From Pelosinus fermentans JBW45 (lineage in GTDB: Bacteria > Bacillota > Negativicutes > DSM-13327), in contig NZ_CP010978.1 of the NCBI RefSeq assembly GCF_000271665.2, positions 590,501-654,500 on the forward strand: a stretch of 64,000 bases of DNA, written 5' to 3'. Both the position numbers and the translations under genes were made by a program. This document shows positions 1 to 64,000 of this stretch, piece after piece. Within the stretch, counting starts at the first letter, position 1. The number at the start of each line of letters is the position of its first letter. A model generated the notes under the pieces. The model did not search any database. It was not told where the DNA came from and worked only from the letters and a program-made list of their open reading frames with translations.

Positions 1-1431
1 TTAGTGAGATTTAGAATGTGAGGCTTGTAAAATTGAACTATTGATTGGTTCTGATTGACTGGCAACATGAGAAAAGCTTAGAGGAGAACCGGCAGTTATA
101 TCTTGATAACTATAACCCCGTTCACCGTGTTCTGCAATATCTAGGCCTATGTCTTCATGGTTTTCATCAGAACGTACTTGCATGAATACACTAATTACTT
201 TTAATATCACAAAGGTCATAACAGCTGCAAAAACCCAGGTAACTGCAACGCCGAATAATTGAGTGAAAACAAGATCAGGATTGCCAAAAAATAATCCATC
301 AGCGCCAGCTGGATTTACAGCTGTAGAGGCGAATAGACCTGTGGCGATTGCACCCCAAGTACCGCCAATTCCGTGAACACCAAAAGCATCAAGAGCATCA
401 TCATAACCAAGTTTTGCTTTTAAAATACTAACAGCAAAGAAACAGATTGCACCGCCAGCTAAACCGATCACAATAGCAGGTATTACACTAACAAAACCTG
501 CAGCAGGAGTGATTGCCACAAGACCGGCCACACAACCGCTCGCTGCGCCTAGTATAGTGGGTTTGCCATGGTAGAGCCATTCGGTTAAAACCCAAGCGAG
601 TGTAGCAGCAGCTGCAGCTACGTGAGTAACAACGAAAGCGCTGACTGCTAAGCCATTGGCTGACAATGCACTTCCGGCATTAAAGCCGAACCAGCCAAAC
701 CAGAGAAGAGAAGCACCGATAAGGGTCATAGGCAAATGGTGAGGCAGCATAATTTCCGTGCCGTATCCCTTGCGTTTGCCAATAAATAAAGCAACTACTA
801 AACCAGAAATACCTGAGGAAATATGAACAACCGTTCCGCCGGCGAAATCCAAGATGCCCATTTCCCGCATCCAGCCACCGACACCCCATACCCAGTGTGC
901 AAGAGGGTCATACACAACGGTGGCCCAAATGACAATAAATACAGCGAAAGCGGAGAACCTCATACGTTCAGCAAAGGAACCTGTAATTAAAGCAGCTGTA
1001 ATAATGGCGAACATACATTGAAAAACCATAAAAAGCAGATGGGGTATCGTTGCAGCATAGTCGGCATTTGGTAATTGACCTACATCGTTTAAGCCGAACC
1101 AGGCTAAGCTGCCGATGATATGGTTGATATCAGGTCCAAAAGAGAGAGAGTAGCCCCATAGTACCCATTGTACAGTAATAAGTCCGATGATAAAAAAACT
1201 TTGCATAAGAGTGCTCAGTACGTTTTTAGTTCTTACCATACCACCATAAAATAAGGCTAAACCAGGTGTCATAAGCATTACCAGTGCAGCACTTAACAGA
1301 ATAAAAGTGGTATCACCTGTGTCGATGGTAGCAACCTCGGTAGCTGCTTCTACGCCTTCTGCGAAGGCTGTTCCGAGACTAAGCAGCATCATAAGGACAG
1401 AAGTGCTCATAATAGTCAATAGCTTTTTCAT
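1..1431 (-). CDS. amt: Ammonium transporter Amt
   Basis: A 476-residue Amt/MEP/Rh-family ammonium channel in the cytoplasmic membrane. It starts with a signal peptide (MKKLLTIMSTS..., likely cleaved after AFA near residue 24), followed by about eleven hydrophobic segments. Family landmarks are visible: FYGGMVRTKNVLS near residue 65, one pore histidine in GTVVHISSG near 203, and the second in FGVHGIGGTWGA near 353. The start at 1431 is chosen because GGGAGG lies 7 bases upstream; an in-frame ATG at 1446 has no such site. The gene is complete, with its stop at the very edge of the window, so a PII partner (glnB/glnK) could lie just outside. It is preceded by a sigma-A promoter and a two-hairpin ANTAR-type leader, so nitrogen control by antitermination is inferred. 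Confidence 0.96.
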   Translation of the reverse strand: MKKLLTIMSTSVLMMLLSLGTAFAEGVEAATEVATIDTGDTTFILLSAALVMLMTPGLALFYGGMVRTKNVLSTLMQSFFIIGLITVQWVLWGYSLSFGPDINHIIGSLAWFGLNDVGQLPNADYAATIPHLLFMVFQCMFAIITAALITGSFAERMRFSAFAVFIVIWATVVYDPLAHWVWGVGGWMREMGILDFAGGTVVHISSGISGLVVALFIGKRKGYGTEIMLPHHLPMTLIGASLLWFGWFGFNAGSALSANGLAVSAFVVTHVAAAAATLAWVLTEWLYHGKPTILGAASGCVAGLVAITPAAGFVSVIPAIVIGLAGGAICFFAVSILKAKLGYDDALDAFGVHGIGGTWGAIATGLFASTAVNPAGADGLFFGNPDLVFTQLFGVAVTWVFAAVMTFVILKVISVFMQVRSDENHEDIGLDIAEHGERGYSYQDITAGSPLSFSHVASQSEPINSSILQASHSKSH

Positions 1432-1492
1432 GTTAAAACCTCCCATGATTAATTAGATCGTAAGATATAGTATTTTATACTTTTGGGCAAAT

Positions 1493-1590
1493 AAAAAAGC
1501 GTCTAAAGGTGGTGAGACCTTTAGGACGCCATTGTCCCTAATAGACAGAAAAAACCTCCGCGAGTACTTTGCGAAGGCGTCATTGCCTAT
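1493..1590 (-). promoter_or_regulatory. ANTAR-type tandem hairpin antitermination leader of amt
   Basis: Read on the minus strand, the amt leader contains AGGC-AATGAC-GCCT (1575-1588) and AGGGAC-AATGGC-GTCCT (1522-1539). These are two short stems, each with a six-base loop carrying A at position 1 and G at position 4. That is the published signature of RNAs bound by ANTAR antiterminators. The second hairpin shares its GCGTCC side with a terminator (stem 1499-1509 with 1518-1529, U-run 1493-1498), so forming one excludes the other. No ANTAR protein is encoded in this window. Confidence 0.85.
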
Positions 1591-1613
1591 TTCGTATAAA
1601 ATTTTATAAATGA

Positions 1614-1642
1614 ATTATATCAATGTTTTATAATCATGTCAA
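1614..1642 (-). promoter_or_regulatory. Sigma-A promoter of amt
   Basis: On the minus strand, TTGACA (1637-1642) is followed after exactly 17 bases by TATAAT (1614-1619). Both hexamers match the consensus perfectly. The predicted transcript starts near 1607, leaving a leader of about 175 bases that carries the ANTAR hairpins. A strong promoter suggests control acts mainly at the leader terminator. Confidence 0.8.
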
Positions 1643-1803
1643 TAAAGAAACGCAAAATAAAAATCCGAACAAAAATAATATATTTCTATATAAAATTCGA
1701 TAAAAATAGGTTATAATAATTTCTGGATTTGTAAAAAGTGTAAAAGTACAAGTCTATTTTTAATGTTGTATTATATATAGAAGCTTAATCATAAAGAGTT
1801 TAT

Positions 1804-1850
1804 GAACCACAAAGGCACAATGCCGCTAACGCGGCACGCAAAGGAGTGCA
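1804..1850 (+). repeat. Family A intergenic palindrome, left half
   Basis: Starts with GAACCACAAAGGCACAATGC and continues into the inner small palindrome TGCCGC-taac-GCGGCA. The right arm (CTTTGTGGTTC) is absent, so this is a half copy. The same left arm recurs at 31281, 37910 and 63331. The rest of the 1640-1910 gap is AT-rich without other clear features. Confidence 0.85.
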
Positions 1851-1910
1851 CGAAAAAATAAATCGCGTAGCGTTTTACTAACGTAAATATGGATGGGAAG
1901 GAGCAAGATA

Positions 1911-3302
1911 ATGCAAAGCAAATATGATGTAGTGATTATTGGCGGAGGTCCGTCGGCAATTTTTGCCGCCTATGAACTAGTGTCCAGCAATCCAGCTATT
2001 TCTTTAGCTATGATTGAAGAAGGCCATGATATTTATCATAGGACATGTCCCATAGCAGAAAAGAAAGTGAAGCATTGCATAAACTGCAAACCGTGCAGTA
2101 TTATGCGTGGATTTGGTGGGGCAGGAGCCTTCTCTGATGGTAAGTATAATTTTACCAGCGAATTTGGAGGCTGGCTAAATGAGTATCTTACAGATGCGCA
2201 AGTGGAAGAGTTAATTGATTATGTAGATTCGATTAATATGAAATATGGAGCACCTAAGGAATTCTTCACGACCAAGAACAGCAGCATTCGCAAGAGTGCA
2301 ATTGCTCATGATTTACATCTGCTGCAAGCAAAAGTTCGTCATTTAGGTACAGAAAATAATTTGCATATTTTAAAGTGTATTTATGAATTTTTAAAAGATA
2401 AAATGACGATCGTGTTTAATAAACACGTAGAAGATTTTCAAAAGCAAGAAGAAGGCTTTATTGTAAAAATGGAAAATAGCCAGGAAGAGATTTGCTGTGA
2501 CTATTTAATTGCAGCTCCTGGTCGCGCCGGTTCAGAATGGTTTTCTGAAAAATGCCTAAAGATGGGACTGACGATTTCCAGCAATCAAGTGGATGTTGGT
2601 GTGCGAGTGGAAATTCCCGCAGAAGTGTTTCAGCATATTACAGATGAAGTATACGAAGCGAAGTTAGTGTATCGTACGAAGCAATATGGAGATTTGGTTC
2701 GTACCTTTTGTATGAATCCCAAAGGATATGTGGTGGCAGAAAATACAGATGGTATTATTACAGTGAATGGCCATAGCTATCGTGACGAAAAACTTCATAG
2801 TAAAAATACGAACTTTGCTTTATTAGTTAGTAATCGTTTCACAGAGCCTTTTAACGAACCACAACAATATGGTAAGCGAATTGCTTCTTTCTCTAATATG
2901 CTAGGTGGCGGAGTGCTAGTACAACGTTTTGGTGATTTGATAAAAGGGCGCAGAACCAATGAACATCGATTAGACCAAAGCTTTACCAAGCCAACTCTTG
3001 CTGCGACCCCAGGAGATTTGAGTTTGGTTTTGCCAAAACGTCATCTAGATAATTTAATTGAAATGATTTATGCCTTGGATAAAATTGCACCTGGGATGGC
3101 AAATGATGATACTTTGCTATATGGTGTAGAAGTAAAGTTTTATAGTTCTCGCTTAAAGCTGACAGAGCAGCTAGAGACTCAGATCCCGAATATGTTTGGT
3201 ATTGGAGATGGAGCAGGTATCACACGCGGTCTATCTCAGGCCAGTGCCAGCGGCATACATGTTGCTAGAGTGATTCACCAGAGAATGCAAAAAGATATAT
3301 AA
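1911..3302 (+). CDS. FAD-dependent dehydrogenase (COG2509-like)
   Basis: A 463-residue soluble flavoprotein. The N-terminus has the dinucleotide-binding fold VVIIGGGPSAIFAAYEL. A cysteine cluster near residues 50-65 (CP...C..C.PC) runs into GFGGAGAFSDGKYNF, typical of the COG2509 group of uncharacterised FAD-dependent dehydrogenases. A second FAD motif, MFGIGDGAGITRGLSQA, lies near the C-terminus. The start at 1911 has AAGGAG 7 bases upstream and is preferred over an ATG at 1893. It stands alone between intergenic repeats. The substrate is unknown; family membership is from the motifs and the electron acceptor cannot be read from sequence. Confidence 0.8.
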   Translation: MQSKYDVVIIGGGPSAIFAAYELVSSNPAISLAMIEEGHDIYHRTCPIAEKKVKHCINCKPCSIMRGFGGAGAFSDGKYNFTSEFGGWLNEYLTDAQVEELIDYVDSINMKYGAPKEFFTTKNSSIRKSAIAHDLHLLQAKVRHLGTENNLHILKCIYEFLKDKMTIVFNKHVEDFQKQEEGFIVKMENSQEEICCDYLIAAPGRAGSEWFSEKCLKMGLTISSNQVDVGVRVEIPAEVFQHITDEVYEAKLVYRTKQYGDLVRTFCMNPKGYVVAENTDGIITVNGHSYRDEKLHSKNTNFALLVSNRFTEPFNEPQQYGKRIASFSNMLGGGVLVQRFGDLIKGRRTNEHRLDQSFTKPTLAATPGDLSLVLPKRHLDNLIEMIYALDKIAPGMANDDTLLYGVEVKFYSSRLKLTEQLETQIPNMFGIGDGAGITRGLSQASASGIHVARVIHQRMQKDI

Positions 3303-3363
3303 TAATTACCAATAAAGAAAGCATAAGTTTCATTAAAATGTGTAGCATTTATAAAAAAACAAT

Positions 3364-3393
3364 GAACCGCGAAGAATTACATCTTCGCGGTTC
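3364..3393. repeat. Family C short palindrome
   Basis: GAACCGCGAAGA and its exact reverse complement TCTTCGCGGTTC face each other across six bases. It carries the CGCGAAG 7-mer of family C and the GAACC/GGTTC termini shared with families A and B. It lies about 60 bases after the flavoprotein gene and lacks a T-run, so it is unlikely to be a simple terminator. The remainder of the 3303-3633 gap shows no clear structure. Confidence 0.8.
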
Positions 3394-3633
3394 GATTCGT
3401 TTTCACAAGCTGAATCCAAGTCTTGCAAGGTTACGTGAAAAAATAGACAGAATTCATTGAAAAAAACTATAAGATAGATAGCTTTTTGTTATAGCGAAAA
3501 AAAGAGAAAAAAGACGATTAATTGAGATTTAGGGAGTAAAAATAGATTAGACAGCCTGTCAGAGAGTGTGAATGTTACTTATGAATATGTTATTGTTATA
3601 GAGAAGTGAAAGAAAGAGACGGAGGACATAAAA

Positions 3634-4896
3634 ATGCAAAATGAAACAGCGGTAAAACCACCTCATATTGTAATTATTGGGGCTGGTTTTGGCGGGATTC
3701 GTACAGCCCGTGCACTGGCAAAGCATGAGGTGAAAATTACCCTTATCGATAAGTATAATTATCATTTATTTCAACCGTTACTATATCAAGTGGCAACGGC
3801 TGGATTATCTGTAGATGATATTGCGTATCCTGTTCGTGCTATATTTAGAGATCAGAAAAATGTAGATTTTCGTTTAGCAGAAGTATCGGATGTGGATTTT
3901 GATAATAAAGTCGTTACCATGAATACTGGTGAAATTGGTTATGACTATTTGGTGATCGCAGCAGGTGGTTCGACAAATTATTTTGGTATGGAGTCTATGG
4001 AGAAAAACGGTTTTGGCATGAAAACCTTAGATGAATCCGTTATGATCCGTAATCATGTACTGCGTATGTTTGAATTGGCAGCTCATGAGAAAGATGCTGA
4101 TAAGCGTCGAGCGTTATTAACCTTTGTGATTGTAGGCGGTGGTCCTACTGGTGTGGAATCTGCGGGTGCTTTATCGGAATTGATTTACCATGTTATGGTA
4201 AAGGAATACCATAACATGAATTTTAAAGAAGTACGCATTATGTTAGTCGAGGCTTCGGACAAATTATTTGCAACCATGCCAAAAGAATTGCGTGATGCTA
4301 CTGTAGAAACTTTAATCCGTAAACATGTAGAAGTACGTTTGTGTGTACAGGTCACAGACTATAATGGGGAAAAAATGAGTCTAAAGGGCGGCGAAGTGAT
4401 TCCAACCTATACTGTAGTTTGGGCAGCAGGGGTAAAAGCCAATTCCTTGCTAGATACATTAAAGGTTGAGCAGGCCAGTATGAGGCGGGCGATTGTAAAT
4501 GAATTTTTGCAGCTGCCTAACCGTCCCGAAGTATTTGTGATTGGCGATTCAGCTCAATTTATACAAGGGGAAAGACCTTTGCCGATGGTGGCGCCTGTAG
4601 CGATACAACAGGCTGAAGTCGCGGCAAAGAATATACGCAGCTTAATACGCGGCAAGGAACTTAAAAAATTCACATATAGAGATGTGGGAAACATGGCAAC
4701 CATTGGACGTAATGCAGCGGTTGTGCATATGGGAAACTTTAAGACTCATGGATTTATTGCTTGGGCTATCTGGTCCTTTGTACACATTTTACGACTCATT
4801 GATTTTCGTAATCGTGCCGTTGTATTTGTAAAATGGATGTGGGACTATCTTGTATATGAAAGAGTCGTGCGCATTATTACTCGGCAGAGACAATAA
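3634..4896 (+). CDS. ndh: Type II NADH dehydrogenase
   Basis: A 420-residue NDH-2 family flavoenzyme that passes electrons from NADH to quinone at the membrane face without pumping protons. It has an N-terminal FAD fold (IVIIGAGFGGIRTARALAKH), the KYNYHLFQPLLYQVATAGLS segment characteristic of NDH-2, a second NADH fold (FVIVGGGPTGVESAGAL near residue 167), and the late FAD contact VFVIGDSAQF. The C-terminal HGFIAWAIWSFVHILRLIDF helix fits membrane anchoring. The ATG has GGAGG about 7 bases upstream. Single gene, no operon partner seen; the direct acceptor (menaquinone) is inferred. Confidence 0.92.
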   Translation: MQNETAVKPPHIVIIGAGFGGIRTARALAKHEVKITLIDKYNYHLFQPLLYQVATAGLSVDDIAYPVRAIFRDQKNVDFRLAEVSDVDFDNKVVTMNTGEIGYDYLVIAAGGSTNYFGMESMEKNGFGMKTLDESVMIRNHVLRMFELAAHEKDADKRRALLTFVIVGGGPTGVESAGALSELIYHVMVKEYHNMNFKEVRIMLVEASDKLFATMPKELRDATVETLIRKHVEVRLCVQVTDYNGEKMSLKGGEVIPTYTVVWAAGVKANSLLDTLKVEQASMRRAIVNEFLQLPNRPEVFVIGDSAQFIQGERPLPMVAPVAIQQAEVAAKNIRSLIRGKELKKFTYRDVGNMATIGRNAAVVHMGNFKTHGFIAWAIWSFVHILRLIDFRNRAVVFVKWMWDYLVYERVVRIITRQRQ

Positions 4897-4960
4897 GAAA
4901 ATCTAAGTTTCTTTAAAGAAGAACTTGAACCATAGAGGATAGGGAAAAAATAAAACCTTT

Positions 4961-5050
4961 TGAAACGCGAAGACGCGAAGAGTAGGAAGGACACGAAGGG
5001 ATTATACGATATTCCTTCGTGTTCTTCGCATCTTCGCGCCTTCGCGTTTC
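4961..5050. repeat. Family C long palindrome
   Basis: The left arm has GAAACGCGAAGACGCGAAG (CGCGAAGA twice at 8 bp period) followed by GGACACGAAGG. The right arm is the near-complete reverse complement ending CTTCGCGTTTC-like at 5050. It is a stem of about 40 bp between ndh and cstA. Weak remnants (GAACCATAGAGG at 4927) flank it. The gap to cstA at 5200 otherwise holds only AT-rich leader. Confidence 0.85.
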
Positions 5051-5199
5051 AATTGGTTATTTCCAATGAACCCTGATTCCTTTCTGATTATCGATTAATT
5101 TATTCCATTGAGCTATTTTTTGTTTCCCAATGGTAGTACTTGGGGTATGGTATAGGTGGAATCTTAAAGAGTATTTAGAAAACAAGGAGGAGGTTTATT

Positions 5200-7002
5200 G
5201 TGAACGGTATTTATCTTGTTATTATTGCCGCGCTTTGGTTAACCCTTGCGTATCGCATTTATGGTTCCTTTATAGCTGCCAAAGTGCTTACGCTGAATTC
5301 AGAACGGGTTACTCCTGCGGTAAGTATGGACGATGGGCGGGATTACGTTCCCACAAACAAATGGGTTACCTTTGGTCATCATTTTGCAGCCATAGCTGGT
5401 GCTGGTCCATTAGTAGGTCCGGTTATTGCTGCCCAGTTTGGTTATCTGCCAGGAACGCTGTGGTTATTAATTGGTGCTGTTTTTGCTGGGGCTGTCCATG
5501 ATATGGTAATCCTGTTCGCCTCAGTTCGCCACAATGGTTTATCAGTGGCACAAATAGCAAAGAAGGAAGTCAGTAATATATCTGGTTTTTGTACTTCGAT
5601 TGCAGTTTTATTTTTGCTGGTGATTACCCTGGCTGGTATGGCAGTGGTAGTAGCAAATGCTTTGTACAATAGCCCTTGGGGTACATTCACGGTTGCTGCC
5701 ACCATTCCGATTGCCATTTTTATTGGTATTTACCTGCGCTGGCTGCGCCCTGGGAAAATCCAGGAAGCTTCTATCATTGGTGTACTATTGGTTTTGTCTG
5801 CTGTTTTTGTCGGTCCATGGATTCAGCATTCTTCATTGGCACCGTATTTTACATTTGACGTGAGGCAATTATCAATTATGCTAGCCTTTTACGGTTTCTT
5901 TGCCGCTGCATTGCCAGTGTGGCTGCTACTGGCACCACGAGATTACTTGAGTACCTATATGAAAATTGGTACCATTGCTGCTTTGACTATTGGTATTATT
6001 GTAGTTAGACCTGAAATCCAAATGCCTGCATTCAGTCAATTTGTGAATGGCGGTGGACCCGTTATTGGCGGTCCTGCTTGGCCGTTTGTCTTTATTACCA
6101 TTGCCTGTGGTGCGTTATCTGGTTTTCACTCCTTAATTAGTACCGGTACGACGCCGAAAATGATCATGAATGAAAGAGAGATTCTCCCTATTGGCTACGG
6201 TGCTATGTTAGTTGAAAGTTTTGTTGCTTTAATGGCATTGATTGCTGCTACCAGTTTGAATCCGGCTGATTATTTTGCCATCAACTCTACTCCGGCAGCA
6301 TTTGCAAAATTAGGATTAGTCGTAGACCAATTGCCCCATTTGTCAGAAATGGTTGGCGAAAATATAACAGGGCGTCCCGGTGGTGCCGTTTCTTTGGCTG
6401 TCGGTATGGCTCATATTTTCTCCAAAATACCAGGAATGGAATCACTCATGTCCTTTTGGTACCATTTTTGTATCATGTTTGAAGCCTTATTCATTTTGAC
6501 GTTGATTGATGCTGGTACTCGCGTTGGCCGTTATCTATTACAAGAAATGGGTGGCGTGATCTATAAACCACTCAAAAACACTCACTGGTGGCCCGGTATC
6601 ATCTTTACTAGTGCTTTAATTTGTTTTGCTTGGGGCTATCTGGTACTTCAGGGGAATATTTCTACGATTTGGCCTTTATTTGGTGTTTCGAATCAGCTAT
6701 TAGGCACCTTGACGTTAGCAATCGGTACTACCATGCTCTTCCGTATGGGTCGAGGGCGTTATGCCTGGATCACCATTATGCCCATGATGTTTTTAGCAAC
6801 AGTTACATTCACCGCTGATTATATGAATATTTTCAATACATATTTACCAGCAAAAAATTACCTGCTAGCTGGTGTAAGCGGTATCATGTTTATACTAGTA
6901 ATCATTGTTCTCGTTGACTCTATCATTCGCTGGGTGCATCTGTCACGAACGGTTCCACCTGATTATAGCGAAACACCCGCACCCAAATCCATAATCAATT
7001 AG
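5200..7002 (+). CDS. cstA: Carbon starvation protein CstA family transporter
   Basis: A 600-residue polytopic membrane protein of the CstA family. Known members import pyruvate or peptides when carbon is scarce. Family signatures are DGRDYVPTNKWVTFGHHFAAIAGAGPLVGP (residues about 45-75), GALSGFHSLISTGTTPKMI near 305, and FEALFILTLIDAGTR near 430. About fifteen membrane segments are visible. At 600 residues it is shorter than the ~700-residue E. coli CstA/BtsT and matches the shorter form common in Firmicutes. A GTG start is chosen because AAGGAGGAGG ends 6 bases upstream. It is monocistronic and followed by a strong terminator. The exact substrate is not determined. Confidence 0.93.
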   Translation: MNGIYLVIIAALWLTLAYRIYGSFIAAKVLTLNSERVTPAVSMDDGRDYVPTNKWVTFGHHFAAIAGAGPLVGPVIAAQFGYLPGTLWLLIGAVFAGAVHDMVILFASVRHNGLSVAQIAKKEVSNISGFCTSIAVLFLLVITLAGMAVVVANALYNSPWGTFTVAATIPIAIFIGIYLRWLRPGKIQEASIIGVLLVLSAVFVGPWIQHSSLAPYFTFDVRQLSIMLAFYGFFAAALPVWLLLAPRDYLSTYMKIGTIAALTIGIIVVRPEIQMPAFSQFVNGGGPVIGGPAWPFVFITIACGALSGFHSLISTGTTPKMIMNEREILPIGYGAMLVESFVALMALIAATSLNPADYFAINSTPAAFAKLGLVVDQLPHLSEMVGENITGRPGGAVSLAVGMAHIFSKIPGMESLMSFWYHFCIMFEALFILTLIDAGTRVGRYLLQEMGGVIYKPLKNTHWWPGIIFTSALICFAWGYLVLQGNISTIWPLFGVSNQLLGTLTLAIGTTMLFRMGRGRYAWITIMPMMFLATVTFTADYMNIFNTYLPAKNYLLAGVSGIMFILVIIVLVDSIIRWVHLSRTVPPDYSETPAPKSIIN

Positions 7003-7020
7003 AGAGAATATAAAAGAAAA

Positions 7021-7053
7021 AATAAGCTCCGCATGCTCGGAGCTTATTTTTTG
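7021..7053 (+). terminator. Terminator of cstA
   Basis: AATAAGCTCCG (7021-7031) pairs with CGGAGCTTATT (7038-7048) around a six-base loop, followed by a T-run. Confidence 0.9.
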
Positions 7054-7099
7054 TTATAGGGGAAACAAAGGAAGATTTAGCACAGTGTATAAGTTTAAA

Positions 7100-7130
7100 C
7101 CCCTTTGTGTCCTTTGCGTCTTTGTGGTTC
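7100..7130. repeat. Family A palindrome, right half only
   Basis: CCCTTTGTGTCCTTTGCGTC followed by TTTGTGGTTC is the right arm of family A, identical in layout to 63396-63416. No left arm is present here. Confidence 0.75.
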
Positions 7131-7244
7131 AATTCGTTTTATTTTTAAAAAGATGCATCAGAGTATCTTATATTGCATAGCCGATGTGATTTATATATAA
7201 TGAGCTATAAAAAAGGATGGTCGCTTCTAAGGGGGAATATCAAG

Positions 7245-7922
7245 ATGATGGATATGCCGGTTATTATTTCAGATCATGTAATGGATAGTGTGAAGGGATG
7301 GAGTATTGAAGAGTCGATACCGAATTTATCCCGTGTTATTGCAGTGTTGAAAGAAACTTGGGATTTACAGACATTTAAAAATTTAGAACGAGGGAAAGTA
7401 GCAGTTCCTGATGATGTGATGAATGAGTATTTAGCTTCAACGATAGAAGATAGTGAAGAAATAAGAGAATTGTCCATTACGTCCTTAAAGGATCATAAGC
7501 TGAAAATTACTGCTTTAACAAAGAAAGCTGGGCGTATGGTTTTTATATGCCATGTAAAGCAGTTTGAACATAATAAAGATAGTTCTGTTATGAAATTAAA
7601 AATCGTAGATAAGAAATTACCCGATAAACCGATTGTTTCATGGATTTTTTCTAAAGTCAGTTTGGCTATGGTTACAAAATTCGTAGGTCATGTTGATCCA
7701 GGTTATGAATTGGGAGTTAAAATCGTAGGCAATGAGGTAACCATTGATTTTCATCAGGCTTTATATAACTCTAATATAGGCACGATTGATGTCTTGGGGT
7801 ATAAACCGTTGGATGCTGTAATCATTAAAGAGGCTGTACCGGAAAAGGGATTTGTCAACTTCACAACAGCTGTGGATTTACCGGATGAGATTAAAGACAG
7901 GATTAAGAATGTACTGCCCTAA
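7245..7922 (+). CDS. Uncharacterised 225-residue soluble protein
   Basis: Not recognised. The start at 7245 follows AAGGGGGA by 8 bases and removes a repeat-derived upstream extension. No signal peptide, no cysteine cluster and only short hydrophobic stretches are seen. The N-terminal third is acidic and helical in character; the C-terminal two thirds alternate hydrophobic residues like a beta-rich domain (VGHVDPGYELGVKIVGNEVT, IGTIDVLGYKPLDAVIIKEA, EKGFVNFTTAVDLPDEIK). It lies alone, 66 bases before the AtoS-like kinase and on the same strand, so co-expression with that system is possible but unproven. Confidence 0.6.
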   Translation: MMDMPVIISDHVMDSVKGWSIEESIPNLSRVIAVLKETWDLQTFKNLERGKVAVPDDVMNEYLASTIEDSEEIRELSITSLKDHKLKITALTKKAGRMVFICHVKQFEHNKDSSVMKLKIVDKKLPDKPIVSWIFSKVSLAMVTKFVGHVDPGYELGVKIVGNEVTIDFHQALYNSNIGTIDVLGYKPLDAVIIKEAVPEKGFVNFTTAVDLPDEIKDRIKNVLP

Positions 7923-7954
7923 ATACCAGGAGCGATTCTAGCTTTACCATGTAC

Positions 7955-7975
7955 AAGCAGTAAGCAGTAAGCAGT
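7955..7975 (+). repeat. Triple 7-bp tandem repeat
   Basis: AAGCAGT occurs three times in direct succession just before the sensor kinase gene. It overlaps an in-frame GTG that would otherwise be taken as its start. It may be a replication-slippage tract. Confidence 0.7.
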
Positions 7976-7988
7976 GAGGATGAGAATG

Positions 7989-9833
7989 ATGAGGAATTTT
8001 TTCCCGAAAACATTACGTTATCAAATGTTATTATTGATATTAATGATTGTCAGTGTACCCATCCTGCTGATCGGATATACGGTTAAAATACAGGCTGAAA
8101 AAGCGTTGCTGCAAGAAAAGCAGATAAAGCTGTTTGGTATTGCCAGGCTGCTTGATCATCATCTTGGCAATGGTTTTGATACAATTTTATCAGAAAGACA
8201 TATGCTGGATAAGAAACGTTCTGATAAGATAAAAGCCTTAAATGAAAGATTAGCCAGCTATACCGATATCGTTGCAGAGGTTAATACAGGAATTGGTGTG
8301 GGCTATTATAGTAAAGAACTAGATGCGATTATTACTTACGGACCTAGTGATACATATGCCAATAAAGTCGGTATTTCCATTGAAGAGCTGCATCCAGGGC
8401 GAAAAGTAATGGAGACAGGGCAGAGTATGGTGCAATTTGGTAAGTTGGTTCGGGGCAATATTATGAACGTTATGCTTCCCATTGAGCGAAATGGACAAAT
8501 AGTAGGATATATATGGGCCAATGAATTGACAGATGATGTTCAGGCTCAGTTAAAAGTCATGGACAAAAATATAGTTTGGTCTGTTTTAATTGGCATTTTG
8601 GTTGGCATGATGTTGACGGTGGGCCTGACAAACCGTTTCGTAAAAGATGTAGAAGAGATTAAAAGAGGGTTACAACGTCTACGATTTAACTTGAAGAAAC
8701 CAATTGTATCTATGGAGGGTGAAATCGGTGAAATTGTTGATGAGATTAATCATATGGCCCAATCTCTGATTGACGCTCGTTCTCTGAATGAGAATATTAT
8801 GTATAGTATTGCTGATGGCGTTGTTACTGTGGATACAGAAGGTATGATTACGACAATGAATCAGGCGGCTCAGCAAATAACTGGTTTTACTCTAGAAGAA
8901 GTGATTGGAAGACGATATAAAGAGATATTTCGTGAAAATGATCAGTTTCACAGTTTATTGTTAGACACATTGGTATCAGGAACAAATCATATTGGCATTG
9001 AAATTAATTATCCCGTCAAGGAAAAGTATATTTATATTAGCATTAGTACGAGTATACTCATCGATAGTCATAATAAAACGATTGGTGCGGTTGTTGTTTT
9101 TAAGGATTTAACCCAGCAGCATAGTTTGCAGGAGCAAGTATATAGAGCAGAGCGGTTAGCTGCCTTAGGCGAACTTATGGCGAGCATTGCTCATGAAATA
9201 CGCAATCCGTTGACGGCGATTAAAGGGTTCGTTCAATATTTGCAAAATGTGGATAGTGACGAGGAACGACAAGAATATATGCCGATTATCATTAAAGAAG
9301 TGGATCGTGTCAATCGTGTCATTGAACAATTATTATATTTTGCAAGACCTTATAAAACCCACTATATATGGGTTAATATCAATGAATTAATTGAAAGTAC
9401 TTTAGTGCTGGTTCAAAACAAAACGACTAGACATAAGGTGGAATTCCGTTTATTTCTTGCGGACAGTTTACCCCAGGTAGAGGCAGATGCAGAACAAATT
9501 AGGCAGGTACTACTGAATCTTCTCATAAATGCGATGCAGGCTATCACGGATAAAGGATCTGTGATAATCGATACATGGCAGCCTGATCCATCCTTTGTTT
9601 GTGTCAGAATCACCGATACGGGAAACGGTATTAGAGAAGAAAATCGAAAAAAAATATTTGACCCTTTTTTTACGACGAAGTCAGCAGGAACTGGCTTAGG
9701 ACTGGCAGTAGTCCAACGTATTATCAGTGCCCATTATGGACAGGTGGAGATTGAGAGTCAAGTCAACGAATGGACAGCAGTGACCTTGAAGCTTCCTGTT
9801 GTTCATCAAGGAGGCAAGCATGATGAATCATAA
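7989..9833 (+). CDS. atoS: AtoS-like membrane sensor histidine kinase
   Basis: A 614-residue kinase. Order: membrane segment (about 9-31), extracytoplasmic sensor domain (about 35-185) with Cache-like character, second membrane segment (about 190-212), HAMP-like linker, PAS domain (near 270-375), HisKA with the phospho-acceptor in ASIAHEIRNPLTAIKGF, and HATPase with GNGIREENRKKIFDPFFTTK and GTGLGLAVVQRII. This is the NtrB/AtoS layout. The ATG at 7989 is preferred because AGGA lies 8-9 bases upstream; 7986 is possible. It overlaps the start of the AtoC-like regulator and sits before atoDAEB, so sensing of acetoacetate or short-chain acids is inferred. Confidence 0.9.
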   Translation: MRNFFPKTLRYQMLLLILMIVSVPILLIGYTVKIQAEKALLQEKQIKLFGIARLLDHHLGNGFDTILSERHMLDKKRSDKIKALNERLASYTDIVAEVNTGIGVGYYSKELDAIITYGPSDTYANKVGISIEELHPGRKVMETGQSMVQFGKLVRGNIMNVMLPIERNGQIVGYIWANELTDDVQAQLKVMDKNIVWSVLIGILVGMMLTVGLTNRFVKDVEEIKRGLQRLRFNLKKPIVSMEGEIGEIVDEINHMAQSLIDARSLNENIMYSIADGVVTVDTEGMITTMNQAAQQITGFTLEEVIGRRYKEIFRENDQFHSLLLDTLVSGTNHIGIEINYPVKEKYIYISISTSILIDSHNKTIGAVVVFKDLTQQHSLQEQVYRAERLAALGELMASIAHEIRNPLTAIKGFVQYLQNVDSDEERQEYMPIIIKEVDRVNRVIEQLLYFARPYKTHYIWVNINELIESTLVLVQNKTTRHKVEFRLFLADSLPQVEADAEQIRQVLLNLLINAMQAITDKGSVIIDTWQPDPSFVCVRITDTGNGIREENRKKIFDPFFTTKSAGTGLGLAVVQRIISAHYGQVEIESQVNEWTAVTLKLPVVHQGGKHDES

Positions 9834-11199
9834 CTACACCATATTGGTAGTTGATGATGAAGATAGTGTACGAAAATTATTAACAGCTGTGCTTAAGCGG
9901 GAAGGTTACCATGTAGAGAGTGCCGTAGATGGACAAGATGCCATAGAAAAATGTGCTACAGTTAAGCCTCATGCGATTTTGATGGATATTCGAATGCCTG
10001 TCATGGATGGGATCGCTGCATTTAAAGAAATGAAAAAGATTCATCGCGGTGTGACAGTCATATTAATGACAGCTTTTGCTGCAGTTGAAACAGCGATAGA
10101 GGCGATAAAGCTTGGAGCTTTTGATTATCTTATTAAGCCTTTTGATATTGATGAAGTTACCTTATTGGTCAATCGTGCAATCCAGATACAACGTATGGAA
10201 AAAGAAATTACAGTACTGCATCGCGAACTTAATGATTCGTATCGTTTAGATAAAATATTGACAAACAGTCCCAAAGTAGAGGAATTATATAGAATTATTG
10301 ATAGGGTCGCCCAAAGCAATGCAAGTGTTTTGATAACAGGAGAAAGTGGTACCGGTAAGGAATTAATTGCAAACTCCATTCATTATAATAGCCCTCGCCG
10401 TAAGGGACCGTTTATTAAAATCAATTGTAGCGCATTGCCGGAAGGGTTACTAGAAAGCGAGTTATTTGGACATGAAAAGGGCGCTTTTACTGGAGCGATG
10501 ATGCGTAGAGCAGGGCGGTTTGAGCAGGCTGATAAAGGGACTCTCTTCTTGGATGAGATTGGGGAAATTTCTACGAAGTTACAGGTTAAACTATTACGTG
10601 TACTTCAAGAACGGGAGTTTGAGCGGGTAGGCGGCAATGCGACGATCAAAATTGACATTCGTGTCATTGCGGCAACGAATCAAAATCTAGAAAAAATGGT
10701 GAAAGAGGGAAGCTTTCGTCAAGACTTATACTATCGTATGAACGTAGTCTGTCTCAATTCTGTGCCTTTACGTGAGCGCAAAGAAGATATCAGATTATTA
10801 GCGGATCATTTTTTGCACAAGTTTTCTTACGAAAATGATCGAGGAATTCTTAGATTTGATGATGGAGCAATGGCTGCATTAGAAAAATATGATTGGCCAG
10901 GTAATGTACGGGAGTTAGCGAATGTCGCTGAACGGGCAGTGATCATGAGTACTGGAAGTGTAATTTTTATTGAAGATTTGCCTTTGCCCTTGCGGGATAA
11001 GAGCATGATTGCACAGAATGAAACTGAAAGAGACAGATATACAGGGCATACTCTCAAAGAAATGATTAAGGAAGAAGAATGTAAACTGATAAAACAAGCA
11101 CTGCTTCGCAATCAGGGTAACAAGATGAAGACTGCGAAAGAACTGGGAATCAGTAGGCGTGCTTTAATTTATAAGACGCAAGAGTATGAGATTGAATAG
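9823..11199 (+). CDS. atoC: AtoC-like sigma-54 dependent response regulator
   Basis: A 458-residue NtrC-family activator. The receiver domain (about 1-120) shows [13 protein letters not shown] and the phospho-acceptor in [12 protein letters not shown]. The AAA+ domain (about 140-375) has Walker [16 protein letters not shown], the sigma-54 contact loop GAFTGAMMR, and FLDEIGEIS. The C-terminus carries a Fis-type helix-turn-helix ([16 protein letters not shown]). The start at 9823 lies 8 bases after AAGGAGG and 11 bases inside the kinase gene, so the pair is translationally coupled. A -24/-12 promoter with an upstream inverted repeat lies directly downstream, before atoD, which fits a local activator. 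Confidence 0.95.
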
Positions 11200-11218
11200 T
11201 GTGAATATTAGTGTAAAG

Positions 11219-11238
11219 GTGTGAAAGAAAATTCACAC
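11219..11238. promoter_or_regulatory. Candidate AtoC binding site (enhancer)
   Basis: GTGTGAA-agaaaa-TTCACAC is a perfect inverted repeat. A further GTGTGAA half-site sits at 11199-11205. It lies about 110 bases upstream of the -24 element, a normal distance for a sigma-54 enhancer. Binding by the adjacent regulator is an inference from position. Confidence 0.6.
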
Positions 11239-11306
11239 TTCCATTAAAAAAATAAATAAGCTGAGTAAACGAGTCGTAGGAATACTAGCAGTGTTTATGC
11301 TAGTGG

Positions 11307-11345
11307 GCTGCCTTATCAAAAAAGATAAGGCAGCTTTATTTTTTT
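11307..11345 (+). terminator. Terminator of atoSC
   Basis: GCTGCCTTATC (11307-11317) pairs with GATAAGGCAGC (11324-11334), then TTTATTTTTTT. The T-run abuts the sigma-54 promoter of atoD. Confidence 0.9.
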
Positions 11346-11360
11346 GGCATGTATCTTGCG
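11344..11360 (+). promoter_or_regulatory. Sigma-54 (-24/-12) promoter of atoDAEB
   Basis: TTGGCATGTATCTTGCG has the GG and GC dinucleotides ten bases apart and close agreement with the -24/-12 consensus. The start codon of atoD is 43 bases downstream, leaving an untranslated leader of about 30 bases. Confidence 0.85.
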
Positions 11361-11402
11361 TTAGATAAGGATGTTGAAAATAAAGCAGGGAGGTTTGTTA
11401 AG

Positions 11403-12062
11403 ATGAACAAACATGTGACCATCGAAGAAGTAGGCCAATCATTTAAAGATGGTATGACTGTAATGGTTGGTGGTTTTTTAGGTGTTGGAACGCCTGAAGT
11501 ATTAGTGCAAGCGATTCTAGATAGAGAAATTAAAGACCTTACCTTGATCGTGACTGATACTGGTTTTATTGATAAAGGAGTGGGACCTTTAATCGTTAAG
11601 CGCTTGGTTAAGCACGTAATTGCCTCCCATATTGGTACCAACGTTGAAACCGGTAAACAAATGATTCAGGAGCAACTATCTGTGGAGTTAGTACCTCAAG
11701 GGACGCTAGCAGAAAGAATACGTTGTGGTGGATCAGGTCTGGGCGGTGTCCTTACTTCAACTGGCATTGGTACGATTGTAGAGGCAAATAAAGAAAAAAT
11801 CTGGGTTGATGGTGTGGAGTATTTAATAGAGAAGGCTTTAAGGGCTGATCTTGCACTGCTAAAAGCTAAAAAAGCAGATAAGGCTGGAAATTTAGTGTAT
11901 GACAAATCTGCTCGCAATTTTAATCCGGTAATGGCCTTAGCCGCTGATCTTGTTATTGTGCAAGTGGATGAAATTGTGGAAATTGGTGAAATTGATCCTG
12001 ATGAGGTCATGACGCCAGGCGTACTTGTAGATCAAATTATATGTATCGGAGGGGCTAGGTAA
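11403..12062 (+). CDS. atoD: Acetoacetate/butyrate CoA-transferase subunit A
   Basis: A 219-residue family I CoA-transferase alpha subunit. It transfers CoA from acetyl-CoA to acetoacetate or short-chain fatty acids together with AtoA. Visible landmarks are [17 protein letters not shown] near residue 20 and the glycine-rich [14 protein letters not shown] near 110. The start at 11403 has GGGAGG about 9 bases upstream. Its stop overlaps the AtoA start by one base. First gene of the sigma-54 operon. Confidence 0.94.
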
Positions 12063-12724
12063 TGAATGCAAAAGAAATAATTGCTAGACGGGTAGCAGTG
12101 GAAATGCAAGATGGAGATGTTGTAAATCTAGGCATTGGTCTGCCTACAATGGTGGCAAATTACCTGCCAGAGGGCATAAATGTGGTTTTGCAGTCGGAAA
12201 ATGGTTTCGTTGGTCTAAGCAGCGTGGGTGAAGTTCCTGACAATAATTTAGTTAATGCAGGTGGACAGCATTGTGGTATTAATCCTGGCGGTGCGGTATT
12301 TGATAGTGCCATGTCCTTTTGTCTAATTCGCGGCGGTCATGTGGATGTCACTGTGCTGGGCGGATTACAGGTAGACCAATACGGTAATTTGGCTAACTGG
12401 ATGGTTCCGGGCAAGATGGTTCCTGGCATGGGAGGGGCGATGGATTTAGTGTCAGGTGCAAAAAAGGTTATTGTGGCTATGGAACATTCTGCGAAAGACG
12501 GTTCTTCAAAAATTTTAAAAGAATGCACTCTGCCCCTTACTGGTAAAGGGAAAGTCAATCTTCTTGTGACAGAATTAGGCGTATTTCGTGTAATTCCAGA
12601 AGGTCTTTTGTTGGAAGAAATTGCTCCTGGTGTAGAAGTTGAGACTGTGGCAGCTAGAACAGAGGCTGCACTCATCATTAGTCCAAATCTTAAAGTTATG
12701 CAGAATCTTGCATCACAAATCTAA
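12062..12724 (+). CDS. atoA: Acetoacetate/butyrate CoA-transferase subunit B
   Basis: A 220-residue CoA-transferase beta subunit. It carries the catalytic glutamate in the SENG motif (VVLQSENGFVG near residue 47) and the GLGIGLPTMVANYLPEG-type motif ahead of it. C-terminal VTELGVFRV is typical. It overlaps atoD by one base (TAATG), ensuring balanced subunit synthesis. With AtoD it forms the heteromeric enzyme in the cytoplasm. Confidence 0.95.
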   Translation: MNAKEIIARRVAVEMQDGDVVNLGIGLPTMVANYLPEGINVVLQSENGFVGLSSVGEVPDNNLVNAGGQHCGINPGGAVFDSAMSFCLIRGGHVDVTVLGGLQVDQYGNLANWMVPGKMVPGMGGAMDLVSGAKKVIVAMEHSAKDGSSKILKECTLPLTGKGKVNLLVTELGVFRVIPEGLLLEEIAPGVEVETVAARTEAALIISPNLKVMQNLASQI

Positions 12725-12744
12725 CTATAAAAGGAGAATCAGAA

Positions 12745-14067
12745 ATGGTAAATGCAATCGCAAAATTTTTTACCAACTTAGTAAATCGTTTTTTACCGGA
12801 TCCGTTAGTTTTTGCCATCTTACTTACGATTATCACTTTTGTGTTGGGTATTGCCATGACCCCCAACAGCCCACTAGATATGGTTAAGCTGTGGGGGGAT
12901 GGATTCTGGAATCTATTAGGTTTTGCCATGCAGATGGCTTTAGTATTGGTTACTGGACATGCTTTAGCCAGCTCGGCACCCATTAAGAAGGGAATGACTA
13001 AACTCGCATCCATTGCCAAGACGCCGGCTCAGGGAGTTATGTTAGTGACATTTATGTCTGCTGTTGCTTGCATTATTAACTGGGGATTTGGCTTGGTTGT
13101 TGGTGCTATGTTTGCCCGGGAAGTGGCTCGCCGCATTCCAAAATCGGATTATCGATTGCTCATTGCATCAGCCTATATTGGATTTTTGACATGGCATGGC
13201 GGTTTATCTGCTTCGATTCCTTTGGTGGCTGCGACAAAAGGCAATCCCATGGAAAAAATATGCGGTCTGATTCCAATTTCGAGCACGATTTTTACGCCTT
13301 ATAATATTTTTATTACAGTGGCCTTAATTATCACTTTACCCTTTTTGACTCGCATGATGATGCCAAAGGAAAGTGAAGTCGTTGCAGTTGATCCTGCCCT
13401 TTTGCAAGATGAGGTGGCAGTTACCAAAGTGGTAGGAAAAGATGCCACTTGGGCGGAAAGAATTGAGGAAAGTCGTTTATTGGCCTTTGTCGTAGGAGGC
13501 TTTGGTATTGTGTATCTAGGTATGTACTTTCTTCAAAAAGGTTTTGATATTAACGTGAATACTGTTAATTTGATATTTTTAACGGTGGGGATTTTGCTGC
13601 ACAAAACTCCTATGGCCTATGCCAGGGCGATTACCGCGGCAACTCGTGGCACCTCTGGGATTTTAATTCAATTTCCTTTTTACGCCGGCATTCAGATTAT
13701 GATGGAACATTCTGGCTTGGGCGGCATTATTACAAACTGGTTTGTGCATATAGCCACTAAGGAAACATTTCCGATTATGGCCTTCTTTAGCTCGGCATTA
13801 ATAAATTTTGCAGTCCCATCAGGTGGTGGACACTGGGTAATACAAGGGCCGTTTGTTATGCCAGCAGCTCAGGCCTTAGGTTCCGATTTGGGGAAAGCGG
13901 CTATGGCGATTGCTTATGGTGAAGCGTGGATGAATATGGCTCAGCCATTTTGGGCATTGCCTGCATTGGCAATTGCTGGTTTAGGTGTTAGAGATATTAT
14001 GGGATATTGTGTAACGGCTCTGCTGTTTTCTGGGATTATTTTTGTTGTGGGATTACATTTTTTCTAA
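12745..14067 (+). CDS. atoE: Short-chain fatty acid transporter
   Basis: A 440-residue AtoE-family membrane protein with about ten to twelve hydrophobic segments. Family hallmarks include LPDPLVFAILLTIITF near the N-terminus, INWGFGLVVGAMFAREVARR near 110, YIGFLTWHGGLSASIPL, and NFAVPSGGGHWVIQGPF near 350. It is preceded by AAAGGAG. Its place between the CoA-transferase and thiolase genes supports import of butyrate, acetoacetate or similar acids for the pathway. Confidence 0.93.
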   Translation: MVNAIAKFFTNLVNRFLPDPLVFAILLTIITFVLGIAMTPNSPLDMVKLWGDGFWNLLGFAMQMALVLVTGHALASSAPIKKGMTKLASIAKTPAQGVMLVTFMSAVACIINWGFGLVVGAMFAREVARRIPKSDYRLLIASAYIGFLTWHGGLSASIPLVAATKGNPMEKICGLIPISSTIFTPYNIFITVALIITLPFLTRMMMPKESEVVAVDPALLQDEVAVTKVVGKDATWAERIEESRLLAFVVGGFGIVYLGMYFLQKGFDINVNTVNLIFLTVGILLHKTPMAYARAITAATRGTSGILIQFPFYAGIQIMMEHSGLGGIITNWFVHIATKETFPIMAFFSSALINFAVPSGGGHWVIQGPFVMPAAQALGSDLGKAAMAIAYGEAWMNMAQPFWALPALAIAGLGVRDIMGYCVTALLFSGIIFVVGLHFF

Positions 14068-14118
14068 GCCGAGCTAATGGGTGAAGTAATTACATATAAA
14101 AATGGAGGTATATGAAAT

Positions 14119-15300
14119 ATGAAAGAAGTAGTAATTGTAAGTGCTGTACGTACTCCTGTAGGTAGTTTCAATGGTGCCTTGTCGCCTTTTACAGCTGTTG
14201 ACTTAGGAGCCATTGTGATTAAAGAAGCAATTGTTCGCAGTGGCATTCGTGCAGAGCAGGTTGAAGAAGTTATTTTTGGTAATGTATTACAAGCGGGTCT
14301 GGGACAAAATCCTGCTCGTCAAGCGGCAATCAAAGCAGGTATTCCTGTTGATACGTCGGCTTATACCATCAATAAGGTGTGTGGCTCTGGACTAAAATCT
14401 GTAAATATAGCAGCCCAGACGATTATGACAGGTGATGCGGATATTGTAATAGCAGGGGGTATGGAAAGCATGACCAATGCTCCTTATACTTTAGATAGTA
14501 AGGCACGCTGGGGATTGCGTATGGGGCATTCAAAGGTTGTTGATACGATGATTCAGGACGGTTTGTGGTGCGCATTTAATGACTATCATATGGGGATTAC
14601 CGCTGAGAATGTAGCTGAGGTCTATGGCATTAGTCGTGAAGAGCAAGATCAGTTAGCATCTGAGTCACAGCAAAAGGCGATCCAGGCAATTGCTGATGGT
14701 GTATTTAAAGAGGAAATTGTGCCTGTTATTATAAAGAATAAGAAAGGTGAGAGTGTTTTTGATACAGATGAATACCCTAGAGCAGGAACGACTGCTGAAA
14801 CCCTAAAGGGCTTAAAACCTGCCTTTAAGAAAGATGGTACTGTAACTGCGGGTAATGCTTCGGGTATTAATGATGGGGCGGCAGCTATTGTATTAATGTC
14901 TGCCGATAAAGCTAAAAAATTAGGGATTACGCCTTTGGCTCGTATTCGCTCCTTCGGTTCAGCAGGTGTTGATCCAAGTGTTATGGGGATTGGTCCTGTT
15001 CCAGCCACTAAAAAAGCCTTGGCTAAAGCAGGTTTAACTGTAGCTGATTTGGACTTAATTGAAGCCAACGAGGCTTTTGCAGCTCAGTTTTTAGCGGTAG
15101 GCAAAGAGCTTGGTTTTGCTAAAGAAAAGGTGAATATCCGCGGTGGTGCAATTGCTCTTGGACATCCAATAGGAGCTAGTGGAGCGCGTATATTGGTAAC
15201 GCTGTTACATGGAATGAAGCAAAAGGATGCAAAAATAGGATTGGCAACCTTATGCATTGGCGGCGGGCAGGGCGTAGCAACAATTGTAGAGTTGATATAA
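14119..15300 (+). CDS. atoB: Acetyl-CoA acetyltransferase (thiolase)
   Basis: A 393-residue thiolase that interconverts acetoacetyl-CoA and two acetyl-CoA. All catalytic regions are present: nucleophilic cysteine in [12 protein letters not shown] near residue 88, [18 protein letters not shown], the histidine in [16 protein letters not shown] near 348, and the second cysteine in LCIGGGQG near 378. The length is normal. A GGAGG site precedes the ATG. Last gene of the ato operon; transcription ends at the long hairpin after it. Confidence 0.96.
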
Positions 15301-15363
15301 ACATTTCCATTCTTTAGAACAGAAAAACATTTAAAATATGAAGAGTATCATTTAGAACTTTCT

Positions 15364-15415
15364 ATCATAATAAAAACAGGCTTTGTACAAAGACAAAGCC
15401 TGTTTTTATTATGAT
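15364..15415. terminator. Bidirectional terminator, 23-bp perfect stem
   Basis: The arms 15364-15386 and 15393-15415 are exact reverse complements around a six-base loop, with A/T runs on both sides. It serves the thiolase gene on the plus strand and the converging HD-GYP gene, whose last codons lie inside the right arm. Confidence 0.9.
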
Positions 15416-16467
15416 AAGGGGTAATCGGGAGTACACATTCGATTGATACTGCGGGTTTTATCGGTAGATAGATCAATCAGCTTTTGATCGAGAGTTTTAA
15501 CAATTGGATCATTGGAGTTAGGCGAAAAGAAAATAATCGTTGCCTCTTGTCCATCGCTTAAGATAACATTACTATTTAATAAAGAATCACGAACCTGTTT
15601 CGTAAACATTTGACAGATGGTAGGGTCAAGTTTGCCAAACATATCTTTTGTTATTACATTAAGAGCATTGAAAGGATTGCAATAGTCTTCTAGATAGGAA
15701 TGGTAGTGAAAGATATCGGCAATGGCAATAATTTTAGCATAGGGGTGAATTTTTGGACTGGAAATACCCATCGGGAAACCAGTACCGTCCAAATACTCGT
15801 GATGTTGTAAAACGCTTAAGGTTACTTCGTCGGAAATGCCTTTTACATTCTTAATCAACCGGGCTCCATTGATAACATGATCCTTTTCCGAAGTGGAACT
15901 GTTTTCGTGACTAATAACCATTTTTCCTATATCATGGAGCAGTCCCGCTAAGGTGAGTGCTTTAAGCTCCGTTTCATTATAATTGAGCTGTCTGCCGATT
16001 AATCCACAGATATAGGCTACCATGGCAGTGTGCCGTGCAATCTTGCTGGCTAGTTGATAATCGCTAATCAACAGGTAGTCCATAAGAGCTGGACCTGTTG
16101 TCAGTATTGAAGAATAGATTGCAAAAGAGGTGCTCTTCAGAGCCAGAACAGGAACCTTATTTTGGTTGCGTACAAATTCAAAGGAGCTGTCAGTAGAGGT
16201 TAGGATGGAATCATATTCTTGAAAGAACTGCATGCATTCTTTAGATATATCAAAAGAAGAGGATGGAGGCGGCAGTATAGCTTGGCTTTCCGATGGCTCG
16301 TGGTCATCCTCCGCATTTATATAGACATAATTGACATCCCACATACTAAGGAGCGAGATGGCCCGTTGACTTAAAACTCCCCCTGCATTTAGCAACGTTT
16401 TTCCAGCGGGAGTGATGACAGCATCACTGAGTATCAAACCAGGGCTTAGATTTTTAACTGCGACCAT
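15409..16467 (-). CDS. HD-GYP domain protein
   Basis: About 352 residues. The N-terminal part (about 1-60) has the VKNLSPGLILSDAVITPAGK pattern found before many HD-GYP domains. The HD-GYP domain holds LHDIGKMV (HD pair near residue 180) and LQHHEYLDGTGFPMGI (HH...DG.G.P near 230), the residues expected for c-di-GMP phosphodiesterase activity. No membrane segment. The start is uncertain: ATG at 16467 fits homologues but its AAAGGAG lies 21 bases upstream, while a TTG at 16488 sits too close to it. Function as phosphodiesterase is family-based. Confidence 0.85.
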   Translation of the reverse strand: MVAVKNLSPGLILSDAVITPAGKTLLNAGGVLSQRAISLLSMWDVNYVYINAEDDHEPSESQAILPPPSSSFDISKECMQFFQEYDSILTSTDSSFEFVRNQNKVPVLALKSTSFAIYSSILTTGPALMDYLLISDYQLASKIARHTAMVAYICGLIGRQLNYNETELKALTLAGLLHDIGKMVISHENSSTSEKDHVINGARLIKNVKGISDEVTLSVLQHHEYLDGTGFPMGISSPKIHPYAKIIAIADIFHYHSYLEDYCNPFNALNVITKDMFGKLDPTICQMFTKQVRDSLLNSNVILSDGQEATIIFFSPNSNDPIVKTLDQKLIDLSTDKTRSINRMCTPDYPLS

Positions 16468-16770
16468 TTTAGTAGCGATAAGAACCAACTCCTTTAATGA
16501 CTATATATAAATAAAATCGAATTATATACAAAAGAAAATAAGTGCTAATAGTAAGATTATACATGGTATGGCTAAATATCTCAAAATATTTTCGAAGAAG
16601 TACTGAATAATAAGATCTTTGTCCTATATCTATGGAGTAGATAAGTTTAAGAAAATATTAAATGCAGAGGACACAAAACATTTTCATGATTTTTTGCATA
16701 TTGCAAGAGGGCGGGTTATAATGAGGCTAAAAGATCAGAATGTCACTTATCGAGCATGGAGGCGAAAATA

Positions 16771-17523
16771 TTGGTATATTTTATTAAGTTTTTATATAGC
16801 ACCTTCTTATTTCCCCCGGGAATTATTATAGTGGGCTTATTTTTTTTATGTTTGTATGCCTTCCAGAATCATCGGAAATTAGCAAAAATAATAGGGTTAT
16901 TTACATTGGTATTTTATTTATGCACCATTTCAGTGCTAAGTGATCGGTTAATAGGAGCTTTGGAAAAAGAGTACCAGGTTCCAAGGTCAGTAGAAGGAGA
17001 TGTTATTATCATGCTGGGAGGTGGAGCAACGCTTGATACACCGAATGTCAACGGATTAGGCCATCTGTCAGGCTTTGCTGCCAACCGTCTTTTAACTTCG
17101 GCTCAACTGTACCAAAAGCTGCATATTCCTATTATCTTATCAGGGGGAAAAGTCTTAGAGACTACAGGGTGTGAAGCGCAGATCAGCAAGCTTATTTTGC
17201 TCGGATTAGGGGTTCCAGAAGAGAAAATTATTATTGAGGATAAAAGTCTAAATACTACGGAAAATGCGATGTATACGAAAGTACTACTGGAGAAGTATGG
17301 ATTTAAACAGCCTGTTTTAGTGACCTCGGCTTTTCATATGAAACGGTCTGTATTGCAATTTGAAAAGACACAGGTAACTGTTCTGCCTTATCCAACGGAT
17401 TATCAAAGCAATATAAAAAATCAATTTGAACTTCATCAATTGTGGCCTTCGGCAGGTGCTTTGCTAAATACAAGTTTGGCGTTGAAAGAATACGTAGGTA
17501 TTTTAGCAGTCAAGTGGTATTAG
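16771..17523 (+). CDS. DUF218 (YdcF/ElyC-like) membrane protein
   Basis: About 250 residues. Two N-terminal hydrophobic segments (about 8-30 and 35-55) precede a DUF218 domain with VIIMLGGGATLD, IPIILSGGK, the NTTENAMYTK motif and VTSAFHMKRSVLQFE. ElyC/SanA/YdcF relatives act at the envelope, some in cell-wall precursor metabolism. The TTG at 16771 is chosen because GGAGG at 16758-16762 is 8 bases upstream; that GGAGG lies inside codons 1-3 of an alternative ATG (16756), which itself has no ribosome-binding site. It stands alone. Confidence 0.85.
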   Translation: MVYFIKFLYSTFLFPPGIIIVGLFFLCLYAFQNHRKLAKIIGLFTLVFYLCTISVLSDRLIGALEKEYQVPRSVEGDVIIMLGGGATLDTPNVNGLGHLSGFAANRLLTSAQLYQKLHIPIILSGGKVLETTGCEAQISKLILLGLGVPEEKIIIEDKSLNTTENAMYTKVLLEKYGFKQPVLVTSAFHMKRSVLQFEKTQVTVLPYPTDYQSNIKNQFELHQLWPSAGALLNTSLALKEYVGILAVKWY

Positions 17524-17558
17524 TACCTTATCAGCCCTAAATCAGTGGATACTGACAG

Positions 17559-17645
17559 TCTATTCTCCGCACCCCTTCGTTGTCGTCGGTCGCCATACTC
17601 CCGGTATGCTTCCCTCCTTCGCCTTGTGCTGCGAAGAATAGCCTT
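17559..17645. repeat. GC-rich palindromic intergenic element of unknown type
   Basis: CTATTCTCCGCA near 17561 and the matching TGCGAAGAATAG near 17632 form outer arms; CATAC-tcccg-GTATG forms the centre. The block is clearly more GC-rich than its surroundings and unlike families A-C. A short reading frame through it (17545-17757) has no coding character. Confidence 0.55.
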
Positions 17646-17720
17646 GCCATTATCCTACCGTTTTAAAGCTGACAAGGTAATAAGTACAAAAAAAGGATGT
17701 AATTTAAAAAGGACTAAGTA

Positions 17721-17750
17721 TAGACATTTCCTATATAAGACTGTTACAAT
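17721..17750 (+). promoter_or_regulatory. Candidate sigma-A promoter of the radical SAM gene
   Basis: TAGACA (17721-17726) and TACAAT (17745-17750) are 18 bases apart, about 80 bases before the start codon. A T-rich hairpin (TAGTAG...CTACTA, 17769-17798) follows in the leader. Confidence 0.5.
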
Positions 17751-17829
17751 ATGCTAAGAACGTATATGTTAGTAGGTCGTTTTTTTTGCGATTCTACTAA
17801 TGAAAAATATTGAGAAAAGAGTGAAAAAT

Positions 17830-18999
17830 ATGATTGGTGTAAGCAAATTGCTTTGCGATACGGAAAATTTTGGGGATTCATTGCGTTATGCTCCCGGTGT
17901 CCACGGACAACGTCATGGTGCTGCGCAAGGTATGGGACCAGTACTTTCTTGGAATATTACACGAACCTGTAATTTGAAATGTGTACATTGCTACTCTAAT
18001 TCAGATGGGAAAAAATATGATGGTGAGCTGACAACGAAAGAAGCTAAAAAATTTATTGATGATTGTGCCGCCTTTAAGGTCCCTGTTTTGTTGTTGTCAG
18101 GAGGAGAGCCTCTCATTCGTCCTGACGTTTTTGAATTGGTGGAGCATGCGAAGAAATATGGCATACGTTCTACTTTTTCTACCAATGGCACATTAATTGA
18201 TAAACAATTGGCAAAAGATATTAAGGCACTAAATGTAGGTTATGTGGGTATTAGCCTTGATGGTTTGGGTGAGGCCAATGATAAATTCCGTGGTAAGCAA
18301 GGGGCTTTTGAGAAAGCCCTGGAAGGCATTCGCAACTGTCTGGATGTGGGGCAACGCGTTGGTTTGCGTTTTACCATTAACCGCTATAATTTCCATGACT
18401 TAGAAAATATTTTTCGACTGATAAAAGAAGAAAAAATTCCTCGGGTCTGTTTTTATCATTTGGTTTATTCAGGAAGAGCTTCTCAGATGATGGAGCATGA
18501 TGTTACTCATGAGGAGTCTCGTCAGGCTATGGACCTTATTATGGCTAAGGCTCAAGAATTCGATAAAACCTGTGAAATACTCACCGTTGATAACCATGCG
18601 GATATTGTATATTTGTATTTGCAGTCTCTTAAGAAGGACCCTGTGCGTGCCGAGAAGGTATGGAATTTGATGATGCGCAATGGCGGCAATCGCTCAGGCA
18701 TAGCCTTTGGCAATGTAGATCCTTTAGGCAATGTTCATTCGGATCAATTTACCCAGAATTATACCATTGGAAATGTTCGTGATCGAGCAATTGGCGATAT
18801 CTGGACAGATGAGTCCAATCCTATTCTTGCAGGGTTAAAGGATCGCAAAGCATTATTAAAAGGCCGCTGTGGTATTTGTAAATGGCTAAATGTCTGTAAT
18901 GGCAATTTCCGTGCCCGCGCGGAAGCTGCCACAGGTGATTTTTGGGAATCAGATCCAGCCTGTTATTTGACAGACGAAGAGATCGGTATCGTAAAATAG
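17830..18999 (+). CDS. NirJ1/AhbC-like radical SAM protein
   Basis: A 389-residue radical SAM/SPASM protein. The N-terminus MIGVSKLLCDTENFGDSLRY resembles the NirJ1 group involved in siroheme-derived haem (haem b by the alternative route, or haem d1). The radical SAM cluster is CNLKCVHCYSNSDG near residue 50; GGEPLIRPD follows. The C-terminal SPASM-like region has CGICKWLNVCNGNFRARAEA and a final cysteine in DPACYLTDEE. The start at 17830 is preferred over 17800 for similarity at the N-terminus. No siroheme or other haem gene is adjacent, so the assignment is by family only. Confidence 0.78.
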   Translation: MIGVSKLLCDTENFGDSLRYAPGVHGQRHGAAQGMGPVLSWNITRTCNLKCVHCYSNSDGKKYDGELTTKEAKKFIDDCAAFKVPVLLLSGGEPLIRPDVFELVEHAKKYGIRSTFSTNGTLIDKQLAKDIKALNVGYVGISLDGLGEANDKFRGKQGAFEKALEGIRNCLDVGQRVGLRFTINRYNFHDLENIFRLIKEEKIPRVCFYHLVYSGRASQMMEHDVTHEESRQAMDLIMAKAQEFDKTCEILTVDNHADIVYLYLQSLKKDPVRAEKVWNLMMRNGGNRSGIAFGNVDPLGNVHSDQFTQNYTIGNVRDRAIGDIWTDESNPILAGLKDRKALLKGRCGICKWLNVCNGNFRARAEAATGDFWESDPACYLTDEEIGIVK

Positions 19000-19027
19000 C
19001 GAGACTTTCGATAATCTTGGATATTTT

Positions 19028-19058
19028 GCTGTCACCATAAGGTGGCAGCACTTTTTTT
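19028..19058 (+). terminator. Terminator of the radical SAM gene
   Basis: GCTGTCACC (19028-19036) pairs with GGTGGCAGC (19041-19049), followed by seven T. Confidence 0.85.
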
Positions 19059-19205
19059 GACTCCGGATAAAGGTAAATTAGTACGCGCTTATACCTCTTT
19101 AGGATTTATTTATTTTGATGATTATCTTCTGATTAAATTTCAAGTATAGCTGGTATGTTGTAATGTGTTGTTCCAGATAATAGAATGAAAAAAGTACATT
19201 TCACA

Positions 19206-19234
19206 TTGAATCTTAAAAATGAATGAGTTATTAT
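19206..19234 (+). promoter_or_regulatory. Candidate promoter of the chemoreceptor gene
   Basis: TTGAAT and TATTAT are separated by 17 bases, 52 bases before the GTG start. No sigma-28 type motility promoter is seen. Confidence 0.5.
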
Positions 19235-19286
19235 AAGAACATTACTTCATTCATGCAAGTAAGAATCTTAATAAGAGGAGAATTCC

Positions 19287-20960
19287 GTGAAGATCAAAAC
19301 AAAATTAATTATAGGATATACTGTTTTATCATGTTTAGTTATTGCTGTAACCATATCTTCCATTTACGGATTTAAGAATTTACAATCTGCCTATGAGACA
19401 ATTACAAACCAATCAGACGTTACGGTGATTCATTTGCGGGAGATACAATATTATTTTACTGGGCAAGCCAATGATGAACGCGGATTTTTGTTAACTGGCA
19501 GTCAGGAGTTTCGCAAGGAAATCGGCGAAAAATCAGACAATATAAAAAAACGTGTCGTATTGCTTCAAGGACTGATCACGACAAAGGAGCAACAAGAGCT
19601 ATTAAGTAAGATCGATGCCGCACACACTCGTTTTACGCAAAGCAATTATTCTGTAATGGATCTTTATTCAGCTGGACATGTAGAAGAAGCGAAGCAAATG
19701 TCATTTGGAGATGGTCGAAAGACTCGCAAAGAATTGGAAACCGCTTTTAACCAGTTGGTAGCATTTACTTTGGAAAAGGCAGCTGATCAAAAACAGCAGG
19801 CTCAGGAGCTGGCGAAGAACATTATAATTGGCATACTAATCGCTTCAGCTATTGCAATTAGTATTGGTATTCTATTAGGTCTTTATATGGCACGTACCAT
19901 AACGAAACCGATCATTCAAATGACAGAGCATATGGTAAGCGGTGATTTGAATTTTGCTGCGAATGTTACGTCCGCAGATGAAGTTGGTCATTTAATCCGG
20001 GCCTTTGACAAGATGATAACAACTTTGCGTTCTATGGTTATCGGTGTACAATCGAATGCAGAACAAGTTGCTGCTTCGGCAGAAGAATTGACGGCTAGTG
20101 CTGAAGAATCTGCTCATGCCGTTAATCAGGTTGCTACCTCTATTATGGAGGTAGCCCAGGGATCGGATGAGCAAGTCATGATTGTGAATGAAAATATAGC
20201 GGGTATTGAGCAGTTAGCTGCCAGTATTGGGCAGGTTGCTGTTAAAACGAATCAGGTATCGTTAAATGCCCAGCAGGCTGCTATTTCTGCGAAATCAGGG
20301 AGTGAAGCTATTGAGGCTGCTATTAAGCAAATGCTGCAAGTGGAACAGTCTACGGGCAAATCGGCAGAAGTTATTGCTAAATTAGGAGGGCACTCCCAGG
20401 AAATTGGGCAGATTGTCGATGCCATTGCCAGTATTGCGGGTCAAACCAATCTTCTTGCTCTCAATGCTGCTATTGAAGCCGCAAGGGCAGGAGAACACGG
20501 CAGAGGTTTTGCTGTTGTTGCCGAAGAAGTACGAAAACTGGCTGAACAGTCCCAGCATGCTACCAAAGAGATTGGGCATCTCATTCATGAAATTCAGGGA
20601 GATACTAATGAAGCAGTGCAGGCTATGCGGATTGGAGCGCAAGAAGTGCAAAAAGGCAATACAGTGGTCAATCTAGCAGGACAGTCTTTTAACGAAATTG
20701 CTGGTTCAGTAGATCAAGTTTCTTCCCAGATGCAGGACATTTCAGCATTCACCCAACAAATTGTTGACAAGAGCCAGCAGATTGTTGCCTCAATCGGTAA
20801 CATCGCTGCTATTAGCAAGGACAATGCTAGTCGGACCCAAACCGCATCGGCAGCAACGGAAGAGCAATCCGCATCAATAGAAGAGATTGCTTCTTCCAGC
20901 CAGGTATTGGCAAAGTTAGCTGAAGAACTGCAACGTTCTATTTCTCACTTTAAAAGTTAA
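19287..20960 (+). CDS. Methyl-accepting chemotaxis protein
   Basis: A 557-residue chemoreceptor. Membrane helix about 8-30, extracytoplasmic four-helix-bundle/CHASE3-like domain (about 35-175, with [14 protein letters not shown]), second membrane helix about 178-200, HAMP (about 200-255), then the methyl-accepting signalling domain whose hairpin tip is [24 protein letters not shown] (near 380-400). The GTG start has AAGAGGAG about 6 bases upstream. It stands alone; the ligand is unknown. Directly after its stop lies a remnant of an unrelated oxidoreductase gene in the same frame, which suggests a rearrangement boundary. Confidence 0.94.
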
Positions 20961-21145
20961 TGGTTGGTATTAAGGGCAGAGGGAGTTCTAGTCGGTCGGC
21001 CGCTCATTATAGGTGCCTATGGTGGAAGTGCAGAAGGGGTAAAATGATAATTGATAAGTACACGAGTGAGCTAAAGGCTGCTATGATTGTAACGGGCTGT
21101 AAGAGTGTTAAGGAGATTCCTCCAGAGGTTTTATGGCATAAATAA
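20961..21145 (+). pseudogene. C-terminal fragment of an FMN-dependent alpha-hydroxy-acid dehydrogenase
   Basis: Reading on from the chemoreceptor stop in the same frame gives LRAEGVLVGRPLIIGAYGG and then SAEGVK before a stop. Shifting by one base at the A-run 21041-21044 continues with MIIDKYTSELKAAMIVTGC and ends KEIPPEVLWHK at 21145. Joined, this matches the last ~60 residues of the FMN-dependent alpha-hydroxy-acid oxidase/dehydrogenase family (GADAVLVGRP... then ELK.AM..TGC.S..E). At least 280 N-terminal residues are missing and one base is lost, so it cannot be functional. The family call is from memory of the motif. Confidence 0.75.
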
Positions 21146-21233
21146 TGTTGTATAGTGTAAGGAAATCAGTTGGCCGATAAGGTTATGGTGTGTATTTTAA
21201 TAAAGAAGCTGAAATGTAATAGGATATTGTTTA

Positions 21234-21256
21234 CCGCCCGTAAGGGCGGTTTTTTA
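21234..21256 (+). terminator. Terminator upstream of the kdp operon
   Basis: CCGCCC-gtaa-GGGCGG followed by TTTTTT. It ends transcription from the chemoreceptor/pseudogene side, or could act in a kdp leader. The 21257-21448 stretch shows no riboswitch I can recognise. Confidence 0.8.
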
Positions 21257-21448
21257 ATTTATAAGTCGCTTAGCTGCTGAAGAACTAGATCGTTAGGAAT
21301 TAGTAAGTATCAATATTGTAATAGTGTGAAAACAAGGCTGGTATTTTTACATTATCTTTACATCCTTGCGGTCTTTCTTGACGGCTTCTTTATAGGAAAT
21401 TGGGTTACAATAGTCCTGTAAGAGGATTTGGATAGGAGGCTGGTAGTT

Positions 21449-21535
21449 GTGATTGATTTATGGATAGCGGGTTTAACATCACTAGGTCTATTTGTGTATC
21501 TAATATATGCATTATTAAAACCGGAGGAGTTTTAG
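21449..21535 (+). CDS. kdpF: KdpF small subunit of the potassium-transporting ATPase
   Basis: A 28-residue single-span peptide, easily missed. GTG start at 21449 with GGAGG about 10 bases upstream; sequence begins MIDLWIAGLTSLGLFVYLIY and ends LLKPEEF. The hydrophobic span followed by a short polar tail with KPE is the classic KdpF pattern. The stop is two bases before the kdpA ATG. KdpF stabilises the KdpABC complex in the membrane. Confidence 0.9.
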   Translation: MIDLWIAGLTSLGLFVYLIYALLKPEEF

Positions 21536-21537
21536 AT

Positions 21538-23238
21538 ATGATTACAGATGTATTACTATTTATTGTATTTTTTGTATTGCTGCTTCTCATGGCTTGGCCC
21601 TTGGGAAGGTATATGGCAAAAGTCTATAGTGGTGAGAGAACGATGTTTGATACCATCTTTTTGCCAATGGAAAAGACCTTATATCGTTTAGCCGGAATTG
21701 ATGGTGCCCAGGAGATGAATTGGAGGCAGTATGCCGGCGGGCTCTTAATCTTTAACATATTAGGTATGGCTGCTGTAGTAGCTATACAGGAATTGCAGGC
21801 TATACTGCCATGGAATCCTGAAGGTTTGGCTGCAGTGCCTTTTGATTTAGCTTTTAATACAGCAGCTAGCTTTATGACAAATACCAATTGGCAGGCTTAT
21901 AGTGGCGAAACCACAATGAGTTATTTCACACAGATGGCAGCGCTGACAGTACAAAATTTTCTTTCTGCAGCAACAGGTATGGCAGTTGCAGTTGCGCTAG
22001 TACGAGGGTTAACTCGTAAGAATACAAAACATATCGGTAATTTCTGGTCTGATATGGTACGAAGTATAATCTGGATTTTGCTGCCCTTATCCATTGTAGT
22101 TAGCATGTTGTTCATGCAGCAGGGCGTAATACAAAATCTTTCACCTTATGTAACAGTGGATACCTTAGAAGGGGGACAGCAGACAATTGCTATGGGACCT
22201 GTAGCTTCCCAGGAAGCTATTAAAGAATTAGGTACTAATGGCGGTGGATTTTTCAATACTAATTCGGCTCATCCTTTTGAAAATCCAACTCCTCTTACGA
22301 ATCTAGTTCAGGTATTGAGCATTTTTCTTATTCCTACAGGAATGGTATTTATGTTTGGGAATATGGTCAAGGATCGGCGTCAGGGATATGCAATACTGGC
22401 AGCGATGCTCTTGCTGTTTTCTGTAAGTCTTGGTGGTCTCTACGCGAGTGAAATCTATGGCAACCCAATAACGGGGCACGGATTGAGTGAACCAACGAAC
22501 ATGGAAGGCAAGGATATGCGCTTTGGCACAAACGGTTCCGCCTTATTTGCTGCCGTGACAACAGCAGCCTCTTGTGGGGCAGTAAATACCATGCATGATA
22601 GCCTCACACCTCTAGGTGGCATGGTGCCGATGTTGCAGATGATGTTAGGGGAAGTCGTAATCGGTGGTGTTGGTGCAGGTCTTTATGGCATGATGATGTT
22701 TATTATGCTGACTGTCTTTGTAGTAGGATTGATGGTTGGTCGTACACCTGAGTATTTAGGTAAAAAAATTGAAGCAAATGAAATGAAGATGGCAATCATC
22801 GCTATTTTGATCCCTGCGGTAACGGTGTTATTTGGCAGCGCTATTTCTGTTATTACTGAAGCAGGTCTTGCTGGCCTTAACAATACTGGCCCTCATGGTT
22901 TAAGTGAGATATTATATGCCTTTGCTTCTGCTGCAGGTAATAACGGTAGTGCTTTTGCAGGTTTAAGTGCCAATACCTTATATTACAATCTGATGATAGC
23001 TGTGGGTGTTTTAATAGGACGGTTTGGCGTGATTATACCCGTCTTGGCCATTGCTGGCAGCTTGGCAGAAAAAAGAGTATCGCCTCCCGGACCTGGGACT
23101 TTTCCAACAACAGGATCATTGTTTGTTCTATTGTTAGCTGGAATTGTCGTCATGGTAGGAGCGCTGACCTTTTTGCCCGCACTGTCCCTAGGACCCATTA
23201 TTGAACATTTATTGATGCTGCAAGGTATGACTTTTTAA
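21538..23238 (+). CDS. kdpA: Potassium-transporting ATPase subunit KdpA
   Basis: A 566-residue potassium-translocating subunit with about ten membrane spans. It holds the selectivity-filter segments of the family, e.g. [19 protein letters not shown] near residue 230 and [13 protein letters not shown] near 465. The ATG at 21538 is chosen because GGAGGAG lies about 8 bases upstream (inside the kdpF end); a more upstream ATG at 21460 would overlap kdpF. It works with KdpB and KdpC as a high-affinity P-type potassium pump in the cytoplasmic membrane. Confidence 0.97.
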
Positions 23239-23254
23239 CAAGGAGGAAAAAGCT

Positions 23255-25288
23255 ATGGGTACAAATTCAAATGGTTTTAATAAAAAAATTCTGATAACGG
23301 CCTGCCGGGAAGCCTTATATAAATTGAATCCCAAAGTGCAGGTGAGAAATCCAGTCATGTTTATTGTATTGATTGGCTCTTTGTTAACAACTGGATTTGT
23401 TTTGCGAGATGCGTTTCAGGGAAGTGCAGGGAACACAACTTTTGCCTTGCAAATCACAGTATGGCTTTGGTTTACGGTATTGTTTGCCAATTTTGCCGAG
23501 GCGATTGCAGAAGGTCGGGGGAAAGCTCAGGCTCAGGCGCTAAGGCAGACTCGTACACAGACCCAGGCAAAAAAAATAATCCATGACAAACCCCAGGTGG
23601 TTGAGGCTGCCAGCTTAAGAAAAGGCGATATCGTATTGGTGGAGCCTGGTGATCTGATTCCCAGTGACGGAGAGGTTATTGAAGGAATGGCGACAGTGGA
23701 TGAAAGTGCGGTAACAGGTGAATCCGCTCCTGTCATTCGTGAGTCGGGGGGCGATAAATCCTCCGTTACAGGGGGCACTCGAGTATTATCGGACTGGATT
23801 AAGGTTGCAGTAACTGCTAATCCAGGGGAGACCTTTCTAGATCGTATGATTTCATTGGTCGAAGGGGCAAAACGTCAGAAAACTCCCAATGAAATTGCTT
23901 TAACTATTTTATTGGTTGGCTTAACCATTGTTTTCTTAGCAGCTGTGGCGACATTATATCCTTATGCCAATTACTCAGGAGTCAGTATCTCCATTACTGT
24001 TCTAGTGGCTTTGCTTGTATGTTTGATTCCGACTACAATCGGCGGTTTATTAAGTGCTATTGGCATCGCTGGTATGGATCGTCTATTGAAACGTAATGTA
24101 TTAGCCATGTCTGGAAGAGCGGTAGAAGCGGCTGGAGACGTAGATGTGCTATTGCTGGATAAAACAGGTACGATTACCTTGGGTAACCGTATGGCGACTG
24201 AATTTATTCCCGCAGCAGGTGTTTCTATGGAGGCGTTAGCAGATGCAGCGCAGATTGCTTCCTTAGCGGATGAAACACCAGAAGGTCGCAGTATCGTGGT
24301 GCTGGCTAAACAAAAATATAATTTACGTGAACGTGATTTAACGACATTAGAAGCTGAATTTATTCCTTTTAGTGCTCATACACGTATGAGTGGGGTAAAT
24401 CTAAAAGATAAGGTGATACGTAAAGGTTCTGTAGATGCAATTCAAAAATATGTACGAGAAAAGGGAAGTGAATTGCCTGAGAATGTTAAGTTTGCTTGCG
24501 AGGGTATTGCTAAAAGTGGTGGTACGCCTTTAGTAGTAACTGAAGGTTCAAAGGTACTCGGGGCCATTCACTTAAAAGATGTAATTAAAGGCGGCATTAA
24601 AGAACGGTTTAAAGAGCTTAGACAAATGGGTATTAAAACCGTCATGATTACAGGGGATAATCCTTTAACGGCTGCTGCTATTGCTGCGGAAGCTGGTGTG
24701 GATGATTTTATGGCTGAAGCTACTCCTGAAGGGAAGTTGGCTCTGATTCGAGAGTATCAGGAGAAAGGCATGCTGGTAGCTATGACTGGCGATGGCACTA
24801 ATGATGCTCCGGCTTTGGCCCAAGCAGATGTGGGAGTGGCTATGAATAGCGGCACACAGGCAGCGAAAGAAGCTGGTAACATGGTAGATCTTGATAGTAA
24901 CCCCACAAAGCTGATTGAAATAGTGGAAATTGGTAAGCAGCTATTGATGACGAGAGGTTCCTTAACTACGTTTAGTATTGCGAATGATGTTGCTAAGTAT
25001 TTTGCCATCATTCCAGCACTGTTTTCTGTTGCCTATCCAGCATTCGGTGTATTTAATATTATGAGATTATCTACGCCAGAGAGTGCTATTTTAAGCGCTG
25101 TAATCTTTAACGCTCTGATTATTATTGCTCTGGTTCCTTTAGCGCTGCGTGGTGTAGCGTATCAACCTTTAGGTGCAGATATAATCTTACGTCGAAACTT
25201 AATTATCTACGGTCTTGGTGGCTTAGTAGCACCTTTCCTTGGTATTAAGCTGATTGATATATTGCTGGTTGCATTGCATTTAGTATAG
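23255..25288 (+). CDS. kdpB: Potassium-transporting ATPase subunit KdpB
   Basis: A 677-residue P-type ATPase subunit. The phosphorylated aspartate is in [14 protein letters not shown] (near residue 303); TGES appears in [13 protein letters not shown]; the hinge is [18 protein letters not shown] near 510. Seven or so membrane spans. It follows kdpA by 16 bases with AAGGAGG before the ATG. ATP hydrolysis here drives potassium through KdpA. Confidence 0.98.
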
Positions 25289-25304
25289 AATTGGAGGAGG
25301 AAAG

Positions 25305-25637
25305 ATGTTAGGAGATACCATACGCATGTTCCGCCTAGAAAGAAATCTATCGCCTGAGGATTTAGCTGAGGCAGTCGATATTTCCCCTATGGCGATTCAT
25401 TATTATGAAGAAAATAAATGGCGTCCTGGTACAGATGTATTAGTTCGTTTGGCCTCTGCTTTTAAAGTGAGTCTGACAGAACTAGTTGAGGGATGTAGTA
25501 TTTTATATACTGAAAAAGGAGAAATGTTAATTGTCCGTAATATAGGCGGTAATCATATAAAGGTAGTAGGGCGGGTAAGTGAAGAATTACAGGAAATATA
25601 TCGAAAGGAAGTTGAAGCATTGTGTGGAAACAAATAA
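25305..25637 (+). CDS. XRE-family regulator inside the kdp operon
   Basis: A 110-residue protein with an N-terminal helix-turn-helix of the XRE type (IRMFRLERNLSPEDLAEAVD, then MAIHYYEENKWRPGTDVLVRL, about residues 5-62) and a C-terminal stretch of about 45 residues of unknown role (TEKGEMLIVRNIGGNHIKVV). GGAGGAGG precedes the ATG; the gene starts 16 bases after kdpB and overlaps kdpC by 16 bases. It is therefore translated as part of the kdp message. A regulator at this position is not part of the usual kdpABC order. An autoregulatory role is possible; the operator is not identifiable. Confidence 0.85.
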   Translation: MLGDTIRMFRLERNLSPEDLAEAVDISPMAIHYYEENKWRPGTDVLVRLASAFKVSLTELVEGCSILYTEKGEMLIVRNIGGNHIKVVGRVSEELQEIYRKEVEALCGNK

Positions 25638-26203
25638 CAAGCGCTTTGCGCTTACTAATCCTATTGACGGTGGTTACTGGTATAGCGTATCCTTTGGCTA
25701 TGACAGGAGTAGCACAGGCCATTTTTCCTGAGCAGGCCAATGGTTCATTGGTTTATGTTAATGACAAACCAACTGGCTCGATACTATTGGGGCAGAACTT
25801 TACAACAGCAAAATATTTTCATAGCCGTCCATCCTCAGCGGGTACAGACGGATATGATGCTGCTGGATCATCAGGATCAAACTTAGGACCAACGAGTAAA
25901 AAGTTAGTGGATACAGTAAAAGATAATATTGAAAAAGTACGTAGTGAAAATCAACTAGAGGAAAGTGTCTCTATACCCTCTGACCTGGTTATGGCATCTG
26001 CTAGTGGTCTTGATCCTGATATATCACCAGAAGCAGCCTATTTGCAGGTGAATCGTATTGCTAATGAACGGGGTATATCGGAAAATGAGGTAAGAAGACT
26101 TGTGACCAGTCATGTGCAGGTAAGACAGTTAGGTTTTTTAGGTGCAGAACGAGTGAATGTTTTAGCTCTTAATATGGCACTGGATCGATTGGCAAGTAAA
26201 TAA
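25622..26203 (+). CDS. kdpC: Potassium-transporting ATPase subunit KdpC
   Basis: A 193-residue KdpC. One N-terminal membrane helix (about 8-30, LRLLILLTVVTGIAYPLAMT) is followed by an extracytoplasmic domain with the family motifs IGQNF-type LLGQNF, YFHSRPSSAG near 62 and SASGLDPDISPEAAYLQ near 130. GTG start with AAGGAAG about 12 bases upstream, inside the XRE gene. KdpC raises the ATP affinity/assembly of the KdpFABC pump. Confidence 0.96.
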   Translation: MWKQITSALRLLILLTVVTGIAYPLAMTGVAQAIFPEQANGSLVYVNDKPTGSILLGQNFTTAKYFHSRPSSAGTDGYDAAGSSGSNLGPTSKKLVDTVKDNIEKVRSENQLEESVSIPSDLVMASASGLDPDISPEAAYLQVNRIANERGISENEVRRLVTSHVQVRQLGFLGAERVNVLALNMALDRLASK

Positions 26204-26210
26204 TAAGAAT

Positions 26211-26265
26211 GAACCACCAAGGCACAATGCCGCTATGCGCACACAAAGGGGAGAGAAAGTGGTTC
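26211..26265. repeat. Family A palindrome, decayed copy
   Basis: GAACCACCAAGGCACAATGC, a degenerate inner part, CACACAAAGGGG and a terminal GTGGTTC remnant. It lies between kdpC and kdpD. Confidence 0.75.
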
Positions 26266-26303
26266 AATTAATTGAGTGTGATTAATATAATGGAGGCAAT
26301 GAC

Positions 26304-28991
26304 ATGCCTGACGAAAGTAAAGAAAAAAAACGTCCAGATCCTGATGTATTACTGGCAAAGTTAAATAAAGAGACCAGAGGTAAGCTGACAGTGTTTTTAG
26401 GAGCGGCTGCAGGTGTTGGCAAAACCTACACCATGCTCGAGGCTGCCCATGAGATGTTGGCCTCTGGTGTGGATGTTGTGATTGGCTGGGTAGAGACTCA
26501 TAAACGCCAAGAAACGGAAAAAATGGTGGAGGGTTTACCTCGTTTGCCAGCAAAGGAAATTGATTATCGAGGCAGGAATTTGCATGAAATGGATATTGAT
26601 GCTATTTTGGTACGAAGACCCAAAGTAGTGTTAGTGGATGAACTAGCCCATACCAATGTGGCTGGTTCTCGCCATGTCCGTAGATTTCAGGATGTAGAAG
26701 AAATATTAAATGCTGGTATTGATGTAGCAACAACGCTAAATATTCAGCATATTGAAACACTAAATGATATTGTAGCGCAAATTACCGGTGTAAAAGTAAG
26801 GGAAACAGTGCCTGATCGTATTGTCGAGCAGGCAGACCAAGTACAATTGATTGATATTCCACCCAATGAACTTATTAAGCGTTTGAAGGAAGGTAAAATA
26901 TATATGCCTCATCAGGCAGAATTGGCATTGCATAAATTCTTCCGTCCAGGAAATATTAATGCATTGCGAGAACTGTCTTTGCGCTTTACAGCCTACAGGG
27001 TGGATAAAGAGTTAAATGAATACATGCAGGAACATGATATTCCTGGACCTTGGCCAGCAGGTGAGCGAGTAATGGTTTGCGTGAGCGCGAGTCCCTTTTC
27101 TGCCCAACTGATTCGGGCAGCTCGGCGACTAGCTCGTGGTTTGCAGGCGGAGCTGCTGGCTGTACATATTGATACACCAAGACGGTCAAGCACTAGTGAA
27201 GGAGAACGGGATCGCATTTTTCGTAATATGCGTTTAGCTGAAGAATTAGGTGCAAAGACCATCAGTATTGTGGGTAAAGATCTGACAGAGGAAATTCTAA
27301 GAATGACAAGGGAACATAATGTTACCCATTTGGTGGTTGGCAAGCCGTTACGAGGGCGCCTGTGGGAATGGTTAAATGGCGGTGCGGTGGTTGATAAACT
27401 CATTCGCTATAGCGGGGGTATTAACATACATGTTATCCAGGGGAATACCGAGGTAAAGGATGAGCCTAAAGTTAAAACCATAGCTCCAACAAAAGCAATT
27501 CATTGGTGGCATTATATAGCGGGACTATTGATGATTATCTTAATGACGGCAGGGAATTGGTGGTGGCGTCATTATCTTGAGCCAATGCATTTTATGCTGC
27601 TGTATTTGTTGCCGGTACTCTTATCTGCAGTATGGTGGGGGAAAGGTCCATCCTATGTGACGGCTTTATGCAGTGTACTTTTTTTTGATTTTTTCTTTAT
27701 TTCGCCAATTTTTACTTTTAATATATCGGACCTTCCTTATATGTGGAGTCTACCTCTTTTTCTCTTGATTTCCTTTATCATTGGAGGACAGACTGAGAAA
27801 CTGCGCGTGGAAGTAACCTTAGCTAGGCAGCGAGAAAAAACGACAGGAGCATTGTACTCTTTTAGCCGTGAAATTGCAGCCATTGTAGATATTGGCGTAA
27901 TCGTAGGTATTTTGGCAGAGCAGGTGTGGCAAACTTTAGATAAATCAGTAGCCGTATTTTTACCCCAAGATGAAAAATTAGTGCTAGCTGCGGAGGCTGG
28001 ACCTGGAAAAATCGGCGAGGATGCTGGCGAAAAAGCAGTAGCAGTCTGGGCATTTGAGCATGGTGAGATTGCCGGACATTGTACAGATACATTGCCAGGG
28101 GCCAGGTATATGTATTTGCCCTTAACAACAAGTCAAAATACGGTTGGTGTTTTAGGTATTGAAATTCACGAGGAAATACTCACTTCTCCCCAAAAGCGAT
28201 TAATGGAAGCTTGGGCAGGATTAGCAGCGATTGCTGTTGAAAGAGTAAAATTAGCGGAACAAGCTAGGCAAGCAGCATTGCTGGCTGAATCAGATCAGTT
28301 GCGTACTGCGTTGTTTAATTCCATCTCCCATGAATTACGAACACCCTTGTCCTCTATTATTGGTGCTATATCTGGTTTAATGGATACAGAAGGTGTTTAC
28401 TCCGAGAATGATAAAAAAGAATTGTTAGAAACGGTGAAAGAAGGAGCCGATCGCATGAACCGTTTGGTCGTCAATCTTTTGGATACTGCCAGATTAGAAA
28501 GCGGTATGATGCAGCTTAAAAAAGATTGGTGTGATATCGAAGATATTACTGGATCGGCTCTTAGGCGAGTCGGAGAATGCATTAAGGGAAGAGCGTTACT
28601 TGTGAATATAGCACCAGATTTACCCATGATAAAAGCTGATTGTGTGCTTCTTGAACAAGTCGTAGTCAATTTGCTGGATAATGCTTGTAAATATTCTGTA
28701 CAAGGTAGTGAAATTGTTATTACTGCCAGTCAAGATACAAGTGTCATACAGGTATCAATAGCTGATCGGGGAATCGGCATTCCAACAGAAAATTTAATGC
28801 AAATTTTTGATAAATTTTATCGAGTAGAGCAACTTAAGACCGTTAATGGTACAGGATTAGGTTTGTCAATATGTAAGGGAATTATCGAAGCCCATGGTGG
28901 GACAATACAAGCTGAGAATCGACCAGGAGGCGGTACGGTTATGACCTTCATCCTCCCATGGGAAGAGCAGCCACCAATGCATATGGCATAG
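26304..28991 (+). CDS. kdpD: Sensor histidine kinase KdpD
   Basis: A full-length 895-residue KdpD. The N-terminal KdpD domain (about 20-230) has Walker A GAAAGVGKTYTMLEAAHEM and VDELAHTN. A universal-stress-protein domain (about 250-370) follows, then four membrane spans (about 400-500), a GAF-like region, HisKA with SISHELRTPLSSIIGAISGL near 675 and HATPase with DRGIGIPTENL and GTGLGLSICKGI. GGAGG precedes the ATG. It senses potassium limitation and phosphorylates KdpE. The USP segment keeps SAS followed 20 residues later by LLAVH, where c-di-AMP binders described in staphylococci have FTAxY. Confidence 0.97.
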   Translation: MPDESKEKKRPDPDVLLAKLNKETRGKLTVFLGAAAGVGKTYTMLEAAHEMLASGVDVVIGWVETHKRQETEKMVEGLPRLPAKEIDYRGRNLHEMDIDAILVRRPKVVLVDELAHTNVAGSRHVRRFQDVEEILNAGIDVATTLNIQHIETLNDIVAQITGVKVRETVPDRIVEQADQVQLIDIPPNELIKRLKEGKIYMPHQAELALHKFFRPGNINALRELSLRFTAYRVDKELNEYMQEHDIPGPWPAGERVMVCVSASPFSAQLIRAARRLARGLQAELLAVHIDTPRRSSTSEGERDRIFRNMRLAEELGAKTISIVGKDLTEEILRMTREHNVTHLVVGKPLRGRLWEWLNGGAVVDKLIRYSGGINIHVIQGNTEVKDEPKVKTIAPTKAIHWWHYIAGLLMIILMTAGNWWWRHYLEPMHFMLLYLLPVLLSAVWWGKGPSYVTALCSVLFFDFFFISPIFTFNISDLPYMWSLPLFLLISFIIGGQTEKLRVEVTLARQREKTTGALYSFSREIAAIVDIGVIVGILAEQVWQTLDKSVAVFLPQDEKLVLAAEAGPGKIGEDAGEKAVAVWAFEHGEIAGHCTDTLPGARYMYLPLTTSQNTVGVLGIEIHEEILTSPQKRLMEAWAGLAAIAVERVKLAEQARQAALLAESDQLRTALFNSISHELRTPLSSIIGAISGLMDTEGVYSENDKKELLETVKEGADRMNRLVVNLLDTARLESGMMQLKKDWCDIEDITGSALRRVGECIKGRALLVNIAPDLPMIKADCVLLEQVVVNLLDNACKYSVQGSEIVITASQDTSVIQVSIADRGIGIPTENLMQIFDKFYRVEQLKTVNGTGLGLSICKGIIEAHGGTIQAENRPGGGTVMTFILPWEEQPPMHMA

Positions 28992-29032
28992 ATTTGCTTT
29001 TAAAGTATAAGTTTTGTAGGTGAAAGATTTAT

Positions 29033-29093
29033 GAACCACAAAGACACAATGCCGCTACTGCGGCACATTATGTCCTTTGTGCCTTTGTGGTTC
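29033..29093. repeat. Family A palindrome, complete copy
   Basis: The left arm GAACCACAAAGACACAATGC, inner hairpin TGCCGC...GCGGCA and right arm CCTTTGTGCCTTTGTGGTTC are all present. It lies between kdpD and kdpE and, by chance, forms an open extension of the kdpE frame. Confidence 0.9.
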
Positions 29094-29159
29094 GATTATG
29101 TTATATTTTACAGGATGCGTCAGTATTTTCTTAGTTTGCATAAGGCAGGTGATAGAAGG

Positions 29160-29849
29160 GTGGAAAAAGGGGCACGAGTTTTAGTTATTGATGATGAACC
29201 TCAGATTAGGAGGCTGCTCAAAGTATCCTTATCTGCTTATGGCTATGAGATTGATGAATGTCATAATGGAAAAGATGGGATTAATCGAACGGCTGTATTT
29301 AAACCTGATTTGATTCTTTTGGATTTAGGATTGCCAGATATGGATGGAAAAGCTGTGGTTGAGATCATTCGTGAATGGTCAAAGGTACCTATTATTATTT
29401 TAAGTGCTCGGGATCAGGAAAATGAAAAAATTGCCGCCCTGGACGCAGGGGCAGATGACTATGTCACTAAACCTTTCAGCATGGGAGAGTTACTTGCTCG
29501 CTTACGCGTCGCTCTGCGCCATGGGGTAACCACTGAAGGTTCTTCCGTAATTTTTTGCGGTGACTTAAAAATTGATTTGGTGTCGCGTAGTGTAACTTGT
29601 GGTGGTAAAGAAATAAAACTGACACCTACAGAGTATGAAATATTAAAAGTCTTGGCTCAAAATATTGGCAGGGTACTGACACATAAACAATTATTAAAAG
29701 CCGTTTGGGGTACAGCCTATCATGAGGATACGCATTATATTAGAGTATATATTGGGCAGCTCAGGCGCAAGGTAGAACCCAATCCATCCCAGCCTAAATA
29801 CATTATTACAGAATCAGGTGTTGGCTATCGTTTAATGTCTGATAAATAA
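29160..29849 (+). CDS. kdpE: Response regulator KdpE
   Basis: A 229-residue OmpR/PhoB-type regulator. The receiver domain has VLVIDDEPQIRRLL, phospho-acceptor in LILLDLGLPDMDG and the conserved lysine in DDYVTKPFSM; the winged-helix domain (about 130-229) has KLTPTEYEILKVLAQNIGRV and ESGVGYRLM. The GTG at 29160 is chosen because AGGCAGGTGAT, a strong match to the anti-16S sequence, ends 6-7 bases upstream. Longer frames back to 29031 are encoded by the family A palindrome and are unlike KdpE. It activates kdp transcription when phosphorylated by KdpD. Confidence 0.94.
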   Translation: MEKGARVLVIDDEPQIRRLLKVSLSAYGYEIDECHNGKDGINRTAVFKPDLILLDLGLPDMDGKAVVEIIREWSKVPIIILSARDQENEKIAALDAGADDYVTKPFSMGELLARLRVALRHGVTTEGSSVIFCGDLKIDLVSRSVTCGGKEIKLTPTEYEILKVLAQNIGRVLTHKQLLKAVWGTAYHEDTHYIRVYIGQLRRKVEPNPSQPKYIITESGVGYRLMSDK

Positions 29850-29877
29850 ACTTCCACAAAAAATGTGGGAGTTTTTA
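29850..29877 (+). terminator. Terminator of the kdp operon
   Basis: ACTTCCACA (29850-29858) pairs with TGTGGGAGT (29864-29872), followed by TTTT. Confidence 0.8.
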
Positions 29878-29959
29878 TAATTCAAAGAAGGCATAAGTTT
29901 TTATTTTTTTAGGCTCACGATAGCGGGATAAGTATTTTGTAAATTTGTATATTTTCTTA

Positions 29960-29987
29960 TTGCACTTTTGCTACTGTATGGTACAAT
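29960..29987 (+). promoter_or_regulatory. Candidate promoter of the lysine/ornithine decarboxylase gene
   Basis: TTGCAC and TACAAT are separated by 16 bases, 75 bases before the start codon. Confidence 0.6.
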
Positions 29988-30061
29988 CATATAGTTACTT
30001 TTCTTGCTGCAACTAGCCAAGAAGAGTTTCAATGAAATAACAAATAGGATGGGAGAGGGAT

Positions 30062-31213
30062 ATGAATAGTTATTTTAAATTAACGCAAGCAGCTGTTGAA
30101 AGTTTGGCACAACAATATGATACCCCGTTGTTATTGGTGTCAACGGAACAAGTAGAACGTAATTATTCTTTTTTGGCGAGTTATTTACCGGGAGTGAAAA
30201 TGCATTACGCGGTAAAAGCCAATCCTCATGAAGCAATTATCCGGAAATTGGCTGAACTGGGTTCGTATTTTGATGTAGCGTCAGATGGAGAAATGCAATT
30301 TTTAACGGATATGGGCATTCCAGCAGAACGTATGGTATATGCCAATCCAGTGAAGACGGCAAGCGGACTTAAGGTAGCCAAGCAAATCGGTGTATATAAA
30401 TTTACCTTTGATAGTGAAAGTGAAATAAGTAAAATGGCCAAGGCAATACCTGGTGGAACTGTGCTGCTTCGGGTTAGAGTGGACAATCCTAATGCCTTGG
30501 TCGATCTAAATAAGAAATTTGGTGCTCATCCTGACGAAGTACTGCCTCTTCTTACCTTGGCTCGTCAGCAAGGTCTTGATGTGGCTGGCTTATGCTTTCA
30601 TGTGGGCAGTCAATCTTCTAGTGCCGATGCCTATGTAGAGTCATTAGAAATATTCCGCCGTTTGTATGATCAGGCAAAAGAAGCAGGTTTTGATTTGCGC
30701 ATTCTAGACATCGGAGGCGGTTTCCCTATCCCAGTCATTGATAGTAATACAATTGATGTTGTTGCTATGCTGCAAATGATTAATAAAGCCATTACCCACT
30801 ACTTTCCTGATACGGAAATTTGGGCTGAACCTGGGCGTTTTATCTGTGGAACAGTTGCGAATTTAATTACTCGTGTGATTGGTACCCAAAAGCGCAATGG
30901 GAAACAATGGTATTTCCTGGATGATGGATTATATGGCACTTTTTCAGGAGTTATTTTTGATCATTGGGATTTTGAATTAGAAACCTTTAAAAGTGGTGAC
31001 AAGGTACCTGCTACGTTTGCAGGACCAAGCTGTGATTCCTTGGACATTTTGTTTCAGGATAAATGGATTCCTAGCTTAGAGATGGATGATCTGATATTAG
31101 TGCCAACTTGCGGGGCTTATACCTCAGCGTCGGCTACTGAGTTTAACGGCTTTGCTAAGACTCGAATCCTAGTATGGGAAGAAGTAAAAGACAATCTAAA
31201 AGTAAATACATGA
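30062..31213 (+). CDS. Lysine/ornithine decarboxylase (alanine-racemase fold)
   Basis: A 383-residue PLP enzyme of the fold-type III decarboxylases. The PLP lysine lies in VKMHYAVKANPHEAI near residue 51; FHVGSQ, the glycine loop LDIGGGFPIP near 223, WAEPGRFI near 262, the CDS motif in GPSCDSLD near 323 and GAYTSASATEFNGF at the C-terminus are all in place. The similarity in style is to the Selenomonas enzyme that makes cadaverine for covalent attachment to peptidoglycan. Substrate preference between lysine and ornithine cannot be read here. It is a single gene between a promoter and a strong terminator. Confidence 0.9.
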   Translation: MNSYFKLTQAAVESLAQQYDTPLLLVSTEQVERNYSFLASYLPGVKMHYAVKANPHEAIIRKLAELGSYFDVASDGEMQFLTDMGIPAERMVYANPVKTASGLKVAKQIGVYKFTFDSESEISKMAKAIPGGTVLLRVRVDNPNALVDLNKKFGAHPDEVLPLLTLARQQGLDVAGLCFHVGSQSSSADAYVESLEIFRRLYDQAKEAGFDLRILDIGGGFPIPVIDSNTIDVVAMLQMINKAITHYFPDTEIWAEPGRFICGTVANLITRVIGTQKRNGKQWYFLDDGLYGTFSGVIFDHWDFELETFKSGDKVPATFAGPSCDSLDILFQDKWIPSLEMDDLILVPTCGAYTSASATEFNGFAKTRILVWEEVKDNLKVNT

Positions 31214-31217
31214 TACA

Positions 31218-31254
31218 AAAGATGCAGAAAACCTTAGGTTTTCTGCATCTTTGC
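31218..31254 (+). terminator. Terminator of the decarboxylase gene
   Basis: The arms 31218-31233 and 31237-31252 are exact reverse complements around a 3-base loop. Confidence 0.85.
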
Positions 31255-31280
31255 ATCATATATAGAATATAAGATTTTAT

Positions 31281-31327
31281 GAACCACAAAGGCGCAATGC
31301 CGCTGCCGGCGGCACACAAAGAATGCG
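31281..31327. repeat. Family A palindrome, left half
   Basis: GAACCACAAAGGCGCAATGC followed by an inner hairpin around GCCGCTGCCGGCGGC and CACACAAAG. No right arm. Confidence 0.85.
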
Positions 31328-31381
31328 TTATTTTTTAACGCGGTTAAATTAAAATTAAGGAAAATCCATTTTTTCTCAAAA

Positions 31382-31410
31382 TTGACAAAGTATTATTTTT
31401 TTAGTAAAAT
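31382..31410 (+). promoter_or_regulatory. Sigma-A promoter of the yitT-family gene
   Basis: TTGACA (31382-31387), 17-base spacer, TAAAAT (31405-31410), 37 bases before the start codon. Confidence 0.7.
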
Positions 31411-31446
31411 AATATAAATCTATACGTAAAAAAAGGGAGGAATTAT

Positions 31447-32307
31447 ATGCCGGGAAAGAAAATTTCAACGAAAGAGTATATTCGAAGGTATGTATTCATG
31501 TTTATTGGTTCCGTTTTAGCAGCAGTAGGGTTAGAGGTTTTTTTGGTTCCCAATCAAATTATTGATGGTGGAGTAATTGGTATCTCCATTATGGCAAGTC
31601 ATTTAACGGGATGGCCATTAGGATTATTTATCTTCATATTGAATTTTCCCTTCATCTATTTAGGGTATATGCAGATTGGAAAAAACTTTGCGGTATCAAC
31701 CTTGTTTGCCTTGACTTCTCTGTCGATCTGGGTAAGTATTTTGCTGCCCATTCCAGGCTTTACAAATGATGTGTTTTTAGCAGCCATCTTTGGAGGAATT
31801 ATCCTTGGAATTGGTGTAGGACTCATTATTCGTTATGGCGGTTCTTTAGATGGCACTGAAATTGTTGCCATTATATTAGATAAACGTACAGGTTTTTCTG
31901 TAGGCGAAATTATTATGTTCTTCAATATATTCATTATTGGAAGCGCAGGGCTGGTTTTTAGTTGGGATAAAGCCATGTACTCTTTAATTGCCTATTTTGT
32001 TGCTTATAAATTAATAGATATTACGATTGAGGGCTTGGATGAGTCAAAGGGTGTCATGATCGTTAGTGATCATCCTCATGAAATAGCCGAAGTGCTGATG
32101 GCGCGGCTGGGGCGTGGAGTTACCATTTTACATGGTCAGGGTGCCTATACGGGTGAGTCTAAGCAAGTCCTTTACTCTGTTATTACTCGTTTGGAGATTG
32201 CCAAACTGAAAATCATTATTCAAGAGATTGATGAAAATGCTTTTGTAACGATTAATGAGGTTCATGATGTAATGGGTGGAAAAGTAAAAAAACGCGCAAT
32301 ACACTAG
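31447..32307 (+). CDS. YitT family membrane protein
   Basis: A 286-residue protein with five or six N-terminal membrane spans (DUF161-type, e.g. FLVPNQIIDGGVIGISIMAS and RYGGSLDGTEIVAIILDKRT) and a cytoplasmic C-terminal DUF2179 domain (about 205-286, GRGVTILHGQGAYTGESKQV, then EIDENAFVTINEVHDVMGG). GGGAGG precedes the ATG. The molecular function of the family is not established. Monocistronic, with its own promoter and terminator. Confidence 0.92.
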   Translation: MPGKKISTKEYIRRYVFMFIGSVLAAVGLEVFLVPNQIIDGGVIGISIMASHLTGWPLGLFIFILNFPFIYLGYMQIGKNFAVSTLFALTSLSIWVSILLPIPGFTNDVFLAAIFGGIILGIGVGLIIRYGGSLDGTEIVAIILDKRTGFSVGEIIMFFNIFIIGSAGLVFSWDKAMYSLIAYFVAYKLIDITIEGLDESKGVMIVSDHPHEIAEVLMARLGRGVTILHGQGAYTGESKQVLYSVITRLEIAKLKIIIQEIDENAFVTINEVHDVMGGKVKKRAIH

Positions 32308-32320
32308 AACTTGTTTTTAT

Positions 32321-32348
32321 AAAAACTTGGTGAAAGCCAAGTTTTTTT
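32321..32348 (+). terminator. Terminator of the yitT-family gene
   Basis: AAAAACTTGG pairs with CCAAGTTTTT around TGAAAG, followed by T. Confidence 0.85.
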
Positions 32349-32440
32349 ATTTAAATATTAGGCACTGTTTTTGCAGGTAAAAAATTCTATATTGGCGAAG
32401 TAGATTAATCCATACTATTAGGAATTGTTAAGGTGGTTGT

Positions 32441-33571
32441 ATGAAAAATATTGATATTAGTGATCTTGATAGGATTGTCAAAACTACAATTGATGCGGTA
32501 GAGCAAGGAAAGACACAAATTTTTGATATTTATGAGGCGGCTCGTAATGAAGTTGAAAATATAAAAAAGGATGTAGAACGTACAAAGCAGGAGACAGTTG
32601 CTATCATTTTTACAGTGGATGATTTAGAAAAGAAAGAGCGGCGTTCTAGGATCAAGTTAATGGAAGTCAGCCGTAATTTCAGCGTATATTCAGAAGATGA
32701 TATTAAAGCAGTATATGAAGATGCGAGAAACTTACAAGTTGAATTAGCGGTAGCTCGCGCTCAGGAACAAAGTTTACGTCAGCAGCGTGATGAGTTAGAG
32801 CTTCGTTTACGCTCTTTAAAAGATACGGTGTCTAAGGCAGAAGGATTAACAACACAGGTAGGAGCAGTTCTAGGGTATTTAGGCGACGAAATGGGCAATG
32901 TAGTAGTGAAAATTGAATCCTTGCAGCAGAGTCAAGTGTTTGGTGCCAAAATTATCAAAGCCCAGGAAGAAGAACGCCGTAGAGTGTCACGAGAAATTCA
33001 TGATGGACCAGCTCAAGCTATGGCAAATATTGTGTTTCGAGCGGAAGTTTGTGAGCGATTGATTGATATTGATGTGCTGCGTGCAAAAAAAGAACTGACA
33101 GATCTTCGTGCACAAGTACGTCTTTGCTTGAAAGAAACGAGAAAAATTATTTTTGATTTACGTCCAATGACATTAGATGATTTGGGTTTAGTACCTACGG
33201 TGAAGCGGTTTTTAGATACGGTAAAAGAGCGCAGCGGTATGATTTCCGATATTAGGATATTAGGTGAAGAACGGCGCTTAGATTCCTATGTGGAAATTGG
33301 TGTATTTAGAATTTTTCAAGAAGCAATTACAAATATTGAGAAACATGCCCAGGCTCAGACGATATCCATTGCTATGGAATTTCGCAGGGATACCTTCTTA
33401 GCAACCATTGCTGATGATGGTAAGGGTTTTAATACAGCAGATAATTTTGGTAACGAAAGTTTTGGTTTACTGGGGATGCGGGAGCGAATTCATCTGTTAA
33501 ATGGTGAGCTAACAATAAAGTCCGAAATTGGGGTAGGCACAAAAGTCATTATAAAAGTAGTATTTAAATAA
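32441..33571 (+). CDS. DegS-like cytoplasmic sensor histidine kinase
   Basis: A 376-residue kinase without membrane spans. Residues 1-170 are a long coiled coil (VENIKKDVERTKQETVAIIF, LRQQRDELELRLRSLKDTV), the DegS sensor architecture. The HisKA_3 box is EEERRRVSREIHDGPAQAMAN near 182, followed by LRPMTLDDLGLVPT, and the HATPase by NIEKHAQAQ, DDGKGFN and FGLLGMRERI. AAGGTGG precedes the ATG. No DegU-type LuxR regulator is adjacent; the next gene on the strand is a GGDEF response regulator. The partner is therefore unknown. Confidence 0.88.
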   Translation: MKNIDISDLDRIVKTTIDAVEQGKTQIFDIYEAARNEVENIKKDVERTKQETVAIIFTVDDLEKKERRSRIKLMEVSRNFSVYSEDDIKAVYEDARNLQVELAVARAQEQSLRQQRDELELRLRSLKDTVSKAEGLTTQVGAVLGYLGDEMGNVVVKIESLQQSQVFGAKIIKAQEEERRRVSREIHDGPAQAMANIVFRAEVCERLIDIDVLRAKKELTDLRAQVRLCLKETRKIIFDLRPMTLDDLGLVPTVKRFLDTVKERSGMISDIRILGEERRLDSYVEIGVFRIFQEAITNIEKHAQAQTISIAMEFRRDTFLATIADDGKGFNTADNFGNESFGLLGMRERIHLLNGELTIKSEIGVGTKVIIKVVFK

Positions 33572-33636
33572 TAGAGGATATACCTGAAGTTTCCAAAAAA
33601 GAAATGGAATTTTCTTGGGTATATCTCTATTATTTT
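33570..33636 (+). terminator. Probable terminator hairpin after the DegS-like gene
   Basis: AATAGAGGATATACC (33570-33584) pairs with GGTATATCTCTATT (33618-33631) with one bulge; a smaller TTTCCA...TGGAA stem is nested inside. A short T-rich tail follows. Confidence 0.65.
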
Positions 33637-33868
33637 AGCAATGCTGCAGATCTGATGCTGAGTAAAAAGGTGTATTTGGATCTTATTTTTCAAAGAATTT
33701 TCAAAGAGATTAATTTATCCTCATTGTTGTAGGATTATAGTGGATTTATATAGAAATTTGTTATATTATAGCAATTAAAAGCTGTGTATATTGAGTTATT
33801 GCATGATAAGAACGGGGAGTCAATAAAGATATCCGTAGAGGAGTATATTATCACAAGGGATGGATGCA

Positions 33869-35653
33869 ATGAATCAACAATTTAAAATTCTTATTGCCGA
33901 GGATAGCAAATTAGAACGCCGAATGTTACGCAATAACCTTGTGTCTTGGGGCTATCAGGTTTATGAAGCCGTGAATGGCAAAGAGGCAATTGCGATGTTT
34001 GATGAGGTGAATCCTGACTTAGTCATTCTGGATGGTATAATGCCAGAAATGGATGGCTATGCTGTGTGTGAATATTTGCAGGAGCAGAAAAGAAGAAGTA
34101 AGACTCCGATTATCCTCATTACTGCCTACGACAATGAAGAGGCGGTGGAGCGAGCCTTTGCAGCAGGTGCTGGTGAGTATTTAACCAAGCCTGTGTATTG
34201 GAATGTTTTGAAATATCGCATCAAAAGAATTCTGCAAGCAAGGCAGGCGGAAATTGCCTTAGGCAAAAGTGAAGAAAAGCTGCGGGGCATTTTAAATAAT
34301 GCGGTAGTCGGTATTGGGATTCTAGATGAACATGGTAATTGCATTTATGGGAATCAGAGGTTAGTGGATATGCTCGGCTATTCTTTGGAAGAATTATATA
34401 CAATTGGTTTAAAGCAGGTTACACACCCTGAGGATTGGCTAAGAAGTGCAGAAGGACTGCGGAAAATGGTCAATAAAGAAAAGCTTGAATATCATGTGGA
34501 AAGACGTTGTATTCGTAAAGACCGGACTGTCTTTTGGGCCAGATTGTCTGCGGCAATTGTATATGATGAAGATCATGAAGTAAATTCGATTCTTGGCATC
34601 ATGATTGATATTACAGATCGCAAGGCAATGGATGTGCAAATTAGTTTGCAAAATCAATATTTATTGGCTTTGAATGAAGTTTCGTTGCAGTTGTTGAATC
34701 GTTTAGATTTAGATGATGTATTAGCCATGATTGTTACCCATGCGGTAAGTTTATTTCCTAACGCCAGTGGCAGCTTGTTTCTTTTAAAAGAAAATAATTC
34801 TCAAGTTGAACTTAAATTTGCTATCGGACTTGATGAAAATAATATCGGCGCGGTTCAGCACAAAGACGAAGGAATTATTGGGGAAGTATTTCGCACGGGT
34901 GAGACCGTGATAGTGAATGATTATCAAAATTGGGCAAAGCGTATCAATAGTCATGGTATGGTATACTATGGAGTATTTATTGGGATGCCTTTGTTCTCTG
35001 ACAAAAAAGTGGTTGGTGTAGTATATATTTATTTTGATGATTCGGCCTGGGGATGTAGCCAGGAACAAAAGTTCTTATTAGAGCGTTTTATTGGTCTGGC
35101 TTCTATTGCTTATGATAATGCCATTTTATATAAATTAGCACAGGAAGAAATTGGTGAGCGTAAATTAGTAGAGGAAAAGCTCAGATATGTAAGTATGCAT
35201 GATTCCCTGACAGGCCTTTACAATCGTACCTATTTTGAAGAAGAATTTCAAAGAATTTCGAGTGGAGCATACCCGTCTGTCGGGATTATTGTTTGTGACG
35301 TTGATGAATTAAAGGTCGTGAATGACACCCTAGGACATGCTTTTGGAGATGCATTGATTGTCGCCGCAGCGACGGCGTTAAAGCAGGCTTGTCGCCCAGG
35401 TGATACGGTTGCCCGGATTGGCGGTGATGAATTCGTAGTATTGCTGCCTGGCGCGGATCAAGAAATTATGCAAGACGTATGTCAACGAATTAACGAAAAA
35501 GTACAGCGTTGCCGGAAGAACTTAAATGGCACCATTATACGCTTATCTATAGGCTGGACTCTGCATATTGGGTCAGATGTAGATCGTAAAGAGCTGTTCA
35601 AAGAGGCTGATAAAAAGATGTATCAAGATAAAATGCTTCATAGGATCGGTTAA
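33869..35653 (+). CDS. Response regulator with PAS, GAF and GGDEF domains
   Basis: About 594 residues. Receiver (1-120: ILIAEDSKLERRML, phospho-acceptor in LVILDGIMPEMDGY, conserved lysine in GEYLTKPVYW), PAS (about 135-255), GAF (about 265-415) and GGDEF (about 430-594) with a complete active site IGGDEFVVLL and the preceding DSLTGLYNRTYFEEE. It is predicted to make cyclic di-GMP. The ATG at 33869 is chosen for AAGGG 9 bases upstream; an ATG at 33860 has almost no spacing. It follows the orphan DegS-like kinase by about 300 bases, so the two could be partners. Confidence 0.9.
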   Translation: MNQQFKILIAEDSKLERRMLRNNLVSWGYQVYEAVNGKEAIAMFDEVNPDLVILDGIMPEMDGYAVCEYLQEQKRRSKTPIILITAYDNEEAVERAFAAGAGEYLTKPVYWNVLKYRIKRILQARQAEIALGKSEEKLRGILNNAVVGIGILDEHGNCIYGNQRLVDMLGYSLEELYTIGLKQVTHPEDWLRSAEGLRKMVNKEKLEYHVERRCIRKDRTVFWARLSAAIVYDEDHEVNSILGIMIDITDRKAMDVQISLQNQYLLALNEVSLQLLNRLDLDDVLAMIVTHAVSLFPNASGSLFLLKENNSQVELKFAIGLDENNIGAVQHKDEGIIGEVFRTGETVIVNDYQNWAKRINSHGMVYYGVFIGMPLFSDKKVVGVVYIYFDDSAWGCSQEQKFLLERFIGLASIAYDNAILYKLAQEEIGERKLVEEKLRYVSMHDSLTGLYNRTYFEEEFQRISSGAYPSVGIIVCDVDELKVVNDTLGHAFGDALIVAAATALKQACRPGDTVARIGGDEFVVLLPGADQEIMQDVCQRINEKVQRCRKNLNGTIIRLSIGWTLHIGSDVDRKELFKEADKKMYQDKMLHRIG

Positions 35654-35751
35654 ACCATATAGTAGTATTTGTATTATGATTCTCTTTAAATAGGGCATAA
35701 TAGGTAAAGATTCGCGGCAGGTTTTACCTATTATAAAAGGAGGCGATAGGG

Positions 35752-37221
35752 TTGCGTTTGAGGCAAACAGATACACCTTTACTGGCTGCAATGCAGCATT
35801 ATGTAAAAGAGGAAGTGATTCCTTTTCATACTCCAGGGCATAAGCAAGGTAAAGGAATGCATCATGCATTAGAAAGTATAATAGGCAGAGGTACCCTAGC
35901 CTTGGATTTGGCTTTAATGGAAGAATTAGATGATTTTCACGAACCCTATGGCTGTATAAAGGATGCTCAGGAGCTGGCGGCACAGCTTTATGGTGCCGAT
36001 CATAGTTTTTTTGTTATCAATGGTACAACCGGCGGAATTTATGCAATGATATTAGCTGTTGCGGGTCCAGGAGAAAAAATTATTGTGCCGCGTAATGCTC
36101 ACCGTTCTATTATTGGTGGGATTATTTTAAGTGGGGCGATTCCAATCTTTATGCAGCCAGAAGTTGATAATGACTTAGGGCTGGCTATGGGAGTTACGCC
36201 AGAAACGGTAGAGAATACAGTGCTGCAGCACCCAGATGCTAAAGGAGTACTCATTATTAATCCTAATTATTATGGGGTTGCTGTAGATTTAAAAAAGATT
36301 GTAAATCTTGTTCATAAACATAACATGGTGGTACTGGTAGATGAAGCTCATGGTCCTCATCTGCGTTTTAGCAATCGTCTGCCAATACAAGCTTTGGATG
36401 CTGGGGCTGATATTTGTGCGCAGAGTACTCATAAGATTATTGGCGCATTGACCCAATGCTCCTTAGTTCATTGTCGGGAGGGGCGTATTCGCGTACCTCA
36501 TCTAAAAGCAATGCTGCAGTTGACTCAGTCTACCAGCCCTAACTACATTATGTTGGTATCCTTAGATGTAGCTCGTATGCAAATGGCTTTAGAAGGGCCG
36601 AAACTCATTGAACGATCCATTGACTTAGCCAATTGGACAAGGCAGGAAATTAATAAAATACCTGGTTTATATTGTTTTGGTTCGGAGAAAAAGGGTGATC
36701 CGGGAATATTTGATTTAGATCCAACGAAAGTTACAGTTACGGTTAAAGGGCTGGGATTAACAGGCCCTGAGGCAGAGCGGATTTTGCGTCATCAATATAA
36801 AATACAAGTTGAGCTTTCTGATTTATATAATCTTCTTTTTTTAATTACCTTAGGGGATCGAGAACAAGAAGTGCATCTGTTGGTGGCAGCTCTTCGGGAT
36901 ATGGCAGAAAAATATGCAAAGTCTTATGACTTTTCCTTACTAGAACGCTGCATTAATGCACCTTATCCAGTAGCGCCTCAAGGTGTTTTATCTCCTCGTG
37001 AGGCTTTATTCGGCAACACCTGCATGGTACCTTTTGCTCATTCTGCAGGAATGATTTGTGCTGAAATTGTCACCTTTTATCCTCCTGGTATCCCTGTGGT
37101 ATGTCCGGGAGAACGGATAACTCAAGAAATTATCGATTATTGTCAACTGCTTCAGCAAAGTGGCATGCATGTGTCTGGACCAGAAGACTATACATTAAAA
37201 ACAATTAAAGTGGTGGATTAA
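35752..37221 (+). CDS. Orn/Lys/Arg decarboxylase-family PLP enzyme (YaaO-like)
   Basis: A 489-residue fold-type I enzyme. N-terminal PFHTPGHKQGKG motif, FFVINGTTGGIYAMILAVA near 85, VDEAHGPHLRF near 200 and the PLP lysine in QSTHKIIGALTQC near 227; a C-terminal domain with REALFGNTCMVPFAHSAGMI. The TTG start has AAAGGAGG 8 bases upstream. It begins the conserved block: yaaO-like gene then tmk with no gap. Family members decarboxylate arginine, lysine or ornithine; which one applies here is not readable. Confidence 0.88.
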   Translation: MRLRQTDTPLLAAMQHYVKEEVIPFHTPGHKQGKGMHHALESIIGRGTLALDLALMEELDDFHEPYGCIKDAQELAAQLYGADHSFFVINGTTGGIYAMILAVAGPGEKIIVPRNAHRSIIGGIILSGAIPIFMQPEVDNDLGLAMGVTPETVENTVLQHPDAKGVLIINPNYYGVAVDLKKIVNLVHKHNMVVLVDEAHGPHLRFSNRLPIQALDAGADICAQSTHKIIGALTQCSLVHCREGRIRVPHLKAMLQLTQSTSPNYIMLVSLDVARMQMALEGPKLIERSIDLANWTRQEINKIPGLYCFGSEKKGDPGIFDLDPTKVTVTVKGLGLTGPEAERILRHQYKIQVELSDLYNLLFLITLGDREQEVHLLVAALRDMAEKYAKSYDFSLLERCINAPYPVAPQGVLSPREALFGNTCMVPFAHSAGMICAEIVTFYPPGIPVVCPGERITQEIIDYCQLLQQSGMHVSGPEDYTLKTIKVVD

Positions 37222-37902
37222 ATGAATGGTAAATTAATTATTATTGAAGCCGGAGATGGCAGTGGCAAAGCAACACAGACAGAAAAACTATATCATCGTT
37301 TGAAAGAAGAAAAAAGAACAGTACGCAAAGTGAGCTTTCCGGACTATAAAAGTAGTTCGTCAGCACTAATAAAAATGTATCTTAATGGTGATTTTGGCAA
37401 TAGTCCTGATTCGGTAAACCCTTATGCTGCTTCCAGCTTCTATGCAATAGATCGTTATGCATCCTACAAGCAAGATTGGGGTGATTTTTATAAACAGGGT
37501 GGAATTATCATTGCCGATCGTTATACTACGTCCAATATGGTGCATCAAGCTGTAAAAATTCATGTACAGGAAGAAAAGGATGCTTTTTTAGATTGGCTCT
37601 GGGACTTAGAGTTTATAAAATTCGGTTTACCGATTCCAGATGGTGTGATTTTTCTAGATATGCCGCCAATGTATAGCAAAATTCTTAGGGAAGAACGTGC
37701 TAAAATTAACGGGCAGCAAACTCCTGATATCCATGAACGAGATGAGCAGTATTTAGAGAACTGCTATAGTAACTATTGTGCGATCGCCGATAAGTATAAT
37801 TGGTGTAAGATATCCTGCATTCATCATACACGATTAAAGACAGTGGACGAAATTCATGAAGACGTCTATCAATCGGTACAAAATATACTAGCAAGTACAT
37901 AA
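37222..37902 (+). CDS. tmk: Thymidylate kinase
   Basis: A 226-residue dTMP kinase-like protein. P-loop GDGSGKATQTEKLY near residue 10, the DRY motif in IIADRYTTSNMVHQ near 95 and a LID-like REERAKINGQQTPDIHE near 155. It starts directly after the preceding stop and corresponds to tmk in the Bacillus order yaaO-tmk. Sequence is somewhat diverged (IIEAGDGSGK rather than FEG.DGSGK), so a role on another nucleoside monophosphate cannot be excluded. Confidence 0.85.
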   Translation: MNGKLIIIEAGDGSGKATQTEKLYHRLKEEKRTVRKVSFPDYKSSSSALIKMYLNGDFGNSPDSVNPYAASSFYAIDRYASYKQDWGDFYKQGGIIIADRYTTSNMVHQAVKIHVQEEKDAFLDWLWDLEFIKFGLPIPDGVIFLDMPPMYSKILREERAKINGQQTPDIHERDEQYLENCYSNYCAIADKYNWCKISCIHHTRLKTVDEIHEDVYQSVQNILAST

Positions 37903-37909
37903 AATTTAT

Positions 37910-37936
37910 GAACCACAAAGGCACAATGCCGCAAAG
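37910..37936. repeat. Family A palindrome, truncated left arm
   Basis: GAACCACAAAGGCACAATGC breaks off inside the inner TGCCGC and is followed 7 bases later by a complete family B element. Confidence 0.8.
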
Positions 37937-37943
37937 AATAATT

Positions 37944-38029
37944 GAACCGCAGAGATGCAGAGTGCGCTGAGGGGGTTCTCTAACCCTATTAATTATCTTT
38001 TCTCTGTGCTCTCTGCGTCTCTGCGGTTC
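37944..38029. repeat. Family B palindrome
   Basis: GAACCGCAGAGATGCAGAG...CTGAG, a T-rich centre (taaccctatt), then CTCTGTGCTCTCTGCGTCTC and TGCGGTTC. It directly abuts a family A fragment. Confidence 0.9.
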
Positions 38030-38188
38030 GGTGATGTTTTAAAGAATGCGTAACTTCTTTCTGTTATATAATTATCTAAAAATTGCGTATATTAATGAAA
38101 ACATGCAGGATTATCGATAATATATGTACAATGTAATTACTATATCAAACATTTAGAAAATAATGGATTTTGCATGGGGGGAATTCGG

Positions 38189-38713
38189 ATGCTGATTGTT
38201 CTGCTTGGTCCAACTGGATCGGGAAAAAGCACGATAGAAAAGAAAATGGGACAGAGTGGAATGCATAGGCTGAGGTCCCACACTACTCGTCTTAAAAAAA
38301 CTGGTGAGTCTGAAGATGCCTATTATTTCGTCAAAAAAGAAGATTTCAAAAAAGTGGATTTAGTGGAAAGTGTGCTTTATAAAAATAGCTTTTTTGGACT
38401 GAGTCGGGAAGAAGTGGAAATTGCGAAAACCAAAGATTGTGTAGTTACTCTCGACTGGAATGGAGCTCAGCAAATTAAACATCGCATTCCATTTGCAGTT
38501 ACCGTATTTATTGATTGTCCCATGTATCAGCTGGAAAAACGCTTGCCAATTGAAATCGATAGTGAAAAACGCAAAAAAATTATGGCGCAGGTAGTATTAG
38601 ATTCTAAATGCGCTGCCAACTGTGATTATATTGTAAGGAATTATGATGGGCAATTGGATGAAGCTTGTGCTCAACTATTAGAAATTTGCCGTCAAAGTAA
38701 AAAAAGCGACTAA
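38189..38713 (+). CDS. Guanylate-kinase-like P-loop protein
   Basis: A 174-residue protein. P-loop LLGPTGSGKSTIEKKM near residue 5, then RLRSHTTRLKKTGESEDAYYF, which corresponds to the guanylate kinase S-TTR.PR.GE..G..Y.F motif but lacks the usual proline and glycine. The C-terminal half (NGAQQIKHRIPFAVTVFI) resembles a shortened kinase core. The ATG at 38189 has GGGGGGA about 8 bases upstream. It lies between tmk and yaaR, separated on both sides by palindromes. Probably a diverged nucleotide kinase; it should not be assumed to be the cell's main Gmk. Confidence 0.7.
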   Translation: MLIVLLGPTGSGKSTIEKKMGQSGMHRLRSHTTRLKKTGESEDAYYFVKKEDFKKVDLVESVLYKNSFFGLSREEVEIAKTKDCVVTLDWNGAQQIKHRIPFAVTVFIDCPMYQLEKRLPIEIDSEKRKKIMAQVVLDSKCAANCDYIVRNYDGQLDEACAQLLEICRQSKKSD

Positions 38714-38737
38714 TTAGAGTAACGGATGGTTAATATA

Positions 38738-38778
38738 AAAGGTAGGAACTATTAAATTATATAGTTTCTACCTTTTTT
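38738..38778 (+). terminator. Terminator of the kinase-like gene
   Basis: AAAGGTAGGAACTA (38738-38751) pairs with TAGTTTCTACCTTT (38762-38775), followed by T. Confidence 0.85.
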
Positions 38779-38795
38779 ACAAAAAATAATGACGT

Positions 38796-38876
38796 AACCG
38801 CAGAGGCACAGAGCGCGCTGAGAGGAATTTCTAATCCTATTTATTTTTTCTCTGTGCTCTCTGCATCTCTGCGGTT
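38796..38876. repeat. Family B palindrome
   Basis: AACCGCAGAGGCACAGAGCG, CGCTGAGAGGAATTTC, then TCTCTGTGCTCTCTGCATCT and CTGCGGTT. Complete copy between a terminator and the MATE gene. Confidence 0.9.
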
Positions 38877-38974
38877 AAAAAAGGTAGAAATTTTTTAAAA
38901 TGGAGACCATTATTTTATAATGGGGAAAGCTAGTGTTATAATGAACAGGATGAATTACAGAATTTGGAGGTACC

Positions 38975-40312
38975 ATGGACCGCGCGCATTCTTTAGGAGA
39001 AGAAAAGATATCAACTCTATTGTGGAGATTTTCCTTGCCGGCAATTACCGGGATGGTAGTTAATGCTTTTTATAATGTTATCGATAGTATATTTGTAGGG
39101 CGTGGCGTAGGTGAAATTGGTCTTACGGCAGTTACTATAGCCTTTCCAATTATGATTGTATTAATGGGCTTTGGGATGCTGGTAGGAGTAGGGGCTGCTG
39201 CAGTTGTTTCTTTGAGAATGGGAGAGAAGAAGCAGCAGCAAGCGGAAAAAATATTAGGGAACGCCTTTACTCTTTCCATGATATTATCGGTAGCTTTTAC
39301 GGGATCGGTCTTGTTGTTTCTAGATCCGATCTTAATGATGCTAGGCGCAGAGCCAGATGTGCTGCCTTATGCCAGAGAGTTTACTAGAATTATTGTCCTT
39401 GGCAGTCCATTTATGTATATTGGTTTTGGTTTGAATAATATAGTACGTGCTGAGGGCAATCCTCAAATGGCCATGTCTACTACACTCATCTCTGCAGGAT
39501 TAAATATTGTGTTAAACCCTTTGTTCATATTTACTTTCCACTTAGGAATTGGTGGGTCGGCCTTAGCAACAGTGCTATCCCAAGGGGTATCAGCAATATG
39601 GGTGTTAGTTTATTTTTTGCGGGGGAAAAGTGTATTAAGGCTGCGAACAAAGAATTTTTCCTTAGATAAAAAGATTGTTCGCAGTATTTTCGAGATTGGA
39701 ATGTCGCCTTTTTTAATGCAGATTGCTTCAAGTTTGACCACGGTTTTGTTTAATTATACGTTATTACGGTATAGTGGAGAATTGGCAGTCGCTTCCATTG
39801 GGATTATCAATCGAATGGGCATGCTCATGTTAATGCCCATTTTTGGGATTAGCCAAGGGCTTCAGCCAATCATTGGCTATAATTATGGAGCAGGGAATTA
39901 TGATCGGGTTAAGAAAGCTTTAAAAATAGCAATCGGTGCTGCAACTTTATTTTCCACAGTCGGCTTCTTACTCATTCAGATTTTTGATAAGCAGATTATT
40001 ATGCTGTTTAATGATAATCCTGAGTTGATTTTGTTAGGGTCTGAGGCAATGCGGATTAATTTGTGTATGCTTCCGGTCATTGGTTTTCAAATTATTGGTG
40101 CTAATTATTTTCAGGCAGTGGGTAAAGCCAGTTATGCCATTGTACTTAGTATGTCGCGGCAATTAATTATCTTAATTCCTTTAATATTGCTATTGCCAAG
40201 GCTGCTCGGTTTACATGGGGTTTGGCTGGCAAGTCCGATAGCAGATTTCTCGGCTGCTTTGTTAACTGGCATATTCTTATTCCGCGAGCTTCGTAAGTTG
40301 AGTCAAAAGTGA
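38975..40312 (+). CDS. MATE family efflux transporter
   Basis: A 445-residue multidrug/toxin extrusion protein with twelve hydrophobic spans in two homologous halves. Typical motifs include LPAITGMVVNAFYNVIDSIF near the N-terminus, GLNNIVRAEGNPQMAM near 155 and GISQGLQPIIGYNYGAGN near 295. GGAGG precedes the ATG. It exports cations or metabolites using sodium or proton gradients; substrates unknown. It is an insertion into the conserved tmk-yaaR order. Confidence 0.93.
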   Translation: MDRAHSLGEEKISTLLWRFSLPAITGMVVNAFYNVIDSIFVGRGVGEIGLTAVTIAFPIMIVLMGFGMLVGVGAAAVVSLRMGEKKQQQAEKILGNAFTLSMILSVAFTGSVLLFLDPILMMLGAEPDVLPYAREFTRIIVLGSPFMYIGFGLNNIVRAEGNPQMAMSTTLISAGLNIVLNPLFIFTFHLGIGGSALATVLSQGVSAIWVLVYFLRGKSVLRLRTKNFSLDKKIVRSIFEIGMSPFLMQIASSLTTVLFNYTLLRYSGELAVASIGIINRMGMLMLMPIFGISQGLQPIIGYNYGAGNYDRVKKALKIAIGAATLFSTVGFLLIQIFDKQIIMLFNDNPELILLGSEAMRINLCMLPVIGFQIIGANYFQAVGKASYAIVLSMSRQLIILIPLILLLPRLLGLHGVWLASPIADFSAALLTGIFLFRELRKLSQK

Positions 40313-40570
40313 TGGATATTTGGTACCGAAGTAAGATGAGTCACGTAAATATGTGAAAGATAATTTCTCAAGTTAAAAGCATAAATTGATTATTTGCTGG
40401 AAAACAATTATAATTTAGATGCAATCCTATGTTTGTCTAATGATGAAGTTCGTAAGCTCGGGTGATACTGATCAAATAGAGTTAGCACTCCAGCAAAGAG
40501 CAGATCTTTTCTTTATGAGAGTATTATAGTAAGGCTAGTATATATTATAGCTTGAAAGGCAGTGACCTAC

Positions 40571-41017
40571 ATGAAAATAAATAATTTAGGAGCTACCCAA
40601 ATACCTTCACTAGTGGAACGGGATGGGGGGAGCAAGGCGGAAAAATCCTTAAGTCATTTTTCCTCTGATTTACTTAAAAGCCAAGATGGGCAATCTCGCG
40701 AGAGATTAAATCAATTATTGGCGGAAATAGATAAACGCGGTAAGCGTTTAGGTGAAGTGCCAACCTATGCTGAACTCAAGAAATATCGGGAAGTCATAAG
40801 GCAATTTGTCGGTGAAGCTGTAGGACGTATGTATACATTGCAATCGCAGCAAGGGTGGGATCGCCATGGGAGGCAGAAGGTGTATACAATCATCAAAAAG
40901 GTAGATGCTACCTTAGATAGTCTGACAGAAGATGTACGCCTAGGAGAAGAACGTCAATTGGATATTCTGGCGAAACAAGATGCGATTCGTGGCATGCTAG
41001 TCGATCTGTATACATAG
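40571..41017 (+). CDS. YaaR family protein (DUF327)
   Basis: A 148-residue helical protein of the YaaR group, recognised by AELKKYREVIRQFVGEAVGR near 75 and by its place directly before holB, as in Bacillus. No membrane spans. The ATG at 40571 is preferred over the GTG at 40562, which sits too close to the GAAAGG site. Function not established. The 40313-40560 gap shows no strong structure. Confidence 0.85.
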   Translation: MKINNLGATQIPSLVERDGGSKAEKSLSHFSSDLLKSQDGQSRERLNQLLAEIDKRGKRLGEVPTYAELKKYREVIRQFVGEAVGRMYTLQSQQGWDRHGRQKVYTIIKKVDATLDSLTEDVRLGEERQLDILAKQDAIRGMLVDLYT

Positions 41018-41027
41018 AGGTGCAACG

Positions 41028-42017
41028 ATGAAGTGGACCGATATCATTGGGCATAAAGATCAGGTAACCATGCTGCGTCATATGGAGAGCAGCAGACGCA
41101 TGCCTCATGCTGTTTTATTTGCGGGACCTAAAGGCATTGGTAAAAACCTGGTGGCGAATGTCGTTGCCGCATCTTTATTATGCAGCGATCAAGAAGAGCG
41201 CCCTTGTGGTCGTTGCCATTCTTGTCAGCAAATATCCTATGGCAGTCATCCTGATTTTCTCCACATTGCCCCTGATGGGACCAATATTAAGATTGAACAA
41301 ATTCGAATGTTGCAGCAGGAATTGTCAATGGCATCTTTTAGTGGACAGCGTCGCGTCTGCATCATTGATGGTGCTGAGCTCATGACGACTCAAGCTGCCA
41401 ATAGTTTGCTAAAAGTTCTAGAAGACCCTCCTGGAGAAATTGTTTTTCTTTTATTAGCAGCGAATAAACAAATGCTGCTTACTACGATTATATCTCGATG
41501 CATGGTGATTGCTTTTCAGCCTTTAGCAGACGAGCTATTGGCTCAGGATTTAATGGCTAAAGGTTATTTGCCAGAAACATCGGAAGTAGCAGCCCGCTTA
41601 AGCAGCGGTCGAATGGGAATTGCTCTTGCTCTTTTGGAACCTGAAGGTCTTGCCCTGCGTAATCAGGCTCTGGAGATGATCCTAAAACTAATGGACTCCA
41701 AACTGGAAGCGGTCTGGCACTCAGCTGGAGTATTGGAAAAAATGGAACGTAATGATATTTTGGAATTTATAAAGTATGTAACTTATATCTTGCGTGATAT
41801 ACTATTGCTTGTTACTGGACAGGGTAAGCAATGGTTATTTAATATAGATGTTGCAGAAGAATTGTGTGAAGTAGCGGACATGTGGAGTGAAAGACGGCTA
41901 GTAACAGCCATTAGGGCAGTGGAGACAGCTAGACGGGCTCTGCTGGCCAATGCAAATACAAGGCTTACGAGTGAAGCGTTATTGATAAGAATATATGACT
42001 TAGCAAGGGAGGTTTGA
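41028..42017 (+). CDS. holB: DNA polymerase III subunit delta'
   Basis: A 329-residue clamp-loader subunit. P-loop-like GPKGIGKNLVANVVAASLLC near residue 26, zinc-binding cysteines in CSDQEERPCGRCHSCQQI near 50-63, ANSLLKVLEDPPGEIVFLLL near 125 and the SRC motif in TIISRCMVIAFQPL near 150. It loads the sliding clamp during replication. It overlaps the end of the next frame region and is followed at once by ricT, so the genes are co-transcribed. Confidence 0.95.
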   Translation: MKWTDIIGHKDQVTMLRHMESSRRMPHAVLFAGPKGIGKNLVANVVAASLLCSDQEERPCGRCHSCQQISYGSHPDFLHIAPDGTNIKIEQIRMLQQELSMASFSGQRRVCIIDGAELMTTQAANSLLKVLEDPPGEIVFLLLAANKQMLLTTIISRCMVIAFQPLADELLAQDLMAKGYLPETSEVAARLSSGRMGIALALLEPEGLALRNQALEMILKLMDSKLEAVWHSAGVLEKMERNDILEFIKYVTYILRDILLLVTGQGKQWLFNIDVAEELCEVADMWSERRLVTAIRAVETARRALLANANTRLTSEALLIRIYDLAREV

Positions 42018-42019
42018 AG

Positions 42020-42835
42020 GTGGAGACAGTAGTCGGAGTACGTTTTAAAAAAGCTGGCAAGGTATATTATTTTGCACCTGGTGAAATTGTCCTGGTGGCA
42101 GGAGATTTTGTAATTGTTGAAACTGCCAGAGGGTTAGAATATGGAGAAGTTGTTATTGGACCGCGTCAGGTAGGAGAGGATGCTATTGTAGCACCATTAA
42201 AAACCGTACAGCGTAAAGCCACTGCCGAAGATGGCGCTAAAGTGGAAGAAAATAGAGAAAAGCAAAAAGAAGCCTTCTCTACTTGTGAGCAGAAGATCAA
42301 AGCTCATAACTTAAATATGAAGTTAGTGGATGTAGAGTATACCTTTGATGTTAATAAAATAATTTTTTATTTCACGGCAGAAGGTCGTATTGATTTTAGG
42401 GATCTAGTAAAAGATTTGGCAGCTGTATTTCGTACTCGAATAGAACTTAGGCAAATTGGGGTTCGGGATGAAGCGAAAATGATGGGGGGAATTGGTTGCT
42501 GCGGCAGACCTTTGTGCTGCTCGACGTTTCTCGGAGATTTTGAACCGGTATCTATTAGAATGGCTAAAGATCAGAAGCTTTCATTGAATCCTACCAAAAT
42601 TTCTGGCATATGCGGGCGATTAATGTGCTGCTTAAAATATGAGAATGATTCCTATGCACCTTGCTGCAAGAAAATTCCTGCACCAGTGGTAGGGCGGGAA
42701 GTCATAACTGTAGATGGAGAAGGAAAAGTTACATTTGTAAATCAGGGGAAGAAGAATGCAACGATTCTGCTGACAAATGGTAATACTGTTATTATTCCAT
42801 GGGAAGAAGTAGTGGAAAAGGATATAAATGGGTAA
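42020..42835 (+). CDS. ricT: PSP1-domain regulator RicT (YaaT)
   Basis: A 271-residue protein starting METVVGVRFKKAGKVYYF, as YaaT does. The GTG at 42020 is chosen because AGGGAGG lies 7 bases upstream; a TTG at 42014 is too close. Cysteine-rich motifs CCGRPLCCSTF near 160 and CGRLMCCLKYEN near 200 fit the iron-sulphur cluster reported for the RicAFT complex, which promotes mRNA maturation by RNase Y and affects sporulation in Bacillus. It sits between holB and yabB. The neighbouring yabA gene of Bacillus is absent here. Confidence 0.93.
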   Translation: METVVGVRFKKAGKVYYFAPGEIVLVAGDFVIVETARGLEYGEVVIGPRQVGEDAIVAPLKTVQRKATAEDGAKVEENREKQKEAFSTCEQKIKAHNLNMKLVDVEYTFDVNKIIFYFTAEGRIDFRDLVKDLAAVFRTRIELRQIGVRDEAKMMGGIGCCGRPLCCSTFLGDFEPVSIRMAKDQKLSLNPTKISGICGRLMCCLKYENDSYAPCCKKIPAPVVGREVITVDGEGKVTFVNQGKKNATILLTNGNTVIIPWEEVVEKDING

Positions 42836-43577
42836 TCAAGTGATAATTGGCGTGGAAGAACGTATCGATGATTTGCTGATTGGTCAGTTGAAAGTGATTC
42901 AGCATGAAAAAGAATTTTGTTTTTCCTTAGATGCAATTTTATTATCTCATTTTGTCACCGTGAGGCCAGGTGCTAAGGCTGTGGATTTGGGAACAGGAAC
43001 AGGTGTGATTGCCCTTCTTCTAACGGCAAGGGGGGCGGATCATGTAACCGGCTTAGAATTAAGCCAGGCTATGGCGGATATGGCAGCACGCAGTGTTCTT
43101 TTGAATCAGTTGGATGAGAAAGTAAAGATTATACAAGGAGACTTGTGTAAGATAAAAGATATATTGCCCTCAGAAGGGTATGATTTGGTAGTGTCGAATC
43201 CTCCCTATCGTCCAGTGGGTGTTGGTTATATGAGTCCGAATGACAATGTGGCTAGAGCAAAGCATGAAGTTACAGCTACTCTGAAAGATGTGGTCGACGC
43301 TGCACGGTATTTGCTAAAATATCGTCGTGGGCGCTTCGCAATGGTTCACTTACCGGAACGTATGGCTGAGATTTTAACTGCGATGAGTCAAGCTGGTATT
43401 GAACCTAAGTTATTGCAGTTAGTATACAGCAGTATCGACAAAAAGCCTACCATGTTATTAGTAGAAGGGGTTAAAGGGGCAAATCCGGGTCTTACAATCT
43501 TGCCGCCTCTTGTCGTTTATAAGCCTGATGGCAGTTATAGTGATGAAATTGTAAAATATTACAAAGAATATCGATAA
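42828..43577 (+). CDS. tRNA1(Val) adenine-N6 methyltransferase-like protein (YabB)
   Basis: A 249-residue class I methyltransferase. SAM-binding motif VDLGTGTGVIALLLTARGAD near residue 45 and catalytic NPPY in LVVSNPPYRPVG near 125. The N-terminus (HEKEFCFSLDAILLSHFV) matches the TrmN6/YabB group, thought to methylate A37 of tRNA(Val). It overlaps the end of ricT by eight bases. AAAGGA precedes the ATG. Confidence 0.9.
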   Translation: MGNQVIIGVEERIDDLLIGQLKVIQHEKEFCFSLDAILLSHFVTVRPGAKAVDLGTGTGVIALLLTARGADHVTGLELSQAMADMAARSVLLNQLDEKVKIIQGDLCKIKDILPSEGYDLVVSNPPYRPVGVGYMSPNDNVARAKHEVTATLKDVVDAARYLLKYRRGRFAMVHLPERMAEILTAMSQAGIEPKLLQLVYSSIDKKPTMLLVEGVKGANPGLTILPPLVVYKPDGSYSDEIVKYYKEYR

Positions 43578-43604
43578 TAAAGTTATTAGTTTTAGAAATT
43601 ATAA

Positions 43605-43670
43605 AACAAAGCACAAAGGTCACACAAAGACTTTTTTACTATCATCTCTCTTTGTGTCCTTCGTGCTTTT
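43605..43670. repeat. Family A/C-like palindrome
   Basis: AAAGCACAAAGGTCACACAA facing CTTTGTGTCCTTCGTGCTTT. It carries CACAAAG units but no inner hairpin and no GAACC ends. Confidence 0.75.
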
Positions 43671-43719
43671 AAATATTTCATTTTTTTTGCTATACTGAGC
43701 AATTTATAATTTTTTTTTA

Positions 43720-43761
43720 CCTTATCTATCTTTTCTCAGTGTTCTCTGTGCCTCTGTGGTT
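43720..43761. repeat. Family B palindrome, right half only
   Basis: TTATCTATCTTTTCTCAGTG then TTCTCTGTGCCTCTGTGGTT is the centre and right arm of family B. The left arm is missing. Confidence 0.7.
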
Positions 43762-43843
43762 TTTTTTTACTTTATATGTTTCAAAGAACGCATCAGCGTT
43801 TTTAAAAATGTGGTTAATGCCTTATAAAAAGGAAGTGGATGTA

Positions 43844-44698
43844 TTGCTGGAGAATGCTGGTGTCTTATATTTGTGTGCAACACCCATTGGAAATTTGGAA
43901 GATATGACGTATCGAGCGGTGCGCGTATTATGTGAAGTGGAAGTGATTGCTGCAGAAGATACGCGTCATACGAGGAAACTGCTCAGTCATTTTGATATTC
44001 ATACTCGGCTGATTAGTTATCATGAACATAATAAAGTGACGAGAGGACCGGAAATCATAGAGCGATTAATTACAGGAGAGAATGTAGCGGTAGTGAGTGA
44101 TGCTGGTTTACCGGGAATTTCTGATCCAGGATCTGACTTGGTGGAATTAGCGGTACAAGCAGGTATTCGGGTAGTGCCTCTGCCTGGTGCAAATGCAGCA
44201 TTGTCTGCACTTGTATCTTCTGGTTTAGATACAACCTTATTTTCTTTTCTTGGCTTTTTGCCCAAAAATAAAAAAAAACGGCGTGAATTATTGGCTAGTT
44301 TTGCAAACTCGTCTTATACAATGGTTTTTTACGAGTCACCGCATCGCATAAAACAGACATTGGCGGAGCTAAAGAGTGCTTTTGGGGATCGCCCAGCGGT
44401 GGCAGCTAGGGAATTGACTAAAAAATTCGAAGAGTTTATTCGTGGTACGATAGAAAGTTTAGTAACTCATTTCGCTGAAAATGATCCCAGAGGGGAGTTT
44501 ACCCTTATTGTGGGAGGTCGCAAAACCGATCAAAGTCTTGAAGCAGATACGGATGAACAGGAACAGCTTTCTGTTGAAGATGCTGTCATTGAATTAATGG
44601 AAACTGGTGTGGCTAAAAAAGATGCCATTAAAACCGTTGCCCAACAAAGAGGCTTACCAAAAAGAGAAGTTTATCAGGCAACCTTAGAAATAGAATAA
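43844..44698 (+). CDS. rsmI: 16S rRNA 2'-O-ribose C1402 methyltransferase
   Basis: A 284-residue tetrapyrrole-methylase-fold enzyme. ATPIGNLEDMTYRAVRVL near residue 12, AAEDTRHTRKLLSHF near 40, SDAGLPGISDPGSDLV near 85, GANAALSALVSSGL near 115 and FYESPHRI near 162 are diagnostic. The start is set at TTG 43844, 8 bases after AAGGAAG; the frame stays open far upstream only because it runs through a palindrome right arm. GTG 43835 is an alternative. Equivalent of Bacillus yabC in the conserved block. Confidence 0.93.
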   Translation: MLENAGVLYLCATPIGNLEDMTYRAVRVLCEVEVIAAEDTRHTRKLLSHFDIHTRLISYHEHNKVTRGPEIIERLITGENVAVVSDAGLPGISDPGSDLVELAVQAGIRVVPLPGANAALSALVSSGLDTTLFSFLGFLPKNKKKRRELLASFANSSYTMVFYESPHRIKQTLAELKSAFGDRPAVAARELTKKFEEFIRGTIESLVTHFAENDPRGEFTLIVGGRKTDQSLEADTDEQEQLSVEDAVIELMETGVAKKDAIKTVAQQRGLPKREVYQATLEIE

Positions 44699-44724
44699 AG
44701 TTCTGAAGAGAAGAAAGAATGATT

Positions 44725-44808
44725 GAACCGCAGAGGCGCAGAGCGCGCTGAGAGGATTTTTTTAACTCTATCTATTTTTTTCTCTGCGTCCTCTGCGTCT
44801 CTGCGGTT
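44725..44808. repeat. Family B palindrome
   Basis: GAACCGCAGAGGCGCAGAGC, GCGCTGAGAGG, T-rich centre, TCTCTGCGTCCTCTGCGTCT and CTGCGGTT. Complete copy. Confidence 0.92.
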
Positions 44809-44843
44809 AAAAAAGATAGAACCCTTTTTTGTTTTTTGGGCAA

Positions 44844-44874
44844 AAAAAAGAAGAGGTTATTTATAACCTCTTTA
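44844..44874 (-). terminator. Terminator of abrB
   Basis: On the minus strand AAAGAGGTTA pairs with TAACCTCTT around a short loop and is followed by a run of T (plus-strand A-run at 44844-44850). Confidence 0.85.
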
Positions 44875-44880
44875 AAATTC

Positions 44881-45135
44881 TTAAACAGCCTTTGTTACCA
44901 TTGCATCCAGGCATTCTTTGCAGATATTTTTATTTTTAAAGACAGTCACTTCATCCGCATTGCCACAGAAAACACATGAACAAGCTGGTTCATATTTGCG
45001 TAAGATGATACGGTCGCTGTCTACATAAATTTCTAGAGCGTCTTTTTCTTCAATGGAGAGTGTGCGGCGCAATTCAATTGGAATAACGACCCTACCAAGC
45101 TCGTCCACTTTTCTTACAATACCAGTTGATTTCAT
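44881..45135 (-). CDS. abrB: AbrB family transition-state regulator
   Basis: An 84-residue DNA-binding protein. The SpoVT-AbrB domain MKSTGIVRKVDELGRVVIPI occupies residues 1-45; the C-terminal part has CSCVFCGN...ICKECL, a four-cysteine arrangement (C-x-C-x2-C ... C-x2-C) of possible zinc-binding type. ATG at 45135 follows GAGGAGA at a normal distance; an upstream ATG would read through the control region. It is divergent from metG as in Bacillus and has three Spo0A boxes around its promoter, so repression at sporulation onset is inferred. Confidence 0.94.
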   Translation of the reverse strand: MKSTGIVRKVDELGRVVIPIELRRTLSIEEKDALEIYVDSDRIILRKYEPACSCVFCGNADEVTVFKNKNICKECLDAMVTKAV

Positions 45136-45166
45136 TATAATTAATTCTCCTCTCATTTCAACAACA

Positions 45167-45173
45167 TTCGACA
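45167..45173 (-). promoter_or_regulatory. Spo0A box at abrB, downstream of the promoter
   Basis: The minus strand reads TTTTGTCGAATG, containing the perfect 0A box TGTCGAA with the extended TTTGTCGAA context. It lies about 10-20 bases after the transcription start, the same relative place as in the Bacillus abrB gene. Confidence 0.75.
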
Positions 45174-45189
45174 AAATATGTCCAACTAA

Positions 45190-45218
45190 ATAATACCAAA
45201 TTCCCGTAAAGTTGTCAA
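45190..45218 (-). promoter_or_regulatory. Sigma-A promoter of abrB
   Basis: On the minus strand TTGACA (45213-45218), exactly 17 bases, TATTAT (45190-45195). The predicted start point lies just ahead of the Spo0A box at 45167. Confidence 0.85.
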
Positions 45219-45307
45219 CCTATTTTTACCATATCAGTAAATATGTTGTACGGTACTGCAAATTATCTTGTCAGAAAAAGACGAATGGTGCAAAGTCTCT
45301 AGAATAG

Positions 45308-45314
45308 TTCGACA
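45308..45314 (-). promoter_or_regulatory. Spo0A box, abrB-metG intergenic region
   Basis: TTCGACA on the plus strand, TGTCGAA on the minus strand: a second perfect 0A box, about 90 bases upstream of the abrB -35 element. Confidence 0.55.
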
Positions 45315-45340
45315 TAAGTGTATATTCTTGGTAAAATAGG

Positions 45341-45377
45341 GACAATAATAAAAAAGTATGATATTTTTATTATTGTC
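45341..45377. other. AT-rich 14-bp perfect hairpin upstream of metG
   Basis: GACAATAATAAAAA (45341-45354) and its exact reverse complement (45364-45377) enclose a nine-base loop. Its right end overlaps the third 0A box. It lies upstream of the metG promoter, so it may be a DNA site rather than an RNA leader. Confidence 0.6.
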
Positions 45378-45380
45378 GAA
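45374..45380 (+). promoter_or_regulatory. Spo0A box upstream of metG
   Basis: A third perfect TGTCGAA, 17 bases before the metG -35 element. Confidence 0.55.
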
Positions 45381-45396
45381 TTATGACATGGAATTT

Positions 45397-45424
45397 TTGT
45401 CATTTAAGTTATGGAAGGTACAAT
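45397..45424 (+). promoter_or_regulatory. Sigma-A promoter of metG
   Basis: TTGTCA (45397-45402), 16 bases, TACAAT (45419-45424). The start codon is 58 bases downstream. No T-box or SAM riboswitch fits in the leader. Confidence 0.7.
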
Positions 45425-45481
45425 TATAAAAAGAACATCTTTTGTTGCCAATTTAACATTATGGGGAGGCTTATTACAACC

Positions 45482-47416
45482 GTGGAAAAGAAACCATTTT
45501 ATATTACAACGCCTATTTATTATCCGAGTGATCGCTTACATATTGGTCATGCTTACACAACGACCATTGCTGATGCGGCTGCCAGGTATAAAAGGCTAGC
45601 GGGATCAGAAGTACTCTTTCTCACTGGATCAGATGAACATGGTCAAAAAATTCAGCGCAAAGCGGCAGAACAGAATGTGACACCGATTGCTTATGTTGAT
45701 AAAATTGTTGATTCTTTTCAGCAATTATGGGAGAAATTGAATATTTCTCATGATGATTTTATTCGTACAACGCAGCAGCGTCACCATGATGTTGTGCAAG
45801 CTATTTTCCAGAAAATTTATGATAAAGGTGATATTTACAAAGCTGCTTATGAAGGCTGGTATTGTACTCCTTGCGAAACCTTCTGGATGGAGCGGCAGGT
45901 TGTAGAGGGGAAGTGTCCTGACTGCGGGCGGCCAGTAGAAATCGTGCAGGAGGAAAGTTATTTCTTCCGCATGTCTAAATATCAAGACCGATTGCTTGCC
46001 TATATTGAAAGCAATCCTGATTTCATTCAGCCTGTATCTCGCCGTAATGAAATGCTGAATTTTATTAAGGGGGGGTTAGAGGATCTTTGTGTTTCCCGCA
46101 CAACCTTTGACTGGGGGATTCCTGTACCCTTTGACACCAAGCATGTCGTGTATGTATGGTTTGACGCCTTAACCAATTATATTACCGCTGCAGGCTATCT
46201 AGATGATCGGGAGAAATTTGCTAAGTTCTGGCCAGCTGACATTCATTTAGTCGGAAAGGAAATTGTACGTTTTCATAGTATTATTTGGCCGATTATCTTA
46301 ATGGCTTTGGATCTTGAAATACCGGCAAAGGTATATGGACACGGCTGGTTAATCATGGAAGGCGATAAAATGTCCAAATCCAAAGGCAATGTAATTGATC
46401 CGGTTACCTTAATTGAAGAGTTTGGTCCAGATGCAATTCGTTATTTCTTGCTGAGAGAGATCAATTTAGGAATGGATGGGAATTTCTCCAGAGAAGCTCT
46501 TATTAATCGGATTAATGCTGATTTGGCAAATGACTTAGGAAACTTATTGCATAGAACGTTAAACATGATTGGTCGTTTTAATGGTGGTGTGATTAAAGCA
46601 GCTGGTGATGTAGAAGAACTAGATCACCAGTTGGCACAATTAGTACAGAGTACCGTTATCCAATATGAAAAATTTATGGATGTTATGGATATTAATGCAG
46701 CAATCAAAGTTGTTTGGGCATTGATCAGCCGTACCAATAAATATATTGATGAAACGGCTCCCTGGGCATTAGCTAAGGATGAGGCGAAGCACTCCCGCCT
46801 TAATACGGTGCTGTACAATCTGGCAGAGACGCTGCGAATTATAGCAATTTTGATTACTCCTTTTATGCCGGTTACAGGACCAAAGATTTGGGGGCAGTTG
46901 GGGTTAACCACTGATTTTAAAGCTGTAACCTTGGAGGATGTTAAGGGCTGGGGAAAACTACCCGCAGGCATTGTTGTATCGAAACCTGAACCTATCTTCC
47001 CACGGATTGAAGATAAGGTTGTTGAAGCTGCAGCAGAAGTGAAGGCGGCAGATCAGGATAAACAACAGTCAGCAGCGGTAGCTGATGAAAATACCCCTGA
47101 GGTTAGCATTGATGAATTTGCAAAGATGGATCTTAGAGTCGTCACCGTACTAGCAGCTGAAAAAGTGGAAAAGGCTGATAAGCTCTTGAAATTGACGGTG
47201 GACTTGGGCACCCAGCAGCGTACTATTGTTTCAGGCATTGCTAAGCATTACACACCAGAAGAATTAGTAGGTCAGAATGTAGTCATGATTATTAACTTAA
47301 AGCCAGCGAAAATTCGCGGTATCGAATCTCGTGGCATGGTTTTAGCGGCTTCTTGTGATGATCAATTAAAAGTAGTCACCGTTCCCGGAATGCCTGCCGG
47401 CAGCAAGGTGAAATAA
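45482..47416 (+). CDS. metG: Methionyl-tRNA synthetase
   Basis: A 644-residue class I synthetase. The HIGH signature is HIGHAYTTTIADAAARY near residue 20, KMSKSKGNVIDP near 300, with a four-cysteine zinc knuckle CTPCETFW...CPDCGRP near 128-147. The C-terminal domain (about 540-644: DEFAKMDLRVVTVLAAEKV, NLKPAKIRGIESRGM) is the EMAPII/Trbp111 tRNA-binding domain. GTG 45482 is chosen (VEKKPFYITTPIYYPS) with GGGGAGG 12 bases upstream; ATG 45461 would overlap that site. It charges tRNA(Met) for initiation and elongation. Confidence 0.95.
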   Translation: MEKKPFYITTPIYYPSDRLHIGHAYTTTIADAAARYKRLAGSEVLFLTGSDEHGQKIQRKAAEQNVTPIAYVDKIVDSFQQLWEKLNISHDDFIRTTQQRHHDVVQAIFQKIYDKGDIYKAAYEGWYCTPCETFWMERQVVEGKCPDCGRPVEIVQEESYFFRMSKYQDRLLAYIESNPDFIQPVSRRNEMLNFIKGGLEDLCVSRTTFDWGIPVPFDTKHVVYVWFDALTNYITAAGYLDDREKFAKFWPADIHLVGKEIVRFHSIIWPIILMALDLEIPAKVYGHGWLIMEGDKMSKSKGNVIDPVTLIEEFGPDAIRYFLLREINLGMDGNFSREALINRINADLANDLGNLLHRTLNMIGRFNGGVIKAAGDVEELDHQLAQLVQSTVIQYEKFMDVMDINAAIKVVWALISRTNKYIDETAPWALAKDEAKHSRLNTVLYNLAETLRIIAILITPFMPVTGPKIWGQLGLTTDFKAVTLEDVKGWGKLPAGIVVSKPEPIFPRIEDKVVEAAAEVKAADQDKQQSAAVADENTPEVSIDEFAKMDLRVVTVLAAEKVEKADKLLKLTVDLGTQQRTIVSGIAKHYTPEELVGQNVVMIINLKPAKIRGIESRGMVLAASCDDQLKVVTVPGMPAGSKVK

Positions 47417-47417
47417 G

Positions 47418-47460
47418 ATTACATAAGAAAGCGCCTGCTATAGGCGCTTTCTTATGTAAT
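47418..47460 (+). terminator. Long hairpin after metG
   Basis: Arms 47418-47435 and 47443-47460 are perfect 18-bp reverse complements around a seven-base loop (TGCTATA). A T-run is lacking, so termination efficiency is uncertain. Confidence 0.75.
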
Positions 47461-47508
47461 AGGATAAAAGTTTATGTTTTTGTGGAAGAGAGCCAGGAAA
47501 GAATGATT

Positions 47509-47594
47509 GAACCGCAGAGACGCAGAGCGCGCTGAGGGGGATTCTCTAACTCTATTATTTCTTCTTTCTCTGTGTTCTCTGTGCCTCTGCGGTT
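47509..47594. repeat. Family B palindrome
   Basis: GAACCGCAGAGACGCAGAGC, GCGCTGAGGGGG, T-rich centre, TCTCTGTGTTCTCTGTGCCT and CTGCGGTT. Complete copy between metG and tatD. Confidence 0.92.
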
Positions 47595-47649
47595 GAAAAA
47601 CGGACATGCAGTGTTTTGCTTAACATAACAAGTACAAGGAGTGTTAACC

Positions 47650-48414
47650 ATGTTATTTGATTCTCATGCACATATTGATGATGAAAAGTTTGATATCGAT
47701 CGTGAAGAAGTAATCCAAAGAGCGATCGACAATGGTGTGACCGGGATTATTAATGTTGGGGCCTCTATGGAATCTTCTGCTCGTTCCATTGCCCTTGCAG
47801 AAAAATATGAAGGTATTTATGCTGCTGTCGGTATTCATCCTCATGATGCTAAAGATGCTTTAGATACAGATTATGAACAATTAGTCCGTTGGACTGCTCT
47901 TGATAAGGTGGTTGCCATTGGAGAGATTGGTCTGGATTATTATTATGATTTTTCACCGAGAGAGGTACAGCGTTCGGTATTTATTCATCAACTTGATGTA
48001 GCTCGTCAAACAAATATTCCTTTTATTATTCACGATCGAGATGCTCATGGTGATCTATTGGAGATTTTAAAGAAAGAAGCCAAAGGCTTAAAAGGTGTGC
48101 TGCACTGTTTTTCAGGGAGTTTGGAGATGGCAAATGAAGTCATAAAGATGGGTTTATATATTTCCATAGCCGGTCCTGTTACCTTTAAAAATGCGGCCAA
48201 ACTTCCTGAAATTGTGACAAAAGTACCATTGGAATATTTGTTGGTAGAAACGGATTCCCCTTATCTAACACCTCAGCCATATCGAGGCAAACGTAACGAA
48301 CCTGCTTATGTAAAATTGGTAGCTGAGCAGGTTGCCAATTTACGTGGTATTGAGATGGACGTTCTGGCAAAAGCTACGAGTGAAAATGTAAAAGAATTAT
48401 TTGGAATATCCTAA
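47650..48414 (+). CDS. tatD: TatD family metal-dependent DNase
   Basis: A 254-residue TIM-barrel hydrolase. Metal ligands are visible in FDSHAHIDDEKFD (N-terminus), GEIGLDYYYD near 95, FIIHDRDAH near 130, HCFSGS near 155 and VETDSPYLTPQPYRGKRNEP near 203. The ATG at 47650 has AAGGAG about 8 bases upstream. It matches Bacillus yabD in order. Family members are 3'-5' exonucleases or deoxyribonucleases. Confidence 0.94.
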   Translation: MLFDSHAHIDDEKFDIDREEVIQRAIDNGVTGIINVGASMESSARSIALAEKYEGIYAAVGIHPHDAKDALDTDYEQLVRWTALDKVVAIGEIGLDYYYDFSPREVQRSVFIHQLDVARQTNIPFIIHDRDAHGDLLEILKKEAKGLKGVLHCFSGSLEMANEVIKMGLYISIAGPVTFKNAAKLPEIVTKVPLEYLLVETDSPYLTPQPYRGKRNEPAYVKLVAEQVANLRGIEMDVLAKATSENVKELFGIS

Positions 48415-48440
48415 GAATAACAGAATATATTAACCTATGG

Positions 48441-48478
48441 GAGAGTATTTTTAATAAAAGATATTCTCTTTATTTTTT
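48441..48478 (+). terminator. Probable terminator of tatD
   Basis: GAGAGTAT pairs with ATATTCTC (one mismatch) around an A/T loop, followed by TTTATTTTTT. Confidence 0.65.
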
Positions 48479-48634
48479 GTAAAATTTAAAGAAAGGACAA
48501 CGTGGTTTTATTTCTCTCTTCAGGGAGACTGACGTCAGGAAATACGTTGGTTTCAAAATATTGACAAGTATGTTGCGTAGGAGGTATAAAAAAGGATATT
48601 TTGGTAAATAATTTAAAGAATGTAAGAAAAAAAC

Positions 48635-48663
48635 TAGACAATACGAATAAGTCATGGTATAAT
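48635..48663 (+). promoter_or_regulatory. Sigma-A promoter of the yabE-like gene
   Basis: TAGACA, 17-base spacer, TATAAT; start codon 29 bases downstream. Confidence 0.7.
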
Positions 48664-48691
48664 ACTTAAACGTTTGAAAAGGAGGTATTTT

Positions 48692-49678
48692 ATGACTTAT
48701 ATTGAGTTGAAAAAAGTGTTTTTTCGACAAAAAATGCTACCCCTATTTCTCGCGCTATTCACTGTTTTATTGGTGGCGACAGGGTTCATGTTTGCCAACA
48801 AAAAAGTACACATTGCCGTTGACGGCACTACCATAATGATTAGCACACTACATAGCAAACCTCAAGATGTTTTAGTACAGGCTGGAATTCATTTAGATCC
48901 AAAAGATGAATATCGTCTGTCGACCAAGAACTTAACGGATGGTAGTACCATTTGGGTATATCGTGCTGTACCTGTTACGGTAACCTATCAGGGAAAAACT
49001 GAGGTGATAGTGACGGGGAAGCCTACAGTGGGGGAATTGGCAGAAAGTTTAGGAATGAACATGGAAAATACTAAACTGGTGCCAGAGGGGCAAAATAAAA
49101 TAGAAGCCGATATGTTTATTCAAGCCATTACGCTAACCCAGAAAGAGGTTGAGCGTGATGTGGTAGAGAGATTTACCGTAATTCGACAGCCGGATTCAAC
49201 CTTGGAAAAGGGGGTTGAGAGGGTAATTGAAGAAGGGCAGGATGGTGTAAAAACGGTTGTTGCTCGTATTCATTATGCTGATGGTGTGGAAGTAAGTGCG
49301 GAGCAACTGAGTGAAAAAATAAAAGAGCCGCCAAAACCACAGGTTGTTCATGTAGGTACTCGTGATGTGGTTGATACATCACGTGGATCAATGCGATTTA
49401 GCCGAGTAATGGCAATGGAAGCCAGTGCGTATCTGCCAACAGATGGCTCTGTTGAGGGAATAACCGCTACTGGTGTGCCAGCTCGTCGCGGTATTGTAGC
49501 CGTTGATCCCGATGTTATACCGCTGGGAACCAGAGTATATGTGCAGGGATATGGTTTAGCTACGGCTGCCGATGTTGGTGGTGCAATTGTTGGTAATCGT
49601 ATCGATTTGTGTATGGAAAATGACAGTGAAGCCTGGAGATTTGGTAGAAGATCAGTAAAAGTTTATATACTTGACTAA
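48692..49678 (+). CDS. YabE-like cell-wall protein with DUF348, G5 and 3D domains
   Basis: A 328-residue exported protein. One N-terminal membrane/signal segment (about 12-34), DUF348-type repeats (KKVHIAVDGTTIMISTLHSK; then VPVTVTYQGKTEVIVTGKPT), a G5 domain (about 150-210, VERDVVERFTVIRQPDSTLE) and a C-terminal 3D domain with MEASAYLPTDG, AVDPDVIPLGTRVYV and NRIDLCMENDSEA. The three aspartates that name the 3D fold are present. It resembles Rpf/YabE-type peptidoglycan lytic proteins. AAGGAGG lies upstream of ATG 48692. Confidence 0.92.
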   Translation: MTYIELKKVFFRQKMLPLFLALFTVLLVATGFMFANKKVHIAVDGTTIMISTLHSKPQDVLVQAGIHLDPKDEYRLSTKNLTDGSTIWVYRAVPVTVTYQGKTEVIVTGKPTVGELAESLGMNMENTKLVPEGQNKIEADMFIQAITLTQKEVERDVVERFTVIRQPDSTLEKGVERVIEEGQDGVKTVVARIHYADGVEVSAEQLSEKIKEPPKPQVVHVGTRDVVDTSRGSMRFSRVMAMEASAYLPTDGSVEGITATGVPARRGIVAVDPDVIPLGTRVYVQGYGLATAADVGGAIVGNRIDLCMENDSEAWRFGRRSVKVYILD

Positions 49679-49706
49679 CAGGGGGTATACTCCCTGTTCT
49701 TTTTTT
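49677..49706 (+). terminator. Terminator of the yabE-like gene
   Basis: AACAGGG pairs with CCCTGTT around a nine-base loop, followed by eight T with one interrupting C. The stop codon lies just before it. Confidence 0.85.
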
Positions 49707-49777
49707 GATACTATAATATGGATACTTTTGATTGCGAAGTAAGTATCTAGTAGAATGATAGAAAGTGGTAGGGAAAG

Positions 49778-50302
49778 ATGATTAAAGAAGTAATTATTGT
49801 TGAAGGTAAAAATGACATACATGCGGTGAAAAGGGCCGTAGAGGCTGATTGTATTGCAACAGGCGGTTTTGCATTGGCACCTCATAGCTTAGAGAAGATT
49901 GCCCAAGCTTATACGAAGCGTGGCATTATTATTTTGACAGATCCGGATAGTGCTGGTGAGCGGATACGCAATTTTTTAAGCCAGCGTTTTCCAGAAGCCA
50001 AGCACGCCTTTGTTCCCAAAGAAGACGCCATTGCTAAAAATGATATTGGAATTGAACAGGCATCGAGTGAAGCGATACGTGATGCTCTTGCCAAAGTGCG
50101 GTATTTAGAGTGGCAGCCAAGTGAGGAATTTATCTGGTCTGATATTATGCAGTATGGGCTTAGCGGTACCCAAGATGCCTCGGCCAAACGGGCGATTGTT
50201 GGTGCAAAACTTGGCATTGGCTATGCAAATGCTAAAACCTTTTTACAGCGCCTTAACCATTATGGGGTAACCCGCGCCGAATTTGAACAGGCGGTACAAT
50301 AA
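49778..50302 (+). CDS. rnmV: Ribonuclease M5
   Basis: A 174-residue TOPRIM nuclease that matures 5S rRNA. TOPRIM motifs: VIIVEGKNDIHAVKRA near residue 5 and IIILTDPDSAGERIRNFL near 50. It lies directly before ksgA as in Bacillus, and both act on rRNA. The C-terminal region (about 95-174) contains SDIMQYGLSGTQDAS typical of M5. Confidence 0.95.
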   Translation: MIKEVIIVEGKNDIHAVKRAVEADCIATGGFALAPHSLEKIAQAYTKRGIIILTDPDSAGERIRNFLSQRFPEAKHAFVPKEDAIAKNDIGIEQASSEAIRDALAKVRYLEWQPSEEFIWSDIMQYGLSGTQDASAKRAIVGAKLGIGYANAKTFLQRLNHYGVTRAEFEQAVQ

Positions 50303-50318
50303 CATTGGAGGCAGTAAT

Positions 50319-51161
50319 ATGAAACAGCCGACTATAGCAAATAAAGATGTAACCTTACATATTTTAAAGCGATTTGGAATCCGAATGAGCAAAAAGCTCG
50401 GACAGAATTTTTTAATTGATGAACATGTGGTTCAAAGTATCGTGAAGGCCGCCAATATTACCCAGGGTGATGCTGTGCTGGAGATTGGTCCGGGGATCGG
50501 CACTTTAACCCAAGGATTAGCAGAAGCTGGTGCTGCTGTCACGGCTGTGGAAATCGATCGAAGATTGATCGAGGTATTGGCAAAGACACTGGAAGGTTAT
50601 GAAAACATTCGAGTTGTTCATGGTGATATCTTGCGTATTGATATTGGAAAAGAAGTAGCAGCGCCCAGGTATAAGGTGGTAGCAAACTTACCCTATTACA
50701 TTACAACCCCAATTATTATGGGGTTGCTGGAAGCGCATATGCCTGTAGATATTCTAGTAACCATGGTGCAGAAAGAAGTTGCTCAGCGTATGGTTGCTGT
50801 CCCTGGTACGAAAGATTATGGCTCCTTATCCGTGGCAGTTCAATACTACACCAAGCCTGAGATTATGTTTGTTGTACCACCGGCTTCCTTTATTCCGCCT
50901 CCTGCTGTCGATTCAGCAGTGATTCGCTGTACTGTAAGAGAAAAACCGCCAGTAGAGGTAAATGAAAGAATTTTTTTCCGCGTGGTAAAAGCCGCTTTTG
51001 CTCAGCGTCGTAAAACCTTGTCGAATACCCTTAAAACGACAGGTGTACCTGCTGATACCTTAAAAGTAATATTAGAGAAAGCTGGTATTGATGGTGGGCG
51101 TCGTGGTGAGACGTTATCCATAGAAGAATTTGCTGCTATTGCTAATGTATGGATACAGTAA
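50319..51161 (+). CDS. rsmA: 16S rRNA dimethyladenosine transferase
   Basis: A 280-residue KsgA/RsmA methyltransferase that dimethylates A1518 and A1519 of 16S rRNA. KKLGQNFLIDEHVVQSIV near residue 27, SAM loop LEIGPGIGTLTQGLAE near 55, NLPYYITTPIIMGLLE near 128, and the C-terminal AFAQRRKTLSNTL. The ATG at 50319 has GGAGG 7-8 bases upstream; longer starts would overlap rnmV. Also called ksgA. Confidence 0.96.
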   Translation: MKQPTIANKDVTLHILKRFGIRMSKKLGQNFLIDEHVVQSIVKAANITQGDAVLEIGPGIGTLTQGLAEAGAAVTAVEIDRRLIEVLAKTLEGYENIRVVHGDILRIDIGKEVAAPRYKVVANLPYYITTPIIMGLLEAHMPVDILVTMVQKEVAQRMVAVPGTKDYGSLSVAVQYYTKPEIMFVVPPASFIPPPAVDSAVIRCTVREKPPVEVNERIFFRVVKAAFAQRRKTLSNTLKTTGVPADTLKVILEKAGIDGGRRGETLSIEEFAAIANVWIQ

Positions 51162-51172
51162 AAATTATAGTT

Positions 51173-51215
51173 GAAGAGCCCCTGCTTGGTTTCTAGCAGG
51201 GGCTCTTCTCATTTC
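51173..51215. terminator. Bidirectional terminator between rsmA and the glycosyltransferase
   Basis: Arms 51173-51186 and 51195-51208 form a perfect 14-bp GC-rich stem around TGGTTTCT, with T-rich sequence following. Confidence 0.9.
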
Positions 51216-51217
51216 TT

Positions 51218-52003
51218 TTATGGAGTTAAAAAATGATCTAATACATCGAAACGACGTTCATTATGGTAGCCGGTATAGGTCTTGTTTTGCCACTGGCGAG
51301 TTCGAGGAGCATTTTGGAAGACACTGATAGCCTCTAAACAATCGCCTACAATTGTTTCAATGATTTTTGCACAATGGATATGAGTTTTTAAAGATGAACC
51401 TAATTGATAATGCGGAATGGTAGTAGCCACGTCGATTTTTAGTTTATTCATTCTGGATAAAGCCATAGTTACAGGTGGAATGGCCAATTCGCGAATTGGG
51501 ATTGTGGATAAGAAACGTCGTGAGACAGCATGGGGACCGTGAGAGGGCGTGGCCAAATTAATTTTTTTGTCTAAGCCAAGTTCTTTATTTAGATTGAGCC
51601 TCCATTGGAAGGTGGGGTTATAACGTTCAATATGTCGTGGTGGTGCAGGATAGCAATTCGTTAGCGCCAAATCTAAATGTTTGATTAAGATCCCGTCAAT
51701 GAGTTCAGTTAGGTTTTCTGCAAATGTCCCTACCATGTCGCCATCCACAAAGGCCACTACATCGCTGCCTAATGCTAATGCTACCTTTGCGCCGATAGCC
51801 CGAGGGATGTCAATACCTAGACGTTCGTGGAAGTAAAGAATTTGTAATTTTGGGATGCCAATTTGCAACACTTCATGCATGGTAGAATCATTGGAACCGT
51901 TTGCGACTAGAATAATGTGATCAATTTGGAGTGTACTTAAGTTTTGTAGAACTGTTGCGATACGTCCAGCTTCGTTCTTGGCTGGAACAACCACAGTGAT
52001 CAT
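51218..52003 (-). CDS. Family 2 glycosyltransferase
   Basis: A 261-residue GT-A fold protein. MITVVVPAKNEAGRIATVLQ opens the nucleotide-sugar domain; the metal-binding DGD lies in DVVAFVDGDMVGTF near residue 90. No strong membrane span. The AGGTGAT site precedes the ATG. It is transcribed against the conserved ksgA-yabG direction and is an insertion relative to Bacillus. The sugar and acceptor are unknown. Confidence 0.82.
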   Translation of the reverse strand: MITVVVPAKNEAGRIATVLQNLSTLQIDHIILVANGSNDSTMHEVLQIGIPKLQILYFHERLGIDIPRAIGAKVALALGSDVVAFVDGDMVGTFAENLTELIDGILIKHLDLALTNCYPAPPRHIERYNPTFQWRLNLNKELGLDKKINLATPSHGPHAVSRRFLSTIPIRELAIPPVTMALSRMNKLKIDVATTIPHYQLGSSLKTHIHCAKIIETIVGDCLEAISVFQNAPRTRQWQNKTYTGYHNERRFDVLDHFLTP

Positions 52004-52198
52004 GCGCCATCACCTCGAAGATTTTGAGTGCGGTGCATGTGGCTCCTAAAGGCCACAGGTGTAATACAGTATATTGAGAAAAGGTCTTTTTGGTTACCCG
52101 CCAAATGCAGAACTTTTTGAAATATATTGGAAGGTTTTTTGGGTGTGGCACTTTTTTTTTATGCTACATAGTATGTAATAAGTAAGGGGGGGATAGGG

Positions 52199-53074
52199 GT
52201 GGCTAATGTAGCAGTAGGGGATTTAGTAATTCGGAAATCTCATGGCGGTGATGTTGTTTTTAAGGTAACCAATATTTATGAGGACAATATAGGGCAATCA
52301 CATTGTACATTAAAAGGAATGCATTTGCGGTTAGTAGCAGATGCGCCGTTAAGTGATTTAGAACGAGTAGGAGCAGAACACCTGCGTAATGAAATTTTGC
52401 ATATGGAAAGTGTGCATAATGATACAGTGAAAAGAGTTTTGATGCGTCGCAGTATGGAAAGGGAAAAAGTGAATAACGTGCGAGCAGAGCACTCAAAAAA
52501 GTATGAATACTTTGAAATGCCGGGTCGTGTACTGCATCTGGACGGAGACGAAGAGTACCTTGCTATGTGTTTAAAAACCTATCATCAAATGAACATCGAT
52601 GCAGTCGGTCGATGTATTGAGGAATCAAAGCAGCCAGAGCATGTGATTGCTTTAGTGGATGAGTATCGTCCTGACATTTTAATTTTAACTGGTCATGATG
52701 CGTTATTAGGGGGTGGCAAGAAAGACTTCAGAGATATTAATAATTATCGCAATTCTAGATATTTTATAGAATCCGTCAAGAAGGCTAGAATTTTTGAACC
52801 ATCAAAGGATGATTTGGTGATTTTTGCTGGTGCCTGCCAATCTTACTTTGAAGCCATTTTAATAGCAGGGGCTAATTTTGCCAGTGCCCCAACTCGAATT
52901 TTTATTCATGCCTATGATCCTGTGTTTATTGCAGAAAAAGTTGCATTTACTCCCATCAATCGAACGGTTGATATCGGTGATGCCATCACTGCATCCGTAA
53001 CAGGTGCCGATGGCGTAGGAGGGATTGAAACACGGGGAAAATTTAGACTCGGATTACCAAAGACTCCTTATTAA
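52199..53074 (+). CDS. yabG: Sporulation-specific protease YabG
   Basis: A 291-residue protein matching YabG, the cysteine protease that trims spore coat proteins. The N-terminus (VGDLVIRKSHGGDVVFKVTN), LHLDGDEEYLAMCLKTY near 115, DILILTGHDALLGGGK near 160 and FAGACQSYFEAILIAGANFA near 215 (candidate active cysteine) are distinctive. GTG start with AAGGGGGGGA upstream. It shows the organism forms endospores. The 52004-52198 gap holds T-rich sequence without a clear promoter. Confidence 0.94.
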   Translation: MANVAVGDLVIRKSHGGDVVFKVTNIYEDNIGQSHCTLKGMHLRLVADAPLSDLERVGAEHLRNEILHMESVHNDTVKRVLMRRSMEREKVNNVRAEHSKKYEYFEMPGRVLHLDGDEEYLAMCLKTYHQMNIDAVGRCIEESKQPEHVIALVDEYRPDILILTGHDALLGGGKKDFRDINNYRNSRYFIESVKKARIFEPSKDDLVIFAGACQSYFEAILIAGANFASAPTRIFIHAYDPVFIAEKVAFTPINRTVDIGDAITASVTGADGVGGIETRGKFRLGLPKTPY

Positions 53075-53097
53075 AAATAAATACTTATGTGAAAAAA

Positions 53098-53140
53098 GAA
53101 AGCCCTATCAATGATGCTGAAAATCATTGGCAGGGCTTTC
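53098..53140 (+). terminator. Terminator of yabG
   Basis: GAAAGCCCT...CAATGAT pairs with ATCATTG...AGGGCTTTC in an interrupted 16-bp stem, followed by TC-rich sequence. Confidence 0.8.
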
Positions 53141-53180
53141 TCAATAGTCTAACTTTTTGAGGAGAACGTCCAAACGCCAG

Positions 53181-53208
53181 AACGCAGAGGATGCAGAGTG
53201 TACTGAGG
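53181..53208. repeat. Family B fragment, degenerate left arm
   Basis: AACGCAGAGGATGCAGAGTG then TACTGAGG. Only the left half is recognisable. Confidence 0.55.
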
Positions 53209-53265
53209 TTTGTTTATGTTTAAGGGGCTTTTTTGATAATGACAAACAGAGCAAATAAAACGATT

Positions 53266-53338
53266 AACCGCAGAGACACAGAGGGGGATTTTTAACCCTA
53301 TCTATCTTTTCTCTGTGTTCTCTACGTCTCTGCGGTTC
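53266..53338. repeat. Family B palindrome, short version
   Basis: AACCGCAGAGACACAGAGGG without the usual GCGCGCTGAG, then the T-rich centre and TCTCTGTGTTCTCTACGTCT with CTGCGGTTC. A stray CCCTCTGTGGTTCG follows at 53414. Confidence 0.85.
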
Positions 53339-53438
53339 GATTATCTTTTTTCCCACGCATTTTCTATACCCTTTTTTAGGAGGGATTTTCTTGATAATGA
53401 CAAAAGAAGAAATCCCTCTGTGGTTCGTTTATGTCTTT

Positions 53439-54047
53439 TCAGTCTTGCACTTTAAAATAGGTATCGATCATTTCTTCGGCGAGCTGTTTTGCGGCAGTAG
53501 CTTCGGCTACCAGCAGTAATACAGTTAGAAATTTTTCTACCATATCTTTATTTGCGTTGTTCTCGAAGGGATTATTGATTTTTTCGCAAACTCTATTAAA
53601 GCGATCCTCATAATCATTACAAGCATCGAAGTACTCTTCTTTTTGAAACTCTAAAAATGCTCTGTAAATATCATCAAGGGCAATAATGGATGTTTTTTCT
53701 TCTGGATGGCCTAGGGTTCTTAAAATTGGATTAAAGATGGTTTTCACATCATCTAGAGAAAGAACTTGTTTGAGGTGGTAGATTAGGCTTAGCAGGATAA
53801 TATGATTTTTGTCATATTTCTTTTTGTCCGAGGGGTTGAGTAAACCATTCTTAGTATAATTATTAATCATTGCTTTCGTGATTGCAACGCTGGTTTCATC
53901 TCCTTTACGGCGATGGTTCAGTTTGCTGTTTAGTAATTCTGTTACTTGGTCTGCATATTGTTTAATAGAAGGGATATCTTCCACTTTTAATTCATTATCG
54001 AGTAATTTTGTGGCAAAGCCTTCTAAAACTGATTTTGTTATTACCAT
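53439..54047 (-). CDS. DUF1836 family protein (probable regulator)
   Basis: A 202-residue soluble helical protein. The NNYTKNGLLNPSDKKKYDKN segment resembles the MerR-like wing/helix region of DUF1836 proteins, followed by HIILLSLIYHLKQVLSLDDV. The ATG at 54047 has GAGGTG upstream; a longer frame to 54095 starts inside the control region. It is divergent from the Ter operon, with inverted repeats between, so control of that operon is a reasonable inference. DNA binding is not proven for the family. Confidence 0.8.
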   Translation of the reverse strand: MVITKSVLEGFATKLLDNELKVEDIPSIKQYADQVTELLNSKLNHRRKGDETSVAITKAMINNYTKNGLLNPSDKKKYDKNHIILLSLIYHLKQVLSLDDVKTIFNPILRTLGHPEEKTSIIALDDIYRAFLEFQKEEYFDACNDYEDRFNRVCEKINNPFENNANKDMVEKFLTVLLLVAEATAAKQLAEEMIDTYFKVQD

Positions 54048-54233
54048 GTTATACACCTCACTAGTATTATAATATTTTTTAATGCTAGATGTCAAAATTA
54101 TTATAATTATATTATATGAATATAATTACTAGATAGTGGAATGCTAATAGGAAAACTGATTATGATGAAGAAAAAAATAGAAAAATATGTTGAATTGTGA
54201 CAACTACATCTAGAAATAATATAAAATAAGTAT

Positions 54234-54300
54234 TGTAGTTTTTAAAACTACGTGATATTATATGTATATTAGAAATATACATGGACAAAACCACGTAATG
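54234..54300. promoter_or_regulatory. Inverted-repeat control region upstream of the Ter operon
   Basis: GTAGTTTT-t-AAAACTAC, then ATGTATATT-ag-AAATATACAT (54262-54282), then ACCACGTAAT echoing the earlier ACTACGTGAT. Several overlapping symmetric sites in about 65 bases suggest one or more operators for the divergent DUF1836 protein or another regulator. Confidence 0.5.
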
Positions 54301-54326
54301 GGATTTTGACATGAAAGGGGTTAGTT

Positions 54327-54944
54327 ATGGCAATTAGTTTACAAAAGGGTCAGAAGATTGATTTAACCAAAGGCAATGCTGGACTTTCCGAGTTGATTGT
54401 TGGCCTAGGCTGGGATCCGGTGGAGCAGTCTGGTGGTAATGGTGGCGGATTTCTAAGTGGCCTATTTGGTGGTGGTAAGAAGGCTGAATTTGATTGCGAT
54501 GCCTCCGTTTTATTGTTAGATGCCAATGGGAAATTTACTAGCAAAGAAAATGTTGTATTCTTTAATAATTTGAAAAGTCCTTGCGGCAGTGTTACCCATT
54601 TGGGGGACAATCGTACAGGCGGCGGTGACGGTGATGATGAACAAGTCTTAATCCAGTTACCAAAGGTACCAGCAAATATTCATAAAATCGTATTTGTTGT
54701 CAATATCTATGATTGCCAGAAGCGTAAACAAGATTTTGGCATGATTAAAAATGCTTTTATTAGAGTCGTGAATAAATCGGACATGCAAGAGATAACCCGT
54801 TATAATTTGACGGAAAGTTATGCTGGTAAAACGGCACTGATTGTGGGCGAAGTGTACCGTCATCAGGGAGAGTGGAAATTTGCTGCTCTTGGCGAGAGTA
54901 CGCAAGATCTTTCGATTAGTGCTGTAGTTAAGCGATATAGTTAA
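54327..54944 (+). CDS. TerD family stress protein, glycine-insert form
   Basis: A 205-residue TerD/CABP-domain protein. Calcium-ligand motifs FDCDASVLLLDANGKF and GDNRTGGGDGDDEQV are present. Residues about 35-55 are a glycine-rich insert (NGGGFLSGLFGGGKKAEF) absent from the next two paralogues. A GGGG-rich site precedes the ATG. First gene of the operon. TerD proteins bind calcium and take part in tellurite, phage and chemical-stress resistance; the biochemical role is unclear. Confidence 0.92.
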   Translation: MAISLQKGQKIDLTKGNAGLSELIVGLGWDPVEQSGGNGGGFLSGLFGGGKKAEFDCDASVLLLDANGKFTSKENVVFFNNLKSPCGSVTHLGDNRTGGGDGDDEQVLIQLPKVPANIHKIVFVVNIYDCQKRKQDFGMIKNAFIRVVNKSDMQEITRYNLTESYAGKTALIVGEVYRHQGEWKFAALGESTQDLSISAVVKRYS

Positions 54945-54965
54945 AAATAAACAGGGGGTAATGAA

Positions 54966-55547
54966 ATGGCAGTGAGCTTAAGTAAGGGACAGAAAGTAGA
55001 TTTAACAAAAAGTAATCCTGGTTTAAAGAATATTATTATCGGTTTAGGTTGGGACACTAATAAGTACGATGGAGGTCATGATTTTGATTTAGATGCTTCT
55101 GCATTTATCCTTGGAGAAGCCGGAAAAGTGAAAGATGAAAAGGATTTTGTATTTTACAATAATCCGACAGGGGCGCAAGGAGCAGTGGTACATACCGGTG
55201 ACAACCGCAGCGGTGTGGGTGACGGGGATGATGAGCAAATCAAAATTGATATTTCCAAAATTCCTGCTGATGTGCAAAAAATTGCGTTTACCATTACCAT
55301 TCACGATGCGGATGCTCGTAAACAAAATTTTGGACAAGTTGGCAATGCTTACGTTCGCGTACTCAATGAAGAAACAGGTGCAGAGCTCATTCGCTATGAT
55401 TTAGGAGAAGATTTCTCCATTGAAACGGCGATTGTCTTAGCAGAAGTTTATCGCAATGGCAGTGAGTGGAAATTCAATGCTATCGGCAGCGGTTTCCAAG
55501 GCGGCTTATCGGCACTTTGTACAAATTTCGGTTTAAGTGTCGCTTAA
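54966..55547 (+). CDS. terD: TerD family stress protein
   Basis: A 193-residue canonical Ter[21 protein letters not shown] near residue 28 and [20 protein letters not shown] near 80 hold the calcium-binding aspartates; [20 protein letters not shown] follows. It starts 21 bases after the first terD copy with AGGGGG upstream. Together with its neighbours it is a tandem duplication; this copy and the next are most alike. Confidence 0.95.
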
Positions 55548-55577
55548 TAGACTTTTAACTTAATTAGGAGGTAGTTT

Positions 55578-56153
55578 ATGGGTATCAATTTAAGTAAAGG
55601 TGAAAGAATCAATTTGTCTAAAGAAGCACCTAGTTTGAAAAAAGTCGGTGTAGGTTTAGGTTGGGATACAAACAGCACGGATACAGGAGCGGATTTTGAT
55701 TTGGATGCTTCGGTGTTTATGTTAGGGGCAAATGGGAAAATACCGAGTGAAAAAAGCTTTATATTTTACAATAACTTAACTTCACCGGATGGTGGGGTTA
55801 AACATACAGGGGATAATCTGACTGGTCAGGGCGATGGAGATGATGAAACCATTCTTGTAGAACTAGCCAAAATAGATAGTGCTATTAATGAATTAGTGTT
55901 TGTCGTTACTATTCATGAGGCAGAAAAGAGAAGACAAAATTTTGGACAAGTTAGCAATGCCTTTATTCGCCTTTATGATCAAGACACAAATAAAGAAGTT
56001 GCGAAATATGAACTGGATGAAGATTTCTCCAAAGAAACAGCCATTGAGTTTGGCAAGTTATACAAAAAAGATGGTCAATGGAGATTTCAAGCTGTAGGAC
56101 AAGGATACAATTCTGGTTTGCAAGGATTTGTTGACAAGTATTTTGAAGGCTAA
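55578..56153 (+). CDS. terD: TerD family stress protein
   Basis: A 191-residue TerD paralogue (LGWDTNSTDTGADFDLDASV, TGDNLTGQGDGDDETILVEL, EKRRQNFGQVSNAF). AGGAGG lies before the ATG. It follows the second copy by 30 bases. It is separated from the next gene by a palindrome, so it may mark the end of a first transcriptional block. Confidence 0.95.
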   Translation: MGINLSKGERINLSKEAPSLKKVGVGLGWDTNSTDTGADFDLDASVFMLGANGKIPSEKSFIFYNNLTSPDGGVKHTGDNLTGQGDGDDETILVELAKIDSAINELVFVVTIHEAEKRRQNFGQVSNAFIRLYDQDTNKEVAKYELDEDFSKETAIEFGKLYKKDGQWRFQAVGQGYNSGLQGFVDKYFEG

Positions 56154-56168
56154 ATAGCAGCTGCTATA

Positions 56169-56258
56169 GAAGACACGAGGCGCTAGGCCGCTACCGCGGA
56201 CACAAAGAATACAAAGAGGATTGGTGTCTGCTTTGTATTCTTTGTGTCTTTGTGTTTT
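56169..56258. repeat. Family A variant palindrome
   Basis: GAAGACACGAGGCGCTAGGC, inner GGCCGCTACCGCGG hairpin, CACAAAGAATACAAAGAGG, then the matching CTTTGTATTCTTTGTGTCTT and TGTGTTTTC. It lies inside the Ter operon between the third terD and the terA-like gene. Confidence 0.75.
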
Positions 56259-56335
56259 CCATTATTTACCTTGTGATGCGATAGTGGTATAATGCAATAA
56301 AGTCGAATTGATAAACGGTAGAAAGGATTATGGAT

Positions 56336-56971
56336 ATGAGCTTTTTTGATAAAATCGACATGACGAAGAAAACTAAAATTCCAGCAGCAATCAACCTTAC
56401 CAAAAGCGGCGACTCTCATGCAATTGATCTGACGAAGAAAACCGGGGAGCTGCGAGTTAATTTGCAATGGGATTCAACGATAGAGAAAAAAGGTATGTTT
56501 TCCTTTTTGTCCAAATCCACTCTTGATCTTGATTTAGGTTGTATGTATCGTTTAAAAGATGGCAGTCAGGGTGTGATTCAGGCATTGGGCGAATTATTTG
56601 GTTCTTTGTCCTCTTCTCCCTATATCGCTTTGGATAAAGACGATCGAACAGGACTGAGTGCAGATGGTGAGAACTTACGATTCACCAAAATGGAAGCATT
56701 GGATTTTGTTATTGTCTTTGCTTACATCTATGAAGGAGCCCCTAATTGGGAATCTGCTAAAGGTGTAGTTACGGTCAAGCAGCAGAACGGTGCTGATATT
56801 ATCATTCGTCTCGATAATCCGGATAAAGGTAAAATCATGTGTGGTTTAATAAAAATTGAAAATAAAAATCAACAATTAGTTGTGACAAAACTGGAAAGAT
56901 ATTTTGGCGGTCATAAAGAGCTGGATAAGGCCTATGGTTTTGGCTTTAATTGGACTGCTGGTAAAAAATAG
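56336..56971 (+). CDS. TerA-like TerD-superfamily protein
   Basis: A 211-residue protein of the TerD superfamily, nearest in layout to TerA. IDLTKKTGELRVNLQWDSTI near residue 35, DLDLGCMYRLKDG near 68, LDKDDRTGLSADGENLRF near 100. Most, but not all, calcium-ligand aspartates of TerD have equivalents. The ATG at 56336 is 8 bases after AAAGGA; 56330 is too close. TerA and TerD are usually encoded together in these loci. Confidence 0.8.
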   Translation: MSFFDKIDMTKKTKIPAAINLTKSGDSHAIDLTKKTGELRVNLQWDSTIEKKGMFSFLSKSTLDLDLGCMYRLKDGSQGVIQALGELFGSLSSSPYIALDKDDRTGLSADGENLRFTKMEALDFVIVFAYIYEGAPNWESAKGVVTVKQQNGADIIIRLDNPDKGKIMCGLIKIENKNQQLVVTKLERYFGGHKELDKAYGFGFNWTAGKK

Positions 56972-57015
56972 TGATGGAATGACCAAGAACAGTTGATTTA
57001 CGGTGGAGGTTTATT

Positions 57016-57693
57016 GTGGATTACGAGATTTTATATCCAGGTGCTTTTCCATTATTAAAGGTTCAATTAAGGCAGGGCGATTTTTTAAAAGCAGAATCGG
57101 ATGCCATGGTGTCGATGTCCACAAGTATTGATGTGGAAGGTAAAATGGAAGGTGGTTTGTTAGGTGGTATTGGGCGGATGCTGGCAGGAGAAAAATTTTT
57201 CTTTCAGACTCTTACTGCACGGCGTGGTTCTGGTGAAGTTACCTTAGCCCCATCCATACCTGGTGATATCATCGATGTTGATTTAGATGGCAGTTATAGT
57301 TTGGTTGTACAAAAAGATGGGTTTCTGGCTGGTTCTACGGGAATTGAAGTCTCCAGTAAAATGCAGAACTTAATGCAGGGGATGTTCTCGGGAGAGGGCT
57401 TTTTCACATTGAAAGTAAGTGGTAAAGGAACTGTATTTTTAAACTCCTATGGTGCGATTCATGCCATTAATCTGGAGGCGGGAGAAGAACGGATTATTGA
57501 TAATAATCATCTGGTTGCCTGGCCGGATTATATGGATTACAAAATTGAAAAGGCAACATCCGGTTGGATATCTAGTTTTACATCGGGGGAAATGCTAGTC
57601 TGCCGTTTTAAAGGACCGGGTGTAGTGTTGATTCAGACGCGAAATCCGAAAGCTTTTGGTGAGTGGGCAAAGAGCCTGATTCCTGCCAAGTAA
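57016..57693 (+). CDS. AIM24/TIGR00266 family protein
   Basis: A 225-residue beta-rich soluble protein. VQLRQGDFLKAESDAMVSMS near the N-terminus, LLGGIGRMLAGEKFFFQTLT near 48, and the C-terminal GEMLVCRFKGPGVVLIQTRN are family features. A GTG start follows GGAGG. These proteins frequently lie next to ter genes; the molecular function is unknown. Confidence 0.88.
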   Translation: MDYEILYPGAFPLLKVQLRQGDFLKAESDAMVSMSTSIDVEGKMEGGLLGGIGRMLAGEKFFFQTLTARRGSGEVTLAPSIPGDIIDVDLDGSYSLVVQKDGFLAGSTGIEVSSKMQNLMQGMFSGEGFFTLKVSGKGTVFLNSYGAIHAINLEAGEERIIDNNHLVAWPDYMDYKIEKATSGWISSFTSGEMLVCRFKGPGVVLIQTRNPKAFGEWAKSLIPAK

Positions 57694-57730
57694 ATAATAA
57701 AATTTGAAGGATTAAGAGGAGCATCAATAA

Positions 57731-58456
57731 ATGATTGAATTTATTACAGGAATTTTAGGGAACTATTCCCATTTTTTTAATATGACGGAGTTTCTCGGGG
57801 TTATTTATAATCCGATGAACTGGGCCATTATTGGTAGCCTGATTGTATTGGAAGGGCTTTTATCAGCGGATAATGCCCTAGTACTAGCAATTATGGTAAA
57901 GCATTTGCCGAAGGATCAGCAGAAAAAGGCATTGTTTTATGGTATTTTAGGTGCATACCTCTTTCGTTTTATTGCCATTGGGGTGGGAACCTATTTAATT
58001 AAGATCTGGTGGATAAAGGCTGCCGGTGCTTTATATCTATTGTGGATGGCGATTCAGTTCTTTATGAAAAAGAATAAAGATGAGGATGAAGCAGCAGTTC
58101 CAGAAGCGCCTCATGGTTTTTGGCGTACGGTATTAGCCGTTGAGATCATGGATATTGCTTTTAGTATTGACAGTGTATTGGCCGCTTTTGGGGTTAGTGA
58201 TCAGGTATGGGTATTGTATCTGGGAGGGATTTTCGGGGTCATGATGATGCGAGGGGTGGCGCAGATCTTCTTGACGCTGATTGAACGTTATCCTGAACTG
58301 GAAACTACAGCATATGTTATAATTGGTATAATTGGTGCGAAAATGATGGCATCTGTTTTTGATTTTCATGTCAGCCAAGTTGTGTTTTTCTCTACGTTGA
58401 TAGTCATATTCCTTGGTACTTTTGTGGTCCATCATTTACGTAAACGTACTTCATAA
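57731..58456 (+). CDS. terC: TerC family integral membrane protein
   Basis: A 241-residue membrane protein with about seven spans. LEGLLSADNALVLAIMVKHL near residue 38 and VEIMDIAFSIDSVLAAFGVS near 137 carry the conserved aspartates of the TerC/Alx/YceF family. TerC forms a complex with TerD proteins and some relatives export manganese. AGAGGAG lies before the ATG. It ends one base into the next gene. Confidence 0.94.
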   Translation: MIEFITGILGNYSHFFNMTEFLGVIYNPMNWAIIGSLIVLEGLLSADNALVLAIMVKHLPKDQQKKALFYGILGAYLFRFIAIGVGTYLIKIWWIKAAGALYLLWMAIQFFMKKNKDEDEAAVPEAPHGFWRTVLAVEIMDIAFSIDSVLAAFGVSDQVWVLYLGGIFGVMMMRGVAQIFLTLIERYPELETTAYVIIGIIGAKMMASVFDFHVSQVVFFSTLIVIFLGTFVVHHLRKRTS

Positions 58457-59625
58457 TGCGCTACTTCAACTACCTTTCTCCTAAAGAGGAGCAAGCTATC
58501 TTTTATTTGTCACCCCAATTGATAAGGATAGATGATCAGTCATTGCTAGAGTATGCTTTGGGTGCAACCTTATATATGCCTGCTACTCGCAAAACCATTG
58601 CGCAAGATGTGATTAGCGGCAAGTTAAAAGGTTTAATGTCCATGGTTCTGTGTCTGGAAGATGCGATTGGTGATAATAAGGTATCAGAGGCAGAGAGTAT
58701 GATGAAGCAGCAGATACAGCAGCTCGCTTTAGTCCTCAGCCAAGGTAGCATCACGGCAGCTGATATTCCACTTATTTTTGTGCGAATACGGGATGTAGAA
58801 CAAATGTGGCGAGTTACCCACTTTTTAGGGCAAGATGCAGCCTTGCTAACAGGTTTTGTTTTTCCAAAGTTTACAGCAAAGAATGGCGGTCTTTATTTTG
58901 AGGCTCTTAATGAGATTAATAAATGCCAGACAAAGCCGATTTATGGGATGCCTATTTTGGAGTCACCAGAGATTATGTATATGGAGAGCAGGCAAAAAAG
59001 CCTGCTCGAAGTGAAGCAACTGCTGGATTCTTATCGCAAACTAGTGCTGAATGTGCGTATTGGTGCAACGGATTTTTCCGGTCTATTTGGTTTAAGGCGC
59101 AGTCCTGATATGACGATTTATGATATTTCCGTAATTCGCAGCTGTATTGACAATATTATTAATGTCTTTACTCGATTAGATAGTGGTTATGTGGTATCGG
59201 GTCCTGTTTGGGAGTTTTATTCTAGTGAGCGGGTTTTAAAGCCTTTATTGCGTCAGGGACCTTTTACGGATAATTTAGGACAAGCAGGGGAAAAGATGCG
59301 GGATGCACTTGTGAATCGTTACATGGATGGTTTACTGCATGAAATTGTTTTAGACAAAGCCAATGGATTAATCGGTAAGACAATTATTCATCCAAGTCAT
59401 ATCAAACCTGTACAGGCTTTATGTGTTGTTACCCATGAAGAGTATATGGATGCATGCAGCATCCTGGCAGAATCTCATGGGGATGTAGGAGTTGTTTCTA
59501 GTGCCTATGGGAATAAAATGAATGAAATCAAGCCTCATACCCGCTGGGCGCAAAAAATAATGATAAAATCAAAAATATATGGGGTGTTTCATGAACAACA
59601 TAACTTTACCAGCTTGCTTACCTGA
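58456..59625 (+). CDS. CitE/HpcH-HpaI-like aldolase of the Ter biosynthetic module
   Basis: A 389-residue TIM-barrel lyase-like protein. ALGATLYMPATRKTIAQDVI near residue 30, the metal-site motif MVLCLEDAIGDNKVSEAESM near 72 and GFVFPKFTAKNGG near 134 correspond to the CitE-type active site. It overlaps terC by one base and the following gene by about 35 bases. A CitE-like protein is a standard member of ter-linked biosynthetic operons. Its substrate is unknown. Confidence 0.85.
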   Translation: MRYFNYLSPKEEQAIFYLSPQLIRIDDQSLLEYALGATLYMPATRKTIAQDVISGKLKGLMSMVLCLEDAIGDNKVSEAESMMKQQIQQLALVLSQGSITAADIPLIFVRIRDVEQMWRVTHFLGQDAALLTGFVFPKFTAKNGGLYFEALNEINKCQTKPIYGMPILESPEIMYMESRQKSLLEVKQLLDSYRKLVLNVRIGATDFSGLFGLRRSPDMTIYDISVIRSCIDNIINVFTRLDSGYVVSGPVWEFYSSERVLKPLLRQGPFTDNLGQAGEKMRDALVNRYMDGLLHEIVLDKANGLIGKTIIHPSHIKPVQALCVVTHEEYMDACSILAESHGDVGVVSSAYGNKMNEIKPHTRWAQKIMIKSKIYGVFHEQHNFTSLLT

Positions 59626-62098
59626 TGTGTATTCCTATGATATTCTGGAGAATTTAAAGGTTGAGGTACATGTTGTTACGAATGTTTACAAAATTCCTAT
59701 CGATAATTTATTTCTTATGGCCGCGCGAAAAAATACGAAACGCGGCTTTTTGTTTGTCAGTAAAATATTGGGGAAGCACATTCCGGTTCATCCACTGATT
59801 CCCTTACTAGGGGGCGGGGCTTTAGCATCACGCTATGCCAGTGTGATGTATCAGCAAAGGGATTTTGAGGAGAATTGTGATTTTTCTAAGGCTTTTACAA
59901 ATTTATCCCTCATGACAACGGCTTGGGAATATATAAAGAGCAATCCTTTGCCCCTGCCGGAAAAAACCTTGTTTATCGGATTTGCAGAAACCGCTACTGC
60001 TTTAGGGCATGGCGCTTTTAGCTGTTTTGCTCAGAACGCTAAGTACATTCACACAACCAGGGACAATATCGTAGGTGCCGATATGGTATTGAATTTCGCA
60101 GAAGAGCATAGCCACGCTGTGGATCATTATTGTTATGGGATTGAAAGAGAATGGTTTGCCAATGACGAAACAATTGTATTAGTCGATGATGAGATTACTA
60201 CTGGTAAATCAGCCTTAAATTTCATTCGTGCCATACAACAGCAATATCCTCGTAAGAAGTATGCCGTACTCTCTCTTTTGGATTGGCGTTCAAAAGCCGA
60301 CAAACAAAAGTACCTTGAGGTCCAAAAAGAACTACAAATACAAATTCATACCATTTCCTTGGTATCCGGGGAGATTGCAGTAGAGGGAGAACCTATGGCC
60401 GATGGGCAGGAACCTTTTTCCTATGCTGCTCAAAAACATGAAGAGCCGATTGTAGAGAAATTGATCATCAAAGATGATTTAGGTATGGTGAAGAATTTTT
60501 CCTCGTTGAATACGAAGGCTGAGGAAAATAATATTCCTTATTTGCATGCCACAGGGCGATTTGGTATTACCACTCAGGAGCAGAATGATATAGAAAAAGC
60601 ATATTGCAAGGTCGGCAATTGGCTGAAGCAAAAAAGACAGGGCAAAAATGCCTTGTGCCTGGGGACAGGGGAGTTTATGTATATTCCCTTTCGCATCGCG
60701 GGCTATATGGGGGAAGGGGTGAGTGTTCAGTCCACCACCAGGAGTCCGATTTATCCAGTGCAGCGGGAAAACTATGGAGTACAGCAGGCGATTTGTTTTG
60801 CCAATCCAGAGGATGGTTCCATTGCCAATTATGTCTATAATATTCCTTCTGCTTATTACGATGAAATCTTTATCTTTTTTGAAAGAGAAGTAGAGGATAA
60901 CGATTTAGCATCTTTATTGCAGGCCCTAGCGCCAATCGGCGTGAGTAGGATTTATCTTGTAACCTGTGTTAGTCGCAATTTGATCAAACCGATGATTCCT
61001 CATCCTAAACCTATTGGCAGCTACAACCCCAAGGATGTTGTTTTCCTGCTTAAAAACATTAGTGGACTTGTTCCTGAACTGGATAATCAAATCAGAGAGG
61101 CTGCGATACAAGGTGGCAGGCATTATTCAGAAATGTTGCCTGTAGAATATCAGCCTAAACCTGAATATATGACTTTATTTCAAAACGTGCTGCAGGAAAC
61201 TGCCGAGAAAATTGCCTTGGCTGCTGGTAGTGTGGCAGAGCAGATTATCCATCTTAAGGGGACTGGCCTTGTCTTAGTGTCACTGGCTCGTGCAGGGACA
61301 CCTATAGGAATCTTAATTAAGCGTTATATAGAGGAACAATTTGGTATCTCATTGCCTCACTACAGTATTTCCATTATTCGTGATAAAGGTATTGATGAAA
61401 ATGCTTTGCTCTATATCAGGCAGCAGCATCCTGATGCCACCATACAGTTTATCGATGGCTGGACTGGTAAGGGAGCTATTACGAATCAGCTCATGGAAGC
61501 ATGTACTATTTTTAATCAAAAATATAGAGAAACAGTAGAACCTGATTTAGCTGTTCTAGCAGATCCGGGGCATTGTGTACGTTTATATGGGACAAGAGAA
61601 GACTTTTTGATTCCCAGTGCCTGCTTAAACTCTACTGTATCAGGTTTAGTGAGCCGTACTGTCCATGTGGAAGAGCTGATTGATGAAACTGACTTTCATG
61701 GTGCACGGTTCTATGAAGAATGGATCAAGGAAGATGTTTCTCTGCTATTTATTGATACCATTGTAGACAAGTATCCTCTGATTTCCCATAAAGCCAGCCA
61801 GATGGCCCGAAAACATATTCGTGACTTACAGGTACCTACTTGGGCAGGGCTGAATACAATAAAGCAGTTACAAGTTACATTTAATTTGCCTGATATTAAC
61901 CTGATCAAACCTGGCGTGGGTGAAACCACCCGAGTGTTATTACGGCGCGTTCCTTGGAAAATACTAATCGATAACAAAGAGAATCCTAATTTGCAGCATA
62001 TTCTCTTATTAGCAAAAGACCGAGGTGTGGCAGTGGAAGAATTTACTGGAATGTCTTATTCTTGCTGCGGCTTGATTAAAACGATGGGAGGAGACTGA
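59591..62098 (+). CDS. Fused PRTase-TRSP and StiP-like PRTase-Pelota protein
   Basis: An 835-residue cytosolic fusion. Residues about 40-260 form a phosphoribosyltransferase domain with the PRPP loop VLVDDEITTGKSALN near 196. Residues about 290-450 match the TRSP domain (ATGRFGITTQEQ, CLGTGEFMYIPFRIAGYMG, QSTTRSPIYP). Residues about 470-760 form a second, StiP-like phosphoribosyltransferase-like domain (LVLVSLARAGTPIGILIKRY, loop FIDGWTGKGAIT near 620). The last ~65 residues (VLLRRVPWKILIDN, ILLLAKDRGVAVEEF) resemble a Pelota/L7Ae-type RNA-binding domain. ATG 59591 is chosen over 59579. In ter operons these parts are usually described as separate proteins. A nucleoside-like product is proposed for the pathway in the literature; substrate unknown here. 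Confidence 0.82.
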   Translation: MNNITLPACLPDVYSYDILENLKVEVHVVTNVYKIPIDNLFLMAARKNTKRGFLFVSKILGKHIPVHPLIPLLGGGALASRYASVMYQQRDFEENCDFSKAFTNLSLMTTAWEYIKSNPLPLPEKTLFIGFAETATALGHGAFSCFAQNAKYIHTTRDNIVGADMVLNFAEEHSHAVDHYCYGIEREWFANDETIVLVDDEITTGKSALNFIRAIQQQYPRKKYAVLSLLDWRSKADKQKYLEVQKELQIQIHTISLVSGEIAVEGEPMADGQEPFSYAAQKHEEPIVEKLIIKDDLGMVKNFSSLNTKAEENNIPYLHATGRFGITTQEQNDIEKAYCKVGNWLKQKRQGKNALCLGTGEFMYIPFRIAGYMGEGVSVQSTTRSPIYPVQRENYGVQQAICFANPEDGSIANYVYNIPSAYYDEIFIFFEREVEDNDLASLLQALAPIGVSRIYLVTCVSRNLIKPMIPHPKPIGSYNPKDVVFLLKNISGLVPELDNQIREAAIQGGRHYSEMLPVEYQPKPEYMTLFQNVLQETAEKIALAAGSVAEQIIHLKGTGLVLVSLARAGTPIGILIKRYIEEQFGISLPHYSISIIRDKGIDENALLYIRQQHPDATIQFIDGWTGKGAITNQLMEACTIFNQKYRETVEPDLAVLADPGHCVRLYGTREDFLIPSACLNSTVSGLVSRTVHVEELIDETDFHGARFYEEWIKEDVSLLFIDTIVDKYPLISHKASQMARKHIRDLQVPTWAGLNTIKQLQVTFNLPDINLIKPGVGETTRVLLRRVPWKILIDNKENPNLQHILLLAKDRGVAVEEFTGMSYSCCGLIKTMGGD

Positions 62099-62101
62099 CT
62101 A

Positions 62102-62929
62102 ATGTTATTTGCCAGTGATCTTGATCAAACACTCATCTACTCTACCCGGTCCTTTCGCTTATTGCCTGATCATCAATCACCGGCAATGAGTGTAGTTGAA
62201 ACGTATAATGGTCGGGATATCTCCTATATGACTGATGATGCAATCAAACATCTTTTGCAGCTGGCTTCTCAAGCCTCCTTTGTTCCCGTGACCACACGTA
62301 CGATAGAACAATTCCGGCGCATTTCTTTATTTCGCGATGCAATTCTTCCTGTCTATGGAGTGGTAAGTAATGGGGGAAATGTACTTGTAAATGGTGTAAT
62401 AGACCAAGAGTGGAATCATAAAGTAAAAAGCAATGTGTCGCAAATGTGTTTGTGTACCCAAGACATACTGTCGCAGTTTGGTGAGATTAGCCATGCTTCA
62501 TGGGCCGGATCTTTAAAATTGGCAGATGATTGTTTTCATTATTGTATCGTTGAGCGAGAGAACATACCAACGGAGGAGCTTGCCAGTTTTTCTTTATGGG
62601 CAAAATCTCAAAATTGGAAAATATCATTACAGGGCAGAAAATTATATCTGGTACCGGCGGTAGTAAACAAGTGGGATGCTGTATTATATATACAAGATTT
62701 ATTAGAAGAAAAGACGGTTATTGCTGCGGGCGATTCTCTATTAGATCTGTGTATGCTAGAGCAGGCTGACTACGCAATCGCGCCGAGACATGGGGAAGTC
62801 TGGGAAAGCTATTCTAGGGGAACGCTGCCCATTTCATCCGTTCAGTTTACAAATCAGGCTGGTATTTTGGCGGCAGGGGAAATTTTAGATTATGTTAGTC
62901 AGTTTACTGCTTATAAAATGCAGGCCTAA
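62102..62929 (+). CDS. HAD family phosphatase of the Ter operon
   Basis: A 275-residue HAD hydrolase. Motif I FASDLDQTLIYSTRSF at the N-terminus, motif II in PVTTRT near 65, a conserved lysine NKWDAVLYIQDLL near 195 and motif IV AAGDSLLDLCMLEQADYAIA near 215. It starts 3 bases after the fusion gene and overlaps its stop region closely. In this context it probably removes a phosphate from the pathway intermediate. Confidence 0.88.
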   Translation: MLFASDLDQTLIYSTRSFRLLPDHQSPAMSVVETYNGRDISYMTDDAIKHLLQLASQASFVPVTTRTIEQFRRISLFRDAILPVYGVVSNGGNVLVNGVIDQEWNHKVKSNVSQMCLCTQDILSQFGEISHASWAGSLKLADDCFHYCIVERENIPTEELASFSLWAKSQNWKISLQGRKLYLVPAVVNKWDAVLYIQDLLEEKTVIAAGDSLLDLCMLEQADYAIAPRHGEVWESYSRGTLPISSVQFTNQAGILAAGEILDYVSQFTAYKMQA

Positions 62930-63031
62930 AGATAGAAGCATAACCATGTCTGCGCTAGGGATAGTACCTTCTATGCCATATGACTCATGAAATTATAGTG
63001 ATGCTTCATCATATATAAAAGGGGTGAGGTA

Positions 63032-63265
63032 GTGGGAGGGAAAGAAATTCGTTTATGGCGATATTGGCCTTTCTGGGGATTGCATTTCGGTGCTCACCTG
63101 GTAATCGGCATAGTGGCAATGGTAGCTGGTCTGGTTGTAGTGGCTAAAGGCCAAATTTTAAATGGTCTAGCACTATGTGGGGCAGCATTGTTTGCAGTAC
63201 TAAATGGATGGGCAGGATGCAAGCAGCTGTGGAAAAGCAAAAAGCGTAGAATCAATGCTACCTAA
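63032..63265 (+). CDS. Small two-span membrane protein
   Basis: A 77-residue protein with two hydrophobic spans (LVIGIVAMVAGLVVVAKG and LALCGAALFAVLNGWAG), an N-terminal WRYWPFWGLHFGAH and a basic tail (KSKKRRINAT). GTG start with AAAGGGGTGAGG upstream. Not recognised. It closes the Ter operon region, about 100 bases after the HAD gene; co-transcription is likely but not proven. Confidence 0.65.
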   Translation: MGGKEIRLWRYWPFWGLHFGAHLVIGIVAMVAGLVVVAKGQILNGLALCGAALFAVLNGWAGCKQLWKSKKRRINAT

Positions 63266-63268
63266 GAT

Positions 63269-63302
63269 AAAACAAGCGGCAGATGTCGCTTGTTTTATTT
63301 TT
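63269..63302 (+). terminator. Terminator of the Ter operon region
   Basis: AAAACAAGCG pairs with CGCTTGTTTT around GCAGATGT, followed by ATTTTTT. Confidence 0.88.
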
Positions 63303-63330
63303 TGTACCCATAAAAGATATAAGAATTTAT

Positions 63331-63417
63331 GAACCACAAAGGCACAATGCCGCTGATACGGCACACAAAGGAAACACAAAAGTATAAACCCTTTGTGTCC
63401 TTTGCGTCTTTGTGGTT
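63331..63417. repeat. Family A palindrome, complete copy
   Basis: GAACCACAAAGGCACAATGC, inner TGCCGC...GCGGCA-like hairpin, CACACAAAGG, then CCCTTTGTGTCCTTTGCGTC and TTTGTGGTT. Best-preserved long copy in the window. Confidence 0.9.
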
Positions 63418-63427
63418 ACGTCATAAT

Positions 63428-63446
63428 CTTCGTATCTTCGCGGTTC
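63428..63446. repeat. Family C palindrome, right half only
   Basis: CTTCGTATCTTCGCGGTTC directly follows the family A copy. No left arm. Confidence 0.65.
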
Positions 63447-63592
63447 AAAATCTTTTATGTTTAAACAATGTTTATAGTTATGTAAACATTACCAAGGATG
63501 GAAAACAGGAATTATCAATAAAAGAGCGAATATATATAACCGTATCCAAAAAGAAAAATATATTATGTAAACTAGAAAGAGAGGTAATTGTA

Positions 63593-64000
63593 TTGAGAAA
63601 CCATAAATTATGCAGCATGGCAACCCTGGGATTCATGACAGTTTCCTTGATTACGACATCCTTTGGCAGCATTTTTGCTACCCCTGCTTTTGCAGCTGAA
63701 CCGGAAACTGCTGCTGTGATTAAGGAAGAGAAGAGTAAGAATAATAAAGACTTGTTGGGAGGGCTTTTAGCCGTTGGCGTAATTGCATTAATTGCGGGAA
63801 ATCATGGCGGAAGTCATGATAGTGACTCAGCCAGCAAGAATAGCAATACGACGTCTGGAAATACTTCCACTACTACTTCTTCCAGTCAGAATGTGACAGC
63901 AGATCAAAAGCTGGCTGTTGAGTTACTAAATGCTGACCGAGCTAAGAATGGCTTGAGTGCTTTAAAAACGAATTCGCAGCTAACAAGTCTTGCTGGAGAT
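63593..64000 (+). CDS. Secreted CAP/SCP-domain protein (partial, 3' end outside the window)
   Basis: 136 residues visible. TTG start with AGAGAGG about 8 bases upstream. A signal peptide ends near FATPAFAAEP (cleavage likely after AFA), followed by a hydrophobic stretch LLGGLLAVGVIALIAG, a histidine-glycine segment (GNHGGSHD), a serine/threonine linker (NTTSGNTSTTTSSSQN) and the beginning of a CAP domain (AVELLNADRAKNGLSALKTN). YkwD-type CAP proteins are exported; function at the cell surface or spore is unknown. It runs off the window end in frame. Confidence 0.82.
   Translation, partial: MRNHKLCSMATLGFMTVSLITTSFGSIFATPAFAAEPETAAVIKEEKSKNNKDLLGGLLAVGVIALIAGNHGGSHDSDSASKNSNTTSGNTSTTTSSSQNVTADQKLAVELLNADRAKNGLSALKTNSQLTSLAGD

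Follow-up and report, generated by a model that had tools for sequence, protein, structure and literature searches.

Bacillus subtilis carries abrB divergently from the gene for methionyl-tRNA synthetase, with a tandem of Spo0A boxes, TGTCGAA-N3-TGACGAA, at abrB, and we know of no extra box at the metG promoter in that organism. In an account cited in PMC12090719, Spo0A bound downstream of the Bacillus abrB promoter acts as a roadblock to transcription, and PMC9160880 reports that deletion of the Spo0A box at abrB relieves repression. For Clostridioides difficile Spo0A, TGTCGAA is the experimentally defined 0A core, in which G2, C4 and G5 matter for binding; the sections available of the same study report that no abrB was found in C. 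difficile, and the Spo0A-abrB branch is hence missing there (PMC3485338). In Clostridium tyrobutyricum AbrB acts on sporulation, and 0A-box is not a term used in the available portion of that work (PMC9598496). For Sporomusa, within the class considered here, the accessible text names spo0A as regulated by SigH and leaves abrB and metG unmentioned (PMC12456013). In the open-access literature, as far as its texts were available, we found no account of an abrB operator in Negativicutes and no earlier description of an additional, positionally conserved Spo0A box at metG for this class. Here, we describe the abrB-metG intergenic region of Pelosinus fermentans JBW45, which lies in the window (the whole 64-kb stretch of DNA that was analysed), and compare it with the corresponding loci of relatives inside and outside Negativicutes.

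The abrB promoter and its tandem boxes

The gene divergent from metG encodes an 84-residue protein with a PF04014 match, and its metG-divergent relatives in 40 class genomes are 68-100% identical to it, which marks it as an AbrB orthologue (Table 1). The start codon was set at the ATG at 45135, given that relatives use the corresponding ATG, and an upstream TTG was set aside. A first-pass annotation of this DNA had placed three perfect TGTCGAA boxes around a consensus abrB promoter, the first of them just downstream of it. All three boxes lie exactly where they were placed, and the promoter, TTGACA-17-TATTAT (45218-45190, minus strand), is present with a score of 11/12 and lies just ahead of the first box. 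Only this box is clearly abrB's by position, because the second sits on the predicted metG -35 and the third in the predicted metG leader. Also overlooked at that stage were the tandem partner of the first box (A2), the inverted half-box, the overlap of box B with the predicted metG -35 and the overlap of box C with an inverted repeat.

Table 1 Features of the abrB-metG region and of a dispersed repeat, in window coordinates
Feature	Position	Strand	Remarks
abrB, 84 aa	44881..45135	-	PF04014, E 2.9e-13; AbrB/MazE-type domain and C-terminal CxxC..CxxC
Box A2, TGTTGAA	45157..45163	-	Tandem partner of A1; predicted +21 to +27
Box A1, TGTCGAA	45167..45173	-	Box 1 of the first-pass annotation; predicted +11 to +17
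Inverted half-box, TTGGACA (abrB sense)	45179..45185	-	6/7 to TTCGACA; 12 bp before A1
abrB promoter -10, TATTAT	45190..45195	-	Extended -10 (TGG before the -10)
abrB promoter -35, TTGACA	45213..45218	-	Conserved block in 31 relatives
Box B, TGTCGAA	45308..45314	-	Box 2 of the first-pass annotation; overlaps predicted metG -35; TTCGACA in metG sense
Predicted metG promoter, TCGACA-17-TAAAAT	45309..45337	+	Identical in 9/9 family f1 loci
Inverted repeat GACAATAATAAAAA/TTTTTATTATTGTC, 14 bp	45341-45354/45364-45377	+	One arm overlapped by box C
Box C, TGTCGAA	45374..45380	+	Box 3 of the first-pass annotation; inside predicted metG leader
metG, methionyl-tRNA synthetase	45482..47416	+	Probable GTG start
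Palindromic element copies	37933-38040, 38795-38877, 44723-44811, 47507-47597, 53266-53337

The abrB start site is predicted about 7 bp past the -10, and the positive box positions in Table 1 are counted from it. Together, A1 and A2 read TGTCGAA-TGT-TGTTGAA, in the same direction and at a 10-bp pitch (TGTCGAATGTTGTTGAA, 45157-45173, minus strand), with A2 departing from the perfect 0A core by one change, C to T. The site thus has a perfect 7-bp core, a 10-bp tandem and a place just downstream of a sigma-A-type promoter. The inverted half-box sits about at the predicted start site itself, and in a number of families TTAGACA or TCAGACA is found at its position. As in B. subtilis, the Spo0A box lies downstream of the abrB promoter; compared with the B. 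subtilis operator, the second box here is TGTTGAA and there is an extra box at the metG promoter. Given the same anatomy, phosphorylated Spo0A would be expected to repress abrB as it does in Bacillus.

Single TGTCGAA boxes are unremarkable in this DNA, since the window holds 8 against a shuffle mean of 5.5, and at least 8 were found in 20 of 100 shuffles. The raw box count was consequently dropped as evidence, and the case is built on placement and conservation. A cluster of three perfect boxes spanning no more than 214 bp, wherever in the 64 kb it might lie, turned up in only 1 of 600 shuffles that preserved the dinucleotide composition of the window. The 5.38-Mb genome contains two copies of the tandem pattern TGTCGAANNNTGNYGAA, one at abrB and the other within an open reading frame of 232 aa, and none of its reversed control.

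A cognate regulator is encoded in the same genome, in which the Spo0A C-terminal family has one match. The DNA-binding domain of this protein aligns to nearly the full length of 1LQ1, which we take to be a Spo0A-DNA complex, and of 1FC3. The stretch SRVERAIRHAIEVAWSRG, presumably holding the recognition helix, is identical to both of these solved Spo0A domains, so that the DNA-binding domain is canonical.

Conservation of the abrB operator

Sixty relatives were compared, of which 41 have an AbrB-like match, 19 have none and 35 have Spo0A; abrB is divergent from metG in 40 genomes of the class. Box A was counted where TGTCGAA occurred without mismatch at 20-110 bp ahead of the abrB start codon, and shuffles yield such a box by chance at 0.005 per locus. 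Considering metG-divergent abrB only, box A is present in 29/32 Spo0A-positive genomes, which cover 15 of 18 families, and in 0/6 Spo0A-lacking genomes (four of family f10, two of f22). The exact probability of this association, calculated by hand, is 3e-5 by genome and 0.05 by family, the family-level contrast being weak because only two families lost Spo0A yet kept abrB. Two drafts of the window's own genus (G004 and G007, 83-85% complete) carry the box without a Spo0A match; they were excluded from both fractions because they are incomplete and the absence of Spo0A was treated as missing data, and they were included in the 31 box-A loci used for the metG-side count. G027, which has two abrB copies, was counted once. 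Weaker AbrB-like matches were omitted from the conservation counts (G003 has a weak SpoVT-like match only), as were 10 AbrB paralogues (L124-L133) for which the retrieved sequence did not include metG. Two of these 10 paralogues, L124 (G054) and L126 (G043), carry a perfect sense-strand TGTCGAA near their start, which suggests that some AbrB paralogues without an adjacent metG may be Spo0A targets.

The three Spo0A-positive families that form the exceptions have no box A (f6), TGTCTAA (f7) or TGTCGTT, accompanied in one copy by TGTTGAA (f19). The f7 operator (L022/L035, Spo0A-positive) consists of a TTAGACA-N5-TGTCTAA palindrome with TGTTGAC at the tandem pitch. Among the Spo0A-lacking genomes, those of f10 retain a 6/7 match, TGTCGAT, at the place of box A, without a partner. 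With abrB and metG divergent and no Spo0A match, f10 (L118-L121) and f22 (L031, L123) are natural cases for AbrB without Spo0A.

Across the class, and with no prior selection of loci, the strict tandem TGTCGAANNNTGTTGNA was found in 31/180 genomes, namely 27/45 Spo0A-positive and 4/135 Spo0A-lacking ones, compared with 9/180 for the reversed control at the same settings; it is missing from 18/45 Spo0A-positive genomes. The 60 relatives compared first account for 29 matches, 25 of which fall within the abrB-metG region, and the reversed pattern gave 3 matches in them. Many Spo0A-lacking genomes of the class probably have no abrB altogether, and this class-wide comparison hence tests specificity more than loss.

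Outside the class, a perfect sense-strand box A precedes 52/72 abrB loci, against 1/72 for the reversed motif. This set comprises the 80 loci kept minus 8 from Negativicutes, sorted by record title and by likeness to the class loci; 3 of these 8 share 300 upstream bases with loci already in the class set. In Paenibacillus and Brevibacillus (L071, L074, L080, L082 and L083), abrB has a similar upstream tandem, TGTCGAA-N3-TG(A/G)CGAT, but its partner box is of the Bacillus type and it lies 55-80 bp ahead of the start codon. In several Paenibacillus loci, in which metG was not found, another perfect box is present 140-250 bp further upstream. The TGTCGAA core itself is also common to the C. difficile Spo0A targets. 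Because box A recurs in 52 of the 72 loci outside the class, the operator is old and common to Bacilli, Clostridia and Negativicutes. The tandem lies past the promoter, is near-unique in the genome, is conserved together with Spo0A and is accompanied by a cognate Spo0A, all of which gives good support to the earlier suggestion of a Spo0A-AbrB switch retained in this lineage; judged from these loci, the switch is most likely both kept and ancestral.

Perfect boxes on the metG side

Box B overlaps the predicted metG -35 in this genome, and box C stands in the same direction relative to metG as box A does relative to abrB. Box C was found in all 7 loci of this genus that were examined and is absent from two sister-genus loci. 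The 14-bp inverted repeat whose arm it overlaps was considered as a hairpin and not taken as a feature, because several members of the genus have box C without an intact repeat; the repeat is probably incidental. An Rfam search of 44600-46000 returned no match at the gathering score, and the weak miRNA-type matches correspond to a repeat element at about 44707-44827.

A dispersed palindromic element, with arms like CCGCAGAGGCGCAGAG and CTCTGCGTCTCTGCGG that lie 25-36 bp apart in the window, was also observed (Table 1). Allowing at most 2 mismatches, its arms have 136 matches in the genome compared with 2 for the control. Among the matches listed, no copy with 0 or 1 mismatch falls in 1.74-3.68 Mb, an interval whose centre lies opposite the contig start. 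A comparable gap is seen in G002, at 1.75-3.27 Mb of 5.0 Mb, and the single arms of that genome, judged by eye, are mostly on the plus strand before the gap and on the minus strand after it, as if the element avoided the terminus region and followed the direction of replication. In G006 the element is clustered differently, with most of 21 exact arms at 4.2-4.55 Mb.

Across Negativicutes, 25/31 box-A loci have a further perfect box in the abrB-metG region, in 13/15 families, whereas 629 rearranged heptamers reach an average of 0.5 families there. The only rearranged heptamer that exceeds TGTCGAA is GTTGACA, which is -35-like and lies in the abrB -35. The distance from box A to box B is 119-125 or 138-145 bp in 20/29 loci and 10/15 families, often 122 or 140-144 bp, and these spacing classes, which were picked after the data had been seen, arise at 0.0012 per locus in shuffles; the rearranged-heptamer control is independent of spacing. 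In f1 the direction of box B is opposite to that in the other families, in which TGTCGAA faces metG. In locus L013 (G009), the abrB operator/promoter region appears to have undergone a tandem duplication, offset by about 216 bp, so that a single intergenic region holds the tandem 0A site twice and box B twice. Outside the class, an extra box was found in 4/28 loci with box A and an adjacent metG and in 3/17 without box A. Lack of conservation had been named beforehand as an outcome that would count against the boxes; it is ruled out for the first (15/18 Spo0A-bearing against 0/2 Spo0A-lacking families), and the second is conserved by position in 10/15 families, but the third was seen only within the genus.

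This distribution bears on a rival account, in which function is confined to box A, the heptamers at B and C have arisen by chance or are related to the -35, and metG lies outside Spo0A control. Such an account would explain why neither B nor C has a good tandem partner in this genome (3-4/7 matches at the 10-bp pitch), why box C is seen only within the genus and why box A stands alone in the abrB-metG region of 6/31 loci, and the f1 box B coincides with a predicted -35 that would be constrained anyway. It fits less well with the spread of the extra box over 13 families where rearranged heptamers average 0.5, with its recurrence at 122 or 140-144 bp, or with families in which box B lies outside the -35 hexamer of a clear metG promoter, the distance from the start of the box to that of the -35 downstream of it being 16-18 or 35 bp in f3 (1 locus), f9 (3/4), f18 (2) and f23 (1). 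Beside box B of f2, f5, f13, f14 and f17 no clear metG promoter was found. A 6/7 tandem partner accompanies box B in f2, f5, f13 and f17, and the metG side of the f16 region carries a full tandem, TGTCGAAATGTGTTGAA, both of which also speak against stray heptamers. The same is true of the 6 Spo0A-lacking loci, which have no perfect box anywhere in the abrB-metG region. Families f6, f7 and f19 have no perfect box there either. On balance, we consider it unlikely that box A is the only functional site.

Box B could instead be a distal abrB operator, with Spo0A at B and A acting jointly on abrB and metG as a bystander. The spacing is suggestive in this respect, given that the A-B distance is kept at 140-144 or 122 bp, whereas B may lie anywhere between 82 and 411 bp from the metG start, and loci without a perfect A (the 6 Spo0A-lacking loci, f6, f7 and f19) are also without a perfect B. 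However, in several families the interval between B and a clear metG promoter is also fixed, at 16-18 or 35 bp, the extra box lies nearer metG in f16 and f20, and its orientation relative to A varies, which makes a purely abrB-directed role quite improbable.

In Bacillus, the abrB promoter is itself a target of AbrB, and the region has other conserved blocks, for example TTAGACA, both of which would suit an abrB motif kept for autoregulation or for another factor in place of Spo0A. That explanation is very improbable, given that the heptamer equals the 0A core defined experimentally in PMC3485338 and stands at a 10-bp pitch, and that the motif is not intact in f10 and f22, which bear AbrB and lack Spo0A.

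A proposed two-sided Spo0A target

We favour the reading that Spo0A acts on both sides of the abrB-metG intergenic region. Phosphorylated Spo0A would bind as a head-to-tail dimer to the tandem 0A pair just past the abrB start site, where it would block abrB transcription by a roadblock as reported for Bacillus, and the resulting fall in AbrB would release transition-state genes. Binding and repression at abrB are, from the anatomy and conservation of the site, highly probable. Through box B at the metG promoter and, in this genus, box C in the leader, the same signal would adjust the expression of methionyl-tRNA synthetase at entry into sporulation, most likely downwards. A box on the -35 and a second one in the leader would suit repression of metG, and the boxes 16-35 bp before the metG -35 in other families could allow activation. 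For this metG part, which we infer from box positions, the odds are roughly even. Taken as a whole, the reading that phosphorylated Spo0A controls both divergent promoters in spore-forming Negativicutes, lowering AbrB and resetting methionyl-tRNA synthetase, has a probability of about 0.5.

The abrB operator itself is of a known kind, and the extra metG-side box is the new part, which looks like an addition of Negativicutes. The comparison supports the wiring from Spo0A to abrB repression as ancestral to Bacilli, Clostridia and Negativicutes, and the operator is not intact in the two families in which abrB was kept and Spo0A lost. The position-conserved metG box leads to the prediction that, in one lineage, the master regulator of sporulation controls an essential translation gene. 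If true, translation capacity would be tied directly to the sporulation decision, as a lineage-specific addition to an ancestral switch.
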